NCBI GenBank assembly: GCA_017622845.1
Contig: JAGAQJ010000050.1
Location: 62,001 to 126,000 of the forward strand
Source: Lachnospiraceae bacterium
GTDB lineage: Bacteria > Bacillota > Clostridia > Lachnospirales > Lachnospiraceae
Direction of reading: 5' to 3'
Length of the DNA: 64,000 nt
A model generated the notes under the pieces. The model saw nothing but the letters and a program-made list of their open reading frames with translations, was not told the origin of the DNA and did no database searches. Each line of letters begins with the position of its first letter. The stretch's first letter is position 1. This document shows, one piece after another, positions 1 to 64,000 of the stretch. The position numbers and the translations under genes are program-made.

Positions 1-50
1 GCGGATTCCGGAGCACACCGCCGGAGACCGCCACAGCTCAACCATCAGTT

Positions 51-1055
51 TCAAATCAGTTCAATGTCTTTTGCATATGCATAAGAAATAATCTCGCCCT
101 TCTTTGTTTCCATATAACCCTTTTCATTATGCGAATAATTGGAAATATCAACTGATCCAAAACTTGCAAACTTATTGTATATCCGCTCTAATACCGCTAA
201 CTCATTTTCGGAGAGAATACCTTCTGGCATTTCTTCTTCAGGAATTACTTGATGCTTCTCATAGCCGTTATCGTAGAAGACCTCAATATAAGCAATATGA
301 TCTGCCGCCATCGTGCCAAGAAGTATGTCAAAGTTCTCCGGTACCGGGCCATAAGGCAAATGTGCATATCTCACACCAGATATTGATATCCCATTTTCCT
401 TATAAAAGATCATATCAGAGTAATTCAAAAGCTTCATCAGCTTTGTCTTTAACAGCTCTGTACTTCTGTGCGCAAAAAAGAGAACCATCGCACAAAACTT
501 ATCATAATCAAATGCCCTGTATCCATTTTCTTCACATGGCACTTTCGTAAAGAAAAGGTTCAAGAACCTTCTTCCCGCACGATATTCTTCGTTCTGCTCA
601 AGTTTTTCAACAATAGCAAGCAGTTTACCCTTTTGCCGTTCATTGAGGGCAACCTCATTCTCCGTAAGATATGTCCTCATATTCTCCGGCTCACGCAAAA
701 AAAGCAATAAGCTATTATGTGCTTTATCTTGAATTGATCCATTCTCATATCTGCAAATGGTCTTGTCACCCCAATTCAGTAATTTAGCAAAGCTTCTCTG
801 GCTAAGCCCATACTGCTCCCGTATCTTTTTAATTTCCTCTGGAAGAAGCAATTTGTGCCTTCTACGATATTCATTATATGCCCAGACTAATGTGGCATTA
901 TCCAGTTCTTCAGAATAGAACTCTTCGCCACACTCCGCACACACCAATACCTGTGCATCAACCTCAATGGTTTCTCCGCACACGTCATATGATTCTCTCT
1001 TTGTTATTATTCGTGTTTCAACTTCTTTTCCGCATTCTTCGCAATACGTTCTCAT
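51..1055 (-). CDS. Antitoxin with zinc finger, HTH and Panacea (DUF4065/SocA-like) domain
   Basis: Likely neutralises the toxin encoded just upstream and represses their shared promoter. The N-terminus has two CxxC pairs (about residues 5-8 and 39-42), as in YgiT/MqsA zinc fingers. Next comes an XRE/MqsA-type helix-turn-helix (about residues 72-110, containing GLSQRSFAKLLNWG). The C-terminal 150 residues or so match the Panacea/DUF4065 fold (YSDMIFYKENG, LPYGPVP). The gene lies about 17 bp downstream of the toxin on the same strand, the toxin-first order of mqsRA. I chose the ATG at 1055 because a GGGAG motif sits about 9 nt upstream; the in-frame ATG at 1064 is too close to it. Family assignment is fairly sure; the pairing is inferred from context. 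Confidence 0.85.
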   Translation of the reverse strand: MRTYCEECGKEVETRIITKRESYDVCGETIEVDAQVLVCAECGEEFYSEELDNATLVWAYNEYRRRHKLLLPEEIKKIREQYGLSQRSFAKLLNWGDKTICRYENGSIQDKAHNSLLLFLREPENMRTYLTENEVALNERQKGKLLAIVEKLEQNEEYRAGRRFLNLFFTKVPCEENGYRAFDYDKFCAMVLFFAHRSTELLKTKLMKLLNYSDMIFYKENGISISGVRYAHLPYGPVPENFDILLGTMAADHIAYIEVFYDNGYEKHQVIPEEEMPEGILSENELAVLERIYNKFASFGSVDISNYSHNEKGYMETKKGEIISYAYAKDIELI

Positions 1056-1072
1056 CGACGCCATCTCCCTTC

Positions 1073-1417
1073 CTAAGCAAAATCATCCTCATGAAACCCA
1101 AGACACTTCAGAATATCTTCTCCGTTTTCCTGCGTAATCTTAACTTTCACATAAAACTGTATCCCATCAATATCCTTTTTAAATTCCCATATATCTCCGG
1201 AGCGATTCGAATCCATATCCTGCTTAGGGCCTTTGTAGTAATCATCAACAACAAGCCCTAAAATCTCATTCTTTGCATCAGTGATTGTAAGGCCATGTTG
1301 CGCCAATGCCTGCATATTTTTCCTTCTTGGAACAAAATCATATTTCCCTGCGGACAGCAACTTCTTAATCTCAGAAAGATAGGCTGCAATGTCCGACGTA
1401 CTCACCTGATTACTCAC
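1073..1417 (-). CDS. MqsR-family toxin (putative mRNA interferase)
   Basis: A small basic protein of 114 residues. The segment ILGLVVDDYYKGP...IWEF...FYVKVKI aligns by eye with the MqsR core (IIGLSESDFYKS...IWQD...VYLKI). MqsR toxins are RelE-fold ribonucleases that cleave mRNA at GCU sites; activity of this protein is inferred from family only. It is first in a two-gene operon with the zinc-finger/Panacea antitoxin. It starts at GTG (1417-1415), preceded by a strong AGGAGG at 1425-1430, and has a consensus-like promoter just upstream. The pairing of an MqsR-like toxin with a Panacea antitoxin is consistent with known partner swapping in Panacea systems. Confidence 0.75.
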   Translation of the reverse strand: MSNQVSTSDIAAYLSEIKKLLSAGKYDFVPRRKNMQALAQHGLTITDAKNEILGLVVDDYYKGPKQDMDSNRSGDIWEFKKDIDGIQFYVKVKITQENGEDILKCLGFHEDDFA

Positions 1418-1440
1418 CCAGCCACCTCCTTGTACATTAT

Positions 1441-1468
1441 ATTATACTCTATACTTTCCGATTGTCAA
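1441..1468 (-). promoter_or_regulatory. Sigma-A-type promoter of the toxin-antitoxin operon
   Basis: On the minus strand TTGACA (1468-1463) and TATAAT (1446-1441) are separated by 16 bp. Both hexamers match consensus. The promoter is about 10 bp upstream of the Shine-Dalgarno of the GTG-started toxin, so the leader is very short. Confidence 0.8.
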
Positions 1469-1470
1469 GA

Positions 1471-1497
1471 AAAAGTGCGGTCATATGACCGCGCTTT
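1471..1497 (-). terminator. Hairpin GCGGTCATATGACCGC with T-tract: second terminator or TA operator
   Basis: A perfect 16-bp palindrome at 1477-1492, extended by A/T arms, is followed on the minus strand by TTTTTCTT. It could be a second terminator behind the pullulanase gene. Because it abuts the -35 of the toxin promoter, it could equally be the antitoxin operator. The sequence does not decide between them. Confidence 0.5.
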
Positions 1498-1533
1498 GGA
1501 TAATCGTCTGTAGAGGAATATCTGCCGCAATAG

Positions 1534-1572
1534 AAAAAAGCATCAGTTGACACACTTCCTGTCAACTGATGC
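1534..1572 (-). terminator. Rho-independent terminator of the pullulanase gene
   Basis: A perfect 13-bp stem (GCATCAGTTGACA at 1540-1552, with its complement at 1560-1572) and a 7-nt loop is followed on the minus strand by TTTTTT. It lies about 30 bp after the pullulanase stop codon. Confidence 0.9.
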
Positions 1573-1605
1573 TTCTATATCTTATTTTGATATCTTAATA
1601 TTAGC

Positions 1606-4600
1606 CTATTTCTTCCGCTTCTTTACAAAGATGCCTGCCGCAATAGCTGCAATTGCCGCCACTGCCGCACCACCTGCTATCAGAGGTGCTTTGCTTGAAG
1701 TTTTTTCTGTATTTTCCGTATTGTCTGAGCTGACACTTGTGTCATTTTTATCCTCTGTTATACTGTCAGCCTTCACAATCGTGTCATCACCCTGCACGAG
1801 TACCATTGCGGATATGCCTGCTACGGAGACGATTCCTTCCGCAGTACCTACAGATGCGGTACCTGCTGTCGTATCATTGACACAAATCTCCCATGTACCT
1901 GACGGAAGCTTCACATCAACGGTCCCCTCATTGGCATTGAGAATCACTGTAATCTTCTCAGCAGTATCACCGTTTGCATTGTTTGCTATTGTATATGCTA
2001 CCACATTTGCGTCAAGTCCGCTCATGAAGGTGAGATTGCTTTGGATATCTGCTGCAGTCGTCATGCGAAGTGCACTATGCGCCTTACGGAATGCAATCAA
2101 TCCTTTATAATATTCATAAGTGTCTGCCACATTTGCTTTATTCGACCACTTAATGCTGTTGGTAGAGTCAGGCGATGCATAGCTGTTCTCATCAAAACCA
2201 CCCTCCACGGTGGCAGATGGTTTGCTTCTGAGCATTTCCTCGCCTGCCTGGAAGAACGGCACGCCCTGCGAAGTAAGCAGTACGGCGCTTCCAAGCTTAT
2301 TCATCCTGATGCGCGTCTCCTCGCTGTCATCCGGATTGGAAATGGCAAGCTTATCCCAGAAGGTGAGATTGTCGTGGCAGGAAACATAATTAATGCTCTG
2401 TCCCGGCTGGCTTGCCCAGCTTTTGCTGCCTTTTTCATTCTGTGAAACCATAACCTGCGGATGGGGAGTTGCAGCAACAACGCCGAACTTAATGCTCTCC
2501 TCCATGCCGTCGTTTCCATTTACAAAGCCCTTATCCTGTGCGTCAAACACGTTTCCCTTAATCGCATCACGGATATCGTCGCTGAATGCGCCTACACGGT
2601 CCATCTTGGAAATATTTGCCTTTAATGCCTGTCTTGAGGAAGAGATTGCACAGTCTCCGCCAGTCCAGCCTTCACCATATACCATGATTGTCGGGTCAAT
2701 CTCATCAAGCGCTGCCCTGACAGCGTTCATTGTATCAACATCATGAACTGCCATCAAGTCAAAACGGAAACCGTCAATGTGGTACTCTGTAGCCCAGTAA
2801 ACAACGGAATCCACAATATATTTACGCATCATTGCACGGTCTGAAGCTGTCTCGTTTCCACATCCTGATGCATTGGAATAATTGTCTCCTGCTTTTCTGT
2901 AATAATAGTCAGGCACCGTCTTTTGGAACCATGAGCCTTCTATATTAAAAGTGTGATTATATACCACATCCATATTGACACGGATTCCGTTTGCATGAAG
3001 CGCCTGTACCATCTGCTTCATCTCCTTGACACGAACCTCTCCGTGGTACGGGTCTGTACTGTACGAGCCTTCCGGAACATTGTAATTCTTAGGGTCATAT
3101 CCCCAGTTAAACTGCGCTGTGTCAAGCTTTGTCTCATCGACAGTCGCATAGTCATAGCTTGGAAGTATCTGTACATGTGTTACGCCTAAATCCTTAATAT
3201 GGTCAATACCTGTCGCAAGACCATCACTGTTGGTTGTCCCTGTCTCTGTAAAGCCAAGGAATTTTCCCGTATTGGCAATTCCTGATGATGCATCTGATGA
3301 GAGGTCTCTTACATGAATCTCATAGATGACCGCATCCGTCGGATTCTCAAATGCAGGTCTTACATCCTTTTCAAAGCCCTCCGGATTGGCAGCGCTTAAA
3401 TCGATAACCATACCTCTGTCGCCGTTTACGCCTGTCGTTCTGGCGTAGAGGTCGACTGCTTCATTTGTCTTATTTCCTATCTTAATGGAATATGTATAAT
3501 ATACTCCATTCAAGTCGCCCTGCTTCTCGCAGAACCATACTCCCTTATCCTCTGCGGTCATAGGAAGCGTCTCTATCAGGTTGTCACCGTCACCCTGCTC
3601 ATACAGGTTCAGGGAAACCTCTGACGCTGTCGGTGCCCATACCTTAAAGCTTGTCTTTTCTTTTGTGTAGGTTGCTCCAAGATCATTTCCGTCATATGCC
3701 ATCGCTTCATCAAAATACTCTGAGCCAAGAATCTTGTTCATGGATACGGTTGTTCCCTCGTATCCTTCCATTGAAAGATCATATGCTTTTGACAATTCCA
3801 ATTCCTCCTCTAATACCAGCTGAACATTTCTGCCATCCTCACAGACTGCTGCAGCTACAGCGTACTCTGCGCCGTCTTCGTCAATTACCTTGAGCTGTGC
3901 CGCCAAAGAGCCTGCATAATCCTTCGGTGCACGTGACAATGTCGCATATATTTCCTTGCTTGATGTCTCTGAGAAGTACGCCTCAGCGATTACAGGATTA
4001 TATACCACTTCATTTATATCATACCACAATGTTGGATTTCCTTCCACTATGTATACATCAATTGTGTTATCGGCTGCCTTTGTCAAATCGACCTCATACT
4101 CTACCGCTGTGTCGGCATTCCCGTCCTGTATTACCTTTACTCCGGCAGTTGTCACACCCTCCCTGGGCTGTAAGCCGACCTTAAAAAATGCGCCGAAATC
4201 ATCTGTCTCTGACAATGGATAGCTTCCTCCGGCCTCGGTGCCTGCCCATGCAAAGGCTTCTACGCTGTCTGCACTGTACTTTTGGTCAAAGTTGTAGTAA
4301 TGTACATTGAGCTTTGCTGCACCTTCCTCATTGTACACATTCAGCCTTGCCTCCTCAAGCGCTGCAATATCATAGGACGCTGCACCGTCAGGCGCCGCTG
4401 TCGCAAACTCTGCCTCGCCGCTGGTGACCCATATCTCTACAACGTCTCCGTCCATGGCAACAAATCTGTCATCGCTGATGTCCTTGTCTTCCCACTGGTT
4501 CAGCCGCACAATGAACCCGATGCTGGAAGGACTTCTGTTGGTTTGATAGACTGCGACCTTACCAAAATCGTCCTCATCCGTAAAGTCAACCTGCTGACCT

Positions 4601-4800
4601 TCTCTGCCTTCCTCCCATATCCACAGGTTCCAGCCATCATAACTGTTGTCAGCTCTTCCGCCATAATGAACGATTAGTGTCGTTCCTGCCGCTTCTGCCG
4701 TTATGCCGGATGCCAAAACTGACACTACTGTCATAAGAATCATGAGCATCGCCATGAATCCCGCCGTGATTCTTTTTCTCATAAAACCTTTAACCCCCAT
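1606..4800 (-). CDS. pulA: Type I pullulanase, secreted and cell-surface anchored (GH13)
   Basis: Cleaves alpha-1,6 branches in pullulan and branched starch fragments outside the cell. Of 1064 residues, 1-38 form a signal peptide ending in an A-A-type site. Two CBM41/PUD-like starch-binding segments follow (about 40-130 and 162-265), then a CBM48-like region (about 380-470) with FKVWAPTASEVSLNLY. The GH13 barrel carries NWGYDP (type I pullulanase motif), GFRFDLM with nucleophile D681, YGEGW with acid/base E710, and SCHDN. The tail ends in a hydrophobic helix and KKRKK, with no LPxTG, so it probably stays in the membrane. It lies next to an oligosaccharide ABC operon but has its own promoter and terminator. 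Substrate range beyond pullulan/starch is inference. Confidence 0.93.
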   Translation of the reverse strand: MGVKGFMRKRITAGFMAMLMILMTVVSVLASGITAEAAGTTLIVHYGGRADNSYDGWNLWIWEEGREGQQVDFTDEDDFGKVAVYQTNRSPSSIGFIVRLNQWEDKDISDDRFVAMDGDVVEIWVTSGEAEFATAAPDGAASYDIAALEEARLNVYNEEGAAKLNVHYYNFDQKYSADSVEAFAWAGTEAGGSYPLSETDDFGAFFKVGLQPREGVTTAGVKVIQDGNADTAVEYEVDLTKAADNTIDVYIVEGNPTLWYDINEVVYNPVIAEAYFSETSSKEIYATLSRAPKDYAGSLAAQLKVIDEDGAEYAVAAAVCEDGRNVQLVLEEELELSKAYDLSMEGYEGTTVSMNKILGSEYFDEAMAYDGNDLGATYTKEKTSFKVWAPTASEVSLNLYEQGDGDNLIETLPMTAEDKGVWFCEKQGDLNGVYYTYSIKIGNKTNEAVDLYARTTGVNGDRGMVIDLSAANPEGFEKDVRPAFENPTDAVIYEIHVRDLSSDASSGIANTGKFLGFTETGTTNSDGLATGIDHIKDLGVTHVQILPSYDYATVDETKLDTAQFNWGYDPKNYNVPEGSYSTDPYHGEVRVKEMKQMVQALHANGIRVNMDVVYNHTFNIEGSWFQKTVPDYYYRKAGDNYSNASGCGNETASDRAMMRKYIVDSVVYWATEYHIDGFRFDLMAVHDVDTMNAVRAALDEIDPTIMVYGEGWTGGDCAISSSRQALKANISKMDRVGAFSDDIRDAIKGNVFDAQDKGFVNGNDGMEESIKFGVVAATPHPQVMVSQNEKGSKSWASQPGQSINYVSCHDNLTFWDKLAISNPDDSEETRIRMNKLGSAVLLTSQGVPFFQAGEEMLRSKPSATVEGGFDENSYASPDSTNSIKWSNKANVADTYEYYKGLIAFRKAHSALRMTTAADIQSNLTFMSGLDANVVAYTIANNANGDTAEKITVILNANEGTVDVKLPSGTWEICVNDTTAGTASVGTAEGIVSVAGISAMVLVQGDDTIVKADSITEDKNDTSVSSDNTENTEKTSSKAPLIAGGAAVAAIAAIAAGIFVKKRKK

Positions 4801-4821
4801 TACATTTTATTTGATGGGTTT

Positions 4822-4910
4822 ATTATATCCTGTTGCTGCTGAAAAAGCTATTGGGATTTTCGTAAAATTTCGCAGCCTGTTTTTGGCGATATTAACGAAA
4901 TTTTACGAAA
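4822..4910 (-). promoter_or_regulatory. Pullulanase promoter with 15-bp perfect inverted repeat upstream
   Basis: The minus strand has TATAAT at 4827-4822 but no good -35, which suggests an activator-dependent promoter. Just upstream, TTTCGTAAAATTTCG (4858-4872) and its exact complement (4896-4910) are separated by 23 bp. A third half-site overlaps the distal arm (GAAATTTTA repeated at 4907-4915). The positions, around -45 to -95, fit an activator. A related TTCG-TAAAAT pattern lies upstream of the sugar transporter operon at 10963-10986. Confidence 0.6.
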
Positions 4911-4978
4911 TTTTAAACAGTAAGCAAACCTTTCCCCACTGTTAGGGAGCTGCTTACATCAGACATACATGTGCATAC

Positions 4979-5004
4979 AAAAAAAGAGGATTGTTAACTC
5001 CTCT
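4979..5004 (-). terminator. Terminator of the transporter/two-component operon
   Basis: The minus strand has an AGAGGA/TCCTCT stem with a short loop followed by TTTTTTT. The response regulator's TAA stop sits in the loop, so stop codon and terminator overlap. Confidence 0.85.
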
Positions 5005-5728
5005 TTCCTTTCTTATATTCACTCGGAGTGACTCCCATCACCTTTTTAAATACTTTGGAGAAATATTTTTCATCATTGAATCCGATTTTATATGCGATCT
5101 CATACGTCTTAAAATAATTCTGCTGCAGATAAATGCACGCGTGTGATATGCGTACCTGATTCTGATAGTCTATGATTCCGATTCCAAGCTCCTGATTGAA
5201 CAGCGTGGAGAGGTATCCTGGCGAAATCGCAGCCTGTTCTGCAACCTGCTGTAATGTAAGACTCTCATAATAATTTTCTTCGATATACTCTTTTGCAAGT
5301 GCAACCGCATGGCTGATACCTTCATTTTTCTCGCGGACTTCCCCCTCAGGTTCCTCTATTTCATCCGCAAACGAAAGCAGCATCTCCAGTATATCAGAAG
5401 AACGAACCGGTTTTAAAACATAATCCCTGGCACCTAACTTTAGTGCCTGCTGTGCATACTTAAATTCATCATAGCCGCTCAGTATGACTGTAATCGGCTC
5501 CAAGCCTGCCTGCTTCGCCTCCCTCATCACGTCAATCCCGGTTTTTAGCGGCATCTGAACATCCAAAAGCATGATATCCGGATGGTGCTTTAGCATAAGA
5601 TCAATTGCTTCCTGTCCGTTTTCCGCCAGAAATATTTTTTCAAAACGATCTGTATGGAGCTTCACATATTTACCTATTCCGTTTCGGATAATGTCCTCAT
5701 CATCAGCAATCAACAGCTTTACACTCAT
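4994..5728 (-). CDS. Response regulator, YesN type (REC plus AraC HTH)
   Basis: DNA-binding half of a two-component pair. The N-terminal receiver (about residues 1-120) has the acidic DDE pocket and phospho-acceptor D56 in LLDVQMP. The C-terminal 100 residues are an AraC/XylS double helix-turn-helix (LQQVAEQAAISPGYLSTLF... IGFNDEKYFSKVFKKVMGVTPSEYK). The gene is last in the operon, after the kinase and transporter genes, so it probably activates the transporter and perhaps the pullulanase. I placed the start at the ATG at 5728, with a GGCGGCAGG ribosome site; an upstream in-frame ATG at 5803 would overlap the kinase gene and precede the receiver fold by 25 odd residues. Confidence 0.9.
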   Translation of the reverse strand: MSVKLLIADDEDIIRNGIGKYVKLHTDRFEKIFLAENGQEAIDLMLKHHPDIMLLDVQMPLKTGIDVMREAKQAGLEPITVILSGYDEFKYAQQALKLGARDYVLKPVRSSDILEMLLSFADEIEEPEGEVREKNEGISHAVALAKEYIEENYYESLTLQQVAEQAAISPGYLSTLFNQELGIGIIDYQNQVRISHACIYLQQNYFKTYEIAYKIGFNDEKYFSKVFKKVMGVTPSEYKKGKRS

Positions 5729-5757
5729 ACCTGCCGCCTTTCTTTCCCATGTTCTGT

Positions 5758-7563
5758 TCACACACGACTGCGTTCCTCTTTTGGTATCACAATTCGAACG
5801 CAAGTTCCTTTTCCAATCTCACTGGCAATCTCCAGAATATAATCGCCATGATATTTCAACTCAAGCCGCTCCTTTACATTTCTAATCGCATAATGACCTA
5901 TGCGCTGGCTTGCATACTGCTTTGTCTCCGCTGTCTTCCAGATATCTGCAAGCTGCTCCTGTGTCATTCCGTTTCCCGTATCCTTCACCCGAAATTCGAT
6001 GTATCCGGGTTTATCCTTAAGCTCATGACCTTCCACTGTCAAAAGACACTTCGTCTCCACGTTTTCAAATCCGTGAACTACTGCATTTTCGACAAAGGGC
6101 TGTAAAATCAGCTTCGGAATAACCACCTCATCTATGTCATCTGAAATCCTGATCTCGTACTCAAGGCGCTTGGAAAATCTCATTTTCTGAACATGGAGAT
6201 ATGCTTCTATCAGACTTTTTTCCTCGCAAAGTGTCAGCATCGCCTTTCCCTGGCCAAGCAGCAGCCTGAACAGATTTGACAGTGCAAGGATATCCTCTTC
6301 AATCTCCTTGTTTTCGCTTTCAACTGCCTTCCAGTAAAGTGCATCTAACGTATTATACAGAAAATGCGGATTAATCTGTGCCTGCAGCGCATTTAATTCG
6401 CTTTCCTTTTCCTGAAGCGCCATCACATAATTTGTGTCAATCAGCTCTTTAATATTCTCTACCATTTTATTAAAGCAGCCAGCGACCATTCCAAGCTCAT
6501 CCTGCGACTCAATCGAAATTTTCTGCGTGAAATCACCCTGCTGGAATTTTTCCATGGCAATGGTAAGCCTGTGCAGCGGATCTGTGATAACTTTTGATAT
6601 AAATAAAAATATCGGACACAAACCGATAAGAAGCACTGCCAGTAAAATAATGGGCGTTCCTACCGCTTCCTTGATCAACATGCCAACGCCCGTCTGAGGG
6701 ACAATTTTGCATATGACAAAGCTGCTTTTTGTATTCTGGGACCAAAAGACATCATACCCGTCCTCTCCAAACATGCCAAAAGACTTTTTCGTTTTCCAGG
6801 AAAAGTCAGACAGCAGCCTTGTCTCTGCTTCTTCAGCACTGCTGCCATAGGAGAAAAGCTTTTCCCCCTGCGGAGTCAGCACCAAAATGCACTCATCCTT
6901 CTGGATGACTGCATTTTTGCATAGTTCTACAAACCGATCCGCATTTGTGCCAAGCACCAGAAATCCCAGCCTGTGTTTTTTTGACAAGTCGAACATTTCC
7001 CGGTACAGTACAATTTTATCCGCTCTGTTTGTCTGATAAATCTCATTGGCGCCTTTGCCCACATAGGACCAGCAAACCGTACCATTCGCCTGCACTGCCT
7101 TATCATAAAAGCTTCCGCTTCTCACCTGCCCGATATCATTTATATAAGAAGCAGAATCAAGGCACCTCAAGTATGGATTTACCCCGTTTTCCGGATAAAT
7201 CGCAATTGTGTTGATATTGCCTTTCACAGCAAGTATGTCAAGCACAATGTTCATAGGAGCATCATCAAGCCACAGTTGAAAGTTCTGGTTTAACTGTTCA
7301 GCCTGACTGCTTCTTAAAATCTTTAAGATGTCCTCATTGACGCAGAGATATGTGCAGATATTTTGTATGTCACTCCTGAGTACATCAATACTGTCTTCCA
7401 GAGTCTGCACCGACTGTGTTTGTGTCAGTATCCTCTTTTCCTGATTGTCCTCATAATTTTTTATGGTCAGAATCGTACTGATAAAGAGCAGCACAGGCGC
7501 GATTGTCGCATAACAGTAAAATATCAGTTTTTTCCGCAGGTTCAGCTTATTTGCAATTTTCAT
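5758..7563 (-). CDS. Sensor histidine kinase, YesM/LytS-like (HAMP, His_kinase, HATPase)
   Basis: Membrane sensor of 601 residues. A first membrane helix lies near 12-30, an extracytoplasmic sensor domain of about 250 residues follows, and a second helix is near 295-315. Then come a HAMP linker, the His_kinase phospho-acceptor segment QINPHFLYNTLD with H400, and a C-terminal ATPase (PKLILQPFVENAVVHG, DTGNGM). This architecture is typical of kinases that sense sugars or their binding proteins next to CUT1 transporters. Its stop lies 29 bp from the regulator start, and its ATG follows the permease gene within 3 bp. Confidence 0.92.
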   Translation of the reverse strand: MKIANKLNLRKKLIFYCYATIAPVLLFISTILTIKNYEDNQEKRILTQTQSVQTLEDSIDVLRSDIQNICTYLCVNEDILKILRSSQAEQLNQNFQLWLDDAPMNIVLDILAVKGNINTIAIYPENGVNPYLRCLDSASYINDIGQVRSGSFYDKAVQANGTVCWSYVGKGANEIYQTNRADKIVLYREMFDLSKKHRLGFLVLGTNADRFVELCKNAVIQKDECILVLTPQGEKLFSYGSSAEEAETRLLSDFSWKTKKSFGMFGEDGYDVFWSQNTKSSFVICKIVPQTGVGMLIKEAVGTPIILLAVLLIGLCPIFLFISKVITDPLHRLTIAMEKFQQGDFTQKISIESQDELGMVAGCFNKMVENIKELIDTNYVMALQEKESELNALQAQINPHFLYNTLDALYWKAVESENKEIEEDILALSNLFRLLLGQGKAMLTLCEEKSLIEAYLHVQKMRFSKRLEYEIRISDDIDEVVIPKLILQPFVENAVVHGFENVETKCLLTVEGHELKDKPGYIEFRVKDTGNGMTQEQLADIWKTAETKQYASQRIGHYAIRNVKERLELKYHGDYILEIASEIGKGTCVRIVIPKEERSRV

Positions 7564-7565
7564 TC

Positions 7566-8435
7566 TTATCCTTTAACTGCGCCCATTGCAACACCCTTCG
7601 TAATGTGCTTATTCAATACAATATAAACAATCACCGCTGGAGCAGCAGTAAGCGCCATAACTGCAAATTGCACTGCATAATTGGAAGAATACTGACCGGT
7701 GAACTCCAGGATAGAGAACGGAAGTGTTTTCCACTTTGGAGAGCTTAAATATGTACTTGCCATCATAAATTCATTCCAGTTATTCAAAAAGGTCATAATA
7801 CAAACGGTCGCTATTGATGGTTTTAATATCGGCGTCACAATCTGGAATACGATTCTGTAAATACCACATCCATCCATGACTGCCGCCTCCTCTAATTCTA
7901 CCGGAACTCCGTCCAAAAATCCAGTCATTAAAAATAATCCTTGCGGGAGGGAGAATGCAACGTATGGAATCAGCAGCGCCCATATTGTATCTGTCATATG
8001 CAAATAACTGTAAATCTTATAGTTCGGCAGGAGCGTCGCATGAATGGGAATCATCATTCCAAGCAGCAGCAGTGTTTTTACGAAGTTATTCAACTTCCAC
8101 TGCATTCTCTTGCAGGCAAATGCTGCCATTATGGAAATCACAACAACCAAGATAACAGCCAGTCCGTTAATAAGGATGCTGTTTCTCAGATAGTGCAGGA
8201 AATGACCGTCCACAAATGCCTTGGCATAATTGCCCCATTGAATTTTATTGGGAATAATCAGAAGTCCCGTCGTAAACATTTCATTACTGCTTGCAAGAGA
8301 GAAATCAATCAGCCAGATTAACGGGAAAATCTGAACGACAGCAACGCATATTAAAATAATCCATAATATGATATTCGCCGGACTAAAATCTTTTTTCTTA
8401 CTAACTTTTACGTTTTTATCAGCCTGCTTACTCAA
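7566..8435 (-). CDS. Carbohydrate ABC transporter permease (MalG/AraQ-like)
   Basis: Inner-membrane permease subunit of a CUT1 sugar importer, 289 residues with six predicted helices. The EAA loop that contacts the ATPase is visible (VELEEAAVMDGCGIYRIVFQIVTP). The N-terminus has a short basic cytoplasmic stretch before helix 1. It pairs with the MalF-like permease 12 bp upstream. No ATPase gene is present here, so the complex probably uses a shared MsmK-type ATPase encoded elsewhere (inference from known CUT1 systems in Firmicutes). Confidence 0.92.
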   Translation of the reverse strand: MSKQADKNVKVSKKKDFSPANIILWIILICVAVVQIFPLIWLIDFSLASSNEMFTTGLLIIPNKIQWGNYAKAFVDGHFLHYLRNSILINGLAVILVVVISIMAAFACKRMQWKLNNFVKTLLLLGMMIPIHATLLPNYKIYSYLHMTDTIWALLIPYVAFSLPQGLFLMTGFLDGVPVELEEAAVMDGCGIYRIVFQIVTPILKPSIATVCIMTFLNNWNEFMMASTYLSSPKWKTLPFSILEFTGQYSSNYAVQFAVMALTAAPAVIVYIVLNKHITKGVAMGAVKG

Positions 8436-8447
8436 ATCCTCTACCTC

Positions 8448-9326
8448 CTATGCCTTTTTCTCGCGGTCTGCAAACAATGTGTTAAGCCCAACTGTAATAA
8501 TCAGGCAGATTATGATAAATACGACACCGATTGCATTGCCATAACCATACTTAAATGCCTTGAATGCCTGCTGATAAAGGTAATTTGCAGCAAACTGCGT
8601 ACGGTTTCCGGGACCGCCGTTTGTCAGCAGGTAAACCGTTTCCATCTGCTTTAACGCTGAGATGACAGCCATTGTCACGTTCACCTGAATGACCGGCTTC
8701 ATTAACGGCAGCGTAATTCTAAAGAATGTAGTCTTTGCATCTGCCCCGTCAATGGATGCTGCCTCATAAAGTACAGGGTCAATGTTTTTAATGCCTGTAT
8801 AATAAATCAGCATACCCCAGCCAAAACCATGCCAGATTAGTACTATCAATACCGACCAAATAGCAAGGTCAGCGGAAAACCAGTTAATTTTCTCCTGTAC
8901 GCCAAATATATGAAGTATATTATTTAACAGGCCGAAGTCAGGATTGTAGATAAATTTCCATAAATAGGCAATTACCGCTACAGAAATTACATTCGGGATA
9001 AAATATATGCAGCGGAAAAATCCTTCTGCTTTTCCCTGCAATTTGTCCAGTACTGCTGCAACCACAATCGCAATCGGGTGCTGAATGCAGATAAAACCAA
9101 TTGCCAAAAGTAATGAGTTTAAAAGTGACCTGCCAAATGCCTTGTCGTGAAACAATGTCTTGTAATTTTCAAGCCCGATAAAGGTTGCGGTTCCCATTCC
9201 GGAGTATTCCGTAAAGCCATAATAAACGCTCAATATAATCGGTGCAAGTATTGCAAAAACAAATACCAAAAGCCCCGGAAACACCAGACTCAGAATTACC
9301 AGCTTATTACTGTATAATTTTTTCAT
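8448..9326 (-). CDS. Carbohydrate ABC transporter permease (MalF/UgpA-like)
   Basis: Second CUT1 permease, 292 residues, six helices, with the EAA motif in YEAASIDGADAKTTFFRITLPLMKP. It is 78 bp downstream of the solute-binding protein gene and 12 bp upstream of the MalG-like gene, the standard CUT1 order. The substrate is not readable from the permease; the adjacent pullulanase suggests maltodextrins or branched alpha-glucan fragments (inference). Confidence 0.92.
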   Translation of the reverse strand: MKKLYSNKLVILSLVFPGLLVFVFAILAPIILSVYYGFTEYSGMGTATFIGLENYKTLFHDKAFGRSLLNSLLLAIGFICIQHPIAIVVAAVLDKLQGKAEGFFRCIYFIPNVISVAVIAYLWKFIYNPDFGLLNNILHIFGVQEKINWFSADLAIWSVLIVLIWHGFGWGMLIYYTGIKNIDPVLYEAASIDGADAKTTFFRITLPLMKPVIQVNVTMAVISALKQMETVYLLTNGGPGNRTQFAANYLYQQAFKAFKYGYGNAIGVVFIIICLIITVGLNTLFADREKKA

Positions 9327-9404
9327 ATGCCGTCCTTTCTAAAACAGCTGCTATTTTCATTGTGAAAATGCAGCTGTTCGTTGTCAATCTATCCTGTTTT
9401 TGCC

Positions 9405-10808
9405 TTATTTGCAGGACTGTCCAATTGTTGACAGGAAATCTTCTACGCTCTCTGTTCCATTTGCTACGCTCTGAATTTCTGTTTCAATTGAAGTCTTAAA
9501 TGCAGACGGACCGCAATCGTTAATCGGGGTTCCTGATACGCTTGATGCTCCGTTTAAGATGTCAAGAATCTGTAACTGAAGCTCTGTCTCATTGCCTGTC
9601 ATATACGCCGACTGATCCTGTGCGGACATACCTACACCATTTTCCCAGCCGTATTTTGATAACTTGTCATTCTGATACATGAAATTTAAGAATTTAATTG
9701 CCTCGTCTTTCACCTCGGAAGTCGCTGATACTGCATATCCGCCGCCGTTCCATGCCGCAATGTCCGTAGCTGTGCCAACACCGTCCTTTACAACAGGCAT
9801 TGTAAATGCGCGGATATTTGTCCTGATTTCCTCGGGAATATCCTCATTTAATGCCATTGATGCTTCCCAGCTTCCCATGTAGAACATTGCTGCCTGACCG
9901 TTTGTAAAGAGGTTCATAGCCGTTCCATAATCCTGTGAGTCATAGCCTGTCTGAAATAAGCCTGCTGCAGCAGAATCTACAAGAATCTGTGTTGCCTCTG
10001 CGAATACCGGATTAGAAAAATCACCGTTTGAGACTGCATCTGAGATTATTCCGCGGCAGTCGCCATTTACCTTTGTAAGCAAGTCCTCAAGATAACATGC
10101 AAGCACCCATCCGTCAGCTCCGTCCATCGCTACAGGTGTAATGCCTGCTGCATTAATCGTATCTGCAAGTGAGAGAAGCTCATCATATGTTGATGGAATT
10201 GTCCATCCGTTATCTTCAAACATTTTCTGATTGTAGTAGAATAACATGATATCTGTATTTCTTGGAAGTCCGTATAACTTGTCATCACGCTTGAAGCCTT
10301 CCAGAGAACCTGATACAAAGCCGTAATCTGCATAGTCGCTCTCGTTCAGCTCTGCGAGTACGCCTGCATCAAGCACCTCGTCCAAGAATGAAGGCTGACC
10401 CCAGATGCTTACTACATCCGGCATTCCGTCCATTGCATATGCCTTAAATTTTGTCTTGTATGCTTCTTCGTCCAATGCTTCTACTTCAATGCTGACATTT
10501 GGATTTGCATCCATGTACTCATCAATAATCATCTGCTCTACTAATCCCTGACCATTTTTACGGTCCGGCAGATTGGAGAACAGCTTAATCGTGATATCTT
10601 CTGTGCTCTCTGTAGCTGCATTGTCTCCTGTTGTATTGTCTGCTGATGATGTATCAGCTTCTGCTGTATTGTCTGCTGATGATGTATCAACTGCTGCTGT
10701 GTCAGCGCTGCTGTTGTTTGATGCAGTCTTGCTGCTGTCCCCACAGCCTGTTACAAGTCCTGCTACCATCGTTGTTGCCATAATTAAGGATAATACTTTT
10801 TTCTTCAT
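9405..10808 (-). CDS. Extracellular sugar-binding lipoprotein of the CUT1 importer
   Basis: Captures the sugar outside the cell and delivers it to the two permeases. It has a lipoprotein signal with lipobox VTGC (about residues 19-22). A Ser/Ala/Asp/Thr linker (about 23-70) follows, containing near-exact DNA repeats (TSSADNTAEAD, then DTSSADNTTGD), so its length may vary between strains. The rest is a type 1 solute-binding domain with motifs such as YNQKMFEDNGW and MFYMGSWEA. It is first in the operon, with GGGAGG upstream of the ATG. It closely parallels other maltodextrin/oligosaccharide-binding proteins, but the specific ligand is not provable here. Confidence 0.9.
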   Translation of the reverse strand: MKKKVLSLIMATTMVAGLVTGCGDSSKTASNNSSADTAAVDTSSADNTAEADTSSADNTTGDNAATESTEDITIKLFSNLPDRKNGQGLVEQMIIDEYMDANPNVSIEVEALDEEAYKTKFKAYAMDGMPDVVSIWGQPSFLDEVLDAGVLAELNESDYADYGFVSGSLEGFKRDDKLYGLPRNTDIMLFYYNQKMFEDNGWTIPSTYDELLSLADTINAAGITPVAMDGADGWVLACYLEDLLTKVNGDCRGIISDAVSNGDFSNPVFAEATQILVDSAAAGLFQTGYDSQDYGTAMNLFTNGQAAMFYMGSWEASMALNEDIPEEIRTNIRAFTMPVVKDGVGTATDIAAWNGGGYAVSATSEVKDEAIKFLNFMYQNDKLSKYGWENGVGMSAQDQSAYMTGNETELQLQILDILNGASSVSGTPINDCGPSAFKTSIETEIQSVANGTESVEDFLSTIGQSCK

Positions 10809-10898
10809 CTTAGATTAACCCTCCCGTATGTTTACATTGATTTTATTACAAACAATTTGTTCTTTTCCGGAAAGTGAACTTTTCTTGTTGATAGGTAT

Positions 10899-10986
10899 AT
10901 TCTAGCATTTGAAATGACACATTAACAGGTGTTAACTTTCATAAAAGGTGTAATATATTCAGATTTTAGTCGAATTTTAACCGAAC
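10899..10986 (-). promoter_or_regulatory. Leader of the transporter operon: TAGAAT -10 and upstream TTCG/TAAAAT sites
   Basis: The minus strand has TAGAAT at 10904-10899 with a weak TGTTAA 17 bp upstream. Around 10963-10986 is a TTCGGTTAAAATTCG-like segment resembling half-sites of the pullulanase inverted repeat. This is consistent with both units being controlled by one activator, perhaps the operon's own AraC-type regulator. The rest of the 327-bp gap holds the R2 repeat and the terminator of the DUF3048 gene. Confidence 0.4.
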
Positions 10987-11026
10987 AGCCTGCGCGCCCA
11001 AGCAGGCGAGCAGTTTCTGTCCTGCC

Positions 11027-11092
11027 CGCCTCACCAAGCCTGTGCAGCTTTACTGCTGATTTCCTTACAGGCTTGTGTGCAGAAAAAAAGAA
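11027..11092. repeat. R2 short repeat, copy 1
   Basis: About 60 bp shared with 41328-41386. The core is GCCTGTGC-GCTTT-CTG-TGATTTCCTTACAGGCTTGTGTGCA, preceded in both by CGCCTC-CC. It can fold through GCCTGT/ACAGGC. Both copies lie immediately beyond the T-tract of a terminator of a minus-strand gene. Confidence 0.7.
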
Positions 11093-11111
11093 GCTCCCTT
11101 AAAGGGACCTT
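11083..11111 (-). terminator. Terminator of the DUF3048 gene
   Basis: On the minus strand the stem AAGGTCCCTT/AAGGGAGCTT is followed by TTTTTTT, about 25 bp after the DUF3048 stop codon. Confidence 0.85.
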
Positions 11112-11135
11112 CCTTTTTGAAAAAATCATATATTA

Positions 11136-12299
11136 TTACTTAATCACGATATCATCCCATGAATCGGACGGAACAAGCGCTACATATGTCTTTCCTGTAT
11201 TCAGCTCAATCTGCTCGCCTGTCTGCTTGTCAAGATAGATGGTAGGCTCATTTTCAGCGGACTTAATCCATGTCACCTCTACCGCCTTGCCGTTTGTGAT
11301 ATAATATGCATCACGTCCTGAATCAATGGCATTGTAAATCATATAGCCGTTCTCATCTAACTGCGAGAAGGTGGTATCCTGTATCAGCAGATTCTTAAAA
11401 GTAAGCTGTGCATTGCCATGCTGCGGGTCTGTATGCGCCTTACCGTACTCATAGTAATCATAAGTGCCTGTTGACTCATTGTACTGGAGCCTTGAGCTGT
11501 TATGCGGGAATGGAAGCTCAATCTCCGTACAGTCAAAGGAATCACCGTTTTCTGACAAATCAATCTCTGTATCAGAGAAGAAATAATGCTGACCCGGATA
11601 GTACTCATTATATTCCGTAGAATAATTAGAACTGCTGAATTTCTTATCAAGATCTCCTGCACAGATGTACTCTGTGAATTCTCTTGATTTACCATTGTTT
11701 ACGCGCGAAAATCCGCCGCTGAAATTTGCAGAATATTTTTTTGCAATCCAGTCATTGATATAGAAAGGACCGCCATCATGACAGAGCACTGCATTCCACT
11801 CTGCTGCCAGCATAATGTTCGTCGGTCTTGTGCTTCGGATACTGCCGAACTGCTCAATCTTCCCCCAGTCCTTCACAATCGCCATAAGACGTGTAATTCT
11901 GCCGTTTGCAGTACTGTTCATAATCTCATATACAACGTCTGCCTCAGTCAGTCCGTAATGAGGAAGCGCTGTTGACTCATTATCAACCATGACTGCGATA
12001 GGACGCTGATCCTTTAAGCTCTCATCAATCCACTCATTGGTAATCTCACTGCGGTACATTCCCTCACGTGATTCTTCCTGTGTTTCCTGCTCGGCAGAAG
12101 TCTCCTGCTCTTCGCTCTCAACCTCGGGCGTTGTCTCAGCAGTTGAATTATTTCCGGTAATATCCGAAAAATTCACCTCTGCTGCAGGCTCCTGTGTCTC
12201 ATTCTTATCGCCGCATCCTGTCATGGAAGCAGCTGCCATTGCAATCGTCAAAAATAATGCTGCATTTTTATTTTTCACTTTTATGTTCCTTTTTTTCAT
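11136..12299 (-). CDS. DUF3048 domain lipoprotein (YerB-like)
   Basis: Exported lipoprotein of 387 residues. The signal peptide ends in lipobox MTGC (about residues 26-29), followed by an acidic Glu/Thr/Ser-rich linker to about residue 80. The remainder matches the DUF3048 family: RPIAVMVDNE near the start, YEIMNSTANGRITRLMAI, and the RSTRPTNIMLA and HDGGP motifs, then a C-terminal DUF3048_C region ending in TGKTYVALVP. YerB-like proteins are envelope proteins of uncertain function. The gene appears monocistronic, with its own terminator downstream and the SRP RNA gene upstream on the same strand. Confidence 0.88.
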   Translation of the reverse strand: MKKRNIKVKNKNAALFLTIAMAAASMTGCGDKNETQEPAAEVNFSDITGNNSTAETTPEVESEEQETSAEQETQEESREGMYRSEITNEWIDESLKDQRPIAVMVDNESTALPHYGLTEADVVYEIMNSTANGRITRLMAIVKDWGKIEQFGSIRSTRPTNIMLAAEWNAVLCHDGGPFYINDWIAKKYSANFSGGFSRVNNGKSREFTEYICAGDLDKKFSSSNYSTEYNEYYPGQHYFFSDTEIDLSENGDSFDCTEIELPFPHNSSRLQYNESTGTYDYYEYGKAHTDPQHGNAQLTFKNLLIQDTTFSQLDENGYMIYNAIDSGRDAYYITNGKAVEVTWIKSAENEPTIYLDKQTGEQIELNTGKTYVALVPSDSWDDIVIK

Positions 12300-12422
12300 A
12301 CTTTCTCCCTTTTAGCACATTCAAGCCTGATCCTTCGTGCTGTCACTCTCTTCCAATTCAATTAGTACCTGCTTTGCAACCTTTCGGACATGTCTGCATG
12401 TCTGAACTGTTACTCTTTTTCA

Positions 12423-12692
12423 CATTACCATGCGGACGACTTCGAATCCTATGCCCATGCACGTTACCTTTACAGTTAACTCCGCCAGGCACCCTCACGG
12501 CACATACGAAATCCACCTTAGTGCTGCTACATTCCTGTCCTGACACGGTTCAATGGCACATATTGCGTGAGACCCAAACTTCAACGCCACTTATAAAGGG
12601 CAGCTGCACAAACGCAGACCCTCTGCCGTCCATCACCCCTGCTATAGCGGATTGCAGGTACAAGGCACCGCTGACGCCCCGGCTGCACGGTG
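12423..12692 (-). ncRNA. ffs: Signal recognition particle RNA, large Firmicute type
   Basis: Scaffold of the signal recognition particle, binding Ffh. On the minus strand the sequence follows the B. subtilis scRNA layout: GCGGTGCCTTGTACCTGCAA and AATCCGCTATAGCAGG in the Alu domain, then AAGTGGCGTTGAAGTTTGGG, and the S-domain tip GTCAGGACAGGAATGTAGCA with a GGAA tetraloop. The descending strand (GTGCCTGGCGGAGTTAACTG) returns to the Alu domain. Length is about 270 nt. A strong promoter sits at the 5' end. The 3' end is estimated from the closing helix (near GCATGGTAATGT), with uncertainty of several nucleotides. Confidence 0.93.
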
Positions 12693-12697
12693 CTTCT

Positions 12698-12727
12698 ATT
12701 ATAACCTCAGAAGTGATGATAAGTCAA
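12698..12727 (-). promoter_or_regulatory. Promoter of the SRP RNA gene
   Basis: TTGACT (12727-12722) and TATAAT (12703-12698) on the minus strand have an 18-bp spacer and place the start near 12692, at the first base of the SRP RNA. Confidence 0.85.
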
Positions 12728-12756
12728 TGCCATTCATATTTTTTTAATCATTTTGT

Positions 12757-13330
12757 GTAACAGGACAGCCTTATGGATTATTTTAGCCAGGACGAAGGAC
12801 AGCAGTCCTATTCCGGTACAGGCAATTGGACTCCAAATGCGAATTTTCTAATGGGTGATGTCAAAGTCTTAAAATGCGTCCGCGACCGGACTCTACGCGC
12901 CGTCCATGGATGCGTTTCGTCCTAAATCCGCGTCCGTGCGGATTTTCGCTGATGTATCAAATCACCCATAAGAAAATGTCAGCATTCTCCGCCAGCCTGT
13001 ACCGGCATAGGACTGCCGCCCTTCTGTGTACTGGCAACTGTTCCATTTTATGGTTTCACTGAACAGAAAACGGCAGATAGTATCCTGCAGGCTGCCCGGT
13101 GGAGAATGATGATATTTCCTTATACGATGTTAGATATCCAGGAGCAAATTTGCATGGACGCAAATTTAGGCGAGACGAAGGCATGGATGCCGACTCGAGC
13201 CGGCTCCGTCCTCATTAGAAAGCCTTGATTCATCGTATTAGGAAATTCCCATTCGAAATCAATGGCAGCCGGAGGGATACTATTTGCTGTTTTCGTCCGG
13301 ATAAAAATAAATAAAAGGCTGAACTGTTAC
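12757..13330. repeat. R1 long hairpin repeat, copy 1 (with nested element)
   Basis: It is bounded by GTAACAGGACAGCC (12757) and GGCTGAACTGTTAC (13317-13330). Most of its length is a long imperfect inverted repeat: GCAGATAGTATCC...GGCTGCC pairs with GGCAGCC...GGATACTATTTGC, and GGTGATATTTCC-TTATACGATG pairs with CATCGTATTAGGAAATTCCC. The apex (13145-13216) holds two small hairpins, AAATTTGC/GCAAATTT and GACGAAG/CTCCGTC around GGCATGGATGCC. No open reading frame is conserved between copies. It is longer than the other copies because of a 193-bp insert at 12813-13005. Confidence 0.85.
12813..13005. repeat. Nested, inverted, diverged R1-like element inside copy 1
   Basis: Its ends are CCGGTACAGGC and GCCTGTACCGG. 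It contains its own inverted repeat (TTTTCTAATGGGTGAT against ATCACCCATAAGAAAA). Read on the minus strand, 12872-12945 aligns with the apex of the surrounding copy, but the small stem is AAATCCGC/GCGGATTT instead of AAATTTGC/GCAAATTT: two base pairs changed on both sides. Confidence 0.75.
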
Positions 13331-13346
13331 CCTCTTGTGTTACGGC

Positions 13347-14075
13347 TTAGATATAATAACGGTTTCCCATTGCATTATTCTGCCATTGCTTATTCTTTTT
13401 CCGTCTGCGTGCAAGTATTTCATAATACATCAGCACGGTTACCAGCTCGCGTATCCATGGCTCTTTCTCGCTCCACGGAGCGCGCTCCGTAAGAGTATTG
13501 TTCGTTACCTCCGATGTCGGCGCTGCAGTGTTGGGCATACCGGACATTGGCATTGTTGTGCCAGGCATATCTGACATTGGTGTCATTGTGCCGGGCATAT
13601 TCGGCATTGAGGTCATTTCGTTCGGCATATCTGACATCGGTGTCATTGTGTTGGATGGATTCGGCATTGAGGTCATTCCATTGGACATTCCGGACATCGG
13701 TGTCATTGTGTTGGATGGATTCGGCATTGACATCATTCCATTGGACATTCCGGACATCGGCGGCATTGTATTGGACATATTTCCGCTTCTGTTTTCTTTC
13801 TCCTCGTTTGTCTTAATGACTGCCATCACGCTTGCAACCATGCGCTGTATCGTAAGCTTGTCGGGATATTGGTCATAGATAAAGCTGTCATCATAATCTA
13901 CCTTATCTACGACACTGCTGATTACACTTTGGTATTTTTTGGCATAGGTCGGATACATCTGCTGCAGATACTCAAGGTCTTCCAGTATCCGGTCCTCGGG
14001 TATCATTCCGGGCTGCGCCCATTGCCCGTATCCCTGATACCCCATATAAAAAGGAAATGCTCTATAATAATCCAT
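13347..14075 (-). CDS. Hypothetical protein with Met/Pro/Ser/Asn tandem repeats
   Basis: Not recognised as a characterised family. It has 242 residues. The first 90 residues or so form a conserved-looking domain (MDYYRAFPFYMGYQGYG, then ILEDLEYLQQMYPTYAKKYQ, and DDSFIYDQYPDKLTIQRMV). This is followed by about 95 residues of repeats of the type N-T-M-T-P-M-S-G-M-S-N-G-M-T-S-M-P-N-P-S (DNA period about 60 bp, with half-period structure). It ends with a helical basic tail (LVTVLMYYEILARRRKKNKQ). No signal peptide is visible. The start at 14075 is chosen because GAGGA precedes it and the upstream extension overlaps the atp terminator. Confidence 0.75.
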   Translation of the reverse strand: MDYYRAFPFYMGYQGYGQWAQPGMIPEDRILEDLEYLQQMYPTYAKKYQSVISSVVDKVDYDDSFIYDQYPDKLTIQRMVASVMAVIKTNEEKENRSGNMSNTMPPMSGMSNGMMSMPNPSNTMTPMSGMSNGMTSMPNPSNTMTPMSDMPNEMTSMPNMPGTMTPMSDMPGTTMPMSGMPNTAAPTSEVTNNTLTERAPWSEKEPWIRELVTVLMYYEILARRRKKNKQWQNNAMGNRYYI

Positions 14076-14210
14076 TTTTCGCGTTCCTCGCTTTTTATCA
14101 TTATCATATGCATTTCTCAGGCAAATAGTGCATCGTGCCGCGCGGTCCATGCACCGCTTCAGAAACATATGTTCCAGCATGTATCCTCCGTTTACAAGGA
14201 CGCCTGCACA

Positions 14211-14255
14211 CACAAAAACACTGTCCGGGATTCCTGACAGCATTCTCCCGGACAG
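14211..14255 (-). terminator. Terminator of the atp operon
   Basis: The stem CTGTCCGGGA/TCCCGGACAG (14221-14255), with a 15-nt loop, is followed on the minus strand by TGTTTTTGTG, 26 bp after the atpC stop codon. Confidence 0.85.
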
Positions 14256-14280
14256 CGGTTCTTACAATCTCATTGTTTAT

Positions 14281-14685
14281 TTATTTCAGCTTCGCAGCAT
14301 TAATACGTGCAATGGAACGCATAAGGGCTGCCTGTGCCCGGGCAATGTCAACGTTGCTGCCATGCTCTGCAAGCCTCTCCTCCGCTCTCTGCCTTGCGGC
14401 AGCTGCACGCTCCTCGTCAATCTCACTGGGCCATTCTATAATTTCCGCAAGGATTGTAACCTCCTGCGGCAATATTTGTACAAAGCCTGCATGAAGCGCT
14501 GCATTTTTTATGGTATCACCTTGTGTTACCGTGAGGATTCCGGGCTTTACGATGACAGTAAGCGGTGCATGACCGGCATAGACACCGATTTCACCCTCTG
14601 TTGTATTGAACTCCACCATGTCCGCATCCTCGTTAAAAAATTCACGGTCAGGCGTGACAATTGTGAGCTTGAACTTCTCTGCCAT
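14281..14685 (-). CDS. atpC: F1F0 ATP synthase epsilon subunit
   Basis: Central-stalk subunit of F1 that couples gamma to the c-ring and can inhibit ATP hydrolysis. It has 134 residues. The N-terminal beta-sandwich contains VTPDREFF and GEIGVYAGHAPL, typical of the family. The C-terminal helical hairpin (residues about 90-134) contains ERAAAARQRAEERLAEH. It is last in the atp operon, 31 bp after atpD, and is followed by the operon terminator. Confidence 0.97.
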   Translation of the reverse strand: MAEKFKLTIVTPDREFFNEDADMVEFNTTEGEIGVYAGHAPLTVIVKPGILTVTQGDTIKNAALHAGFVQILPQEVTILAEIIEWPSEIDEERAAAARQRAEERLAEHGSNVDIARAQAALMRSIARINAAKLK

Positions 14686-14716
14686 AGCAGCACCTCCTTA
14701 TTTACTGAGCGGGTGA

Positions 14717-16123
<1,407 letters not shown>

Positions 16124-16149
16124 CTATTTTTTATTCCTCGGGTGCCTGT

Positions 16150-17001
16150 TTATGATATTGCCTCGGCACCTGCGATAATTTCTGTTAATTCCTGTGTAAT
16201 AGAGCTTTGGCGCGCTCTGTTGTAGAGTAATGACAGCTTTCCTATCATCTCGTCCGCATTGCTTGTCGCAGAATCCATTGCCTGCATTCTGGCTCCGTTC
16301 TCACTCGCCACGGACTCTATCATTGCTCCGTAAATCAGACTGGTGATGTACTTAGGAATGATAAGGTCTACAGCGTCTTCTGTCTCCGGCTCGAAGTCAA
16401 GCACTGCCTTGTCTTCCTCACTGCGCTTATCCTCTATCTTAACGGGAAGCAGCTTTAACAGAGTCGGGGTATGTGTCACGGTATTCTTAAAACCGGTATA
16501 AACAACATAAATTTCACCTACTCTGCCGGTCGCAAAATCCTCCAAAACCTGATTGCTGATTTTCATGGCATCTGCATAGATCGGTTCCTCGATGGCAGCT
16601 GAATAATCCTCGCCAAGCTCATAGCCCATTCTTGCAAATGCGTCTCTGCCCTTACTTCCTACAGGGTATATAATCAAATCCTCCTTATTCCAGTCATTGT
16701 CCCTGACGAGCTTAACAATATTGGAATTATAGCCTCCTGCAAGTCCTCTGTTGGCAGTAATCACAATCACTGCTTTCCTGGCGGAAACGCTCGGCTTAAG
16801 GTATGGATGGTTGATATCCCCTGCTTTAGAAAGCATGGAAACCACCGTGTCATACATGCAGTTAAAGTAAGTTTTGGATTTCTCTGCACGTCCCTTCGCC
16901 CTTTGCAGTTTGACGGTGGAAACAAGCTTCATGGCCTTTGTAATCTGCTGCGTACTCTGTACGGAACTTTTACGCCTTTTTATGTCTCTCATTGAGGCCA
17001 T
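16150..17001 (-). CDS. atpG: F1F0 ATP synthase gamma subunit
   Basis: Rotor shaft of F1, 283 residues. The N-terminal coiled-coil helix starts at IKRRKSSVQSTQQITKAMKLVST. The Rossmann-like middle contains TANRGLAGGYN, and the C-terminal helix carries the family signature ending in YNRARQSSITQELTEIIAGA. Flanked by atpA and atpD, 41 bp upstream of the latter. Confidence 0.97.
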   Translation of the reverse strand: MASMRDIKRRKSSVQSTQQITKAMKLVSTVKLQRAKGRAEKSKTYFNCMYDTVVSMLSKAGDINHPYLKPSVSARKAVIVITANRGLAGGYNSNIVKLVRDNDWNKEDLIIYPVGSKGRDAFARMGYELGEDYSAAIEEPIYADAMKISNQVLEDFATGRVGEIYVVYTGFKNTVTHTPTLLKLLPVKIEDKRSEEDKAVLDFEPETEDAVDLIIPKYITSLIYGAMIESVASENGARMQAMDSATSNADEMIGKLSLLYNRARQSSITQELTEIIAGAEAIS

Positions 17002-17022
17002 AATAAGTCTCCTTTCTGACTG

Positions 17023-19083
<2,061 letters not shown>

Positions 19084-19096
<13 letters not shown>

Positions 19097-19626
19097 GTGC
19101 TATCACCTATTTCTTTCAAAGTCTCTTCAATGAGTTCATGCTGGGCGTTTGTATCAATGTTTGCCTGAACAATCTTTGCAGCCATGACAGAAGCGACTGC
19201 TATCATTTCACGCTTTACTTCATCAGCCATCTTCTGCTTCTCAAGCTCTGCTTCCGTTCTGGCTCTTTCTACAATCCGAGCTGCCTCTTCCTTTGCCCCG
19301 GCAACAATCTTTGCTTCATTCTCCATACCACGCCTGCGCGCATCGGCTAAAATTGCTTCCGCCTCTTTACCTGCCTGATTCAGCTTTTGCTCATAGAGGG
19401 CACGTGTCTCGGCTGCTGACTTCTGATCCAGTGCAGCCTGGTCAAGCTCGCCTTTAATCTTTGCCTGTCTGTCATTGAGCATTTTTCTTACAGGATTAAA
19501 TAAGAAATGCGATGCAAACATAAACAGGAAAAACATTGCGATGATCATAAGAACGGTATCCGCTAAAAGCTGGAAGTCCAGATCAAACAGCCGGCTCAAT
19601 CCCTCTGCCTCGGTAGCAAGTATCAT
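19084..19626 (-). CDS. atpF: F1F0 ATP synthase subunit b
   Basis: Membrane-anchored peripheral stalk, 180 residues. One membrane helix (about 22-45, LADTVLMIIAMFFLFMFA) is followed by a long charged coiled coil rich in Ala, Glu and Lys. The sequence FNPVRKMLNDRQAKI after the membrane segment is typical. It overlaps atpH by 13 bp. Confidence 0.95.
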
Positions 19627-19686
19627 ACCTTTAGCCTCCTTTATGATTTTTTCGGGTTTCTGTTCAATACATCCTGCTGTATATGA

Positions 19687-20687
<1,001 letters not shown>

Positions 20688-20722
20688 ACACTCACCTCCT
20701 TATTTAATTTCTTTATTCAGTT

Positions 20723-21151
20723 TTACTTATCGATTAGTACTTCTGAGGGATTCTCCTCCCCTTTTGTGTGAGACAATTTCGCAAACAACGGCTGCGCATA
20801 GGCCGATAGTTTAAGACCCATGACTCCCGCGAAAGCAGCCAGCGGATTGCCGATTTCCGTGAGCATCAGTATCCCGAGGACGATTACCACGATAAGATAC
20901 CTGATGATATTTTGTCTCGTTGCTGCTGCCTGCGCCCCCTTTACATCTCTTTCTACGGCCGAATTTAATGTAACCGCCATGTGAAGCGCCATAAATACTG
21001 CTGTAAGAACTCCTATCCAGAGTCCTATACTATAGCCTGCTTTATCCTCTACGAAAAAAAGACCTGCTATCTGGCACAAGACACCAAATAAAATGATTCC
21101 CAAAAGCAGCCCCGGCAAAGCCATATTGATTTCCCTAAGTCTGGTTCTCAT
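20723..21151 (-). CDS. ATP synthase subunit I-like membrane protein
   Basis: A small membrane protein of 142 residues with four predicted hydrophobic helices (ALPGLLLGIILFGVLCQIAG, IGLWIGVLTAVFMALHMAV, IIRYLIVVIVLGILML, and a shorter one near LAAFAGVMGLKLSAYAQPL). Position between atpZ and atpB matches AtpI, which assists assembly of the c-ring in some bacteria. The start at 21151 overlaps the atpZ stop region by 17 bp. The longer upstream reading frame (to 21397) is only the overlap with atpZ. Family assignment rests on position and topology more than on sequence. Confidence 0.75.
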   Translation of the reverse strand: MRTRLREINMALPGLLLGIILFGVLCQIAGLFFVEDKAGYSIGLWIGVLTAVFMALHMAVTLNSAVERDVKGAQAAATRQNIIRYLIVVIVLGILMLTEIGNPLAAFAGVMGLKLSAYAQPLFAKLSHTKGEENPSEVLIDK

Positions 21152-21383
21152 CTTTCTTCTCTCCCTCGTAAATTTTCCTTGCCAGAATAAAGATATTCCG
21201 AAATCCGGCCAGTGCTCCGACAAAGAATAACAAAACAAACCAAAATGCGGTTCCCAGCTTCCGGTCAAGAAACAGCCCCGCAAAGGAACACAAAAAGATT
21301 GGAACAAGCATATTAATGCCGAACTGGGTAATGACTGCCAGCGATTGATAAACTGACCTGTTATATTTCTTATTTTTTCCCAT
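21135..21383 (-). CDS. atpZ: AtpZ/AtpI-family protein
   Basis: An 82-residue protein with two membrane helices (LAVITQFGINMLVPIFLCSFAGLFL and FWFVLLFFVGALAGFRNIFIL), the usual AtpZ hairpin. AtpZ-type proteins sit at the head of atp operons and are linked to magnesium handling or c-ring assembly. It is the first gene after the atp promoter. Its tail overlaps the next gene. Confidence 0.8.
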   Translation of the reverse strand: MGKNKKYNRSVYQSLAVITQFGINMLVPIFLCSFAGLFLDRKLGTAFWFVLLFFVGALAGFRNIFILARKIYEGEKKDENQT

Positions 21384-21457
21384 TTCCCTGCCTCCATATG
21401 CCGAAACTATTGTAAAAATAGTATTTCGCTATCCAGTCTTAATGATACCTAATGACA

Positions 21458-21486
21458 ATTATACAGAATTCAGCCAAAATTGTCTA
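21458..21486 (-). promoter_or_regulatory. Promoter of the atp operon
   Basis: Minus strand TAGACA (21486-21481) and TATAAT (21463-21458) with 17-bp spacing, about 75 bp upstream of atpZ. Confidence 0.8.
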
Positions 21487-21515
21487 GTAAATTTAGTATT
21501 AACTCCCAACTGCAG

Positions 21516-21650
21516 GTAACAGTTCAGCCTTCGGCTTCCTGTTACAGGACTCAAGGCATGCAGAACCACTTCGTGGTGCCTTGAGTCTTTCAGCCACTGC
21601 GTTTTTTACGAGGTTTGCAGCGAGTGCAAACCTCTGGGCTGAACTGTTAC
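21516..21650. repeat. R1-end-bounded short hairpin element
   Basis: The 14-bp sequence GTAACAGTTCAGCC (21516) recurs inverted at 21637-21650, the same ends as the long R1 copies. Inside are three small hairpins: a GTAACAG/CTGTTAC stem, GACTCAAGGCA/TGCCTTGAGTC, and GAGGTTTGCA/TGCAAACCTC. The interior is unrelated to the long copies. It lies between the HD-GYP gene and the atp promoter. Confidence 0.75.
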
Positions 21651-21675
21651 AACCACAGCTACATTATTTGTCTTA

Positions 21676-22761
21676 TTATTCATCAACAAAAGAAAGCTTT
21701 CCTGCAGTCGCAGCAAAAAGTTCAGGCTGTGCAAGCTGGAAACAGTCAAGAATTTCCGGTGAAAATACACCGCATTCCCCTTCCATAATCATACCTGCAG
21801 CCTCTTCTACCGCATAAGAGTCTTTATACACACGCTTGCTTACAAGTGCATCATACACATCTACGATCGAAACAATTTGTGCCCAGATGGGTATGTCATC
21901 TCCCTTGAGCCTGTCAGGATATCCGTTGCCGTCATATCTCTCGTGATGATATCTGCATATATCATAGCAGTAACGGTAAAATTCGTTCTCTTCCTGCTTA
22001 AACTTTTCCAAAAGCTCACAGCCATATAGCGTATGCTTTTTCATCTCGGCAAATTCTTCTCTGGTAAGCTTTCCGGGCTTTAGCAGAATACTGTCCGGTA
22101 TGGCTATCTTTCCTATGTCATGCAACGCGGACGCATTGACAATCAGCTGCTCCTGCTCCTTTGTAATGCCGTATTTGGGATAAAATTTCCGGATATATTT
22201 CAAAAAAAGCTTCGTAAAATATTTTACTCTGTTAATATGTTCCCCGGATTCAAAGCTTCTAAATTCCACAACGGAACTTAGCGCGTTTACAAGGAAATCA
22301 TTACTCTGCTCAAGCTTTTCCTTATGTTCTACAAGCTCCTTGGTACGCTCCTCGAGTTTCTGTTCCAAATCTATCCTGTTCTCAAAAAGCTCCATGATAT
22401 TTTTTGCGCGTCTCATAACAACATTGGGCGCGTACGGTTTATAAATGATATCCGACGCGCCGTATTCATATGCCTTCTCGTCACTCTCGTCCGTTGATTC
22501 ACCTGTTATCATAATGACAGGAATATAGTTGATATAATTCTCTTCGTTCATAAATTTCAGAACATCAAGTCCTGATTTCTTAGGCATCAGCAAATCAAGA
22601 AACAGCAAACACAGGCTGCTGCCATGCTCTTTGATAAGGCTGATGGTCTCCTCTCCGTCACCAGCTTCAAGAATATTGTACTGCTCTTCAAATATGAACT
22701 TAATCATCTCACGGTTTAATTCAGCATCATCTGCTATTAATATCGTGTTTCTTTCCATCAA
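21676..22761 (-). CDS. Response regulator with HD-GYP domain (RpfG-like)
   Basis: Probable cyclic-di-GMP phosphodiesterase controlled by phosphorylation, 361 residues. The receiver (about 1-125) has DDAELN and the phospho-acceptor Asp in LLFLDLLMPKKSG. After a helical linker (about 130-165), the HD-GYP domain shows HDIGKIAIPD, HHERYDGNGYPDRLKGDDIP and DVYDALVSKRVYK. All key motif residues appear present. Directly upstream lies a broken Hpt gene, so its phosphorelay may be incomplete. Confidence 0.92.
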   Translation of the reverse strand: MMERNTILIADDAELNREMIKFIFEEQYNILEAGDGEETISLIKEHGSSLCLLFLDLLMPKKSGLDVLKFMNEENYINYIPVIMITGESTDESDEKAYEYGASDIIYKPYAPNVVMRRAKNIMELFENRIDLEQKLEERTKELVEHKEKLEQSNDFLVNALSSVVEFRSFESGEHINRVKYFTKLFLKYIRKFYPKYGITKEQEQLIVNASALHDIGKIAIPDSILLKPGKLTREEFAEMKKHTLYGCELLEKFKQEENEFYRYCYDICRYHHERYDGNGYPDRLKGDDIPIWAQIVSIVDVYDALVSKRVYKDSYAVEEAAGMIMEGECGVFSPEILDCFQLAQPELFAATAGKLSFVDE

Positions 22762-22788
22762 ATCGTCCCCTCATTTACCGCGCCATTT

Positions 22789-23028
22789 TTATGGCTGTGC
22801 CAGCAGTTTTTCTATCCCTGCAATCACCGTGTTGTAATCTTCTCCCACTTTCTCAATCATCTGTCTGGCGCCCTCTAAATCCTTTCCCCGCAGTACTTCC
22901 GTAATATCGTGACTGGAAGCATACAGACGCGTAAACGCCATATTCTGGCACATTCCTTTTATGGTATGTGCAGCCCTGAAGGCTTCATCGGTATTGCCGT
23001 CATTCAGATTTTGGTTTTGGAAGAAAGC
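22789..23028 (-). pseudogene. Hpt (histidine phosphotransfer) domain remnant, 5'-truncated
   Basis: An open minus-strand frame of about 79 codons reads LNDGNTDEAFRAAHTIKGM, then CQNMAFTRLYASSHDITEVL, and ends in EKLLAQP. This is the second half of an Hpt domain with the phospho-acceptor in AHTIKG. The usual first helices and a start codon are missing, and an in-frame TAG (23029-23031) precedes the fragment. It probably once supplied phosphate to the adjacent HD-GYP regulator. The remaining 90 bp up to the DUF402 gene hold nothing recognisable beyond its ribosome site. Confidence 0.75.
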
Positions 23029-23119
23029 CTAAACTGGCGTTGCCTATTGTCCTTGTCCCTGAAATGAGTTAAAATAAATTCAAAAAATGAATCTGCCTGA
23101 TGCGAAAGGAGAAAACGCC

Positions 23120-23602
23120 ATGGATAGTTTAAAAATCTACCGCAGACGTATGATACCCGATGAATGCATTTTATTAAAGGATGACATCATTCTTGAGACC
23201 AATGATGACTTCATTATCACGAGCTGGAAAACCTTAAAGCCGCGTCGTGATTTTCATCACGGATATTCCTGCTACTTTTTGAAATTCGGTTATAAAGTAA
23301 GTAAATTCTACCGTGAGGACAATACTCTTTTATACTGGTACTGTGATATTGTGGACTATGATTATCAGGAGACAGAACATGCACTGGTGGTCACTGACCT
23401 GCTTGCCGATGTCGTCATCTATCCTGACGGCTACATCAAGGTGCTGGATATCAATGAGCTTGCAATTGCCCTTGAGAAAAAGCTGTGCGAACCCGAAACA
23501 ATCACCCGCGCCTTAAGAAAGCTCGATAGTCTTTTAAATCTGATTTATGATGATAAATTTGACGTACTGTCTGCCAAAATAGAAAAATGGATACAAGAAT
23601 AG
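23120..23602 (+). CDS. DUF402 domain protein
   Basis: A 160-residue cytoplasmic protein matching DUF402 (related to nucleoside tri/diphosphatases such as NtdP). Typical features are FLKFGYKVSKFYREDNTLLYWYCDIVDY, then LVVTDLLADVVIYPDGYIKVLDINEL. The start at 23120 follows AAGGAG; the upstream in-frame ATG at 23087 lacks a ribosome site. It is convergent with the cation-efflux gene, sharing a hairpin between them. The exact substrate is unknown. Confidence 0.82.
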   Translation: MDSLKIYRRRMIPDECILLKDDIILETNDDFIITSWKTLKPRRDFHHGYSCYFLKFGYKVSKFYREDNTLLYWYCDIVDYDYQETEHALVVTDLLADVVIYPDGYIKVLDINELAIALEKKLCEPETITRALRKLDSLLNLIYDDKFDVLSAKIEKWIQE

Positions 23603-23631
23603 AATCCGGCGGTAATTTACTCCGCCGGATT
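23603..23631. terminator. Shared hairpin between convergent genes
   Basis: AATCCGGCGG and CCGCCGGATT form a 10-bp stem with a 9-nt loop. The TAA of the minus-strand efflux gene is in the loop, and the TAG of the plus-strand DUF402 gene abuts it. T-tracts are poor on both sides. Confidence 0.55.
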
Positions 23632-24495
23632 GACATGTACCATGATATGTTTTACTTTTGTGAAGCTCTTCTCAATGGAATCATGAACCATCTCCGCAAT
23701 GCTGTGCGCTTCCTTTAAGGTCGAATTGGCATCTGTGCTGATTTCAATATCCACATAGATTTTATTTCCAAAAACTCTTGTGCGGAGCAAATCCACTCCG
23801 AGCACGCCCTCCTGGGCAAGAGCGCATTCTCTCAGCTTGCTCTCCATGGTTTCATCACATGCTTTGTCAACCATCTTGTCTATGGCATCTTTAAAAATGT
23901 CATAAGCCGCTTTCTCTATAAAAAAGCAGATACACAGGCTTGCCACGGCATCAAGCACCGGAAATCCCATTCTCGCTCCAACGATACCAGCCAGTGCGCC
24001 GACTGAGGAGAGTGCATCGGAACGGTGATGCCATGCGTCTGCCATCAATGCGCTGGAGTCAATCTTTTTGGCATTGCCTCTGGTATACCAGTACATTCCT
24101 TCCTTCGCTGCGATAGAAACAATCGCTGCTGTCAGTGCCAGCAGACCTGGAATTTCAAGGCTTGCGTAATCTCCTGACGCAATTTTGACCACAGCGCTGT
24201 AGCCGATTCCCAGTCCTGTCACTGCCAGAATCGTTGCCAGTACAATCGCTGCCACGCATTCCATGCGCTCATGGCCATAGGGATGCTCCTTATCGGATTC
24301 CTTCCCTGCCAGCCGAATCCCGATGATGACAACAATCGTGCTGAACACATCGGCCGCTGAGTGAATGGCATCGCTGACCATCGCTCCCGAGTGCGCCAAA
24401 ATCCCTGCCAGGAGTTTAAACACGGATAGCAGAACATTGATTACAATGCTCACAAAAGACACCTTCATTGCTGTTTTCTCAAAATGATTCTCCAT
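23617..24495 (-). CDS. Cation diffusion facilitator family transporter
   Basis: Exports divalent metals (zinc, iron, cobalt or manganese) by antiport. It has 292 residues and about six helices. The paired metal sites are seen as SDAIHSAADVFST (helix 2) and MADAWHHRSDALSSVGA (helix 5), with the HPYGHERMECVA loop between. A cytoplasmic C-terminal domain ends in DSIEKSFTKVKHIMVHVNP. The start at 24495 follows AGGCGGGG; the longer upstream frame has no family similarity. Metal specificity cannot be read off with confidence. Confidence 0.92.
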   Translation of the reverse strand: MENHFEKTAMKVSFVSIVINVLLSVFKLLAGILAHSGAMVSDAIHSAADVFSTIVVIIGIRLAGKESDKEHPYGHERMECVAAIVLATILAVTGLGIGYSAVVKIASGDYASLEIPGLLALTAAIVSIAAKEGMYWYTRGNAKKIDSSALMADAWHHRSDALSSVGALAGIVGARMGFPVLDAVASLCICFFIEKAAYDIFKDAIDKMVDKACDETMESKLRECALAQEGVLGVDLLRTRVFGNKIYVDIEISTDANSTLKEAHSIAEMVHDSIEKSFTKVKHIMVHVNPAE

Positions 24496-24744
24496 ATGTT
24501 CCCCGCCTTTCCAATCAAATGAAACATTATGGCGGGCAGAAGCTGCTTCTTTGATATCGTGGGAATTGCAGCGTGTGAAACGGTAAAAGAAAAACACCCA
24601 CGTATCAGTATTAGCAACTACTGTCCCGCGGATGTTGTGATATCCACTGCCGCTTGCGCGACCCGGCTCCATGGGCACTGCCCCGGCCTGCTCAGTTTGT
24701 ACTGTAGATTGTATGCAGTGCAAAGAGTGCGTTTAATAACAGAA

Positions 24745-24899
24745 TATGCATCGCTTTTAATTGCGTGCATTTCGTGATAAAATATGCATCGCTTTCAAGC
24801 TCGTGCATTTCATAATAAAAATATGCATCGCTTTCAAGCTCGTGCATTTCATGATAAAAATATGCATTGCTTTCAAGCCCTTGCATTTCATGTTTTATT
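24745..24899. repeat. Four tandem 38-39-bp repeats
   Basis: Units start at 24745, 24783, 24822 and 24861. Each begins TATGCATCGCTTTCAAGCTC and ends GTGCATTTCATGATAAAA, with few differences. Each holds a TGCA...TGCA inverted pair. On the minus strand the 39-bp units translate as H-E-M-H-E-L-E-S-D-A-Y-F-Y repeats in an 82-codon frame (24692-24940), but the 38-bp first unit and lack of a ribosome site make a real protein doubtful. The rest of this 451-bp gap shows nothing clear. Confidence 0.85.
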
Positions 24900-24946
24900 A
24901 CTATATCATATCCCTCCGCGTGTTTCAAGTGCTTTCGCAACTACTT

Positions 24947-26377
24947 TTAGTTAGTTGATGATTCCGGCTGTGCCGGATTGTCGAGAACATTCTTTTTTTC
25001 GTCATAGCGTGAACCATGGCAGGGGCAGTCCCAGCTTCTCTCTTCCTCATTCCACGTAAGGCGGCAGCCCATGTGGGTGCACCTCGTCTGCTTCCCTCCG
25101 AAAAATCCTTTTGTCAGTCCGGCTGCACTTTCTCCTGCGTCTATTAAGAAATTTTTTATTCCTGCGCGAAGCAGAAACCGCTGCGGTGAGAAGATGCCCT
25201 GATACGGATTCAGACTGCCGCATATCATGTCACTGATGATTAATGCCGCAAGCATGGAGGCAGTCATTCCCCATTTTCCAAAACCTGTTGCCGTGTACCA
25301 ATAAGGCCGGAATACAGAATATTTTCCGATAAAGGGAATCCTGTCATGCGTCATGCAGTCCTGTGCAGCCCAGCATGCTTTTTCCTGTGCTTTGGGATAG
25401 TAGGTCTGCGCCTGTTTTCTGAGATAAGAATAGCCTGTTTCTGCACAGGCGCATTCCTTCTTTCCTGTTCGTCGGGAGCCGCCGCCAAGCAGCAGCTTTC
25501 CTTCTGCGCTTCGAAACGAAAGACCGCCCTGCCCGATGCCATAATATATTCCTGACAGCCTGCGCGGAACCCCATCTCCCTCGAGCGCCAGCACATAGCT
25601 CCTCTCCTGATGCTGTCTGAGAAAGTAAAATCCCGGAATAATCAGAAACGGATAATGTGTCGCAAAGACGCTATTCCCGGCTGTTATCACGCCTGTTTTC
25701 CGGCTGCTGCTGTTATCAAGACCTTCCTTACTATCAGGCTGTTCTCTGTCAGCAGTTCTCTGATAAATGATTCGATGCTGCTTCACGGACAGCACATTTG
25801 TATTTTCGTAAATAGTCAGCTTGGGAGCAAGCGCCTGTATCAGCTTGAGCGGATGAAACTGCGCCTGATTTTCAAAGCATACGGCTCCTTCCACGGCAAA
25901 CGGAAGCTCCTTTTTCCCATCTTGTTCCATAAAATGAGCCGGAAGCCCAAGCGCGGCGGCTGCCTGCGCCTCCTGCCGGAGCTTATGGACCTCTGAGGGA
26001 TTCGTCGTATACAAAAAAGAAGGAAGCCGTTCAAAATCACATGAAATTCCTTCCTCCTTTATCAGTTTCTCATATGCATTGACAGCAGACTCATTTGCCA
26101 TCGCATATCCCATTGCCCTGTCCTTTCCTGCCTTTTTTATCATTTCATCATAAATCAGTCCATGCTGGCTTGTCAGCTTCGCCGTTGTATTTTGGGTTTG
26201 TCCGCCGGCAATCCGGGCGGCTTCCAGAACAATCACCTGTTTCCCCTTCTTCTGCAGAAAATAGGCGGTGAGCAGTCCTGCCAGTCCTGCTCCAATCACA
26301 ACATTCTCAACGCTGATATCTCCCTGCAGGGACTCCCTTCGGGGAAGCTGTATTGTCTTGCTCCATAGTGACTGCAT
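24947..26377 (-). CDS. FAD-dependent oxidoreductase with C-terminal Rieske domain
   Basis: A DadA-like amine/alpha-hydroxyacid oxidoreductase of 476 residues. The FAD-binding beta-alpha-beta motif is VIGAGLAGLLTAYFLQKKG (about 28-46). The middle carries the DAO substrate domain, with GQTQNTTAKLTSQHG near the flavin. The last 50 residues are a Rieske [2Fe-2S] module with CTHMGC and CPCHGS supplying two Cys and two His ligands. Proteins of this layout are common in Firmicutes, but their substrate is unknown. It appears monocistronic. Confidence 0.88.
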   Translation of the reverse strand: MQSLWSKTIQLPRRESLQGDISVENVVIGAGLAGLLTAYFLQKKGKQVIVLEAARIAGGQTQNTTAKLTSQHGLIYDEMIKKAGKDRAMGYAMANESAVNAYEKLIKEEGISCDFERLPSFLYTTNPSEVHKLRQEAQAAAALGLPAHFMEQDGKKELPFAVEGAVCFENQAQFHPLKLIQALAPKLTIYENTNVLSVKQHRIIYQRTADREQPDSKEGLDNSSSRKTGVITAGNSVFATHYPFLIIPGFYFLRQHQERSYVLALEGDGVPRRLSGIYYGIGQGGLSFRSAEGKLLLGGGSRRTGKKECACAETGYSYLRKQAQTYYPKAQEKACWAAQDCMTHDRIPFIGKYSVFRPYWYTATGFGKWGMTASMLAALIISDMICGSLNPYQGIFSPQRFLLRAGIKNFLIDAGESAAGLTKGFFGGKQTRCTHMGCRLTWNEEERSWDCPCHGSRYDEKKNVLDNPAQPESSTN

Positions 26378-26560
26378 GTGTATTTCCTCCTGACTGCACC
26401 GCTTATAAAAGCGGCTGTTTTCTTATCAGTTTGTGCAGTTTGGAGGAATTTTACCCACAGAATACATTGATGCAGCATGGTAAAATCATGCATTTGATTT
26501 TTCGCGCAAAAAAGAGCGGATTGTTCATTGTGATATGTCTTCTCACAGGAAAACAATCAT

Positions 26561-26604
26561 AAAAAAGGGAATGTCCGCATCTCAGTGCATGACATTCCTT
26601 TTTA
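26561..26604. terminator. Bidirectional terminator after the BlaR1-like gene
   Basis: AAAAAAGGGAATGTC (26561-26575) pairs with GACATTCCTTTTT (26591-26603), leaving A/T tracts on both sides. It lies 50 bp after the minus-strand BlaR1-like stop. Confidence 0.8.
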
Positions 26605-26654
26605 TGATTGATTTCCCGTTATCTGCCCTATATAATAAAACAGGAACTATTATT

Positions 26655-28037
26655 CTAATTAAAAAATGTTGCCGAACCTTTTACAGTGATTGTTTCATCA
26701 CTGATATTTTCAACAAATGCTGTGTACTTCCCATCTTCCTTAATATCAAAGGTATGGGATAAATATCCTGTACCTGATACATATCTGACCTCTGCCGTCG
26801 CCTGGTTCTTGATGCCTATTTTATATTCGACATCGCTGTCACAGTCTGTGCTGATTGTAATCTTATCGCCTTCCTCCATGCTTCGATACGGATAAAGGCA
26901 TCTGGTATTGGCTTTAATTGTTTTTGATATTGTAACAACATCAGTGTACGGCATAATGCCCTCTTCACCTGCATAAATCTCTGTCACGCTTCCGTCTGCA
27001 TACCCATACTGCTCAACCGTAGTACCTGAATTTCCTCTATCTTTACTTTCAGACTCCTCCGTCTTTATCAATGCTTCCTGCATATCGGCAGCCTTAGCCG
27101 CTGCAGCCGTTGACGGCACCAGTGTGAGCATTGCAAGACATGCGCAGCTTAAACCGATAATTTGTTTCTTTGGTTTATTCCATGTTTTTACTTTTGCCAT
27201 TGTTTGTATTCTCCTTATCGTTTGGTTTTTATTTTTTCTGATTGTAAGTGTATACACACTAAAAATTTCATTGTCTGCAAGTCTTGCCAGAAAGACAGCA
27301 TATTCCTTCCTGGTAAAATAAATATTGTCTATCACAATACTTAAATCACACAGGATTTCCTGCTGACAGGCAAGCTTCTTTTGCTGATAATGGATAACCG
27401 GATTAAAACAGTGAATGCATGAGGTCACAAGCCCGAACATTCTCCAGAGAAGGTCCCTGTTTCTGATGTGTGTCAGCTCGTGCTCATAAATCATGTAAAG
27501 CTCCTTCTCCGTATAATCATCAAACGGCAGGATAATCTGCCTTTTAACCAGTCCTATGGTTATCGGCGAGCTGAGCAAATCGTTTTGGAAGAGTTCCACA
27601 TGCTCTAAGTGATACATCTTCCGGCATTCCTCAAAAATGTCAGCGTACTGCTGGTGTACAGCCGGAACATTCCCTTGTTTCAGCTTTGACAGCCCTTGTC
27701 TTCTGACGCAGGCTGCCGCCAGAGAAAACAAAAAGCCTGCAAGCCAAACCAAGCCGAATATTTTAAAAATAATTGTCAGCGTCGGACCCGTCGAGCACAA
27801 AAATTCGCCGTTAAATGAGAATTCTTCATTTTCATAGGAAATTCTCGGCATACATGCACCCAGAAACGGTATTGGCAGCCAATACAGGACCAGCGCCAGC
27901 TTTTGCAGTGTCAGCAGCAGTTCCGGATTTTTGATGGAAAGCCGTCTTTCTGCCAGCTCCAGAATGCCGAATGAGAGACTTCCTGATATGGTAAGAAGGG
28001 CGATGCATGACAGCCACAGCCTAATCCATATCATCAA
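26655..28037 (-). CDS. BlaR1/MecR1-type M56 metallopeptidase sensor
   Basis: Membrane signal transducer that on activation cleaves its partner repressor BlaI. It has 460 residues. Three or four N-terminal helices are followed by the zinc peptidase motif HELTHIRNRD (about 188-197), another helix near 290 (IIGLSCACLAMLTLVPSTAA), then an extracellular tail of about 150 residues. The tail is not a penicillin-binding domain; it looks like a small beta-sandwich (DGKYTAFVENISDETITVKG). The inducer is therefore probably not a classical beta-lactam. It overlaps blaI by 17 bp. Confidence 0.85.
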   Translation of the reverse strand: MMIWIRLWLSCIALLTISGSLSFGILELAERRLSIKNPELLLTLQKLALVLYWLPIPFLGACMPRISYENEEFSFNGEFLCSTGPTLTIIFKIFGLVWLAGFLFSLAAACVRRQGLSKLKQGNVPAVHQQYADIFEECRKMYHLEHVELFQNDLLSSPITIGLVKRQIILPFDDYTEKELYMIYEHELTHIRNRDLLWRMFGLVTSCIHCFNPVIHYQQKKLACQQEILCDLSIVIDNIYFTRKEYAVFLARLADNEIFSVYTLTIRKNKNQTIRRIQTMAKVKTWNKPKKQIIGLSCACLAMLTLVPSTAAAAKAADMQEALIKTEESESKDRGNSGTTVEQYGYADGSVTEIYAGEEGIMPYTDVVTISKTIKANTRCLYPYRSMEEGDKITISTDCDSDVEYKIGIKNQATAEVRYVSGTGYLSHTFDIKEDGKYTAFVENISDETITVKGSATFFN

Positions 28038-28434
28038 TGAGACTCCTTATCTGCATTTTTTCTTCTTCTGTAAGTCTCTTTGCCTGTGCAAAGGACGCAA
28101 TCAGATTTTCGAGCTTTCCACCTCCCCATACGTCTACGCATTTCGTGATTTCACGCCTTCCGTACGCTTCCTCGGTCACCTTGGGATAATAGTGGAAGGT
28201 TCTTCCTTTTCTTTTCATATCGAGGTAACCTTTTTTGACAGCACGGCTCAAAAATGTTGAGACAGTCTGTATCTTCCAGTCCCGGTGGTATCTCTGGTTA
28301 ATCCGGGAGGTTATCTCCTGTACCGACATGACCTCTTCGCTTTCCCATATCACCTTCATGACCAGGGTTTCGCAGTCTGTCAGCTCTTCCAGCGTTATGT
28401 TTTCTATTGTTTGTTCCATCTCTGCACCTCTCAA
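28021..28434 (-). CDS. BlaI/MecI-family transcriptional repressor
   Basis: Winged-helix repressor of 137 residues. The DNA-binding half contains ETLVMKVIWESEEVMSVQEI, then KIQTVSTFLSRAVKKGYLDMKRKGRTFHYYP, the BlaI/MecI signature. The C-terminal half mediates dimerisation. It is first in a two-gene operon with the M56 peptidase, whose start codon lies inside its 3' end. It probably represses its own promoter through dyads at 28448-28475. Confidence 0.92.
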   Translation of the reverse strand: MRGAEMEQTIENITLEELTDCETLVMKVIWESEEVMSVQEITSRINQRYHRDWKIQTVSTFLSRAVKKGYLDMKRKGRTFHYYPKVTEEAYGRREITKCVDVWGGGKLENLIASFAQAKRLTEEEKMQIRSLIDDMD

Positions 28435-28446
28435 ATATTATTCTTG

Positions 28447-28476
28447 TAGTTAACTGATGCCATAGTTATTTTAACT
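28447..28476 (-). promoter_or_regulatory. Candidate BlaI operator
   Basis: AGTTAACT (28448-28455) within GTAGTTAACTGATG is an 8-bp perfect dyad about 14 bp upstream of the blaI start. A second looser AGTTATTTTAACT follows at 28464-28476. BlaI-type operators are TACA/TGTA-like dyads, so the match is only moderate. Confidence 0.35.
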
Positions 28477-28635
28477 TATTTTTGCATTTATTGCAATATT
28501 TTAGCGAAAAAAATATTACAAATATGAAAATAAATTTTGTCCAATCCTGCTGAAACGCCGAAAAATTGCCTTAATCCATAAAGACATTGATTATACCCCA
28601 TGAAACAGGCTGCTGATTACCGCGAAATATACAAA

Positions 28636-28661
28636 ATAAAAAGCCCGGCATTTACCAGGCT
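28636..28661 (-). terminator. Terminator of the tRNA-Gly gene
   Basis: On the minus strand AGCCTGG and CCGGGCT form a stem with a short loop, followed by TTTTTATTTTG, 8 bp past the tRNA 3' end. Confidence 0.8.
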
Positions 28662-28668
28662 CTATAAA

Positions 28669-28739
28669 AGCAGATAACGGGAATCGAACCCGCCTCCTCA
28701 GCTTGGGAAGCTGATGTACTACCGATATACTATATCTGC
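28669..28739 (-). tRNA. tRNA-Gly (anticodon CCC)
   Basis: A 71-nt cloverleaf on the minus strand. The acceptor GCAGATA pairs with TATCTGC, discriminator T. The anticodon stem TCAGC/GCTGA encloses the loop TTCCCAA, giving anticodon CCC (reads GGG). The T-arm contains GGTTCGATTCC. No CCA is encoded. Confidence 0.93.
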
Positions 28740-28810
28740 TGAAAGGATATATTTATTATAACATACCTTCTTTCCAATTTCCAGTAAAATATTTTGTTTT
28801 TACTATGCAT

Positions 28811-28897
28811 GGGGAACAGTTGTCAGTACACAGAAGGTCGGCAGTCGTATGCCGACCTTCGTCCCGACTAAAATTATCCATAAGGCTGAACTGTTAC
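28811..28897. repeat. R1 short derivative (one end module only)
   Basis: On the minus strand it runs from GTAACAGTTCAGCC through TTATGGATAATTTTAGTC and GGGACGAAGG, then a hairpin with the stem GAAGGTCGGCA/TGCCGACCTTC, to ACTGACAACTGTTCC. This matches the left-end module of the long R1 copies, with the rest absent. It lies between the alpha-galactosidase stop and the tRNA gene. Confidence 0.8.
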
Positions 28898-28938
28898 CTG
28901 CATGTGTAAAAGTTCGATTTTACGTTTTCGTTCGGATG

Positions 28939-31125
28939 TTATTGCTGCACCTGCCTGAAATGCATTTCCACAGACACATCATCTCCCTGAATCACCGGAA
29001 GCAGCACTCCGCCTGCCATCAGCGCCTTTCCGGTAAAGACATGCCCGCTCTCCGTAAGCCGGTATTCTGCGTCAGCTGCCAAGCCTGCAAGACGGATTCT
29101 TGCGCGCAGTGTATTGGAAGCTGCCCGGAAAACCACTCCCTGAACCAGCGCCTCAGTCTGATCCTTAGAGACAAATGCCCATATGCACCTGTTTTCCTCG
29201 TGCGGATTGCTTAACCGGTAATAGAAACCGTTATAGATAAGGTCCTGATATCCTTTGTAGGCGCGCACCTGCCCGGCAACCTCTTCCTTCTCCTCAGGGC
29301 TTAATTTGTTTAAATCCAGTTCATATCCGAAGCTGCCTGCCATAGCCACCGTTCCTCTTGTCCTGATAGAGGTCATTCTTCCAGTCTGGTGGTTGGGCAC
29401 TGCGGAAACATGGGAGCCAACCGCTGAAACCGGATAAAAGAAACTGGTTCCATACTGGATAAAGGTTCTCTCATGTGCATCCGTATCATCGCTGCACCAT
29501 ATCTGAGGGCAGTAATACAGCATGCCTGCATCAAATCTTCCGCCGCCGCCGCTGCATCCTTCAAACAGCACATCCGGAAATTCTCCCGTAAGTCTTTCCA
29601 GCAAGCCATATAGACCTAAGATATACCTGTGGGGCAGCTCCATCTGGCGGTTTTTCGGGAGGGTGCGGGTATACCAGTCGCAGATGCTCCGGTTCATATC
29701 CCATTTGACATACTCAATATGGTTCTCTCTGAGGATTTGGCTCATCACCTGATACAGATACTCCGTAACCTCTGTGTTGGACATATCCAGCACAAGCTGG
29801 TACCTGCTTCTCATCGGATTTCTTCCCGGAATGCGGATTGCCCATTCCGGATGCCTGCGGTACAGCTCGCTGTCCTCAGAAACCATTTCAGGCTCAAACC
29901 AGATGCCAAACTTCATGCCCATCCGGTTAATCCTCTCTACAAGCCTCCCAAGACCGCCCTTGAGCTTTGTCTCATTGACAAACCAGTCGCCAAGACCTGA
30001 TGTATCGGAATCCCGTTTTCCAAACCACCCGTCGTCAAGCACCATCATATCAATTCCCAGTTCGGCAGCCTGCTTTGCGATTTTCTCTATTTTCTCCTCA
30101 TCAAATGCAAAGTATGTTGCTTCCCAGTTGTTGATTAATACCGGCCGCCCGGACAGCTTATATTTGCCCCTGCACACGTGATTTCTGATAATCTCATGGA
30201 AGCGGTGCGACAGCAAGCCCATGCCGTGCTCAGAACAGGATAAAATGACCTCCGGTGCATGAAAGCACGCTCCTGCCTCCAGCGTCCATGCAAACGTATC
30301 CGGATTGATTCCCATCACCAGGCGCACCTGCTCTAACTGATCCTTTTCCACCTGTGTCTGAAAGCCTCCGCTGTACATCAGTGCCGCCCCTATGCAGAAG
30401 CCTTCTGTTTCCGTGCAGCCTTTCTCACATAACAGCACAGCCGGGTTCTGCTGATGGCTGGAAGTGCCTCTGGTACTGCTGCTTTCCTGAATGCCATGGA
30501 TCAGAGGCACTCTCTCCACCTGACGCTCCATCGTGTGCCTTCCGTGAAAATGCACCCATTCCCAGTCCCCATAGGGAATATCGATACACAGGCTGTGCGC
30601 CCTGTTAATAACTATAGATGTAGTCCCATTATTCCTAACGATAACGCTTCTGGTAATCACATCTGCCTGCGCAATCACGCCGTACAGCAGGACGACTTCT
30701 ACCCCGGTTGCCGTATCCTTTAAGACAATCTCCAGCGTCTCAGCGTCATTTTCATCCGCATAGACTGCAGGCAGTCCCGGTATCCCGTATTTTCCCTTCC
30801 GGACATGATACTCCTGAAACCGAAGGTCAAGGGCGCTGCTGCCGTCTTCATGCGTCACAGACACCGCAGGAATGCGGAAATCGCCCACACCGTATGCGGC
30901 ATACTCCTGCGGCAGGGTATTCAGGGAATATGTTCTCTTATCCCCTGCCTCATAGATATTTCCCGCATATCCGACATCAGGATAATCCAGAAGATAATCC
31001 ATGCAGCAGTCCGTCCTGGCGCCATACCACAAATGGTTCAATACCCCGAAGGCATCTGCCTTCATCTGATAAAGCGTATTTGCTGTTTCTAACTGAAAAA
31101 CACCATTTTCTACTCTGATAGCCAT
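28939..31125 (-). CDS. Alpha-galactosidase, GH36
   Basis: Removes terminal alpha-1,6-galactose from melibiose, raffinose and stachyose in the cytoplasm (no signal peptide). It has 728 residues, the usual length. The N-terminal beta-supersandwich is followed by the barrel with LDDGWFGKRD, KWDMNRS (nucleophile D476), EGCSGGGGRFD and WCSDDTDA (acid/base D546). The two catalytic positions are two residues from those of Geobacillus AgaA (478 and 548). The gene is last in a locus encoding a CUT1 importer and is divergent from an AraC-type regulator, as in known raf/msm loci. Confidence 0.95.
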   Translation of the reverse strand: MAIRVENGVFQLETANTLYQMKADAFGVLNHLWYGARTDCCMDYLLDYPDVGYAGNIYEAGDKRTYSLNTLPQEYAAYGVGDFRIPAVSVTHEDGSSALDLRFQEYHVRKGKYGIPGLPAVYADENDAETLEIVLKDTATGVEVVLLYGVIAQADVITRSVIVRNNGTTSIVINRAHSLCIDIPYGDWEWVHFHGRHTMERQVERVPLIHGIQESSSTRGTSSHQQNPAVLLCEKGCTETEGFCIGAALMYSGGFQTQVEKDQLEQVRLVMGINPDTFAWTLEAGACFHAPEVILSCSEHGMGLLSHRFHEIIRNHVCRGKYKLSGRPVLINNWEATYFAFDEEKIEKIAKQAAELGIDMMVLDDGWFGKRDSDTSGLGDWFVNETKLKGGLGRLVERINRMGMKFGIWFEPEMVSEDSELYRRHPEWAIRIPGRNPMRSRYQLVLDMSNTEVTEYLYQVMSQILRENHIEYVKWDMNRSICDWYTRTLPKNRQMELPHRYILGLYGLLERLTGEFPDVLFEGCSGGGGRFDAGMLYYCPQIWCSDDTDAHERTFIQYGTSFFYPVSAVGSHVSAVPNHQTGRMTSIRTRGTVAMAGSFGYELDLNKLSPEEKEEVAGQVRAYKGYQDLIYNGFYYRLSNPHEENRCIWAFVSKDQTEALVQGVVFRAASNTLRARIRLAGLAADAEYRLTESGHVFTGKALMAGGVLLPVIQGDDVSVEMHFRQVQQ

Positions 31126-31152
31126 ATTTTCCTTCCTTTCCCGACTATTATA

Positions 31153-31995
31153 TTATCCCTTAACTGCTCCGTTGGCAACACCATTTAATATCTGCTTCTG
31201 GCAGATGATGTAGAACAGCAAAATCGGAATCAATGCCAGAATATATGATGCAAACGCCAGATTATAATTCGTGCCGAACTGCGTCTGGAAATTAAGCTGT
31301 GCCAGAGGCAGCGTGTTCTGTCCTGTACCGGACATAATCACAAGCGGCGTCATCACGTCATTCCATGTTCCGAGTGCCGTAAGAATGGCAACGGTAGCAT
31401 GCATCGGCGTCATCATCGGAAAAACAATATTCCAATATGTTTTCCATGTACTTGCCCCGTCAATATCCGCCGCTTCCTCCAGCGCCATCGGAATATTTTT
31501 CAGATAGCCCGTGTAAAGCAGCACATTCATCGGCATATAAAAGACAAGATACAGCAGAATGACTCCTGCGCGGTTTCCCAGCCCCATCTGCGCGGTCTGT
31601 TTTACCAGAGGCATCATCAGTATGGAGAACGGAACAAACATACCGCTGACAATGTACAGATAAATAATCCGAAAGCTCTTTTTCTTTGCCATGCCTCTTC
31701 CGATGACATAGCCTGCAATGGAATGAATCACAATCGCCAGCGCGATGGTTGCCAGCGTAATCAAAAGGCTGTTTCCAAGAGAATGCCAGAAGTCCGTGAC
31801 CTCCATTGCCTGCCTGAAATTATCTAAGCTCCATTTTTCAGGAAAGGACAAGGCTCCGGCAACATCATTTGTCATCTCGCTCGGCTGCTTAAAAGCAATG
31901 ATAAGCGCCATGTACAGCGGAAAAAATACGGTGACTGTCCCTAATATCAGCACAATCGTCAGCACCCAGTTTGTTTTCTGCTTTCTCTCTATCAT
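31153..31995 (-). CDS. Alpha-galactoside ABC permease (RafG/MsmG-like)
   Basis: MalG-type CUT1 permease of 280 residues with six helices. The EAA loop reads MALEEAADIDGASTWKTYWNIVFPMM. It overlaps the start of the upstream permease gene's end by 4 bp and lies 27 bp before the alpha-galactosidase. Role in raffinose-type sugar uptake is inferred from the locus. Confidence 0.92.
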   Translation of the reverse strand: MIERKQKTNWVLTIVLILGTVTVFFPLYMALIIAFKQPSEMTNDVAGALSFPEKWSLDNFRQAMEVTDFWHSLGNSLLITLATIALAIVIHSIAGYVIGRGMAKKKSFRIIYLYIVSGMFVPFSILMMPLVKQTAQMGLGNRAGVILLYLVFYMPMNVLLYTGYLKNIPMALEEAADIDGASTWKTYWNIVFPMMTPMHATVAILTALGTWNDVMTPLVIMSGTGQNTLPLAQLNFQTQFGTNYNLAFASYILALIPILLFYIICQKQILNGVANGAVKG

Positions 31996-32867
31996 AACTG
32001 CTCCTCCTTCTTATTCATGACGGTCATCTGGAAAATGGAAATCGCTACAATCACCAGGAAGAAAATCACTGCATTGGCGCTCTGGAACCCAAACTGGCCT
32101 CCGTCCATTCCGTTCTTGTAGATGAGATAGGAGATCGATTCCGTACTCTGCGCCGGACCGCCCTTTGTCAAAGACACAATCTGGTCAAACACCATCAGTA
32201 AATTTTTTGTGCTCAGTACCAGATTAATGGTCACAAACGGCATTACAAGCGGAAAAGTCACCTGCCAGAATTCTTTCCATTTGCCTGCCCCGTCCAGCAT
32301 GCTTGCCTCGTACACGTCCTGGGGAACCGTCTGAAGACCTGAAATGTAAATAATCGTATTCATTGCAACAGCCTGCCATACGCCGACAATCAGCACACCG
32401 ACCCATGCATAGCGTTCACTGGCAAGGATGCTGTTCTGCAGAAAGCCGATATGAAGGGCGCTGCCGGCTGCCGGAAGAATATATGTGAAGATAAAGCTGA
32501 AAATATAACCGATGACCAATCCTCCAAGGATATTGGGAACAAAGTAAATTCCCCGAAGCGCGCTCTTAAAGCGGATTCTGCTGTTTAACCCAAGCGCCAT
32601 AACCAGACTGATCACATTGACCAGTACCGTTCCGGCCAGCGCATATTTGAATGTAAAGAGATAGCTTTTTCCGACTCTGGCATCCGTGAAAAGATCAATA
32701 TAGTTTCGAAGCCCTACATAATCGTAGCTTCCATAGCCCCGGTAATTTGTGAAGCTGTAAACCACGCCCTTAATCATCGGCAATGTATTAAAGGTGAAAA
32801 ACAAAACCAGTACCGGTATCATCACCGCCCAGAACGTTTTGTCCCGATTTGTCATCTTCTTTTTCAT
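31992..32867 (-). CDS. Alpha-galactoside ABC permease (RafF/MsmF-like)
   Basis: MalF-type CUT1 permease of 291 residues with six helices and the EAA loop in DVYEASMLDGAGKWKEFWQVTFP. It overlaps the binding-protein gene by 4 bp and the next permease gene by 4 bp, so all three are translationally coupled. No ATPase is encoded nearby. Confidence 0.92.
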   Translation of the reverse strand: MKKKMTNRDKTFWAVMIPVLVLFFTFNTLPMIKGVVYSFTNYRGYGSYDYVGLRNYIDLFTDARVGKSYLFTFKYALAGTVLVNVISLVMALGLNSRIRFKSALRGIYFVPNILGGLVIGYIFSFIFTYILPAAGSALHIGFLQNSILASERYAWVGVLIVGVWQAVAMNTIIYISGLQTVPQDVYEASMLDGAGKWKEFWQVTFPLVMPFVTINLVLSTKNLLMVFDQIVSLTKGGPAQSTESISYLIYKNGMDGGQFGFQSANAVIFFLVIVAISIFQMTVMNKKEEQL

Positions 32868-34162
32868 TGTGCATCCCCCATTTCCTTCTGATATTCCTGT
32901 ACCTTGCGGATTAAATCCCTGTTATAGCGTTTCCAGTCCGTGTCAAACCGTGTCAGAAAAGTATCAACGGAATTTTCGCTGCTGTCCAGTAAAAAGGTCT
33001 GTATCATGGCATCGACACTCATCTCGCTGGGATAGTGATGATCCTGATAATCTGCCATTCTGTCATTTTCGATATAAGCCCTCATGCCCTCCAGCTCTGC
33101 CGGAATCGCAAAGTCCCCCTCCTTGCAGGCAATTCCTCCCTGATCGTCCAGGTAAATCTGAATTGTCTCATCTTCATACAGGAAACGAAGCACCTCGTAC
33201 ACTGCTTCCTTGTTTTCACAGTTTTTCATGACTGAAAACTGCAGGTCAATGCCGGAATTGAGGACATTGCGTTCCTCCGTCTCATTCGCCGGAAAGGTAA
33301 AGGAGTCAATATTCATCGTCGGATTTACCGATTTAATCTGAGGTATCGCATAGCTTCCGATTGGGTACATCGCTGACTGTCCCCTTGCGAAGGCAGTACA
33401 TGCATCATTATATCCGTACGCATACGGATTTGGTTCCGCGTAGTCAAGCAGCACTCTTATTTTTCGTGCAATCTCACCGTAAGCTTCCGTAAATGTGGTA
33501 TACCCCATATTGACCTGATTGCAGGTATCAGAATCCGACAAGCCTACTGCCAGCGCATTCCAGGGCGCAAGACACGTCCATGTATCCTTATATCCAAGAT
33601 ACAATGGCTGAATCCCCTCCGCTTCAATCGTTTCGCACAGCGCGATAAACTCGTCCCATGTCGCAGGTATCGTCCAGCCGTGTTCCTCAAACATGTCTTT
33701 ATTATAGAGAATGCCTGCTGCATTGGCAGCATAGGGCAGTGCATAGACTCCCTCCTGCGGAATAAATTCCAGCTCCTTATCCATATCCAGATAAGACTGC
33801 TTTACCATTGTGATTTCCTCAAGGTCAGAAATATCCATAAACAAATCCGCATCCAGGAAATTAGAGTAATTGATGTCCCCACCGATTCCTACAATGTCAG
33901 GATAATCCTCCCTGATAAATCGTGTCTTTAAAATGGTCATGGCTTCGTTTGGCGAATCAATTGTCAGGCGGATATCATCATGTGTCTCGTTGAAGCGCTC
34001 TGCTATTTTCTCAAAAGCAGCTACCGCCTCCGGCTTATAGGACACAAGCTCTACCTCGACCTTACCATCTGAAGCACTCTGTCCGCATCCTGCAAGACCT
34101 GACATTCCTATCAGCATTCCTGCGCACAATGCCAGTCTTCCGGAAATCTTTCTTTTTGCCAT
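32864..34162 (-). CDS. Alpha-galactoside-binding lipoprotein (RafE/MsmE-like)
   Basis: Captures oligosaccharides outside the cell, 432 residues. The signal peptide has lipobox LAGC (about residues 23-26). The type 1 solute-binding fold shows ILYNKDMFEEHGWTIPATWDEF and MYPIGSYAIPQI. It is first in the operon. Assignment to raffinose-family sugars depends on the alpha-galactosidase and AraC regulator nearby. Confidence 0.9.
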   Translation of the reverse strand: MAKRKISGRLALCAGMLIGMSGLAGCGQSASDGKVEVELVSYKPEAVAAFEKIAERFNETHDDIRLTIDSPNEAMTILKTRFIREDYPDIVGIGGDINYSNFLDADLFMDISDLEEITMVKQSYLDMDKELEFIPQEGVYALPYAANAAGILYNKDMFEEHGWTIPATWDEFIALCETIEAEGIQPLYLGYKDTWTCLAPWNALAVGLSDSDTCNQVNMGYTTFTEAYGEIARKIRVLLDYAEPNPYAYGYNDACTAFARGQSAMYPIGSYAIPQIKSVNPTMNIDSFTFPANETEERNVLNSGIDLQFSVMKNCENKEAVYEVLRFLYEDETIQIYLDDQGGIACKEGDFAIPAELEGMRAYIENDRMADYQDHHYPSEMSVDAMIQTFLLDSSENSVDTFLTRFDTDWKRYNRDLIRKVQEYQKEMGDAQ

Positions 34163-34340
34163 ATTTCCCTCTCCTCTCGGTTCGTTTTCGTTTTCTTTAT
34201 TGAATGAACAAATTATAACATACCAATTTGCTATCTATAAATATCGTGATTTTTCATTTTTTATACCATAATGCTTGTTTTTGTGCTATACTATCATATC
34301 ATGACGCATTTTGATATATTTCATGCATGGGGGATTACAA
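34163..34340. promoter_or_regulatory. Divergent promoter region of the alpha-galactoside locus
   Basis: For the transporter operon, the minus strand has TTATAG (34240-34235) and TATAAT (34217-34212) with a 17-bp spacer. For the AraC gene, the plus strand has a TATACT at 34287-34292 without a good -35. The AraC start ATG at 34341 follows a GGGGGA ribosome site. AraC regulators of this type usually bind between the two genes. Confidence 0.5.
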
Positions 34341-35183
34341 ATGAGCAATTTTTCTTTTCATATTTTTCCGAATGAGAATTATATCGATTTAGATATGTAT
34401 CAGTATGGATATGAGCAGTGCGCTCCCGGTCATTCCTTCGGACCTGCTTCGCGCAACCATTATTTGTTTCACTATGTCATCTCCGGTACCGGTATCCTTA
34501 TGGCAGACAATGCGAAGGGAGAAACGCAGACGTATTCCATTAAAAGCGGACAGGGCTTTATGATTTTCCCGGGGCAGATTAACACCTACTATGCCGACCA
34601 GAAGCTTCCCTGGGAATACGTATGGATTGAATTTGACGGGCTGAGAGTGAAGGAAGCGCTGGACCTGACGGGGCTTTCCATAAACATGCCTGTATACCGC
34701 CCCCGTTTTAAAGACCTCAGAGAGCAGATGATGAATGAGATGCTGTATATTGTTCAACATGCAAAAGAGCCGCCTTTTCATCTAATCGGGCATCTTTATC
34801 TTTTTCTGGACTATCTGACCCGTTCTTCCAAAGCAGAAGAGCTGGCGCCAAGCAGCAAGATGAGTGATTACTACATCAAAGAAGCAATCAACTATATTGA
34901 ACAGAATTTTCAGAATAACATCACGATTGAGGAAATTGCTGCTGTCTGCGGAATCAACCGGAGCTATTTCGGAAAAATCTTCCGCAGCTCTATCGGACGT
35001 TCTCCGCAGGAATTTTTAATGAATTACCGCATGGTCAAGGCTGCGGAATTATTAAAGCTGACCTCCCTGTCCATCGCAGAAATCGGTTCTGCTGTCGGAT
35101 ATGAAAATCAGCTTCATTTTTCACGTGCATTTAAAACTATTTACGGCATTTCGCCGAGAGAATGGAGAAATCAGCATAAATAA
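34341..35183 (+). CDS. AraC-family regulator of the alpha-galactoside locus (MsmR/RafR-like)
   Basis: Transcription activator of 280 residues. The N-terminal cupin sugar-binding half contains HYVISGTGILMAD and GFMIFPGQINTYYAD with WEYVWIEFDG. The C-terminal AraC domain carries ITIEEIAAVCGINRSYFGKIF and IAEIGSAVGYENQLHFSRAFKTIYGISPREWR. It is divergent from the binding-protein operon, the standard place for its regulator. Its stop codon is 5 bp from the convergent stop of the hybrid kinase, with no terminator between. Confidence 0.9.
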   Translation: MSNFSFHIFPNENYIDLDMYQYGYEQCAPGHSFGPASRNHYLFHYVISGTGILMADNAKGETQTYSIKSGQGFMIFPGQINTYYADQKLPWEYVWIEFDGLRVKEALDLTGLSINMPVYRPRFKDLREQMMNEMLYIVQHAKEPPFHLIGHLYLFLDYLTRSSKAEELAPSSKMSDYYIKEAINYIEQNFQNNITIEEIAAVCGINRSYFGKIFRSSIGRSPQEFLMNYRMVKAAELLKLTSLSIAEIGSAVGYENQLHFSRAFKTIYGISPREWRNQHK

Positions 35184-35188
35184 GCGTG

Positions 35189-38100
35189 TCAGTCATTCCC
35201 TCCCAGCCATTTATTCAGAGACTTCATCAACTGCTCGATATCCAGCGGCTTTGTCAGATGCTCGTTCATGCCGGCATTCCTGCTCTGCTGGATATCCTCT
35301 GCGAAGGCATTCGCAGTCATTGCAAGGATCGGAATCGTGGCGGCATCTTTTTGCGGAAGCTTCCGGATTGCCTCGGTCGCTTCATAGCCGTTCATGACCG
35401 GCATCTGGATATCCATAAAAATCATGTCGTAGTAGTTCTCGCCCATTTCCTGAAACCGTTCCAAAGCTTCCTGCCCGTTCTCAACGCTTTCCACAGTCAC
35501 TCCGGTCTGGCTGAGAATCTCTTCTGCAATTTCCCGGTTCAGCTCGTTATCCTCCGCCAGAAGAATCCGTTTCGCAGAAAACAGCATATTGCCGGACTGC
35601 TCTGTTTCGGGATGCGTCTGGTCCTTGTCGTTTCCGACAAGCTGGTTGAACAGGTATACCAGCCGCGACTTAAACAACGGTTTGGATATAAATCCGTTCA
35701 CGCCGGCATCACGCGCCTCTTCCTCCACGCCGCTCCAGTCATATGCTGACAGGATAATAATCGGGACATCCGGTCCGACCTTCCGGCGGATTGCCTGCGC
35801 TGTCGCGATTCCGTCCATATCCGGCATCTTCCAGTCCAGAATCACGGCAAAGTAATCCTCATTCATCTGACGGCGTTCCCATACGCGCTCTACCGCTTCT
35901 TTTCCGCTCAGGACATATTCGCCCTTCATGCCGATATTCTCCAGAATCAGGCAGGTTGTCTCGCACGCCGCTTCGTCGTCATCCGCTACCAGCACCGGCA
36001 GGTCCGCAAGCCTTTCCGTATCCGGCATAGGCGCATTCAGAAGTTTAAGCGACAGTGTCACGATAAACTGTGTGCCCTTTCCAATCTCACTGTGCACCAT
36101 GATGTCGCCATTCATCCGCCGCGCGATATTTCTGGCAATCGTCATGCCAAGTCCGGTTCCCTCAATCTTGCTGACGCGCGAATCCTCAGCGCGGCTGAAA
36201 GGCTCAAACAGCTTTTTCTGGAATTCTCTGCTCATACCGATTCCATTATCGCGAAAGCGGAATTCATAACAGCCGTAGCCGTACATGCTGGAGGATTTCT
36301 CATAAATCTCCATCTCAATATTGCCGCCTTGCGGAGTATATTTCACCGCATTTCCCAGTATATTCGTAAAAATCTGCTGCATCCGCATGGAGTCGCCAAT
36401 CACATGCTCATGCTCCACATCTGCAATGCGCACGTCAAAATTCTGCTTCTTCTGTTCCATGGAGGGGCGGACCATGGTCACCAGATTTCCGATTAAATCA
36501 GAAAGATTGATTTCTTCCTCAGCCAAATCAATTTTTCCGGATTCTATCTTGCTCATGTCAAGCACTTCATTAATCAGCGACAGCAGGTGCCTGCTGGAAA
36601 CCGTAATTTTCCCCAGACAGTCCTTTACGCGGTCGCTGTCCTCCAGATACTTGCCCGCAATCGCTGTCATTCCGATAATCGCGTTCATCGGCGTTCTGAT
36701 ATCATGACTCATCCTTGACATAAATTCACTTTTTGCCGCGTTGGCGTGGTTTGCTGCCTCACAGGCTTCCTTTAATGCCTGATGCTCCTGCTCTTCCCTC
36801 AGCTTGCTCTCTGTAATATCCTGTGCCACATACAATGCCTTCCCCGGCTTCCCGTCGCTTGCCGTCTCCGCCAGAACCACTGTCGCACGAATACAAGCCC
36901 TGCGTCCGTTCCCGTCAGGCATCATATGATATTCAAAGGCGCTCAGCGGATGTTCCCTGCTCAGAACATCAAATAAATTCTGCCTGCTGACAAACTTCAG
37001 ATATTCTTCCCTGTCTTCCTGATGCACAAAGCTCTGTGCATACATATGGGTCGCCATTACATAATTGCGCTCATCGCCAAGGACACTGCCAACCTCTTTT
37101 TTCTGCATGATGGGTCTGATGGAATCCCGTTCAAAATCAATATAATATGTTGCAAAGAACATACTGCTCAGGCTGTTGATAATTGATGCTTTTTCTGCAG
37201 ATTCCCTATGGGCATACTCCTCCATCAGCTTTTCGGAGGTAATGTCACGCCCCAGAATATTGACAACCGTTTTGTCACCCTGGCGTATAAACAGCACATG
37301 TTCCTCCACCCACAGGGCAGGCGTTCCTTTATGCTGATACTGGAACATCTCTTCGTAATAATCCTGGGCGCTCTCTGCTTTTTTGCGAAGATTCTCCAGC
37401 AGAAACACACTCCGGAATTTTTCTTTATCCCTTTCTACGACAGACTGCTCCAGCGCTTTCTGGATATAAAGGCTGTAATCTCCCACCTGCCGCCTGCCGC
37501 CGTCTCCCAGATATACCCTCTCACATATGCCGGTATCCAAATCCACCGTATTGAGAATGCTGTATCTTGATTTGATGATGGCAGCCATTCTCCGGTCATT
37601 CCGGGTGCGTTCCATACTTCTCTTGGTCCGCTCATCCACATCCTGAAATGCCAGAATCGCATATCCGCCTTTCGGACTTTCCCTGAAAAAGGCAGAGATG
37701 GAGATATATCTCCACACCCCATACAGCAGCGCACGGCATACCAGAGTCCTCTTCTTTTCTCCTGCCCTCCAGGCCTGCTTCATCGATGCAAGGGAAAATT
37801 TATTTACAAGCTCCTTCTGATCCTCTCCGGCTATGTAGTCAATTGCCTTGCCCCGGAACATATTTTCCCAGTAGACAATATCTGTCCCGACAGCCTGTCT
37901 GACCCTATCCGTTGTCCGCACAATGTTTACACCGCCGCTTTGCAGGTCAACCACATAAATGGCAAAGTTAGTCTCTCCTAACGAATTGATGATTTCCATA
38001 TTCCGGATATTGACTTCTTCCCGTTCCAGACCGTCCGTAAAAACGTCATGCACATCTTTTACATAAATCATAACCGTTTGATTTTCATCTGTGTAATCAT

Positions 38101-38731
38101 AATCCGGCACAATCTCAAGAGTATGCCACCGGAACCGGTCCCCTGCTTTGCGGCGGTAAATACAGCTTGGCATTTTCCTGCCTTCCTGCAGTTTCCTCCT
38201 GAGCCTTTCGTTTTTTACAAATTTCCGATACCGTTCTATATCTTCTTCATAAATATATCCCTTTAAAGCAATGCTCTCGAACCACTCTGAGAGGGAACGC
38301 GGCGCTTCCTCTGCATCCAAAACATCCTCTCCGTCTGATTTGATAATCTCAAAGCTGTCTGTGGTGATATTGGCGCGCAGTACCTTATAATATATGTAAT
38401 TTGTCGTTTCCGCATGAGGAGTTACTGCGATCATAAAGGCAGGAACCGTATCCTCCCACAGAATCCGCGTTGCAGCAATCTCTACCGCCTTTCCAAAAGG
38501 ATCGTCATAATTGACGGCACGTGCTTCCTTCTTATCTCCGATGTGGAGCAGGGGGCAGTTCGAGCATGTCCCCTTCCACAATTCATGGCAGACCATGCCT
38601 TCCTCAATGTTCGGCGCAACCTCTTTGACTCTCTTGTTATAATATAAAATCTTATGATTGTCCTCCCGTATGACGTAAACTGCTGTCATCTGAAGTGCAT
38701 CCAATATTATTTCATATTCTCTTGTTCTCAC
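35189..38731 (-). CDS. Large hybrid sensor histidine kinase with PAS domains and two receivers
   Basis: A cytoplasmic-looking 1180-residue kinase without clear membrane helices. The N-terminus has PAS-like segments, the first with a CHELWKGTCSNCPL cysteine cluster (about residues 45-60) that could bind metal or sense redox. At least two more PAS-type repeats follow to about residue 650. The HisKA site is SHDIRTPMNAIIG with H676, then an ATPase with FRDNGIGMS and GTGLGMTIA. Two receivers close the protein (VILDWKMPDMDG and MIFMDIQMPVMNG). The gene stands alone. Output is unknown; such kinases in Lachnospiraceae often feed Hpt proteins. Confidence 0.9.
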   Translation of the reverse strand: MRTREYEIILDALQMTAVYVIREDNHKILYYNKRVKEVAPNIEEGMVCHELWKGTCSNCPLLHIGDKKEARAVNYDDPFGKAVEIAATRILWEDTVPAFMIAVTPHAETTNYIYYKVLRANITTDSFEIIKSDGEDVLDAEEAPRSLSEWFESIALKGYIYEEDIERYRKFVKNERLRRKLQEGRKMPSCIYRRKAGDRFRWHTLEIVPDYDYTDENQTVMIYVKDVHDVFTDGLEREEVNIRNMEIINSLGETNFAIYVVDLQSGGVNIVRTTDRVRQAVGTDIVYWENMFRGKAIDYIAGEDQKELVNKFSLASMKQAWRAGEKKRTLVCRALLYGVWRYISISAFFRESPKGGYAILAFQDVDERTKRSMERTRNDRRMAAIIKSRYSILNTVDLDTGICERVYLGDGGRRQVGDYSLYIQKALEQSVVERDKEKFRSVFLLENLRKKAESAQDYYEEMFQYQHKGTPALWVEEHVLFIRQGDKTVVNILGRDITSEKLMEEYAHRESAEKASIINSLSSMFFATYYIDFERDSIRPIMQKKEVGSVLGDERNYVMATHMYAQSFVHQEDREEYLKFVSRQNLFDVLSREHPLSAFEYHMMPDGNGRRACIRATVVLAETASDGKPGKALYVAQDITESKLREEQEHQALKEACEAANHANAAKSEFMSRMSHDIRTPMNAIIGMTAIAGKYLEDSDRVKDCLGKITVSSRHLLSLINEVLDMSKIESGKIDLAEEEINLSDLIGNLVTMVRPSMEQKKQNFDVRIADVEHEHVIGDSMRMQQIFTNILGNAVKYTPQGGNIEMEIYEKSSSMYGYGCYEFRFRDNGIGMSREFQKKLFEPFSRAEDSRVSKIEGTGLGMTIARNIARRMNGDIMVHSEIGKGTQFIVTLSLKLLNAPMPDTERLADLPVLVADDDEAACETTCLILENIGMKGEYVLSGKEAVERVWERRQMNEDYFAVILDWKMPDMDGIATAQAIRRKVGPDVPIIILSAYDWSGVEEEARDAGVNGFISKPLFKSRLVYLFNQLVGNDKDQTHPETEQSGNMLFSAKRILLAEDNELNREIAEEILSQTGVTVESVENGQEALERFQEMGENYYDMIFMDIQMPVMNGYEATEAIRKLPQKDAATIPILAMTANAFAEDIQQSRNAGMNEHLTKPLDIEQLMKSLNKWLGGND

Positions 38732-38853
38732 AGTTTTCCCTCCGGATTCTCGTATTGCTTAGGATTTCTTGCTGTATCAGGCGCTTATACCTGCTATTGT
38801 ATCACTATTATACTGTCTGCGCCATTTTTTTATATAATTTTTTACAGCCAGAT

Positions 38854-39181
38854 GTAACAGTTCAGCCGTATGGATATTTTAATCAGGACGAAGGACTGCC
38901 GTCCTTCTGCGTACTGACAACTGTCCGGCTTTACGGTTTCGATAAACAGAAAACTGCAGATAGTATCCCGTAGAATGCCCCGGTGGAGAATGGTGATATT
39001 TCCTTATACGATGATATGCAAAGCAGGTTGGAGACGGAGGCATGGATGCCGACTCGATCCGGCTCCGTCCTCATTAGAAAGCCTTGCTTCATCGTATTAG
39101 GAAATTCCCATTCAAAACCAATGGCAGCCGGAGGGATACTATCTGCAGTTTTCGTCCGGATAGGAATGCATAAAAGGCTGG
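38854..39181. repeat. R1 long hairpin repeat, copy 2
   Basis: Starts GTAACAGTTCAGCC (38854) and ends in AAAAGGCTGG at 39181, just short of the oleate hydratase stop codon, so the expected right end AACTGTTAC is missing. It shares the arms (GCAGATAGTATCC.../...GGATACTATCTGC, and GGTGATATTTCC-TTATACGATGA/TTCATCGTATTAGG) and the apex GGAGACGGAGGCATGGATGC with copies 1 and 3. It lacks the small AAATTTGC/GCAAATTT hairpin at the apex. No coding potential shared with the other copies. Confidence 0.87.
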
Positions 39182-39182
39182 T

Positions 39183-41153
39183 TTATTTATTTATGATATT
39201 ATGTTCCTCTAAAAGCTTCTCAATCACAGTTCCCTTAATTGCCTTCAGAAGCGGCGCCTTAAGCGCGTTCAGCGGTCCCGGAAGTTCAATGTCAAGCGGC
39301 GACTTGCCATCCATCAGCTTCACTGTGCTGTCAAGCAGCTCGCGGATATCGTAGACGCTGCCCCAGACCTCCGGCACGCCGCGGTCTACCTTAAGCAGTC
39401 CGTATACTGCTTCCATTGCCGTTCTTACAGAATACTCTGTCGTAAAGATGGTATCTCTCGGCGTCTCTGCAAACTGTCCCAGAAATGCAAAGTTCACACA
39501 GCCGTCAGGAATGACATCCGGTCTGTCTCCTTTTCTTCTAGGCATGAAGAAGGCTGTGATGTACGGCATCATCGTAGGAACGGTCACAACCTCATTTTTT
39601 GCAAGTGCCGGAATATCCTCCTGCGGGATTCCTAAATGATACAGCCATTCCTGTGTAATCTCTTCGCCTGTGCATTCCTTCATGGGCTTCTTCACATAAT
39701 CACCCTCGACATCCGTAAAGAGACTGTACACCCAGATGCATACTTCATCCTTTTTCTGCTCCTTAAACTGTCCCTGCCTGTTGATGGTCCAGCTCAGCAG
39801 CCATTTCGAGTCCTTACAGCTTACAATGCCGCCTGTAACAACGTTTCCCGTGCGCGGGTTGCGCTTGCAAATCTGCTGAATCCGGTCAATAATCTGCTGG
39901 TTGGAGGTGGTCACGGTAGCAGACTCCCAGTTTGTCTTGTCTGTATCCGAGCAGAATTTCTCAGGATGTCCGAATGCCTCGTCCTGCGCTGCAATATTTT
40001 TCCATAAGCTCCAGCATCCGCTTGTTCTGACTTCCGCATCTCCTGTCGGCGCATGCGTGTGGTCGCCGTAAATTGTTCCTTCGGTACAGCTTCCGTTTGT
40101 GACAAATACAAGGTCATTCTCCGTAAGCGGTATGGTTGTTTCCTCACCGTCTGTCCTGCACTCAATCGTCCTTGCAATCTTCCTGCCGTCTTCTGTTTTC
40201 TCAAAGATGACATTGGTTACTTCTGTCTTGTATTGGAATGTAACGCCTGCCGCCTCCAGATACTTCACCATCGGAAGTATCAGTGATTCGTACTGATTAT
40301 ACTTCGTAAACTTTAATGCGCTGAAATCCGGAAGTCCGCTGATATGGTGGATAAAGCGCTGGAAATAAAGCTTCATCTCAAGCGCGCTGTGCCAGTTTTC
40401 AAAGGCAAACATGGTTCTCCAGTACAGCCAGAAGGTTGAATCAAAGACTTCCTCGTCAAATACATCTTCTATGGTCTTATCATACAAATCCTCATCTCTT
40501 GTCATAAAGAGCTTCATAATCTCCATACAGCCCTTCTGACTCAGATTGAATTTGCCGTCCGTATGTGCGTCTTCTCCCTGATTTACTGTGGCGCGGCACA
40601 AGGAATAGTTGGGGTCCTTTTTGTTTAACCAGTAATATTCATCAAGCACCGATGCCCCCGGTGTCTCAAGGGAAGGAATGCTTCGGAACAAATCCCACAG
40701 ACACTCAAAGTGATTTTCCATCTCGCGTCCGCCGCGCATGATATAGCCTCTTGAAGGATCATATATGCCGTCACATGCACCGCCGGGTAAATCCATTGCC
40801 TCAAGCACATGGATATGTTCCCCCTTCATCTGTCCGTCCCTTACGAGGAAGCAGGCTGCTGCAAGCGCACCAAGTCCGCTGCCTACGATATAAGCTGATT
40901 TGCCGTCCACGCCGTCCGGTTTTAAAGGGCGGGCAAAGGCTTCATAATTGCCATTGCTGTAATATATTCCCTTGCTGTTTCTCTCGAAACGCCCGCGCTC
41001 TGTGTTGTGAAAATTGTTTACCTTTTCAGCAACCGCCTTTTTACGGGCTTCCTTTTTATTTTTTGATACAATTGCCGTCGCGCCTGCTGTCGCTGCCGCT
41101 GCCACCGCTGTTGCTGCTGCCACTCCAAGCTTTACGTGATTTTTATTAGCCAT
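39183..41153 (-). CDS. ohyA: Oleate hydratase with N-terminal hydrophobic segment
   Basis: FAD enzyme that adds water to oleic and related acids to give 10-hydroxy fatty acids, detoxifying them. It has 656 residues. The FAD motif is [20 protein letters not shown] (about 85-104), followed by GGACDG and [17 protein letters not shown], characteristic of the myosin-cross-reactive-antigen family. [10 protein letters not shown] is also typical. Unlike common soluble members, the first 35 residues hold a hydrophobic Ala-rich helix ([19 protein letters not shown]) and then KNKKEARKK, suggesting membrane attachment. Start at 41153 follows GGAAAGGAG. Confidence 0.92.
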
Positions 41154-41327
41154 TCCTGTTCTCCTTTCCTGACGGAGCGCACCGCTCCGCATGCCGCATC
41201 GGTTTTCGTGCCGTTCCCCGTTCGCCAAAGTACAGTTACCCCGGCTCACTTGCACTCATTATACCGCAAAATGACCATTAGTCAATTATATTGCAGATGA
41301 ATTAATACAAACTTTAGAAACCCCCCT

Positions 41328-41386
41328 CGCCTCGCCGCACCGGGCCTGTGCCGCTTTGCTGTGATTTCCTTACAGGCTTGTGTGCA
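41328..41386. repeat. R2 short repeat, copy 2
   Basis: Matches 11027-11092 through CGCCTC-CC then GGCCTGTGC, CTGTGATTTCCTTACAGG and CTTGTGTGCA. As with copy 1, it begins directly after a minus-strand terminator, here that of the PP2C gene. Confidence 0.7.
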
Positions 41387-41415
41387 TAAAAAAGACATAT
41401 CTTACAAGATATGTC
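41387..41415 (-). terminator. Terminator overlapping the PP2C stop codon
   Basis: On the minus strand GACATATC and GATATGTC form an 8-bp stem with the loop TTGTAA, which contains the PP2C stop codon, and TTTTTT follows. Confidence 0.85.
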
Positions 41416-42223
41416 CTGTATTTGCCGCTTTGACAAGAATGGCTGAAATATTATCCTTCTCTCCGCGTTCCTTATTCAGTCCGATCAGATATCGAAGCTG
41501 TTCGTTCATAATGTGGGAATTTTCAAGTCGTTTCTCTACACTCCAATCCATATTCTCCAGTGCAGTATGGCAGTATTCATACAGCTCTGTCTCCGCCAGC
41601 TCATGCCGGAAACCGTCTGAACAGCCTAAAAAGGTATCGCCGTCATACAGCTCGCCGCTAAGGAAGTCGGGGTTGATGCTGTCTGCCGTGCCGATGCTCT
41701 GCAGCAGTACATTTCTGCGGACATCATTTGCTGCCTGCTCCGGCGTCATATGCCCAAGCGCAACCTCTCTTGCCACATAAGTCTGGTCCGCCGTAAGCTG
41801 CTCCATTCCGTTTCCCATTACATAGATGCGGCAGTCTCCCACATGCAGAATATAGTACCGTCCCTGAAACAAAAGCATCACTGTCAGCGTCGTTCCCATC
41901 GCTGCCCTGCGCTTTCTGCCGTAATCCACAATTTTCCCATTCCATTCGTCTGCCAGCCGACGCCATGCCTCCTCAAGCGCCTTCCCGGAGAAGCCCCGTT
42001 TGAACATATGCGGAAACTCTTTCAAAAACCACTTCTCATACGCACGAACCACTGCACTGCTGGCAAGCTCGCCCTGCTCAAGACCTCCCATACCGTCGCA
42101 CAGCACGGCAATAACAGCTTCACCGCGGCTCGTGTTTGCCACCTTTACGGTAAGGCTGTCCTGATTCACAGTCTTTGTCGTGCCCGCATCTGTCTGTGCC
42201 GCCACCGTATAATGCCATTCCAT
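41402..42223 (-). CDS. PP2C-type Ser/Thr protein phosphatase
   Basis: Metal-dependent phosphatase of 273 residues. Metal-binding motifs are visible: VNQDSL near the start, VLCDGMGG (about 41-48), LHVGDCRIY, and GCSDGF with EKDNISAIL at the end. It is 42 bp downstream of an FHA-domain protein gene; phosphothreonine-binding FHA partners suggest a Ser/Thr phosphorylation circuit. No Hanks-type kinase gene is in this window. Confidence 0.9.
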   Translation of the reverse strand: MEWHYTVAAQTDAGTTKTVNQDSLTVKVANTSRGEAVIAVLCDGMGGLEQGELASSAVVRAYEKWFLKEFPHMFKRGFSGKALEEAWRRLADEWNGKIVDYGRKRRAAMGTTLTVMLLFQGRYYILHVGDCRIYVMGNGMEQLTADQTYVAREVALGHMTPEQAANDVRRNVLLQSIGTADSINPDFLSGELYDGDTFLGCSDGFRHELAETELYEYCHTALENMDWSVEKRLENSHIMNEQLRYLIGLNKERGEKDNISAILVKAANTGHIL

Positions 42224-42265
42224 GTGTCAATCTCCTGTCAGTTCCCGGAGGAATTCACTGTTACT

Positions 42266-43540
42266 TTATTTCAAATGAAATTCAAACACTTCGTCTGCAA
42301 GCTGCATCAGGCAGCCTGATTCAAGCTTTCTGCATTCGTCAGACTCCAGCTTTCTGCCGTTTACAAAGGTATGGTTCAGCGAACCCTTGTCCGTCAGGTA
42401 ATATCCGTCCTGCTTTCTGATAATATCCGCATGATTCCTGCTTACGGTAGGATTATTCTTTATGCAGTAATCCACATAGGACGCATCCTTTCCAAGCTTG
42501 AAAATATTGCGGTTGATAACTATCTGCTCACCTGTACGTTTTCTGATAAGATATGGAACCCGTTTCTCCTCATCAAGCGTTTTCGTATTTTCCCTGAGCT
42601 TGAGACTGTCCTTTGCATTTTTCTGCAGCCTTTCAAAATGTTCGGTGCTGCCGTAAATATCTTCTTTTACCAAAACCTCTGCTGCTTTGCTGCCGATTCC
42701 CTCAAGAAGCACATCGCACAATCCCCGAAGCTCCTTCAGGCACTGTCCGGCATCCTTATTTTCACTGCTTTTTACAGGAATGTAAGGAAGCCTTGCTGTT
42801 CCTTTTTCCTCATCCACATAAATCTCTCTTGGATTAAGCATCAGCTTATCTGAGGAAAGCATATATTCCTCGAGGCTGAGCATTGTCTCAAACATACTGG
42901 CGAAAAGCTTGATAAGCTGCTGCCTGCCCTTGGAATCATTGTTCTCCTGAACATATGCATACAGACTCTTTAATCCTGTAATGCAGGCTTTCAGCTCACC
43001 ATCGTGATATGAAATCTGCAGCAGCCCCTCAATCCGGTTTCCGGTCAGCATCTTCACCGCAAGCCTGTCAATCACTTTATCATCCATGTGATAGACCCTG
43101 TAAGTCTCGCCGTCCTCCTGCAGCTCGTGTGCTTCCAGACTGAAATCTCCGCCTATCCCGAAAACAGTACTGCACTGCTGTCCGTCCGGCTTGCTGTCTG
43201 CCGCTTCATCCGGCGCGTGGGCATGCATTTTTCCCTGCTCGCACAGCGCAAGCATACGCCTGTAAATCTGCTCCAGGCTCTGATATTTACTGATACACCG
43301 GTCGTTTACTTCCTCCTGTTCCGTGAGATAGCCGACCGGAATGCCTGCCGGAAGCTTCTCTTCCATGTCCACGCCGTCTCCCAAAAACAGCGCATCATAC
43401 TGTGCGGCATTCTCCAGACCCTCATCTTGAGAAGGGTTCTGCGTATGTATTTCAAAGCTGTCCTGATGATGCTTCTGCAGAAACTCTGCAAGCTGCTTTG
43501 CGTATGCCTCGTCCTTTTCCAATATTCCGATTCTGTACAT
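42266..43540 (-). CDS. FHA-domain protein with DUF6382-like middle region
   Basis: A 424-residue cytoplasmic protein. The first 110 residues resemble a divergent receiver fold (RIGILEKDEAYAKQLAEFL, ALFLGDGVD). The middle (about 140-285) is DUF6382-like, with GLLQISYHDGELKACITGLKS and LNPREIYVDEEKGTARLPYIPV. The C-terminal FHA domain (about 340-424) has FKLGKDASYVDYCI, NPTVSRNHADI and the LNHTFVNGRKL loop, which binds phosphothreonine. It is probably co-transcribed with the PP2C gene. The DUF6382 call is from memory and less sure than the FHA call. Confidence 0.8.
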   Translation of the reverse strand: MYRIGILEKDEAYAKQLAEFLQKHHQDSFEIHTQNPSQDEGLENAAQYDALFLGDGVDMEEKLPAGIPVGYLTEQEEVNDRCISKYQSLEQIYRRMLALCEQGKMHAHAPDEAADSKPDGQQCSTVFGIGGDFSLEAHELQEDGETYRVYHMDDKVIDRLAVKMLTGNRIEGLLQISYHDGELKACITGLKSLYAYVQENNDSKGRQQLIKLFASMFETMLSLEEYMLSSDKLMLNPREIYVDEEKGTARLPYIPVKSSENKDAGQCLKELRGLCDVLLEGIGSKAAEVLVKEDIYGSTEHFERLQKNAKDSLKLRENTKTLDEEKRVPYLIRKRTGEQIVINRNIFKLGKDASYVDYCIKNNPTVSRNHADIIRKQDGYYLTDKGSLNHTFVNGRKLESDECRKLESGCLMQLADEVFEFHLK

Positions 43541-43596
43541 ATTACCAACGCCTTTCCACTACTGTTAAGACGGCATATATCCGTTTATCAAGCTGT

Positions 43597-44766
43597 TTAA
43601 TAAAAGATATGTCCGCCGATCCGTATGCCCTCTAACCCCGGTATCGGAGTCCTGAAATATACGCACTGTCCGACATTGGTTACCCCGCCCATTGCTTCAT
43701 CTGCTGCCTGATAGCAGCTTTGTGTTGCCGAGTCATTTGCCAGTGCCATCGCAAGGCGGCCGCTCGCCACCGGTGAAAACTGCTTATTCTGGTAAATAAC
43801 GCCTACTACCGTATTGGGATAGACGGAACTCAGCACACGGTTGATTACCACTGCGCCTACAGCCACCTGACCGGTATACGGCTCTCCGCCTGCCTCGCAA
43901 TAAATGAGGTTTGCCAGAAGCCTGCGGTCTCCCTCCTCAAAGCTGACCTCTGAGATGTCACGCCATTTTGACTGGGCAGCCAGACGCGATTTTGCAAGCT
44001 CCTCCTCATACTGCTTCTGAAGTGCCGCAATATCCTGCTCCTGCTCGCTGAGCATGGATTCCAGGGCATCAATCGTAGCCTCCGCGTCTGCAATCTGGCT
44101 GGAGTAGTCTGCCACATTCGCCGAAGTCCTGCTGACAAGTCCTGCCACACGGCTCTTCTCCGTCTCCGCTTCCGCCTTAAGCTCATTCAATGCCACAAGC
44201 TCTTCTTCAAGCTGTGCTTTCGTCTCCTCCACATGCTCCCGGCTCTCTTCAAACTGCCGCAGCAGCTTTTGGTCATACTGGTTGATACGGTCTATATAAT
44301 CGCTTTTGTTCAGGAAATCCGAAAAGCTCGATGAAGAGAATAAGAAGTTCAGATAACTGTCGTTTCCGCCGGATTCATACATGGACTTGATGCGCAGCTT
44401 CATATTTTCATACTGCTCATTCTGTATGCGGATAGCCTCTTCCAGCTCTGCTTCCGTCTGCTCAATCTGTATTTCCTTTGCCTCGATATCCGCCTCAATT
44501 TCCTCAAGATTTGTACTGACCTGCGCAAGGTCATCATTGAGCGTGCTAAGCTGTCCTAACAGCGAATTTTTCGTAATTTCAAGAGATTCTTTCCGATCCT
44601 GTGTATTTTCCCTGGCGTCCTCTGTCTTTTCCTTTTCAGCTTTTGCCTTCTGCAGCCGCTCCAGCGTTGTCTCCGCATGCACTGGCATTGACACGCTTCC
44701 TGCAGCCGCCAAAGCCATCACCGATGCCAACAGTACCGCCGCCGATCGTCTGTACAACGATTTCAT
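43597..44766 (-). CDS. Secreted coiled-coil cell-wall hydrolase with SleB-like domain
   Basis: A 389-residue exported protein. A signal peptide (about 1-30) ends after MPVHAE. A long coiled coil (about 30-260), like the PcsB/CwlO N-terminus, includes SYLNFLFSSSSFSDFLNKSDYIDRI. The last 120 residues are a hydrolase_2/SleB-type lytic domain (LLANLIYCEAGGEPYTGQVAVGAVVINRV). SleB-type enzymes cut muramic-lactam or glycan strands in cortex or wall. I start at 44766, where AGGAAAG precedes the ATG. Confidence 0.88.
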   Translation of the reverse strand: MKSLYRRSAAVLLASVMALAAAGSVSMPVHAETTLERLQKAKAEKEKTEDARENTQDRKESLEITKNSLLGQLSTLNDDLAQVSTNLEEIEADIEAKEIQIEQTEAELEEAIRIQNEQYENMKLRIKSMYESGGNDSYLNFLFSSSSFSDFLNKSDYIDRINQYDQKLLRQFEESREHVEETKAQLEEELVALNELKAEAETEKSRVAGLVSRTSANVADYSSQIADAEATIDALESMLSEQEQDIAALQKQYEEELAKSRLAAQSKWRDISEVSFEEGDRRLLANLIYCEAGGEPYTGQVAVGAVVINRVLSSVYPNTVVGVIYQNKQFSPVASGRLAMALANDSATQSCYQAADEAMGGVTNVGQCVYFRTPIPGLEGIRIGGHIFY

Positions 44767-44788
44767 GAATATTCTTTCCTTCCACGCA

Positions 44789-45418
44789 TTATTTGGTTCC
44801 GAATATCCGGTCCCCTGCATCTCCAAGCCCGGGAACAATATACCCGTGGTCATTCAGCTTCTCATCCAGAGCGCCTATATAAATATCCACATCGGGATGA
44901 TCCTTTTTCATGCGCTCAACACCCTCAGGCGCCGCAATAATACACATAAAATGAATGCTTTTACAGCCTCTTTCCTTAAGCATCCTGATCGCTGCCGATG
45001 AAGAACCGCCTGTTGCGAGCATCGGATCAACCACAAATACCTCTCTCTGTCCGCAGTCCTCCGGAAGCTTACAGTAATACTCTACAGGCTCCAGCGTTTC
45101 CGGATTGCGGTAGAGTCCGATATGTCCTACCTTTGCGGCAGGTATCAGCTGGAGCATACCGTCCACCATGCCAAGTCCTGCACGCAGAATCGGCACAATC
45201 GCAAGCTTCTTGCCTGCAAGCTCCTTAACCGTGGTCCTGCAGATCGGCGTCTCAATCTCCACATCCGCAAGCTTCAAATCCCTTGTCGCCTCATAGCATA
45301 TAAGGTTTGCTATTTCTCCGATGGTCTGTCTGAAATCCTTTGTACCTGTCTCAATGCGCCGGATCATGCCAATCTTATGCTGAATCAGCGGATGATCCAT
45401 CACTACTACTTTTGCCAT
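44789..45418 (-). CDS. upp: Uracil phosphoribosyltransferase
   Basis: Salvages uracil: uracil plus PRPP gives UMP. It has 209 residues, the standard length. The PRPP-binding motif is [11 protein letters not shown], and the C-terminal uracil-contact motif is [15 protein letters not shown]. It follows rpiB by 11 bp. The tsaC-rpiB-upp order is common in Firmicutes, and the three are likely one operon. Confidence 0.97.
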
Positions 45419-45429
45419 ATTTTTATCCC

Positions 45430-45858
45430 CTAATCTTCAATCATATTGATTCGCCTCTGATGTCTCTCTTCGCCTGAAAATTCCGTATTTAAAAATGTCT
45501 CAACAATCCCGAGGGCAAGATTCTCACCGATAATGCCTGCGCCGAGTGCCAGAACATTTGCATTGTTGTGCAGTCTTGTCATTTTTGCAGAAAGCGTATC
45601 ACTGCACAGCGCACAGCGCACGCCCTTCACCTTGTTTGCAGCTATGGAAATACCGATGCCCGTCGTGCAGATTACAATCCCCTTCTCACATGCCCCGTCT
45701 GCCACTGCCTGCGCGACAGCCTTCCCGTAAACAGGATAGTCGCAGGATTCTCTGCTGCTGCAGCCAAAATCCTTGTATGCGATGCCGTTCTTGTCAAGAT
45801 ATGCCATCACCTTTTCTTTGAGTCCTATTCCACCATGGTCGCATCCTATTGCTATCAT
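45430..45858 (-). CDS. rpiB: Ribose-5-phosphate isomerase B
   Basis: Interconverts ribulose- and ribose-5-phosphate in the pentose phosphate pathway. It has 142 residues and starts [16 protein letters not shown], the RpiB/LacAB signature. The catalytic cysteine is in [14 protein letters not shown]. It sits between tsaC and upp, probably co-transcribed. Confidence 0.96.
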
Positions 45859-45880
45859 GACACTTGCCCTCCTTAATCCA

Positions 45881-46951
45881 CTATACCTTTACTACCTTAT
45901 GTCCTGCCGCCTTTAACAGCCGGTTCATGACCGCCTGTCCAAATCCTCTGTCCTCAAAGGATTCGGCAAAAGACTGCGCATACATATAATCAATTCCTTC
46001 ATCGTCAAACTCGCGCAGAAATGTGTACAGCTGCCTTGCAACTGCCCTGCTGTCATTCCTGCTGCCTGCATTTTTGATGCTGTCCGCACAGTAGTCTGCA
46101 ATCAGCTCGTCTGTCCCGATAATGCCTGTCCGCTTGCCCTGTGCACGATAAAAAGCAGTTTGTTCATTAATATACCGGACAACTTTCTGCGGTTCTCCCT
46201 CGACAATCACAAGCTCTCCCTTGGGCGCATAATGGCGGTATTTCATGCCGGGTGCTTTCGGCGCCTGTGCAGAGCTGCTGTCAAAAATTGTGACATCCAT
46301 GTCAGTTTCTCCGACTGCCCTGGACAGCATTTCCTGCGTTATATATCCGGGTCTCAGAATCATGGGAATATCACCTGTCATGTCCACAATCGTGGACTCC
46401 AGACCAATCTCAACACCTTGTGCATCTATAATCATATCAATCCTGCCATCCATATCCTGTATGACATATTTCGCAGTTGTCGGGCTTGGCTTTCCGGAAA
46501 GATTGGCGCTTGGCGCTGCGATATACCCTCCGGCTTTTTCAATGAAAAGCCGGGCAAGCCGATGGCTTGGCATTCTCACCGCTACCGTATCAAGCCCGCC
46601 TGTCGTCTCATAGGGCACAAGCTTTGATTTCTCAAAAATCATGGTAAGCGGTCCCGGCCAGAATGCCTCTGCAAGCTTTTCTGCTTTTTCGGGTATCCTG
46701 CTTACAATCCTGCCAAGATGTTCCATGTCTGCAATATGCACAATCAGCGGATTATCACCGGGTCTTCCCTTCGCAGCGTATATTTTCCGAGAGGACTGTG
46801 GATTTAATGCATCTCCTCCAAGTCCATATACCGTTTCCGTAGGGAATGCCACCAGTCCGCCCTGCTTAATAATCTCTCCCGCCCTTGAAAGCTTCCGGTC
46901 TATGCTTTCCGGCGTGTCTGTCCGATTTATGCTGACAATCTCCGTTTCCAT
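45881..46951 (-). CDS. L-threonylcarbamoyladenylate synthase (Sua5/TsaC type)
   Basis: Makes threonylcarbamoyl-AMP for the t6A37 modification of ANN-decoding tRNAs. It has 356 residues. The YrdC domain (about 12-205) shows PTETVYGLGGDAL, KGRPGDNPLIVHI and SANLSGKPSPT. A linker and Sua5 C-terminal domain (about 225-350) contain APGMKYRHYAPKGEL. This long form is Sua5 rather than short TsaC. First gene of the Sua5-rpiB-upp cluster. Confidence 0.95.
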   Translation of the reverse strand: METEIVSINRTDTPESIDRKLSRAGEIIKQGGLVAFPTETVYGLGGDALNPQSSRKIYAAKGRPGDNPLIVHIADMEHLGRIVSRIPEKAEKLAEAFWPGPLTMIFEKSKLVPYETTGGLDTVAVRMPSHRLARLFIEKAGGYIAAPSANLSGKPSPTTAKYVIQDMDGRIDMIIDAQGVEIGLESTIVDMTGDIPMILRPGYITQEMLSRAVGETDMDVTIFDSSSAQAPKAPGMKYRHYAPKGELVIVEGEPQKVVRYINEQTAFYRAQGKRTGIIGTDELIADYCADSIKNAGSRNDSRAVARQLYTFLREFDDEGIDYMYAQSFAESFEDRGFGQAVMNRLLKAAGHKVVKV

Positions 46952-47130
46952 CTTTGCCGCCCCGTTCCTGCCTGGCTCATTGTGTCCGCGCTTTCAGTCA
47001 TGCTTTCTCTTCGTTCCTGCATGATTCGCGCTCACTCGCCAAATACTCGCTTCGCTCATTGTGTCCGCGTATATTTTAGCATAAATGTGAGGTTTTATAA
47101 AGACAAAAAATAATAATTATGCAAAAAACA

Positions 47131-47473
47131 GTAATCGTTCAGCCTTATGGATTATTTTAGTCGGAACGAAGGGCGGCAACTGTTCCATTTTATGGTTTCA
47201 CTGAACAGAAAACGGCAGCTAGTATCCTGCAGGCTGCCTCGGTGGAGAATGGTGATATTTCCTTATATGATGATTGATACTCAGGAGTAAATTTGCACGG
47301 AAGCAAATTTAGGCGAGACGGAGGCATGGATGCCGACTCGAGCCGGCTCCGTCCTCATTCAAAAACCTTAATTCATCGTATTAGGAAATTCCCATTCGAA
47401 ACTAATGGCAGCCGGAGGGATACTAGCTGCCGTTTTCGTCCGGATAGGAATACATAAAAGGCTGAACCGTTAC
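47131..47473. repeat. R1 long hairpin repeat, copy 3
   Basis: Bounded by GTAATCGTTCAGCC (47131) and GGCTGAACCGTTAC (47460-47473). It shares all three structural parts with copy 1: the end module GAACGAAGGGCGGC, the long arms around GCAGCTAGTATCC and GGATACTAGCTGC, and the apex with AAATTTGC/GCAAATTT and GACGGAGGCATGGATGCC. The right end is followed by an extra end-module fragment (ACTGCCGCCCTTCGTCCCGG) at 47477-47498. It occupies most of a 568-bp gap; the remainder shows only a repeated CATTGTGTCCGCG near 46978 and 47058. Confidence 0.87.
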
Positions 47474-47519
47474 AGGACTGCCGCCCTTCGTCCCGGCTAA
47501 AATCGGGCATTCCCTCTCA

Positions 47520-48077
47520 TCAGCTGCCTGCATGGATAATCTGCATAATTCCCATATAAATCGCCCATGCAACCTTTTCCTGATAGTCGTCCTGCACAAG
47601 AAGCTCCGCTTCTGTGGGATTGCTCATAAATGCACATTCTATAATCATAATCGGAACAGAGGTTTTTTTCAGCAGATAATAGCTGCTGTTCTCCTTCGCA
47701 GTCCGCTCCTTTTCCGGCTTTAAGGAAGCAATCATGCGCTTCTGCATAATCTCTGCCGCTTCCTTACTTTTTACGGAATCCTTATAATAAAATACCTGAA
47801 CTCCGCTGACCGAGGCATCCGGATAACTGTTTTGATGGATGCTTACTGCCAGCATCGGTTTTGCCTCTTCTATAATAGAAAGACGGTTTTTCATATCGCG
47901 CACCTTTTTGTTGGAATCACTTTCCTCATACAGCCCGTTATCGTCCGTTCTCGTCATAACCACATTGATGCCGTTTTCCCTAAGATTTCTCTCGAGCTTT
48001 AGCGCAATCGCCAGATTAATATCCTTTTCAAGCGCATTGTTTACTCCTACTTTTCCCGGATCAATGCCGCCATGTCC
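47520..48077 (-). pseudogene. cwlD: CwlD-type N-acetylmuramoyl-L-alanine amidase, C-terminal part (interrupted)
   Basis: Amidase_3 catalytic part, from GHGGIDPGKVGVNNALEKD through MTRTDDNGLYEESDSNKKV, SIHQNSYPDASVSGVQVFYY and KKTSVPIMIIECAFMSNPTE. Zinc ligands (His in SIHQNS, Glu in IECAF) are present. The N-terminal membrane segment and first strand (IVVDAGHG) lie 3.8 kb away at 51846-52021 on the same strand. Removing 3,776 bp between the CCATGTCC cores at 48070 and 51846 gives one in-frame gene of 241 codons; CwlD of B. subtilis has 237. CwlD makes muramic-lactam in spore cortex; the assignment to CwlD rather than another amidase is by length, membrane anchor and sequence style. Confidence 0.88.
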
Positions 48078-48102
48078 AAAGCATGATATCAGACCAAAAA
48101 AG
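48070..48102 (-). other. attachment site, element B outer end / cwlD C-terminal junction
   Basis: Core CCATGTCC at 48070-48077. On the element side, after exactly 12 nt, is CAGACCAAAAAAG (48090-48102). On the host side the sequence is the cwlD codons for G-I-D-P-G. The CAGACC arm at 12 nt is the mirror of the arm at the other outer end (51821-51833). Confidence 0.85.
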
Positions 48103-48181
48103 GAAAAACTAAGATTGCGTACACTGTTTTCGTGGTCGGAGACATCTCCAAGTCCAACTCACCGCAACCAAAATTCAGGCG

Positions 48182-48215
48182 AATAACAGACTGGTATACT
48201 CTCTGGTCTGTTATT
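48182..48215. other. Hairpin AATAACAGAC/GTCTGTTATT in element B
   Basis: A 10-bp stem with a 14-nt loop, followed on the plus strand by TCATAATC. No gene ends here, so it is probably not a simple terminator. It may insulate the cassette from cwlD transcription. Confidence 0.45.
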
Positions 48216-48268
48216 TCATAATCTCTGTACCTACATATTAATTAAATATACTCTTCACAAAAATGGTT

Positions 48269-48322
48269 GTAACAGTTTAGCTTTCATGGTACGAAGGATA
48301 TCCTTCTGCGTATTAAATATTC
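48269..48322. repeat. R1 end-module fragment in element B
   Basis: GTAACAGTTTAGC (48269) is followed by ATGGTACGAAGGATATCCTTC and TGCGTATT. This follows the order of the R1 left-end module (GTAACAGTTCAGCC, GGACGAAGG hairpin, CCTTCTGCGTACT) with a shorter hairpin. Confidence 0.55.
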
Positions 48323-48428
48323 CAATATTAACATGCAATTATTGTAACTCCTAACATTTCAATAAAAATATATCTTTCTTTCCTTACGTGTGTTATAGTA
48401 AATGTAATACATCAGAATTGGAGGACAT

Positions 48429-49490
48429 ATGATGAGACGATTGTTTAGAAACATTCTTTTGGCAGCAGTAGTTTTCTTTCCTATTTTTATGACAAATCCG
48501 CTTTCGGCTATGGCAGCGCCGGTTGTCTACCCAGATGGGACGATTTTCGATGCGGTTTACTATGAAGCCAATAACCCGGATGTAGTGGCTGTGGTAGGCA
48601 GCAGTGCACAGGCACTTTACCAGCACTACATCTTATACGGACGGATTGAGGGACGCCTGCCTTATGATCCTAAGCTGGATGCAGATGCGCTTTTGCAACA
48701 GACGATGGAGAATGCAACGCTAAGTCAGACACTTCGCGCAACGGATACAACCATCGAAAATCTTCGCACGGCTTTGCCCGGAACCTTTGTGACATATGGA
48801 GTCTATGAACAGGATAACGTGGCAGAGAACGGCATGGAACCTATAGAGTGGCGAGTGCTTGAGAATACCGGGGACAGCGTACTTTTGATGAGCCGTTATG
48901 TGCTTGATGGCGTTCCTTACTCGAATGCGTATGATACTTACGCTTATAATCCCTACGATGTGACATGGGAGACGTGTAATCTGCGGAACTGGCTCAATAC
49001 GACATTTTATACCACCGCATTTGATACGGATGAGCAGAGCAGAATCCTGACGGTTAAGAACAGCAATGCGCCAAACTTCAGTCTTAGCGCAAAGAAAATG
49101 ATGTATGGAAACGATACGTTTGATAAAGTGTTTATATTAAGTGTTGATGAGGTGGCGAGATATTTTCCGCGTGATTCGGTTTATCTGAACAATGATGGAC
49201 AACCAATTTACTATGCCTCCGCACTCAGGATGAAGGCAACCCCTTATGCGCTTAAACATGGTGCAAGCGAGTGGACTATTAAGGATGCTAAAGCATGTGA
49301 AGGGTATCACGGAGGTTTTTACTCCATCAGATATGATGTAGTAGGCTATGCGCAAAAGATTGCATTGCGAACTCTGTGTGGTAAAAATACGACAGTTTAT
49401 ACTATTGGTGCAGATGGAACAAGCTATGGAGTGCGCATCGTTACCTACGATATGGGAGAATGCCCGGTAATATGGGTTAGTACGAAATAA
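48429..49490 (+). CDS. Secreted DUF6273-type protein carried by element B
   Basis: A 353-residue exported protein. A signal peptide (about 1-29) ends at SAMAAP. Residues about 33-78 (GTIFDAVYYEANNPDVVAVV...YGRIEGRLPY) match a short motif common in surface proteins of Lachnospiraceae. The rest is DUF6273-like: IEWRVLENTGDSVLLMSRYVLDG, NLRNWLNTTFYTTAFDTDEQSRIL, DKVFILSVDEV and VRIVTYDMGECPVIWVS. The start follows GGAGG. It is transcribed against cwlD and is the only cargo gene of the cassette. Function is unknown; cell-surface interaction is a reasonable guess. Confidence 0.85.
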   Translation: MMRRLFRNILLAAVVFFPIFMTNPLSAMAAPVVYPDGTIFDAVYYEANNPDVVAVVGSSAQALYQHYILYGRIEGRLPYDPKLDADALLQQTMENATLSQTLRATDTTIENLRTALPGTFVTYGVYEQDNVAENGMEPIEWRVLENTGDSVLLMSRYVLDGVPYSNAYDTYAYNPYDVTWETCNLRNWLNTTFYTTAFDTDEQSRILTVKNSNAPNFSLSAKKMMYGNDTFDKVFILSVDEVARYFPRDSVYLNNDGQPIYYASALRMKATPYALKHGASEWTIKDAKACEGYHGGFYSIRYDVVGYAQKIALRTLCGKNTTVYTIGADGTSYGVRIVTYDMGECPVIWVSTK

Positions 49491-49499
49491 AGCAATATT

Positions 49500-49521
49500 G
49501 GAGACTGTTTAAACAGTCTCC
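49500..49521. other. 22-bp perfect palindrome after the DUF6273 gene
   Basis: GGAGACTGTTT and its exact complement AAACAGTCTCC abut at 49500-49521, 9 bp after the stop codon. There is no T-tract, so it is a weak terminator candidate or a protein-binding site. Confidence 0.5.
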
Positions 49522-49570
49522 ATAACGCCTATACTAATCCCGATGGCATGTAGGTAAAAATCGTTTTATT

Positions 49571-49625
49571 CGGTCTGTTCAAAGTCCCGCCATGTCCAAG
49601 ACACGATATCCGGCAAAAAAAATGT
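49571..49625 (-). other. Internal attachment site between elements B and A
   Basis: Core CCATGTCC at 49590-49597. One arm CGGTCTG (49571-49577) and the other CCGGCAAAAAAAA (49610-49622) each lie exactly 12 nt from the core, the same geometry as the outer sites. This marks the junction of two tandem insertions. Confidence 0.8.
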
Positions 49626-51380
49626 TTAAATACTCTTGATTTCCTTTACAAACAGATGGTCAAACTCACCACTGAATTTATACATAATCTCGAGATGTTT
49701 ATCCTCATACACATAAATTTTGTCGATGAGCCGCACCACCATATCTCTGTCTAATTCCTCAAGCTGTCCCTTCGACAACAACAGCTTTACCCATTCATTT
49801 TCAAGCACTGCTTTTGGTGCGGCAAGTTTCTCTTTTAGTGCCGAGATTTCATTCTCATAGCAGCGGATAGCGCTTTCGCAGTCCTCCCTTGCTTCTTTAT
49901 ACTCAGCATCTGTGAGAACCCCGTCCAGCAGTTTATCCCTTGCTGTCTTTAGGCGGTTTTGATTGTTCTCTACCCCCCTTTTTCTCATCGCAATTTCCCT
50001 TTGCAGATTGTCCTCATAAGAAGCCCCTTTTGATGTGGATTTTTGTTGTATTATATGTCTTACGGTTTCTTTTAAATTCTGAAGCTGTCGGATAATCACA
50101 TTTAAGTCATCCAGCACAAGCTTTCGTATCATTTTGTCACTAATATAATGGCTGGTGCAGCTTGGCATATTTTTTTGCTCTTCTTCACTTAGTCTGCTCT
50201 TATTTCTGCTAAAATCACGAAAAGTGCCACAATTATAGTACAGATATCTGTGACGCTTCCCACATTTGGCATTATAATTATCCCATTTTTTACGCATTGC
50301 ATGTCTGCAATCACCACATTTCAAAATGCCTTTAAAAATCGTGATTTCGTCAGGCTTGGTCGTATCACGCCTGATATTTGACATCATGGACTGTGCAATC
50401 TCCCAGTCCTCCTTTGATACAATCGCCTCGTGTGTTCCCTCCACACGAATCCAGTCTTCTTTTGGCATTTGTGTTGTATGTTTATCCAGCAGACGTTTGT
50501 GAACTGTCTTTCCCTGAACCAAAGTGCCTGTATACACTTCATTCATCAATATCTGTTTCACGGAATCACAAGTCCAATGCACCTCGTTATCAGAAATTTT
50601 TTTCGAGCAGATATAGTTGGATTGCTGTATTTTTTTGTAGACAGCCCGGTTGACGATACCCCGTCTTGTTAAATCCAATGCGATTTCTTTTTGGGAAACA
50701 CCAGCTAAATACTGTCTGAAAATATCTCTCACTACATCTGCAGCGTATTCGTCAATTACCAAATGGTACTTATCCTCAGGGTCTTTCCGATAGCCATAGG
50801 GCACAAATGCTCCAACGTACTGACCTTTCTTCTGCATCGAGTGCATCCCCATCAACACGTTTTTGTGCTGGTCTTCGGAATATTTGCGGTTCATGATTAA
50901 AATCATCTTTGTCAGAATATCCAGCTCCTGATACAGGCTGTCATAATGGTCACCAATGGCAATGAATCTGACTTGTTTCCCAGACTGCTCAAATTCATTT
51001 TCCATGTAATTTTGCATTTTTGTATCGTAACGGCCCAATCTTGACAGATTTTTCACAATAATGCAATCCACCAGTCCGGTCTTCACATCACGCATCATTT
51101 CCTGAAAAGCTTTGCGTTCAAAGGTCATGCCCGTAAAATCATCATCCGAATATTCCTTGTATATTTTCATCGGGCAGGTATCACTTCGGGAACTGTTTTG
51201 ATAATCTATGTACTCTTTGATGTTTGCAATCTGGTTAATTAAACTGCGGCTCATATCCTCCTTACTGAGTTTATCTCTGTCTTCATCGGAAAGCCTGACA
51301 TAAACAGCAGTGCTCCACGATTGATTGTCAATGGTATTGTGCGGTGTAAACCGTTCTTTCCCTTCAAACATATCAAACAT
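49626..51380 (-). CDS. Large serine recombinase (site-specific integrase/excisionase)
   Basis: Catalyses the strand exchange that would insert or remove the elements in cwlD. It has 584 residues. The resolvase N-terminal domain has YVRLSDED with catalytic Ser at about residue 31, and IVKNLSRLGRYDTKM with the supporting arginine. The recombinase domain (about 190-290) includes GAFVPYGYRKDP. The zinc ribbon has LKCGDCRHAM and a following C...C pair near YYNCGTF and MPSCTSHYI. A C-terminal coiled coil (about 430-540) precedes LVVRLIDKIYVYEDKHLEI-like strands, as in TnpX/Tn4451-type enzymes. The start at 51380 has AGAGGAGG 7 nt upstream; the upstream ATG at 51398 does not. Confidence 0.95.
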   Translation of the reverse strand: MFDMFEGKERFTPHNTIDNQSWSTAVYVRLSDEDRDKLSKEDMSRSLINQIANIKEYIDYQNSSRSDTCPMKIYKEYSDDDFTGMTFERKAFQEMMRDVKTGLVDCIIVKNLSRLGRYDTKMQNYMENEFEQSGKQVRFIAIGDHYDSLYQELDILTKMILIMNRKYSEDQHKNVLMGMHSMQKKGQYVGAFVPYGYRKDPEDKYHLVIDEYAADVVRDIFRQYLAGVSQKEIALDLTRRGIVNRAVYKKIQQSNYICSKKISDNEVHWTCDSVKQILMNEVYTGTLVQGKTVHKRLLDKHTTQMPKEDWIRVEGTHEAIVSKEDWEIAQSMMSNIRRDTTKPDEITIFKGILKCGDCRHAMRKKWDNYNAKCGKRHRYLYYNCGTFRDFSRNKSRLSEEEQKNMPSCTSHYISDKMIRKLVLDDLNVIIRQLQNLKETVRHIIQQKSTSKGASYEDNLQREIAMRKRGVENNQNRLKTARDKLLDGVLTDAEYKEAREDCESAIRCYENEISALKEKLAAPKAVLENEWVKLLLSKGQLEELDRDMVVRLIDKIYVYEDKHLEIMYKFSGEFDHLFVKEIKSI

Positions 51381-51519
51381 GTTTTGCCTCCTCTGCATTC
51401 ATATGTGACTTTACAATCATTTTCACGGCATCTTCGCAGGAAAACTGCCCTAAATAAGTTCGTGTTACTTTCCAAGTACGGTCATCTGATGCTTTTTGTG
51501 TGTTCCTTGTATTTTCCAA
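51373..51519 (-). CDS. Possible small protein translationally coupled to the recombinase
   Basis: An open minus-strand frame, readable from about 51540, encodes WKVTRTYLGQFSCEDAVKM then IVKSHMNAEEAKHV and stops at TGA 51375-51373, overlapping the recombinase ATG by 8 nt. The overlap and helix-like composition suggest a real small protein (about 40-48 residues), such as a directionality factor. The start is uncertain: no ATG, TTG at 51519 possible, no clear ribosome site. It may instead be the remnant tail of a longer gene. Confidence 0.35.
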   Translation of the reverse strand: MENTRNTQKASDDRTWKVTRTYLGQFSCEDAVKMIVKSHMNAEEAKHV

Positions 51520-51584
51520 ATCGTCACACTCATTCTGCTCTTATAACAGGTTATGCGGAAAAGTGTGAAGTAATGATTTTGTAG

Positions 51585-51614
51585 ACAAAAGGCTGAGCAA
51601 AAACGCTCAGCCTT
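51585..51614 (-). terminator. Terminator between cwlD N-terminus and the recombinase
   Basis: AAGGCTGAGC (51589-51598) and GCTCAGCCTT (51605-51614) form a 10-bp stem with a 6-nt loop; on the minus strand TTTTGTC follows. It would stop cwlD transcription running into element A. Confidence 0.7.
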
Positions 51615-51799
51615 CTCATTGAGTTCTTTTTCCGACATTGCTTTCGTAGTCGACCCCCTACATTCAACACATGGTTGACAGTATCTATCTGATAAATCAA
51701 GCGTCACCTTATGCAGATTACCTGAGGCAGCACCACCAAAGCCAGACACCAAAACATTCTTTCGTACAAGCTCCCACCCAGCTTTGATACACGGATACT

Positions 51800-52021
51800 T
51801 CATCGACTGTCCGGACCAGACTTTTTCGGTCTGTCATCTGTCTTTCCATGTCCGGCATCAACCACGATTGTTATTTCTTCGGTGTTCCTCTGAAATGCCT
51901 TTCTTGCATGTTCCTCTATGGTACTCACAAACTGTGCTGATTCCCTCGCCGCCACGATCATCGCCAGAACCAGCAATAGTGTCAGGATTTTTGTTGTATT
52001 TTTACTGCGATTTGCGTTCAT
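51800..52021 (-). pseudogene. cwlD: CwlD-type amidase, N-terminal part (interrupted)
   Basis: Encodes a basic N-terminus, a membrane helix (ILTLLLVLAMIVAA, about 12-25) and TEEITIVVDAGHG, the first strand of an Amidase_3 domain. After the GGACATGG core (51853-51846) the native frame is lost: the reading frame continues 15 codons into element A (K-T-D-D-R-P-K-K-S-G-P-D-S-R) and stops. In the excised form it would join 48069 and read GHGGIDPGKVGV. The start at 52021 follows a weak AGGT ribosome site. Confidence 0.88.
51821..51853 (-). other. attachment site, element A outer end / cwlD N-terminal junction
   Basis: Core CCATGTCC at 51846-51853, with the element-side arm CTTTTTCGGTCTG at 51821-51833, 12 nt from the core. 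Host side is the cwlD sequence for V-V-D-A-G. Rejoined host flanks give ATGCCG-N7-CGGCAT, a dyad centred in the core, as expected for an attB. Confidence 0.85.
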
Positions 52022-52052
52022 TCCACATACCTGTCACGAAATTCGTTGGTAT

Positions 52053-52058
52053 ATTATA
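52053..52058 (-). promoter_or_regulatory. Candidate -10 of cwlD
   Basis: The minus strand reads CATATAATATA 32 bp upstream of the cwlD start. TATAAT suits the vegetative sigma factor, while CATATAAT also resembles -10 elements of sporulation sigma factors. No convincing -35 is visible for either. Confidence 0.35.
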
Positions 52059-52100
52059 TGAGAAGCAGCCGCTTTTCAGCACATTTTGACACCTGCAATT

Positions 52101-52940
52101 TTAACAGCAGTCCCAATTGTACAGCACTTTGCTGAAATCCCTTTTCTTCAATGCCTCACTGTTGATAAAGAAATTGGCAACGCCGCAGTCGCCCCAGAGC
52201 ACATAATCCTCATGGTCAATCATTTCCGAATCAATCTGAAGAAGCACAGTATCGTAATACTCTGTGCTGGTCCTTGGATCATATTGCGTAAAATACGGAT
52301 ATCCAAGCATATGATGTCCGTCATTTTTCAACGCACCATCTAAATAGTTAAAATCCTCCTCGTCAAGATAATCCCATGCACGTTTCCCACTGATATCCTC
52401 TCCAGACAACGCCTTTACCACCTGCCTGAAAATATCAGAAAAACGCAAATCATAATCTCCCATATATACTTCATTTGCCGCAATGCGTACAGCCGCCTCT
52501 TTAAAAACCGGTGTAGACTCCGCATCTGTGCATATGGGAATCCCCATGGCAAGCACCTGCTCTCTTGTCACTGTGTAATCAGGCTTCTCGTGATATATTA
52601 CACGAAAGCCTTTCTGCTCATCAGAATGATCAAAATCAGCTCCGAATAAATCATCTGCTGCAATAAAAAACTGCAGGATTCCCTGCTGCGGCAGACGCTC
52701 GTCCACCTCTGCCCTGTCAAAATTAATCTGTGCAAGCAGCATCAGCTTCTCTCCCTCACTATCTGCCGGGTATTCCATAGCTTTATCCCAATAAGGCACC
52801 CCTCCAAATTTACTGTCAAATAAATCGGGCTTACTGTCTTTTTGGATAATAAGCTTATATGCTGTTGTCCTGGTCCTCTCCTGAATCGCCTCAATGATTT
52901 TCTTTACCTTGTCGCTTGCAATAATCTGCTCCTTTTCCAA
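52101..52940 (-). CDS. DUF1963 / YwqG-family protein
   Basis: A 279-residue cytoplasmic protein matching YwqG/DUF1963: SKFGGVPYWDKAMEYPADSEGEKLMLLAQINF, LPQQGILQFFI, and a C-terminal MLGYPYFTQYDPR with LLQIDSE and WGDCGVANFFI. Function in the family is unknown. The start is TTG at 52940 with AAGGAG 9 nt upstream. The open frame continues upstream for about 30 charged codons (AEAHNDKFEEKKYKEKKK) without an ATG, which could mean a truncated N-terminus. Confidence 0.8.
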   Translation of the reverse strand: MEKEQIIASDKVKKIIEAIQERTRTTAYKLIIQKDSKPDLFDSKFGGVPYWDKAMEYPADSEGEKLMLLAQINFDRAEVDERLPQQGILQFFIAADDLFGADFDHSDEQKGFRVIYHEKPDYTVTREQVLAMGIPICTDAESTPVFKEAAVRIAANEVYMGDYDLRFSDIFRQVVKALSGEDISGKRAWDYLDEEDFNYLDGALKNDGHHMLGYPYFTQYDPRTSTEYYDTVLLQIDSEMIDHEDYVLWGDCGVANFFINSEALKKRDFSKVLYNWDCC

Positions 52941-53018
52941 CTTCTTTTTCTCCTTATACTTTTTTTCCTCAAATTTATCATTATGAGCCTCTGCCCATTC
53001 CGATTCGTATACAGGCTT

Positions 53019-53873
53019 TTATCTTTTTATAAGCCTTCCCACCACACAGTTCACAGCAAATGCCGCAATGTCCGCCGCCACAATGGTTGAGCCTACCGGC
53101 GTGGAAAACAGAATGGACAAAACAATGCCGGCGAGCGCACACAATACCGATATCACCGCCGAATAAATGACAACGCCCTTAAAATTCTGTATCACACGCA
53201 TCGCAGACAGCGCCGGGAAAATCACAAGCGCTGATATCAAAAGTGAGCCGACCAGATTCATTGCAAGCACAATGATAACCGCCGTAATCACGGCAATCAG
53301 CATATTGTAAGCATTTGCCCTGATACCTGCTGCCCTTGCAAAATTTTCATCAAAAGTCACGGCAAAGATACGATTATACAACAGGATAAATACCGCTGCC
53401 ACAATCACCGACATAATCACACAAAGCCAGACCTCAGCCTTGGTTAATGTCAGTATCGAAGTCGAGCCGAATAATGTGCTGCACACATCACCGGATATAT
53501 TGGCGGATGTGGAAAACAGGTTCATCACAAGATAGCCTACTGCCAGCGAGCCGACAGAGAGCATGGCAATTGCCGCATCACCATGCACGCGCGGATTTTG
53601 TCCGGTTCTGAGAATCAATATCGCCGCTGCGACAGTCACCGGCATTACCACAATTGAAGTATTGCTGATATCCAGAACCGTTGCAATCGCAAGCGCTCCA
53701 AATGCTACATGCGACAGACCGTCACCAATATAGGAAAACCGTTTCAGCACCAATGTCACGCCAAGCAGCGAGGAACAAAGCGCAATCAGCGTCCCCACGA
53801 TTAACGCATATCTCACAAACGGGTAGGACAGATAAAATTGCAGTGTTTCTACAATACTCATAGTTTCGCTCAT
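53019..53873 (-). CDS. znuB: Metal ABC transporter permease (ZnuB-like)
   Basis: Inner-membrane channel of a zinc/manganese importer, 284 residues with about eight helices. Family features include GDGLSHVAFGALAI near the start, GDAAIAMLSVGSLAVGYL and LVGSLLISALVIFPALSA. It overlaps the ATPase gene by 4 bp, third in the znuACB-like operon. Zinc is favoured because of the His-rich binding protein, but manganese cannot be excluded. Confidence 0.9.
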   Translation of the reverse strand: MSETMSIVETLQFYLSYPFVRYALIVGTLIALCSSLLGVTLVLKRFSYIGDGLSHVAFGALAIATVLDISNTSIVVMPVTVAAAILILRTGQNPRVHGDAAIAMLSVGSLAVGYLVMNLFSTSANISGDVCSTLFGSTSILTLTKAEVWLCVIMSVIVAAVFILLYNRIFAVTFDENFARAAGIRANAYNMLIAVITAVIIVLAMNLVGSLLISALVIFPALSAMRVIQNFKGVVIYSAVISVLCALAGIVLSILFSTPVGSTIVAADIAAFAVNCVVGRLIKR

Positions 53874-54571
53874 GCCAGGTCACCTCCAAGCTCCTTCCAA
53901 AAATCGCTCTTTACATATTCTTTTGTCGTTCCGATAAAGGACTTTTCCTTCTCTACATGCAGTATATGGCTTGCATACTTCACCGCTGCGCGGATATCAT
54001 GAGACACCATAATAATCGTAAGCCCTTCTTTATTCAAATCCTCAATCAACTGATAAAATTCCGCTGTCACCTTCGGGTCCAGTCCCGTCACAGGCTCATC
54101 AAGCACCAAAAGCCTTGATGAGGCACACAAGGCTCTTGCCAGAAGGACACGCTGCTGCTGCCCTCCCGAAAGATTGCGGTAGCACTCTTTCTTCAAATCC
54201 CATATGTCCATGCGCTTCATATTTTCCTCAGCAAGCTGCTTCTGCTCTTTATGAAAAAACGGACGCCTGCCGCACTTGGGAAGCGTGCCTGACAGCACAA
54301 TTTCCCACACTGACGCAGGAAAATCCTTTTGGACAAAGGTCTGCTGCGGAAGATATCCGATTTCATGCGCCTTCAAGCCATCTCCGTAGGTAATGCTTCC
54401 TCCCATCAGGGGAGTCAAGCCTAACAGCGTCTTCATCAGGGTACTTTTTCCTGCACCGTTTTCCCCCACAATACACAGATAATCTCCCTTATCCACCATA
54501 AAGCTGATATTTTCCGCCACAGGCGTTCCCTCATAACCAAGTATCAGATTTTCACATTTTATATATGGCAT
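53870..54571 (-). CDS. znuC: Metal ABC transporter ATPase (ZnuC-like)
   Basis: ATPase of the metal importer, 233 residues. Walker A GENGAGKST, Q-loop YLPQQ, signature LSGGQQQRVLLARAL and Walker B LLVLDEPVTGLD are all intact. The start at 54571 has GGAGG at good spacing; an ATG 6 bp upstream is too close to it, and the longer frame upstream is not family-like. It lies about 150 bp downstream of the binding protein gene; the gap has near-repeats of a CATTTAATGCC-like tail. Confidence 0.93.
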   Translation of the reverse strand: MPYIKCENLILGYEGTPVAENISFMVDKGDYLCIVGENGAGKSTLMKTLLGLTPLMGGSITYGDGLKAHEIGYLPQQTFVQKDFPASVWEIVLSGTLPKCGRRPFFHKEQKQLAEENMKRMDIWDLKKECYRNLSGGQQQRVLLARALCASSRLLVLDEPVTGLDPKVTAEFYQLIEDLNKEGLTIIMVSHDIRAAVKYASHILHVEKEKSFIGTTKEYVKSDFWKELGGDLA

Positions 54572-54722
54572 CCTCATTCCTCCATTTCCCGACTTATAAC
54601 CCTGCCTGCATCCATTCCATGCTTTCTCCAAAGCCTTCCGTTTTCCCCTATCCGTTCCATGCCTTTTAGACTCCATATTTCCCTTTATCCATTCAGTGCT
54701 TTTTTCACTTCACGAATTTCCT

Positions 54723-55745
54723 CTATCCATTTAATGCCTTTTTTAAAACCTCAAGGTTTTCCTCCATCACAGACAGATAACTTAAGCCTTCCCGGATATC
54801 CTTCTCTGAAACAGACTGCATCGAATGAAACATATATATCTGCTGATGCTTCTCATGTGAGTTCTCAATAATCACCTGAGCAAGCCTGTCATCAGCCCCG
54901 TCTGTCACCAGCACGCACCCAAGGTCCAGCTCGTCGAGCTTGCCTGCCAGAAATGCGACCGTCTCAAAGCTTGCCTCCGTCTCAGCGCTGCACCCTTCAA
55001 ATGCGGCATAGTAATTCAGTCCGTAATCCTCCACAAAATACCGGAAGGGAAATCTGTCCGCAAAAAGCAGAGTTCTGATATTTCCGTTTTCAACAGTCTC
55101 AGCAAACCTGCTGTCCAGCTCTTTGAGCTGCTCTACATAATTGTCACAATTTTTTTGATATAATTCTGCGTGTGCGTCGTCCAAACGAGACAGCTCCTCC
55201 GCAATATTCTCCACGATAAGCTCTGCATTTCTAAGCGAAAGCCATACATGCTCGTCATACCCATGCTCGTGCTCGTGTTCGTGTTCATCGTGAGCTTCCT
55301 CATCATATTCCTGTCCGTCATGAACCTCTTCAAATTCCCTGTTGTCGCCTGCCGCATGTTCTTCCATGACAAGCCTGCCGCTGATAACCTCCATCATATT
55401 TATGACACGCATGTCAGTATTTACCGCTTCCTTCAATGCGTCCTGCACCCACAGGTCGGATTCACCCCCCACATAAATAAACAGACTGCAGTCCGAAACC
55501 CTTGCAATATCCAGGGCAGACGGCTGAAAATTGTGCAAATCACTTCCCTTGTCCATCAAAAGCGTTAAAGAAAAGTTTTCTTCATTTCCCTGAATCAAAT
55601 TGGAAACCCAGTCATATTGGGGAAATGTCGTACAAACAATCGCAATTTTTCCATCATCAGCAGATATTCCTTCATTTTTCCCACACCCTGCCAGACTGAC
55701 TGCCGAAAATATAATACTTACAAACCAAAACAAAAATTTTTTCAT
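54723..55745 (-). CDS. znuA: Zinc-binding lipoprotein of metal ABC transporter (ZnuA-like)
   Basis: Captures zinc outside the cell, 340 residues. The lipobox is LAGC (about 19-22). The cluster A-I fold shows TTFPQYDWVSNLIQGN and GSDLHNFQPS with a metal-ligand His. The hallmark is an acidic His-rich loop (about residues 128-165) with HDEHEHEHEHGYDEH, typical of zinc-specific members, followed by VWLSLRNAELIV. It is first in the operon behind a consensus promoter. Confidence 0.93.
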   Translation of the reverse strand: MKKFLFWFVSIIFSAVSLAGCGKNEGISADDGKIAIVCTTFPQYDWVSNLIQGNEENFSLTLLMDKGSDLHNFQPSALDIARVSDCSLFIYVGGESDLWVQDALKEAVNTDMRVINMMEVISGRLVMEEHAAGDNREFEEVHDGQEYDEEAHDEHEHEHEHGYDEHVWLSLRNAELIVENIAEELSRLDDAHAELYQKNCDNYVEQLKELDSRFAETVENGNIRTLLFADRFPFRYFVEDYGLNYYAAFEGCSAETEASFETVAFLAGKLDELDLGCVLVTDGADDRLAQVIIENSHEKHQQIYMFHSMQSVSEKDIREGLSYLSVMEENLEVLKKALNG

Positions 55746-55767
55746 TGCGGACTCCTTTATTAACTTT

Positions 55768-55818
55768 TGCAACTCATTTGCATTTTGTAATTATATACGG
55801 ATATGCTGCATTTGTCAA
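55768..55818 (-). promoter_or_regulatory. Zinc transporter promoter with TGCAA-N5-TTGCA dyad
   Basis: Minus strand TTGACA (55818-55813) and TATAAT (55795-55790) have a perfect 17-bp spacing. Just after the expected start point, TGCAA and TTGCA form a dyad (55768-55782). A Fur/Zur-type repressor at this spot would block transcription when zinc is plentiful (inference). Confidence 0.75.
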
Positions 55819-55882
55819 TGCGGTTTGCAGTAAAAAACCGCAAAGAATATCATGATTCCCTGCGGTGAAAATTAAGCGGATT

Positions 55883-56674
55883 TTATATTTCTCTTCCATA
55901 TACCTCAATCTGGGTCAATGCCGGAAAAGGCGACGGTTCATCGGATTTTTTCATATCATGCATTGTTATCCGCTTCACCCTTTTTGCCGGAAATGTTATT
56001 TCATGCGGCCTGCTGCTCTTCTCCAGCTCCCACCTGATATCGCTTCCATCTGAAAAACTCAGCGTCACAGCTTCCCACCAGTTGTCATGCGGAAAATCCG
56101 CTCTGGTATACAGGATGATCCGATCCGTCTCTATATCCCTTCCAAAATCAACCGTAATCTGTGCATCCTCCTGCTGATTAATACCCCATGACGCATATGG
56201 CCACTCTCCATGCGAATTGTTCACAACCACACCGTCAATCGCATTCTGTGCTGCAAAGACAGCTTCGCCGCGCGTCTCAACATTGGCATAAGCATGCGGA
56301 TACATATTGTTCATATGATGCTGATCCCACACATTCAATGCCAGATTGCGGTATGACTCTACTTCATATGTACGCGCCTTTCTTACGGTAAGTAAATGTT
56401 TTGCGCCGCAGAATGCCTTAGGTGAAATATTCAGCCTTGCGTCCCCGAACGGAATAACATAGCTTACATTTCCTGTAAGATACACCAGGCTCTTTTCCCG
56501 TGCATCATCCAACTGCACCCAGTAATGCGCCGGTACTTCGGAAAGCTCCACCAGTATCACATCGCCCTGGCAGTATTCTCCGTCATATACAAGCGCCGTC
56601 TCACCCTCTGAACAATTCTCAGCAAGGAGCTTTCCAGCCGCATTCACGATTTTGATTGCAATCTTATCTTTCAT
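55883..56674 (-). CDS. Carbohydrate-binding protein (discoidin/F5-8-C-like)
   Basis: A 263-residue protein without a signal peptide. The C-terminal half resembles a discoidin/CBM32-type jelly roll: NAIDGVVVNNSHGEWPYASWGINQQEDAQITVDFGRDIETDRIIL and WWEAVTLSFSDGS, ending in TQIEVYGREI. The N-terminal third is another beta-rich segment. It lies 31 bp downstream of a GH43-like gene in the same direction, so the two probably act together on a plant or host glycan in the cytoplasm or after export by another route. Start at 56674 follows GGAGGG. Confidence 0.75.
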   Translation of the reverse strand: MKDKIAIKIVNAAGKLLAENCSEGETALVYDGEYCQGDVILVELSEVPAHYWVQLDDAREKSLVYLTGNVSYVIPFGDARLNISPKAFCGAKHLLTVRKARTYEVESYRNLALNVWDQHHMNNMYPHAYANVETRGEAVFAAQNAIDGVVVNNSHGEWPYASWGINQQEDAQITVDFGRDIETDRIILYTRADFPHDNWWEAVTLSFSDGSDIRWELEKSSRPHEITFPAKRVKRITMHDMKKSDEPSPFPALTQIEVYGREI

Positions 56675-56705
56675 CTCTAACCCTCCGTCTGCGGAATCCA
56701 TCCTT

Positions 56706-57608
56706 TTATCCTACAAGCTTCTCAAGGCGCTCATACTCCTCATCTGTGACAGGCAGCACGCCTCCGTGGCGTTTGCGCGTCGCTCCCATGTCATATTCTT
56801 CCTCCGGCAGAACTGTCAGGACACCGCTTTCCAGATTTTCTGTTATCATAGGAAGATAGCCCTTTCCGGTCTGGAACTGGTCTGCTATAATACACCATGT
56901 CTTTTGGTCAGGAAGCAGATAGCCTTCCGGTCCTTCCAACCCCTCCAGACTGTCAAGCAGCGGAGAATGAATCCGCGTGAAATTCCCTGTAAGGGAATCG
57001 GACATTTCTAATATTAGTTTCTTTTCCGTTTCGTCCTTTGATATGCGGTAATACCGATCCTTATCTTTCAGAATTGTCGTATCGATCACATGGTTCTCTC
57101 TTTCCATATAGATAAACGGTTCGGTAAATTCCCTGAAATCCTTAGTATATGCTGCATAGATTCTGTGCTTTCCTTCTATATCTCCCGCTCTTTTCACTTT
57201 AGAGGCAAAGAACACAAAAAATGCATCTTTCTCCTCATCAAAAACTGCCTCCGGCGCCCACACACATCCCGCCTGCTCAATTCCTGCCATGCAGGCACGC
57301 TCCCTGCTCCAGTGGATTAAGTCCTTTGTCTCCCATACAATCAGCATGCGGCTTCCATGCTCCTGCGCCGCTGTCCAGCCGTTCCCTGCTTCAATCCGCA
57401 AATCCGTGGCAATCAGATAAATCGTGCCGTCTATCGGATTTCTTACCAAAAAAGGATCTCTCACGCCGCAGGTTCCTATATGAGAGTATAACACCGGTCT
57501 GCCTCCGTTTAAGTCTCTCCAGTGCAGTCCGTCTTTGCTCAGGGAAAAGTAAATCTGTTCCCCATCTTTTTCTTCACCAATAAAATGCGTAAACAAATAT
57601 CCTGCCAT
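56706..57608 (-). CDS. GH43-like five-bladed propeller glycosidase
   Basis: A 300-residue cytoplasmic protein with the GH43/GH62-superfamily signature: CGVRDPFLVRNP near the start (general base Asp in VRDPF), VWAPEAVFDEEKDAFFVFFAS, and GPEGYLLPDQ, whose Glu could be the general acid. Family members include arabinofuranosidases and xylosidases. The specific substrate is not clear. It is followed by the carbohydrate-binding gene and preceded by the GH18 gene on the same strand. Confidence 0.82.
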   Translation of the reverse strand: MAGYLFTHFIGEEKDGEQIYFSLSKDGLHWRDLNGGRPVLYSHIGTCGVRDPFLVRNPIDGTIYLIATDLRIEAGNGWTAAQEHGSRMLIVWETKDLIHWSRERACMAGIEQAGCVWAPEAVFDEEKDAFFVFFASKVKRAGDIEGKHRIYAAYTKDFREFTEPFIYMERENHVIDTTILKDKDRYYRISKDETEKKLILEMSDSLTGNFTRIHSPLLDSLEGLEGPEGYLLPDQKTWCIIADQFQTGKGYLPMITENLESGVLTVLPEEEYDMGATRKRHGGVLPVTDEEYERLEKLVG

Positions 57609-57659
57609 TTCTTAATCCTTTCATTACAGCAGTTCAGTCATGCGGCTTCCTGCTGCCTC

Positions 57660-59375
57660 TCACTGATTCATGTATTCTTCTATCGCATCCCACACGGAAG
57701 GCGTCTCAAGTCCGAGCTTCCAGCTTGCCACCCCTTTAATTCCCTGGCTCTGCATTACCTGAAGCTTGACCCTGATGGATTCATCATCTTCCAGCCAGCA
57801 CTGATAAAGCGTATCATTTACCTGGTATTCCGCATAGTACTGACAGAACTCCTCCACCCATGCCGGGGTCACTCCTGTCCTGCTCACCCAATCCGCCTGT
57901 GAAGCCATCGTAAGCGTTGACGCTTTCAGACCGTCAGGTCCCGACTCCCATACTCTTGTATAAAACGGGACTGCATTGATAATTTTCTCTGCAGGCACAA
58001 CCTGCTTCGTGTTGACAATACCGTTCTCCACAAAGTCTATTGATGCATTGGAGCCTGCCACTCCGCCTCCGACATAATGCTCATCATAACCCATAATGAT
58101 AAAATAATCGACTATGATTCCCTGTTCCTTGCGGTTGTAATGCGCCGTGTATTCTGACGGCACATAATTGTCCACGGAAAGCACGACGCCGCGCTTTCTG
58201 GTCTCAATCGAAAGCTCGCGCAGAAACTGCACAAAATGAGTTCCGGAATCGCTTCGCACCTTCTCAAAATCTATATTAATGCCGTCAAGCCCATAGCGGT
58301 CCACCTGCGCCATAAGTCCGTCAATCAGATACCTGCGGTTCGCTGATGAAGACAGCAGCTCTACAAAATCAATCTCTGCGCCGTACAAATCCATGCTGTC
58401 CACATCTGTAACCAGCGCCCAGACTTCCACTCCGCGTTCATGTGCCGCTGCCACATAGGAAGCATTTGCAAGACTTGTAAAATCACCGCTGCTGTTGCTG
58501 AGCCTGAACCATGTCGGCGACACTACATTGACTGCTTTGGTATTTGCAAGCGCTGCGGCAAGCGTATCACCGCCTGCTTCATCAAATACCTGATGGAAGG
58601 CAAGATTAATCTTTCCGTCTTTTTTGACATTATGATATACAATCTCCTGAAATGGCGTGTCCTGCATACGCATCACCACCTGTTCGTTTTTCAGGTATTT
58701 GTTTTCAACATATCCGATGACCGCATCTGCTGTCTTAACCTTTGACCAGTTCTCCATCTGTTCCAGCACTGTCACTTTATCTCCGGCAGCAAGCTCCGCC
58801 AGAATATCACTCTTGATGCCGCCCTGATAACGCAGTGCAGTCTTTCTGGAAAGCTCCATCACCGTCTCATTATCCCACTGTGTATAGACCTGCATGCGCA
58901 GCGGATTCTCATAAAGATGGTACTCAAAAGCAGCATACCTCTGTACATAATCTGCTGCAATATATAAGACCTCTCCCTCGTAAAAGGCGGCCTGATATCC
59001 AAGCTCCTCGCCCGCATCAGATAGATACATGACATTGCTTCCTTCACCAATATTGATGCGCACTACATCTGTGTCCGTAGTAAAAAGAAGCACCTGCTCC
59101 ACGCTGTTGACATAAAAACGGTCCGTAAAATACTTTTCAACCGTGGAAAGCGTAAAATAGCTCATGCCGTCCTTAAGCTTTGCTTTTTCTTCAACAATCG
59201 CATCCTGAACCACCATCGCCACATCATCTGCCTGCGCAATCCCATAATACGCATTTAAATCCGCTTTGTTCTTAGAATAAGTATATCGTTCAATCAATTT
59301 GCTTCCAAATGCCGCCGCTGCCACAATGATAATGAGAACAATCGGCACAAGCACCGTAAATACACGTTTTTTCAT
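57660..59375 (-). CDS. GH18 glycosidase with SH3 domain (SleL/YaaH-like)
   Basis: An exported or membrane-anchored hydrolase, 571 residues. The N-terminal helix (VLVPIVLIIIVAAAAFGS, about 6-24) acts as signal anchor. A beta-rich region and a bacterial SH3 module (about 195-245, AAGDKVTVLEQMENWSKVKT) precede the GH18 barrel (about 255-565). The catalytic motif is LDGINIDFE with Glu 371. SleL-type enzymes degrade spore cortex fragments, but others act on wall or chitin, so the substrate is uncertain. Start at 59375 follows GGGAGG. Confidence 0.9.
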   Translation of the reverse strand: MKKRVFTVLVPIVLIIIVAAAAFGSKLIERYTYSKNKADLNAYYGIAQADDVAMVVQDAIVEEKAKLKDGMSYFTLSTVEKYFTDRFYVNSVEQVLLFTTDTDVVRINIGEGSNVMYLSDAGEELGYQAAFYEGEVLYIAADYVQRYAAFEYHLYENPLRMQVYTQWDNETVMELSRKTALRYQGGIKSDILAELAAGDKVTVLEQMENWSKVKTADAVIGYVENKYLKNEQVVMRMQDTPFQEIVYHNVKKDGKINLAFHQVFDEAGGDTLAAALANTKAVNVVSPTWFRLSNSSGDFTSLANASYVAAAHERGVEVWALVTDVDSMDLYGAEIDFVELLSSSANRRYLIDGLMAQVDRYGLDGINIDFEKVRSDSGTHFVQFLRELSIETRKRGVVLSVDNYVPSEYTAHYNRKEQGIIVDYFIIMGYDEHYVGGGVAGSNASIDFVENGIVNTKQVVPAEKIINAVPFYTRVWESGPDGLKASTLTMASQADWVSRTGVTPAWVEEFCQYYAEYQVNDTLYQCWLEDDESIRVKLQVMQSQGIKGVASWKLGLETPSVWDAIEEYMNQ

Positions 59376-59398
59376 CCGGCTACCTCCCAATTGTTCTC

Positions 59399-59404
59399 AT
59401 TATA
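59399..59404 (-). promoter_or_regulatory. Candidate -10 of the GH18 gene
   Basis: TATAAT on the minus strand 24 bp upstream of the start codon; a convincing -35 is not visible. Confidence 0.4.
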
Positions 59405-60211
59405 TCAAAAGTTTGTTATGAAGTACACCAAAATCTTATAAAATCATCAGCCAGTGTATTGTCTGACTGATATTCAGGCAGACAGCACACTGGCCGGTGT
59501 CTTATCTCATACCATTCTGTTGTTGTTTCAGACCTCTGTTCTTATAATGGTGATTGAACAGGCGGAGCAATACCGGCTTCCTGAATTTACCTGAAAAAAG
59601 CTCCTATCGCGATTCGCCTGCATATGATAAAATATATCTGTACTCATTGCCGTAAAATTTTCACGGCGCCGCGGCAGTGTACAGCCGGCTGTAATGAGCT
59701 GCATAAAGGGGTCTTATTATCTCATGACATATTTTACCAGATGCGCTCCAAAGCCCAAAAGGTTTTTAATTGTGATATATAAATATAGAAATCTTTCAAA
59801 AAGATGTCAGAACATGTACCTTTTCTTCGAAAAATATTGTATAATAGATATGTAAACGCAAAAAGCCCTGAAAGATACATCTTGAAGAAACCTCTTGCAA
59901 GACTTGGAAAAATATTTTTGAGCTATCAGCACAAGCTAATAAGACAATGAGAAAATTATCGCGAAGCCTCCTTTCCGTACTGTTTTGTTCTCGTTACACC
60001 TTACACAAGCATTATTAGCATATACAAAATATTTATGCAAATCGAAATGTAAAAATTCGTCCGAAATGTAAAAATTAATACAACTTTCTTAAAGAAACAT
60101 CTGTTATTTTGGCATTTCAGACGATATACAGGAAAGAACCGGATTTTGCAGACTGTGTTAAGATTCGGTTTCAATATAAATAAATTTTTTAAAAACTGTT
60201 GTCCCATGCTA
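59405..60211. other. Long intergenic region without a convincing gene
   Basis: About 800 bp. Contents seen: an inverted repeat CCAGTGT...GTCTG/CAGAC...ACACTGG (59452-59495); two related TCTTATCTCAT-like strings near 59499 and 59711; and an isolated TATAAT at 59840-59845 on the plus strand, preceded by a weak -35, which could start a small RNA. No frame in any direction looks coding. Confidence 0.5.
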
Positions 60212-60240
60212 TTGACTTGTGAACCTTTGCATTATAATAT
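60212..60240 (+). promoter_or_regulatory. Promoter of mecA
   Basis: TTGACT (60212-60217) is followed by TATAAT (60233-60238, 15-bp spacing) or TAATAT (60235-60240, 17-bp). It is about 75 bp upstream of the mecA start. Confidence 0.65.
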
Positions 60241-60311
60241 ATGTGAAAGACGGACAATACATGGACATTATATCTCAAAGCAATCATTATTAGTGAGGAT
60301 GTGAATATAAT

Positions 60312-61112
60312 ATGAAAATCGAAAAAGTTAATGACCATCAGATTCGCTGCACGCTTACAAAGGCTGATTTGGCAGATCGCGAACTTAAAATCAGCGAGCT
60401 TGCTTACGGTACAGAGAAAGCCAAAAGTCTTTTCCGTGACATGATGCAGCAGGCTTCATATGAATTCGGATTTGATGCTGATGATATACCGCTTATGATA
60501 GAAGCAATTCCGCTCAATTCAGAATGTATCGTGCTGGTTATCACCAAGGTCGAGGATCCCGAGGAGCTGGATACACGCTTCTCTAAGTTTGCTCCTTCTG
60601 TCCACGATGAGGAGGACGAAGAGACCGACGAGCTTGGAAACACGATTGACAACGTGCTTCAGAGTCTCACCGGAGGCGCTGATGATGTACTGGATTTATT
60701 TAAGAAAATTCATGAAAGCCATATGACGGAGACTGCAGCGGGTTCTAACAGCAATTTAAGCATTCCTGGCAGGGCTGATTCGCAGAATGCCAATGGCACA
60801 AGACCCGATGTCAGCATCGACCTGACACGTATCTACAGCTTTGAATCCCTGAACCAGGTCGCACGGCTTGCCCATATTCTTGCGCAGCATTACAACGGCA
60901 AAAATTCTTTATATAAAAATGATAAGAAGTCCGGTTATGTGCTGGTAGTCACACAATCTGACCATACGCCGGAGGAATTTAACAAAATCTGCAATATTCT
61001 TTCTGAGTACGGCAATCCTGAAAAGTTTGCTTCCGCAAGTGAGGCATATATGGAGGAACACTTTGATCCGATCATAAAAGACAAAGCAATTCAGTCATTA
61101 TCACTTGTATAA
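60312..61112 (+). CDS. mecA: Adaptor protein MecA
   Basis: Brings substrates to the ClpC-ClpP protease. It has 266 residues. The N-terminal substrate-binding part starts MKIEKVNDHQIRCTLTKADL and includes EFGFDADDIPLMIEAIPL. An acidic linker follows (about 95-112, EEDEETDEL). The C-terminal ClpC-binding part (about 165-266) has YSFESLNQVARLAHIL and ends FDPIIKDKAIQSL. GAGGA lies 12 nt upstream of the ATG. It appears monocistronic, ending at a bidirectional terminator. Confidence 0.93.
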   Translation: MKIEKVNDHQIRCTLTKADLADRELKISELAYGTEKAKSLFRDMMQQASYEFGFDADDIPLMIEAIPLNSECIVLVITKVEDPEELDTRFSKFAPSVHDEEDEETDELGNTIDNVLQSLTGGADDVLDLFKKIHESHMTETAAGSNSNLSIPGRADSQNANGTRPDVSIDLTRIYSFESLNQVARLAHILAQHYNGKNSLYKNDKKSGYVLVVTQSDHTPEEFNKICNILSEYGNPEKFASASEAYMEEHFDPIIKDKAIQSLSLV

Positions 61113-61206
61113 AACAGGGCATTTCTGCTGCCGGCTTGTGCAGCTTATATGGAATGATATAAAACGAGCAGGGAAACTTATTTCTTACCTGCCCGCGCGT
61201 ATCAAA

Positions 61207-61246
61207 ATAAAGCAGCAGGTTCATAATACCTGCTGCTTTATTTTAT
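61207..61246. terminator. Bidirectional terminator between mecA and the DUF1858 gene
   Basis: AAAGCAGCAGGT and ACCTGCTGCTTT form a 12-bp stem with a 7-nt loop, with A/T runs on both sides, serving the convergent mecA and DUF1858 genes. Confidence 0.88.
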
Positions 61247-61261
61247 CTTTCCCAAAAAATT

Positions 61262-61456
61262 CTATGCAAGCTCCGCAATCTTTGTCATCAATGCATCAAT
61301 ATCCAGTCCGTGAACCATTGCTGCTTCTTCTAAAGATTCTCCCTGTGCGGAAGGGCAGCCGAGGCAGTGCATGCCTGCGTCCATAAGTACCGGCGCAATA
61401 TCCGGATTGGTCCTTAGTATTTCACCGATTGTCATATCCTTGGTTATCTCTGCCAT
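61262..61456 (-). CDS. DUF1858 small protein (hydrid-cluster-associated redox-like family)
   Basis: A 64-residue cytoplasmic protein. It begins [45 protein letters not shown]. The CLGC pair is the defining feature of DUF1858, also seen as the N-terminal domain of ScdA/RIC-type iron-sulfur repair proteins. A redox or metal-related role is likely but not established. The ATG at 61456 has AGGAGG at good spacing; an ATG 6 bp upstream is too close. Confidence 0.85.
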
Positions 61457-61751
61457 TTTCATTTCCTCCTTTTATCCTGATAATATACTATTGTGTCTGA
61501 ATTATGCTGTTTTATCCGCTGACATCATTAATTACTATAATATATTTTTTTCATTTAATCAAGTCCTATCATTTTGATGCTTGCCACAAACGCAGCAGCC
61601 AATATAACCCACTGTAACTAACCTTATGTCCGGCATTTAATACTAAGATGAGAACGAAGTAAATTTATGATTCCGTTTTTCTTTTGATATAATTAACAAA
61701 ATTTTCATAAATTTTTACGTTCTGTACATGAAAAAGTACAAAGTTTAGTGT

Positions 61752-61781
61752 TGACGTGTATACAAAGTTGAGGATATAATA
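61752..61781 (+). promoter_or_regulatory. Promoter of pflB
   Basis: TTGACG (61752-61757) and TATAAT (61776-61781) with 18-bp spacing. The leader to the ATG at 61896 is about 108 nt and contains a GGTGCTACTGCCGC segment but no clear riboswitch. A strong AGGAGG precedes the ATG. The rest of the 61457-61751 gap is AT-rich with no gene. Confidence 0.8.
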
Positions 61782-61895
61782 CAGTTATGAATGTTAATCG
61801 ATTTCATGGTATTTTCGTGACGCATTCTGATTTGAGTAACTAGCGGTGCTACTGCCGCATATTAAATTTAAATTATATTTAGGAGGCTTTGCAAA

Positions 61896-63935
61896 ATGAG
61901 ACCAGAATGGAAAGATTTTGTAGGTGGCAAATGGGAAAGCGAAATTAACGTGCGTGACTTCATTCAGAAGAACTTCACACCATATGACGGTGATGAGTCT
62001 TTCTTAGCAGGACCTACACAGAACACAAAGGATTTATGGCAGATGGTTCTTGACCTTCAGAAGAAGGAAAGAGAAGCCGGCGGTGTGCTTGATATGGACA
62101 CAAAGGTTATCTCTACAATTACTTCTCATGGTCCCGGATACCTTGACAAGAGCAAGGAGACAATCGTTGGTTTCCAGACAGACAAGCCTTTCAAGCGTTC
62201 TTTACAGCCATACGGCGGTATCAGAATGGCAGAGAAAGCCTGCTCAGACAACGGTTATGAAGTAGATCCTGAAATCAGCGAGTTCTTCTCAACACACAGA
62301 AAAACACACAATGCCGGCTGCTTTGACGCTTACAATCAGGAGATGAGAGCATGCCGTTCATCACACATTATTACAGGTCTTCCTGATGCTTACGGACGCG
62401 GACGTATCATCGGCGACTACAGACGTGTTGCCCTCTACGGTATCGACAGACTGATCGAGGATAAGCAGGCTCAGAAGGATTCTACAGGACGTGTTATGAC
62501 AGATGATGTTATCCGTCTTCGTGAGGAGCTTTCAGAGCAGATGACTGCTCTTAAGATGATGAAGGAGATGGCTGCATCTTATGGCTGCGATATCTCTAAG
62601 CCTGCTACAAACGTACAGGAAGCTATTCAGGCTACATATTTCGGATATTTATGTGCAGTAAAGGAGCAGAACGGTGCAGCAATGTCACTTGGACGTACTT
62701 CTACTTTCCTTGACTGCTACGCTCAGAGAGACTTAAAGAACGGAACCTTCACAGAGGAGCAGATTCAGGAGTTCGTTGACCACTTCATTATGAAGCTTCG
62801 CTGCGTTAAGTTCGCTCGTACACCGGAATATAACCAGATTTTCGCCGGCGATCCTGTATGGGTTACAGAGTCACTTGGCGGTGTCGGTGTTGACGGACGT
62901 CCATTAGTAACAAAGATGTCATTCCGTTACTTAAATACATTGACAAACCTTGGACCTTCACCGGAGCCAAACTTAACAGTTCTTTGGTCTACAAGACTTC
63001 CTGAGGCTTGGAAGAGATACTGTGCAAAGATGTCTATCCAGACTTCTTCTATCCAGTACGAGAACGATGACCTTATGAGAGTTACACATGGTGATGACTA
63101 TGGTATCGCATGCTGCGTATCTTCAATGGTTATCGGTAAGGAAATGCAGTTCTTCGGCGCTCGTGCTAACTTAGCTAAGTGCTTACTCTACGCTTTAAAC
63201 GGCGGTATAGACGAGGTTACAAAGAAGCAGGTTGGTCCGAAGTATCGTCCTGTAACAGGCGATGTGCTTGATTATGATGATGTTATGAGCAAGTTCATGG
63301 ATATGATGGAGTGGCAGGCAGATGTATATGTTAATACACTGAACATTATCCATTACATGCATGACAAGTACTGCTATGAGAGAGCAGAGATGGCTCTTCA
63401 TGACAGAGACGTTAAGAGATACTTTGCTACAGGTGTTGCAGGTCTTTCTATCGTTGCTGACTCATTATCAGCTATTAAGTACGCTCAGGTTAAGCCTATC
63501 CGTGACGAGGACGGCGTTATCGTTGACTTCGAGACAACAGGCGACTTCCCTAAGTATGGTAATGATGACGACCGTGTAGACTTAATTGCTCAGGATATCG
63601 TTCATAAGTTCATGACAGCTGTAAGAAGACATCATACCTACAGAAACGGCATTCCTACAACTTCTATCCTTACCATTACTTCTAACGTAACATATGGTAA
63701 GGCTACAGGCAACACACCTGACGGACGTAAGAAGGGACAGCCTTTCGCTCCTGGCGCTAACCCAATGCACGGACGTGATACTCATGGTGCAGTAGCATCT
63801 CTGTCTTCTGTATCTAAGCTTCCGTTCAAGGATGCTCAGGACGGTATCTCAAATACCTTTACAATTATTCCTAACGCACTTGGTAAGGAAGCAAAGGTCT
63901 TCTCCGGTGACATTGAGCTTGATTTAAATAACTAA
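61896..63935 (+). CDS. pflB: Pyruvate formate-lyase, without C-terminal glycyl-radical domain
   Basis: Converts pyruvate and CoA to acetyl-CoA and formate in fermentation. The 679 residues match PFL along the barrel: [20 protein letters not shown], and the active-site cysteine pair C406-C407 in IACCVSSM, then [12 protein letters not shown]. It ends [30 protein letters not shown]...LDLNN. E. coli PflB (760 residues) continues about 75 residues after the same point, with the radical glycine in RVSGYAV. Here a TAA and a hairpin follow instead. The radical domain may be a separate downstream gene outside this window. Codon use suggests strong expression. Confidence 0.9.
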
Positions 63936-63957
63936 TTCATTTTACTTGCAATAATTT

Positions 63958-63992
63958 CCGGAAGCCGCGAGGTTTTGCTTTGCGGCTTCCGG
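63958..63992 (+). terminator. Hairpin after pflB
   Basis: CCGGAAGCCGC (63958-63968) and GCGGCTTCCGG (63982-63992) form an 11-bp stem with a 13-nt loop. Any T-tract would be beyond the window edge, so it is either a terminator or an intercistronic hairpin. Confidence 0.6.
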
Positions 63993-64000
63993 ATAATAGA

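Follow-up and report, generated by a model that had tools for sequence, protein, structure and literature searches.

A CwlD-type amidase gene of a Lachnospiraceae genome is interrupted at its zinc-site codons by a probably mobile element that carries a large serine recombinase

The skin element of sigK in Bacillus subtilis and Clostridioides difficile carries a large serine recombinase and splits a sporulation gene, the reading frame of which is restored by its removal. In C. difficile, skin excision is described as controlled by a small directionality factor (PMC5025042). The gin element of Bacillus cereus ATCC10987, presented as non-phage, carries serine recombinases and lies in gerE, a small sporulation gene; it has a length of 28.6 kb, 31 genes and a demonstrated excision (PMC5595907). 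SPbeta in spsM, phi3T in kamA, vfbin in spoVFB, vrin in spoVR and yin in yabG likewise lie inside sporulation genes, and several of them are reported to be excised (PMC4191935, PMC10747680, PMC6957869). These elements are described there as prophages or prophage-like, and none is placed in an amidase gene in those accounts. Excision during sporulation has several published precedents (PMC5595907, PMC4191935, PMC5025042, PMC10747680). The locus described here resembles skin in the type of recombinase, in the splitting of a sporulation gene and in the restoration of the frame upon removal. However, the target of skin is a sigma factor gene, whereas here it is an enzyme gene with an insert of 3.8 kb in which phage genes were not found; skin excision is established, while that of the cwlD insert is predicted.

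The window, a stretch of 64,000 nucleotides from a Lachnospiraceae bacterium, contains a CwlD-type amidase gene on the minus strand that is interrupted at the DAG-HGG zinc-site codons by an insert of about 3.8 kb (Table 1). An earlier sequence-only reading had proposed that the gene is split and could be restored by excision. Both points were borne out: the two halves end and restart at the outer cores, and taking out the 3,776 bp that separate two of the CCATGTCC cores yielded a single frame of 242 codons (stop included) with DAGHGGIDPGKVG intact and no internal stops. The same reading had described the insert as tandem serine-recombinase elements. The tandem arrangement holds, since three cores are present rather than two and the insert therefore consists of two tandem cassettes, but only one of the two carries a recombinase. 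The host assembly is a draft in 76 contigs, and an apparent further split in one genus member (G401) was rejected as an N-filled assembly gap. Nevertheless, an assembly artefact or the joining of a contaminant contig is a very improbable origin of the split, as both halves lie within one 182-kb contig and the same junction structure recurs in other assemblies.

Table 1 Features of the split amidase locus (positions in the window; att, attachment).
Feature	Position	Strand	Remarks
cwlD C-half	47520..48077	-	HGG to stop at 47520; 184 codons counted from H
Putative right att site, at C-half	48070..48101	-	Core 48070-48077 and arm GGTCTG (gene strand, 48090-48095)
Cargo cassette	48078..49589		Right core to middle core; no recombinase
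Cargo DUF6273 protein	48429..49490	+	Hydrophobic N-terminus (by eye); in cassette without recombinase
Putative middle site	49566..49621	-	Core 49590-49597, arm on either side; separates the two cassettes
Recombinase cassette	49598..51845		Middle core to left core
Large serine recombinase, TnpX-like	49626..51398	-	Resolvase, Recombinase and zinc ribbon domains; open frame
Small open frame	51373..51540	-	55 codons, no ATG at start; overlaps recombinase start
Putative left att site, at N-half	51821..51853	-	Core 51846-51853 and outer arm CAGACC (gene strand, 51828-51833)
cwlD N-half	51846..52021	-	ATG at 52021, hydrophobic segment (by eye), through DAG-H of DAGHGG
CATATAAT	52053..52060	-	39 nt ahead of cwlD ATG

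The C-half matched Amidase_3 (108 bits), and its best NCBIfam model was TIGR02883 (spore_cwlD), with 138 bits over model positions 47-188 of 189. The genomic frame scored 193.9 bits with TIGR02883, below the curated cut-off of 221.55, which was reached by none of the 38 genus genomes (highest, 217.9 bits). The closest solved chain of an intact relative was 7rag, a "germination-specific" amidase. We call the gene CwlD-type because of the best model, the structure match, and the aligned zinc and catalytic residues. The split gene is thus a predicted sporulation gene, with a score below the curated cut-off as in all 38 genus genomes. The host genome also carries spoIVA (614.6 bits). The cwlD gene is assigned to the mother-cell factor sigma-E in C. 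difficile, and a core list gives it as "E, G" (PMC3789822, PMC3416734); loss of CwlD or PdaA is reported to cause severe germination defects (PMC8496864). The upstream CATATAAT resembles the -10 boxes that PMC3416734 lists for sporulation genes, spoIIID among them. Of the 26 distinct rows of the genus, 19 had a CATA-type motif at -37 to -41 before cwlD. No conserved CATA box was found in the 160 bp before the recombinases.

A second full cwlD in the genome would, according to the sequence-only reading, make the split copy irrelevant. Outright, this did not hold: no second stand-alone cwlD was detected in the host genome, where two other spore_cwlD matches scored 151 and 49 bits. The complication is the 151-bit match, a protein of 492 aa in which an Amidase_3 part is fused to a PdaA-like deacetylase part and which might take over part of the work of CwlD. 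Its presence favours an explanation in which a selfish element uses the DAGHGG-coding DNA as an attachment site and disables cwlD, germination being lost or achieved through another amidase such as the fusion. In 11 genus genomes, however, an intact cwlD is accompanied by frames similar to the fusion in length, so that cwlD is not obviously dispensable there. Considering also the evidence from relatives given below, we regard the selfish explanation as possible but unlikely.

The recombinase start is more likely at 51380 than at 51398, because AGGAGG precedes the ATG there; the database entry has 584 aa. TnpX is the recombinase of Tn4451-type transposons, and the TnpX chain 2mhc was the best solved structure by sequence (E = 6e-13), a chain made up of the catalytic domain only. 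SCC elements form tandem cassettes at a single attachment site, with one cassette lacking a recombinase. This arrangement is similar to ours, but the recombinase scored 109.7 bits with the CcrB model against a cut-off of 900, which places it outside CcrB, and the target differs as well. In PHROGs, the recombinase matched integrase and invertase families, while the cargo and the small frame had no family, and no phage genes besides the recombinase were found in the insert. A phage origin of the insert was rejected, as the viral contigs gave one distant hit only. The small frame is also conserved ahead of the relatives' recombinases and is a candidate directionality factor. It gave no Pfam match above the cut-off, leaving identity with a known family unsupported, and its predicted structure was a single helix of low confidence (pLDDT 64.5). 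The DUF6273 cargo protein may be exported, judging from its N-terminus, and had no match in the other loci compared.

The core 8-mer alone is weak evidence for attachment sites because the window has five copies, all on the plus strand and three of them at this locus, with none on the other strand. The likeness between the sites is longer than the core, with 83% shared by the right and middle sites over 35 nt and 72% shared by the left site and the middle one over 32 nt. The arms are also kept in other species, with GGTCTG before the core and CAGACC after the core in most. Such longer likeness, with arms recurring across species, is not weak evidence for the predicted sites.

Among recombinases at least 54% identical to that of the window, 12 of 14 loci were followed on the same strand by a cwlD C-half whose amidase residues begin with HGG, and the remaining two run into contig ends. 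More broadly, an amidase gene cut at the DAGHGG motif adjoins the recombinase in 36 of 80 relatives' loci. The recombinase clades follow the target gene, the amidase label changing 3 times on the tree against 10.9 times when shuffled, a difference to which near-copies contribute. The tree was made by a quick method and has many unsure branches; one row (G032), wrongly cut to 7 aa, was excluded, 32 rows had no target label, and the row of L081 represents another recombinase than the one adjoining its amidase. Among the papers retrieved on intervening elements of sporulation genes, none named cwlD as a target, and the link of this recombinase clade to amidase genes cut at the zinc-site motif is new here. 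Conserved coding motifs are typical integrase targets, and other recombinase clades here target genes without a known part in sporulation, one of them encoding an ABC ATPase; both points are in line with a selfish element.

The state of the halves bears on the same alternative. The C-halves of all 13 cwlD splits, including that of the window, are open for 183-190 codons, which argues against a selfish element that simply disables cwlD. The N-half (searched for with a pattern taking DAG, DPG and DSG forms) was found in nine of the 13, six times on the same contig and three times on another contig of the genome, assigned by arm sequence; in the other four, the contigs of which end upstream, it was not found. 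Outside cwlD, L094 has an amidase C-half that ends after 93 codons, as a selfish element would allow, and L079 has a short one (201). Therefore, not every split amidase looks whole. One locus (L062), cut within the recombinase, showed no N-half in the 10 kb upstream.

The search for intact relatives suggested by the sequence-only reading was successful: cwlD is uninterrupted in 26 of 38 genus genomes, and for a few loci the same chromosomal place was recognized by eye. Among the best 120 matches, the closest intact protein was 93% identical to that of the window, and no intact allele was identical to it or from the same species. The family-wide census added three candidate splits among the matches listed (G032, G105 and G176). 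The recombinase search of the family scored up to three candidates per genome. G105 had no recombinase match inside its split.

Divergence was compared in 66 pairs of 12 other hosts. At synonymous sites, the recombinase was less diverged than the cwlD C-half in 42 pairs, including all 22 with a recombinase pS below 0.62, a filter that favours such an outcome; in the other 24 the recombinase was as diverged or more, with both genes near saturation. On this comparison many recombinases moved between hosts, a spread that a selfish element would also show, and many elements reached their hosts after these had separated, the others being undated. The low dN/dS of the cwlD C-half (0.016-0.15 where computable) thus cannot be attributed to the split state, and constraint on the halves is no proof of excision. 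Accordingly, selection on the halves was rejected as proof of function. Co-descent of element and host was also rejected: their divergences correlate broadly (Mantel r 0.74 over 13 rows) but with clear mismatches, the recombinases of L061 and L053 being 88% identical and their cwlD C-halves 59%, and those of L064 and L058 being 93% and 75% identical, respectively.

Because amidase genes next to related recombinases are cut at this motif at 36 further loci, cwlD is likely rejoined by excision when spores form. We consider it rather probable that a small, probably mobile element sits in the zinc-site codons of cwlD and that its recombinase excises it precisely at sporulation. The recombinase would act on the predicted attachment sites, with the small upstream frame as its putative directionality factor, and may also move the adjacent DUF6273 cassette in trans, as a passenger. 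Excision would be limited to a genome that dies, that of the mother cell, while the spore would keep the split gene. CwlD would then be made only in the cell with the cut DNA and, together with a PdaA-type deacetylase, would form muramic-delta-lactam. Excision might instead be frequent and independent of sporulation, giving a population with and without functional cwlD as a bet on germination. The yin element of yabG is described as excised at all culture time points (PMC10747680), and close relatives have intact alleles. We nevertheless consider such frequent excision improbable, as the assemblies contained no within-strain mixture, although they would hide one.

If excision is regulated, DNA cutting would decide spore germinability in many uncultured spore-formers, and the complete enzyme would escape gene callers there. 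The loci also provide recombinases whose target sites are defined and conserved. Sister species with an intact or a split gene form natural replicates for asking whether sporulation is harmed by, regulated by or tolerant of such elements.

A second cut point, beside the catalytic glutamate, was found in three genus members. There is about an even chance that programmed DNA rearrangement repeatedly targets the amidases of spore peptidoglycan across Bacillota, with small recombinase elements inserted at the zinc-ligand codon of cwlD and related amidase genes and, independently, beside the catalytic glutamate, such that an enzyme capable of damaging the wall and needed for germination would be encoded only in the DNA of the sporulating cell. 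In two members (G397 and G414), three recombinases lie beside the catalytic-glutamate cut point, the number described for gin (PMC5595907).

The amidase gene of the window (G000:C34:62001-126000, in a draft genome of 3.60 Mb and 76 contigs, probably of a member of the Lachnospiraceae to judge from named hits) is split by an insert, as the sequence-only reading had claimed, and joining the outer two of the three copies of the core CCATGTCC gave a frame of 242 codons including the stop, with DAGHGGIDPGKVG complete. The closest solved chain to an intact relative (P0001, 93%) is 7rag, named germination-specific amidase, which we take to be C. difficile CwlD. Residues H58, E73 and E203 of the joined protein align with a histidine, a glutamate and the LIEC glutamate of this chain. 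According to the available text of PMC8496864, zinc is bound in C. difficile CwlD by His49 and Glu65, and the catalytic residue is Glu199. From this alignment and these residues, it follows that the cut position is the codon of a predicted zinc-ligand histidine. The window also contains four matches to the TwoAYGGAY RNA (RF01731), one of them just past the C-half, and a NiCo riboswitch match.

The insert is 3,776 bp long. It had been described as tandem serine-recombinase elements; the middle core, which is flanked by an arm on both sides, does divide it into two cassettes, but only one of these carries a serine recombinase. An arm-pattern scan of 15 loci found an internal site with arms in the window alone, which sets its tandem arrangement apart from the other loci. 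The recombinase, with its Resolvase, Recombinase and zinc-ribbon domains, matches integrase families (PHROGs) and has TnpX as its nearest solved chain. Directly upstream, overlapping the recombinase start, lies a conserved small frame in which W, R, Y, F, S and H are invariant in all 11 aligned sequences; it is also present at L053, L059 and L061 with the W replaced (DNA read by eye). This frame is similar in size to the C. difficile factor CD1234, of 53 aa according to the text available from PMC10747680, and is a candidate directionality factor. Elsewhere in the same genome, three large serine recombinases stand in tandem (L154).

In a search of 397 genomes of the family, with at most three candidates scored per genome, the recombinase was matched at E ≤ 1e-100 in only two other genomes (62% and 57% identity). 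In each case a cwlD C-half, cut at HGG, lies next to the recombinase; the N-half shares its contig in G111 but not in G274. A wider scan with one genome per species gave 94 recombinase relatives, of which 80 loci, again including those of G111 and G274, were kept. Among the 14 loci with at least 54% identity, 12 had the cwlD C-half from HGG onward, downstream and on the same strand; in this group, the sequence of L055 stops 34 bp past the matched recombinase, and the contig of L062 is cut within the recombinase, with no N-half in 10 kb upstream. In all, 36 of the 80 loci abut an amidase gene cut at this motif, and L081 is a possible 37th via a second recombinase. Judged from sequence, the observation extends to a recombinase family found beside the same codon stretch.

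These loci include more distant recombinases (27-35% identical; Oscillospiraceae, Bacilli and others), and at ten of them both halves lie on one contig, 6-11 kb apart. The amidase of L078, the one distant locus scanned, has Amidase_3 and LysM domains. The C-half meets a stop after 93 codons at L094 and after 201 codons at L079, and in L066 and L102 it is the N-half that lies next to the recombinase, which has the opposite orientation there. In a recombinase tree built by a quick method, with many unsure branches, the target gene tracks the clade. Other clades abut other cut genes, among them collagen-like genes and an ABC ATPase, to our knowledge not a sporulation gene. Another is a manganese-catalase (CotJC-like) gene, and cotJC appears in the core sporulation gene list of PMC3416734 as far as its accessible text goes.

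Features of the split gene and of related loci
Feature	Location	Strand	Annotation
Amidase N-half	52021 to 51846 (window)	minus
Amidase C-half	48077 to 47520 (window)	minus	Amidase_3; spore_cwlD best NCBIfam model
Cores	48070, 49590, 51846 (window)
Recombinase cassette	49598-51845 (window)
Cargo cassette	48078-49589 (window)		DUF6273 protein the sole sizeable gene
TwoAYGGAY RNA matches	47240-47404, 13097-13261, 12828-12994, 38981-39120 (window)		RF01731
NiCo riboswitch match	24619-24705 (window)	minus
Tandem recombinases	L154 7028-12076 (G000:C66)
492-aa amidase-deacetylase protein	L136 1770-3248 (G000:C23)
Distant loci with both halves	L075, L078, L079, L087, L092, L093, L094, L101, L103, L106
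Manganese-catalase (CotJC-like) gene, interrupted at a single motif	L090 11711-12154, L110 7515-7940, L122 11613-12068		Pfam for L110 only, others by eye
ABC-transporter ATPase cut at LSGGMRQRV signature	L083, L116, L119 (C-side); L097, L113, L114 (N-side)		by eye
Collagen-like GPTG genes downstream of related recombinases	L123-L126		by eye; Pfam Collagen for L124
G397 cwlD parts and the interval between them	L044 7757 to L159 1501 (G397:C23)
G105 cwlD split	L134 1264-7866 (G105:C60)

Among 38 genomes of the genus searched with spore_cwlD, 26 had a full-length match in a single open frame, and the split at HGG was found in the window's genome. Three others (G397, G402 and G414) have cwlD split after the catalytic glutamate codon; in G405 and G411 the sole match was a longer frame (477-505 aa), and G404, G407, G423, G427 and G431 gave no match at threshold. 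The apparent split in G401 was rejected as an assembly gap. In G397, the C-end lies about 66 kb from the N-part on the same contig and strand, with inverted arms at both junctions. To the eye, the interval also includes genes that would be usual on a chromosome (urease, purF), so that either an island or a rearrangement may account for it. Three recombinases lie next to the N-part in G397 and G414 and one on the cwlD contig of G402; a one-mismatch pattern did not find the C-end in G402 or G414. The same model matched 224 of 298 genomes of the family, and among the matches listed three rows start at position 7, pointing to further splits at these codons: G032, with a 1.9-kb insert and one recombinase (34% identical); G176, ending in a recombinase fragment at the contig end; and G105, interrupted at DAGH by a 6.6-kb insert in which no recombinase was matched. 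Esterase-type domains occur in a scanned gene of the G105 insert.

In the window's recombinase clade, the C-half is open in all 13 cwlD splits (183-190 codons). Six of them have the N-half on the contig of the C-half, and three have it on a different contig of their genome; in the remaining four the contig ends upstream, leaving the N-half undecidable. Of 26 distinct rows of the genus, 19, the window among them, carry a CATA-type box 37-41 nt ahead of the cwlD start; it resembles -10 boxes of sporulation genes such as spoIIID listed in the accessible part of PMC3416734. Together with spoIVA, which is present in the window's genome, the open C-halves, the N-halves located and this box count in favour of a living split gene. 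At synonymous sites, however, the recombinase is less diverged than the cwlD C-half in 42 of 66 host pairs, both being near saturation in the other 24, and many elements thus arrived late in their hosts. Purifying selection on the halves may therefore be inherited from before the element arrived.

The text available from PMC5595907, PMC4191935, PMC5025042, PMC10747680 and PMC6957869 names spsM, kamA, sigK, gerE, spoVR, yabG and spoVFB as genes split by such elements. No report of cwlD or another amidase gene as a target was found in titles and abstract starts, most subscription papers and bioRxiv preprints lying outside this search, and the word cwlD is absent from the first four of these papers. 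The accessible parts of PMC3789822 and PMC3416734 have cwlD alongside skin or sigK as an ordinary gene. This literature scope is no proof of novelty. An intervening element of the skin or gin kind, with a new target, is the best and a reasonably probable explanation. In C. difficile, the mother-cell factor sigma-E controls cwlD and the skin factor CD1234 (PMC3789822, in its available text), and excision would have to act in the mother cell, where sigma-E drives cwlD in that species. This control slightly raises our confidence in an intervening element, and the broken C-half of L094 slightly lowers it, which leaves it unchanged overall.

A further caution on the split gene is that a 492-aa protein of the window's genome combines an Amidase_3 part (spore_cwlD, 151 bits) with a PdaA-like deacetylase part (spore_pdaA, 84 bits). 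Other genomes of the genus have spore_cwlD matches in frames of about this length, and two separate PdaA-like frames, below cut-off, are present in the window's genome.
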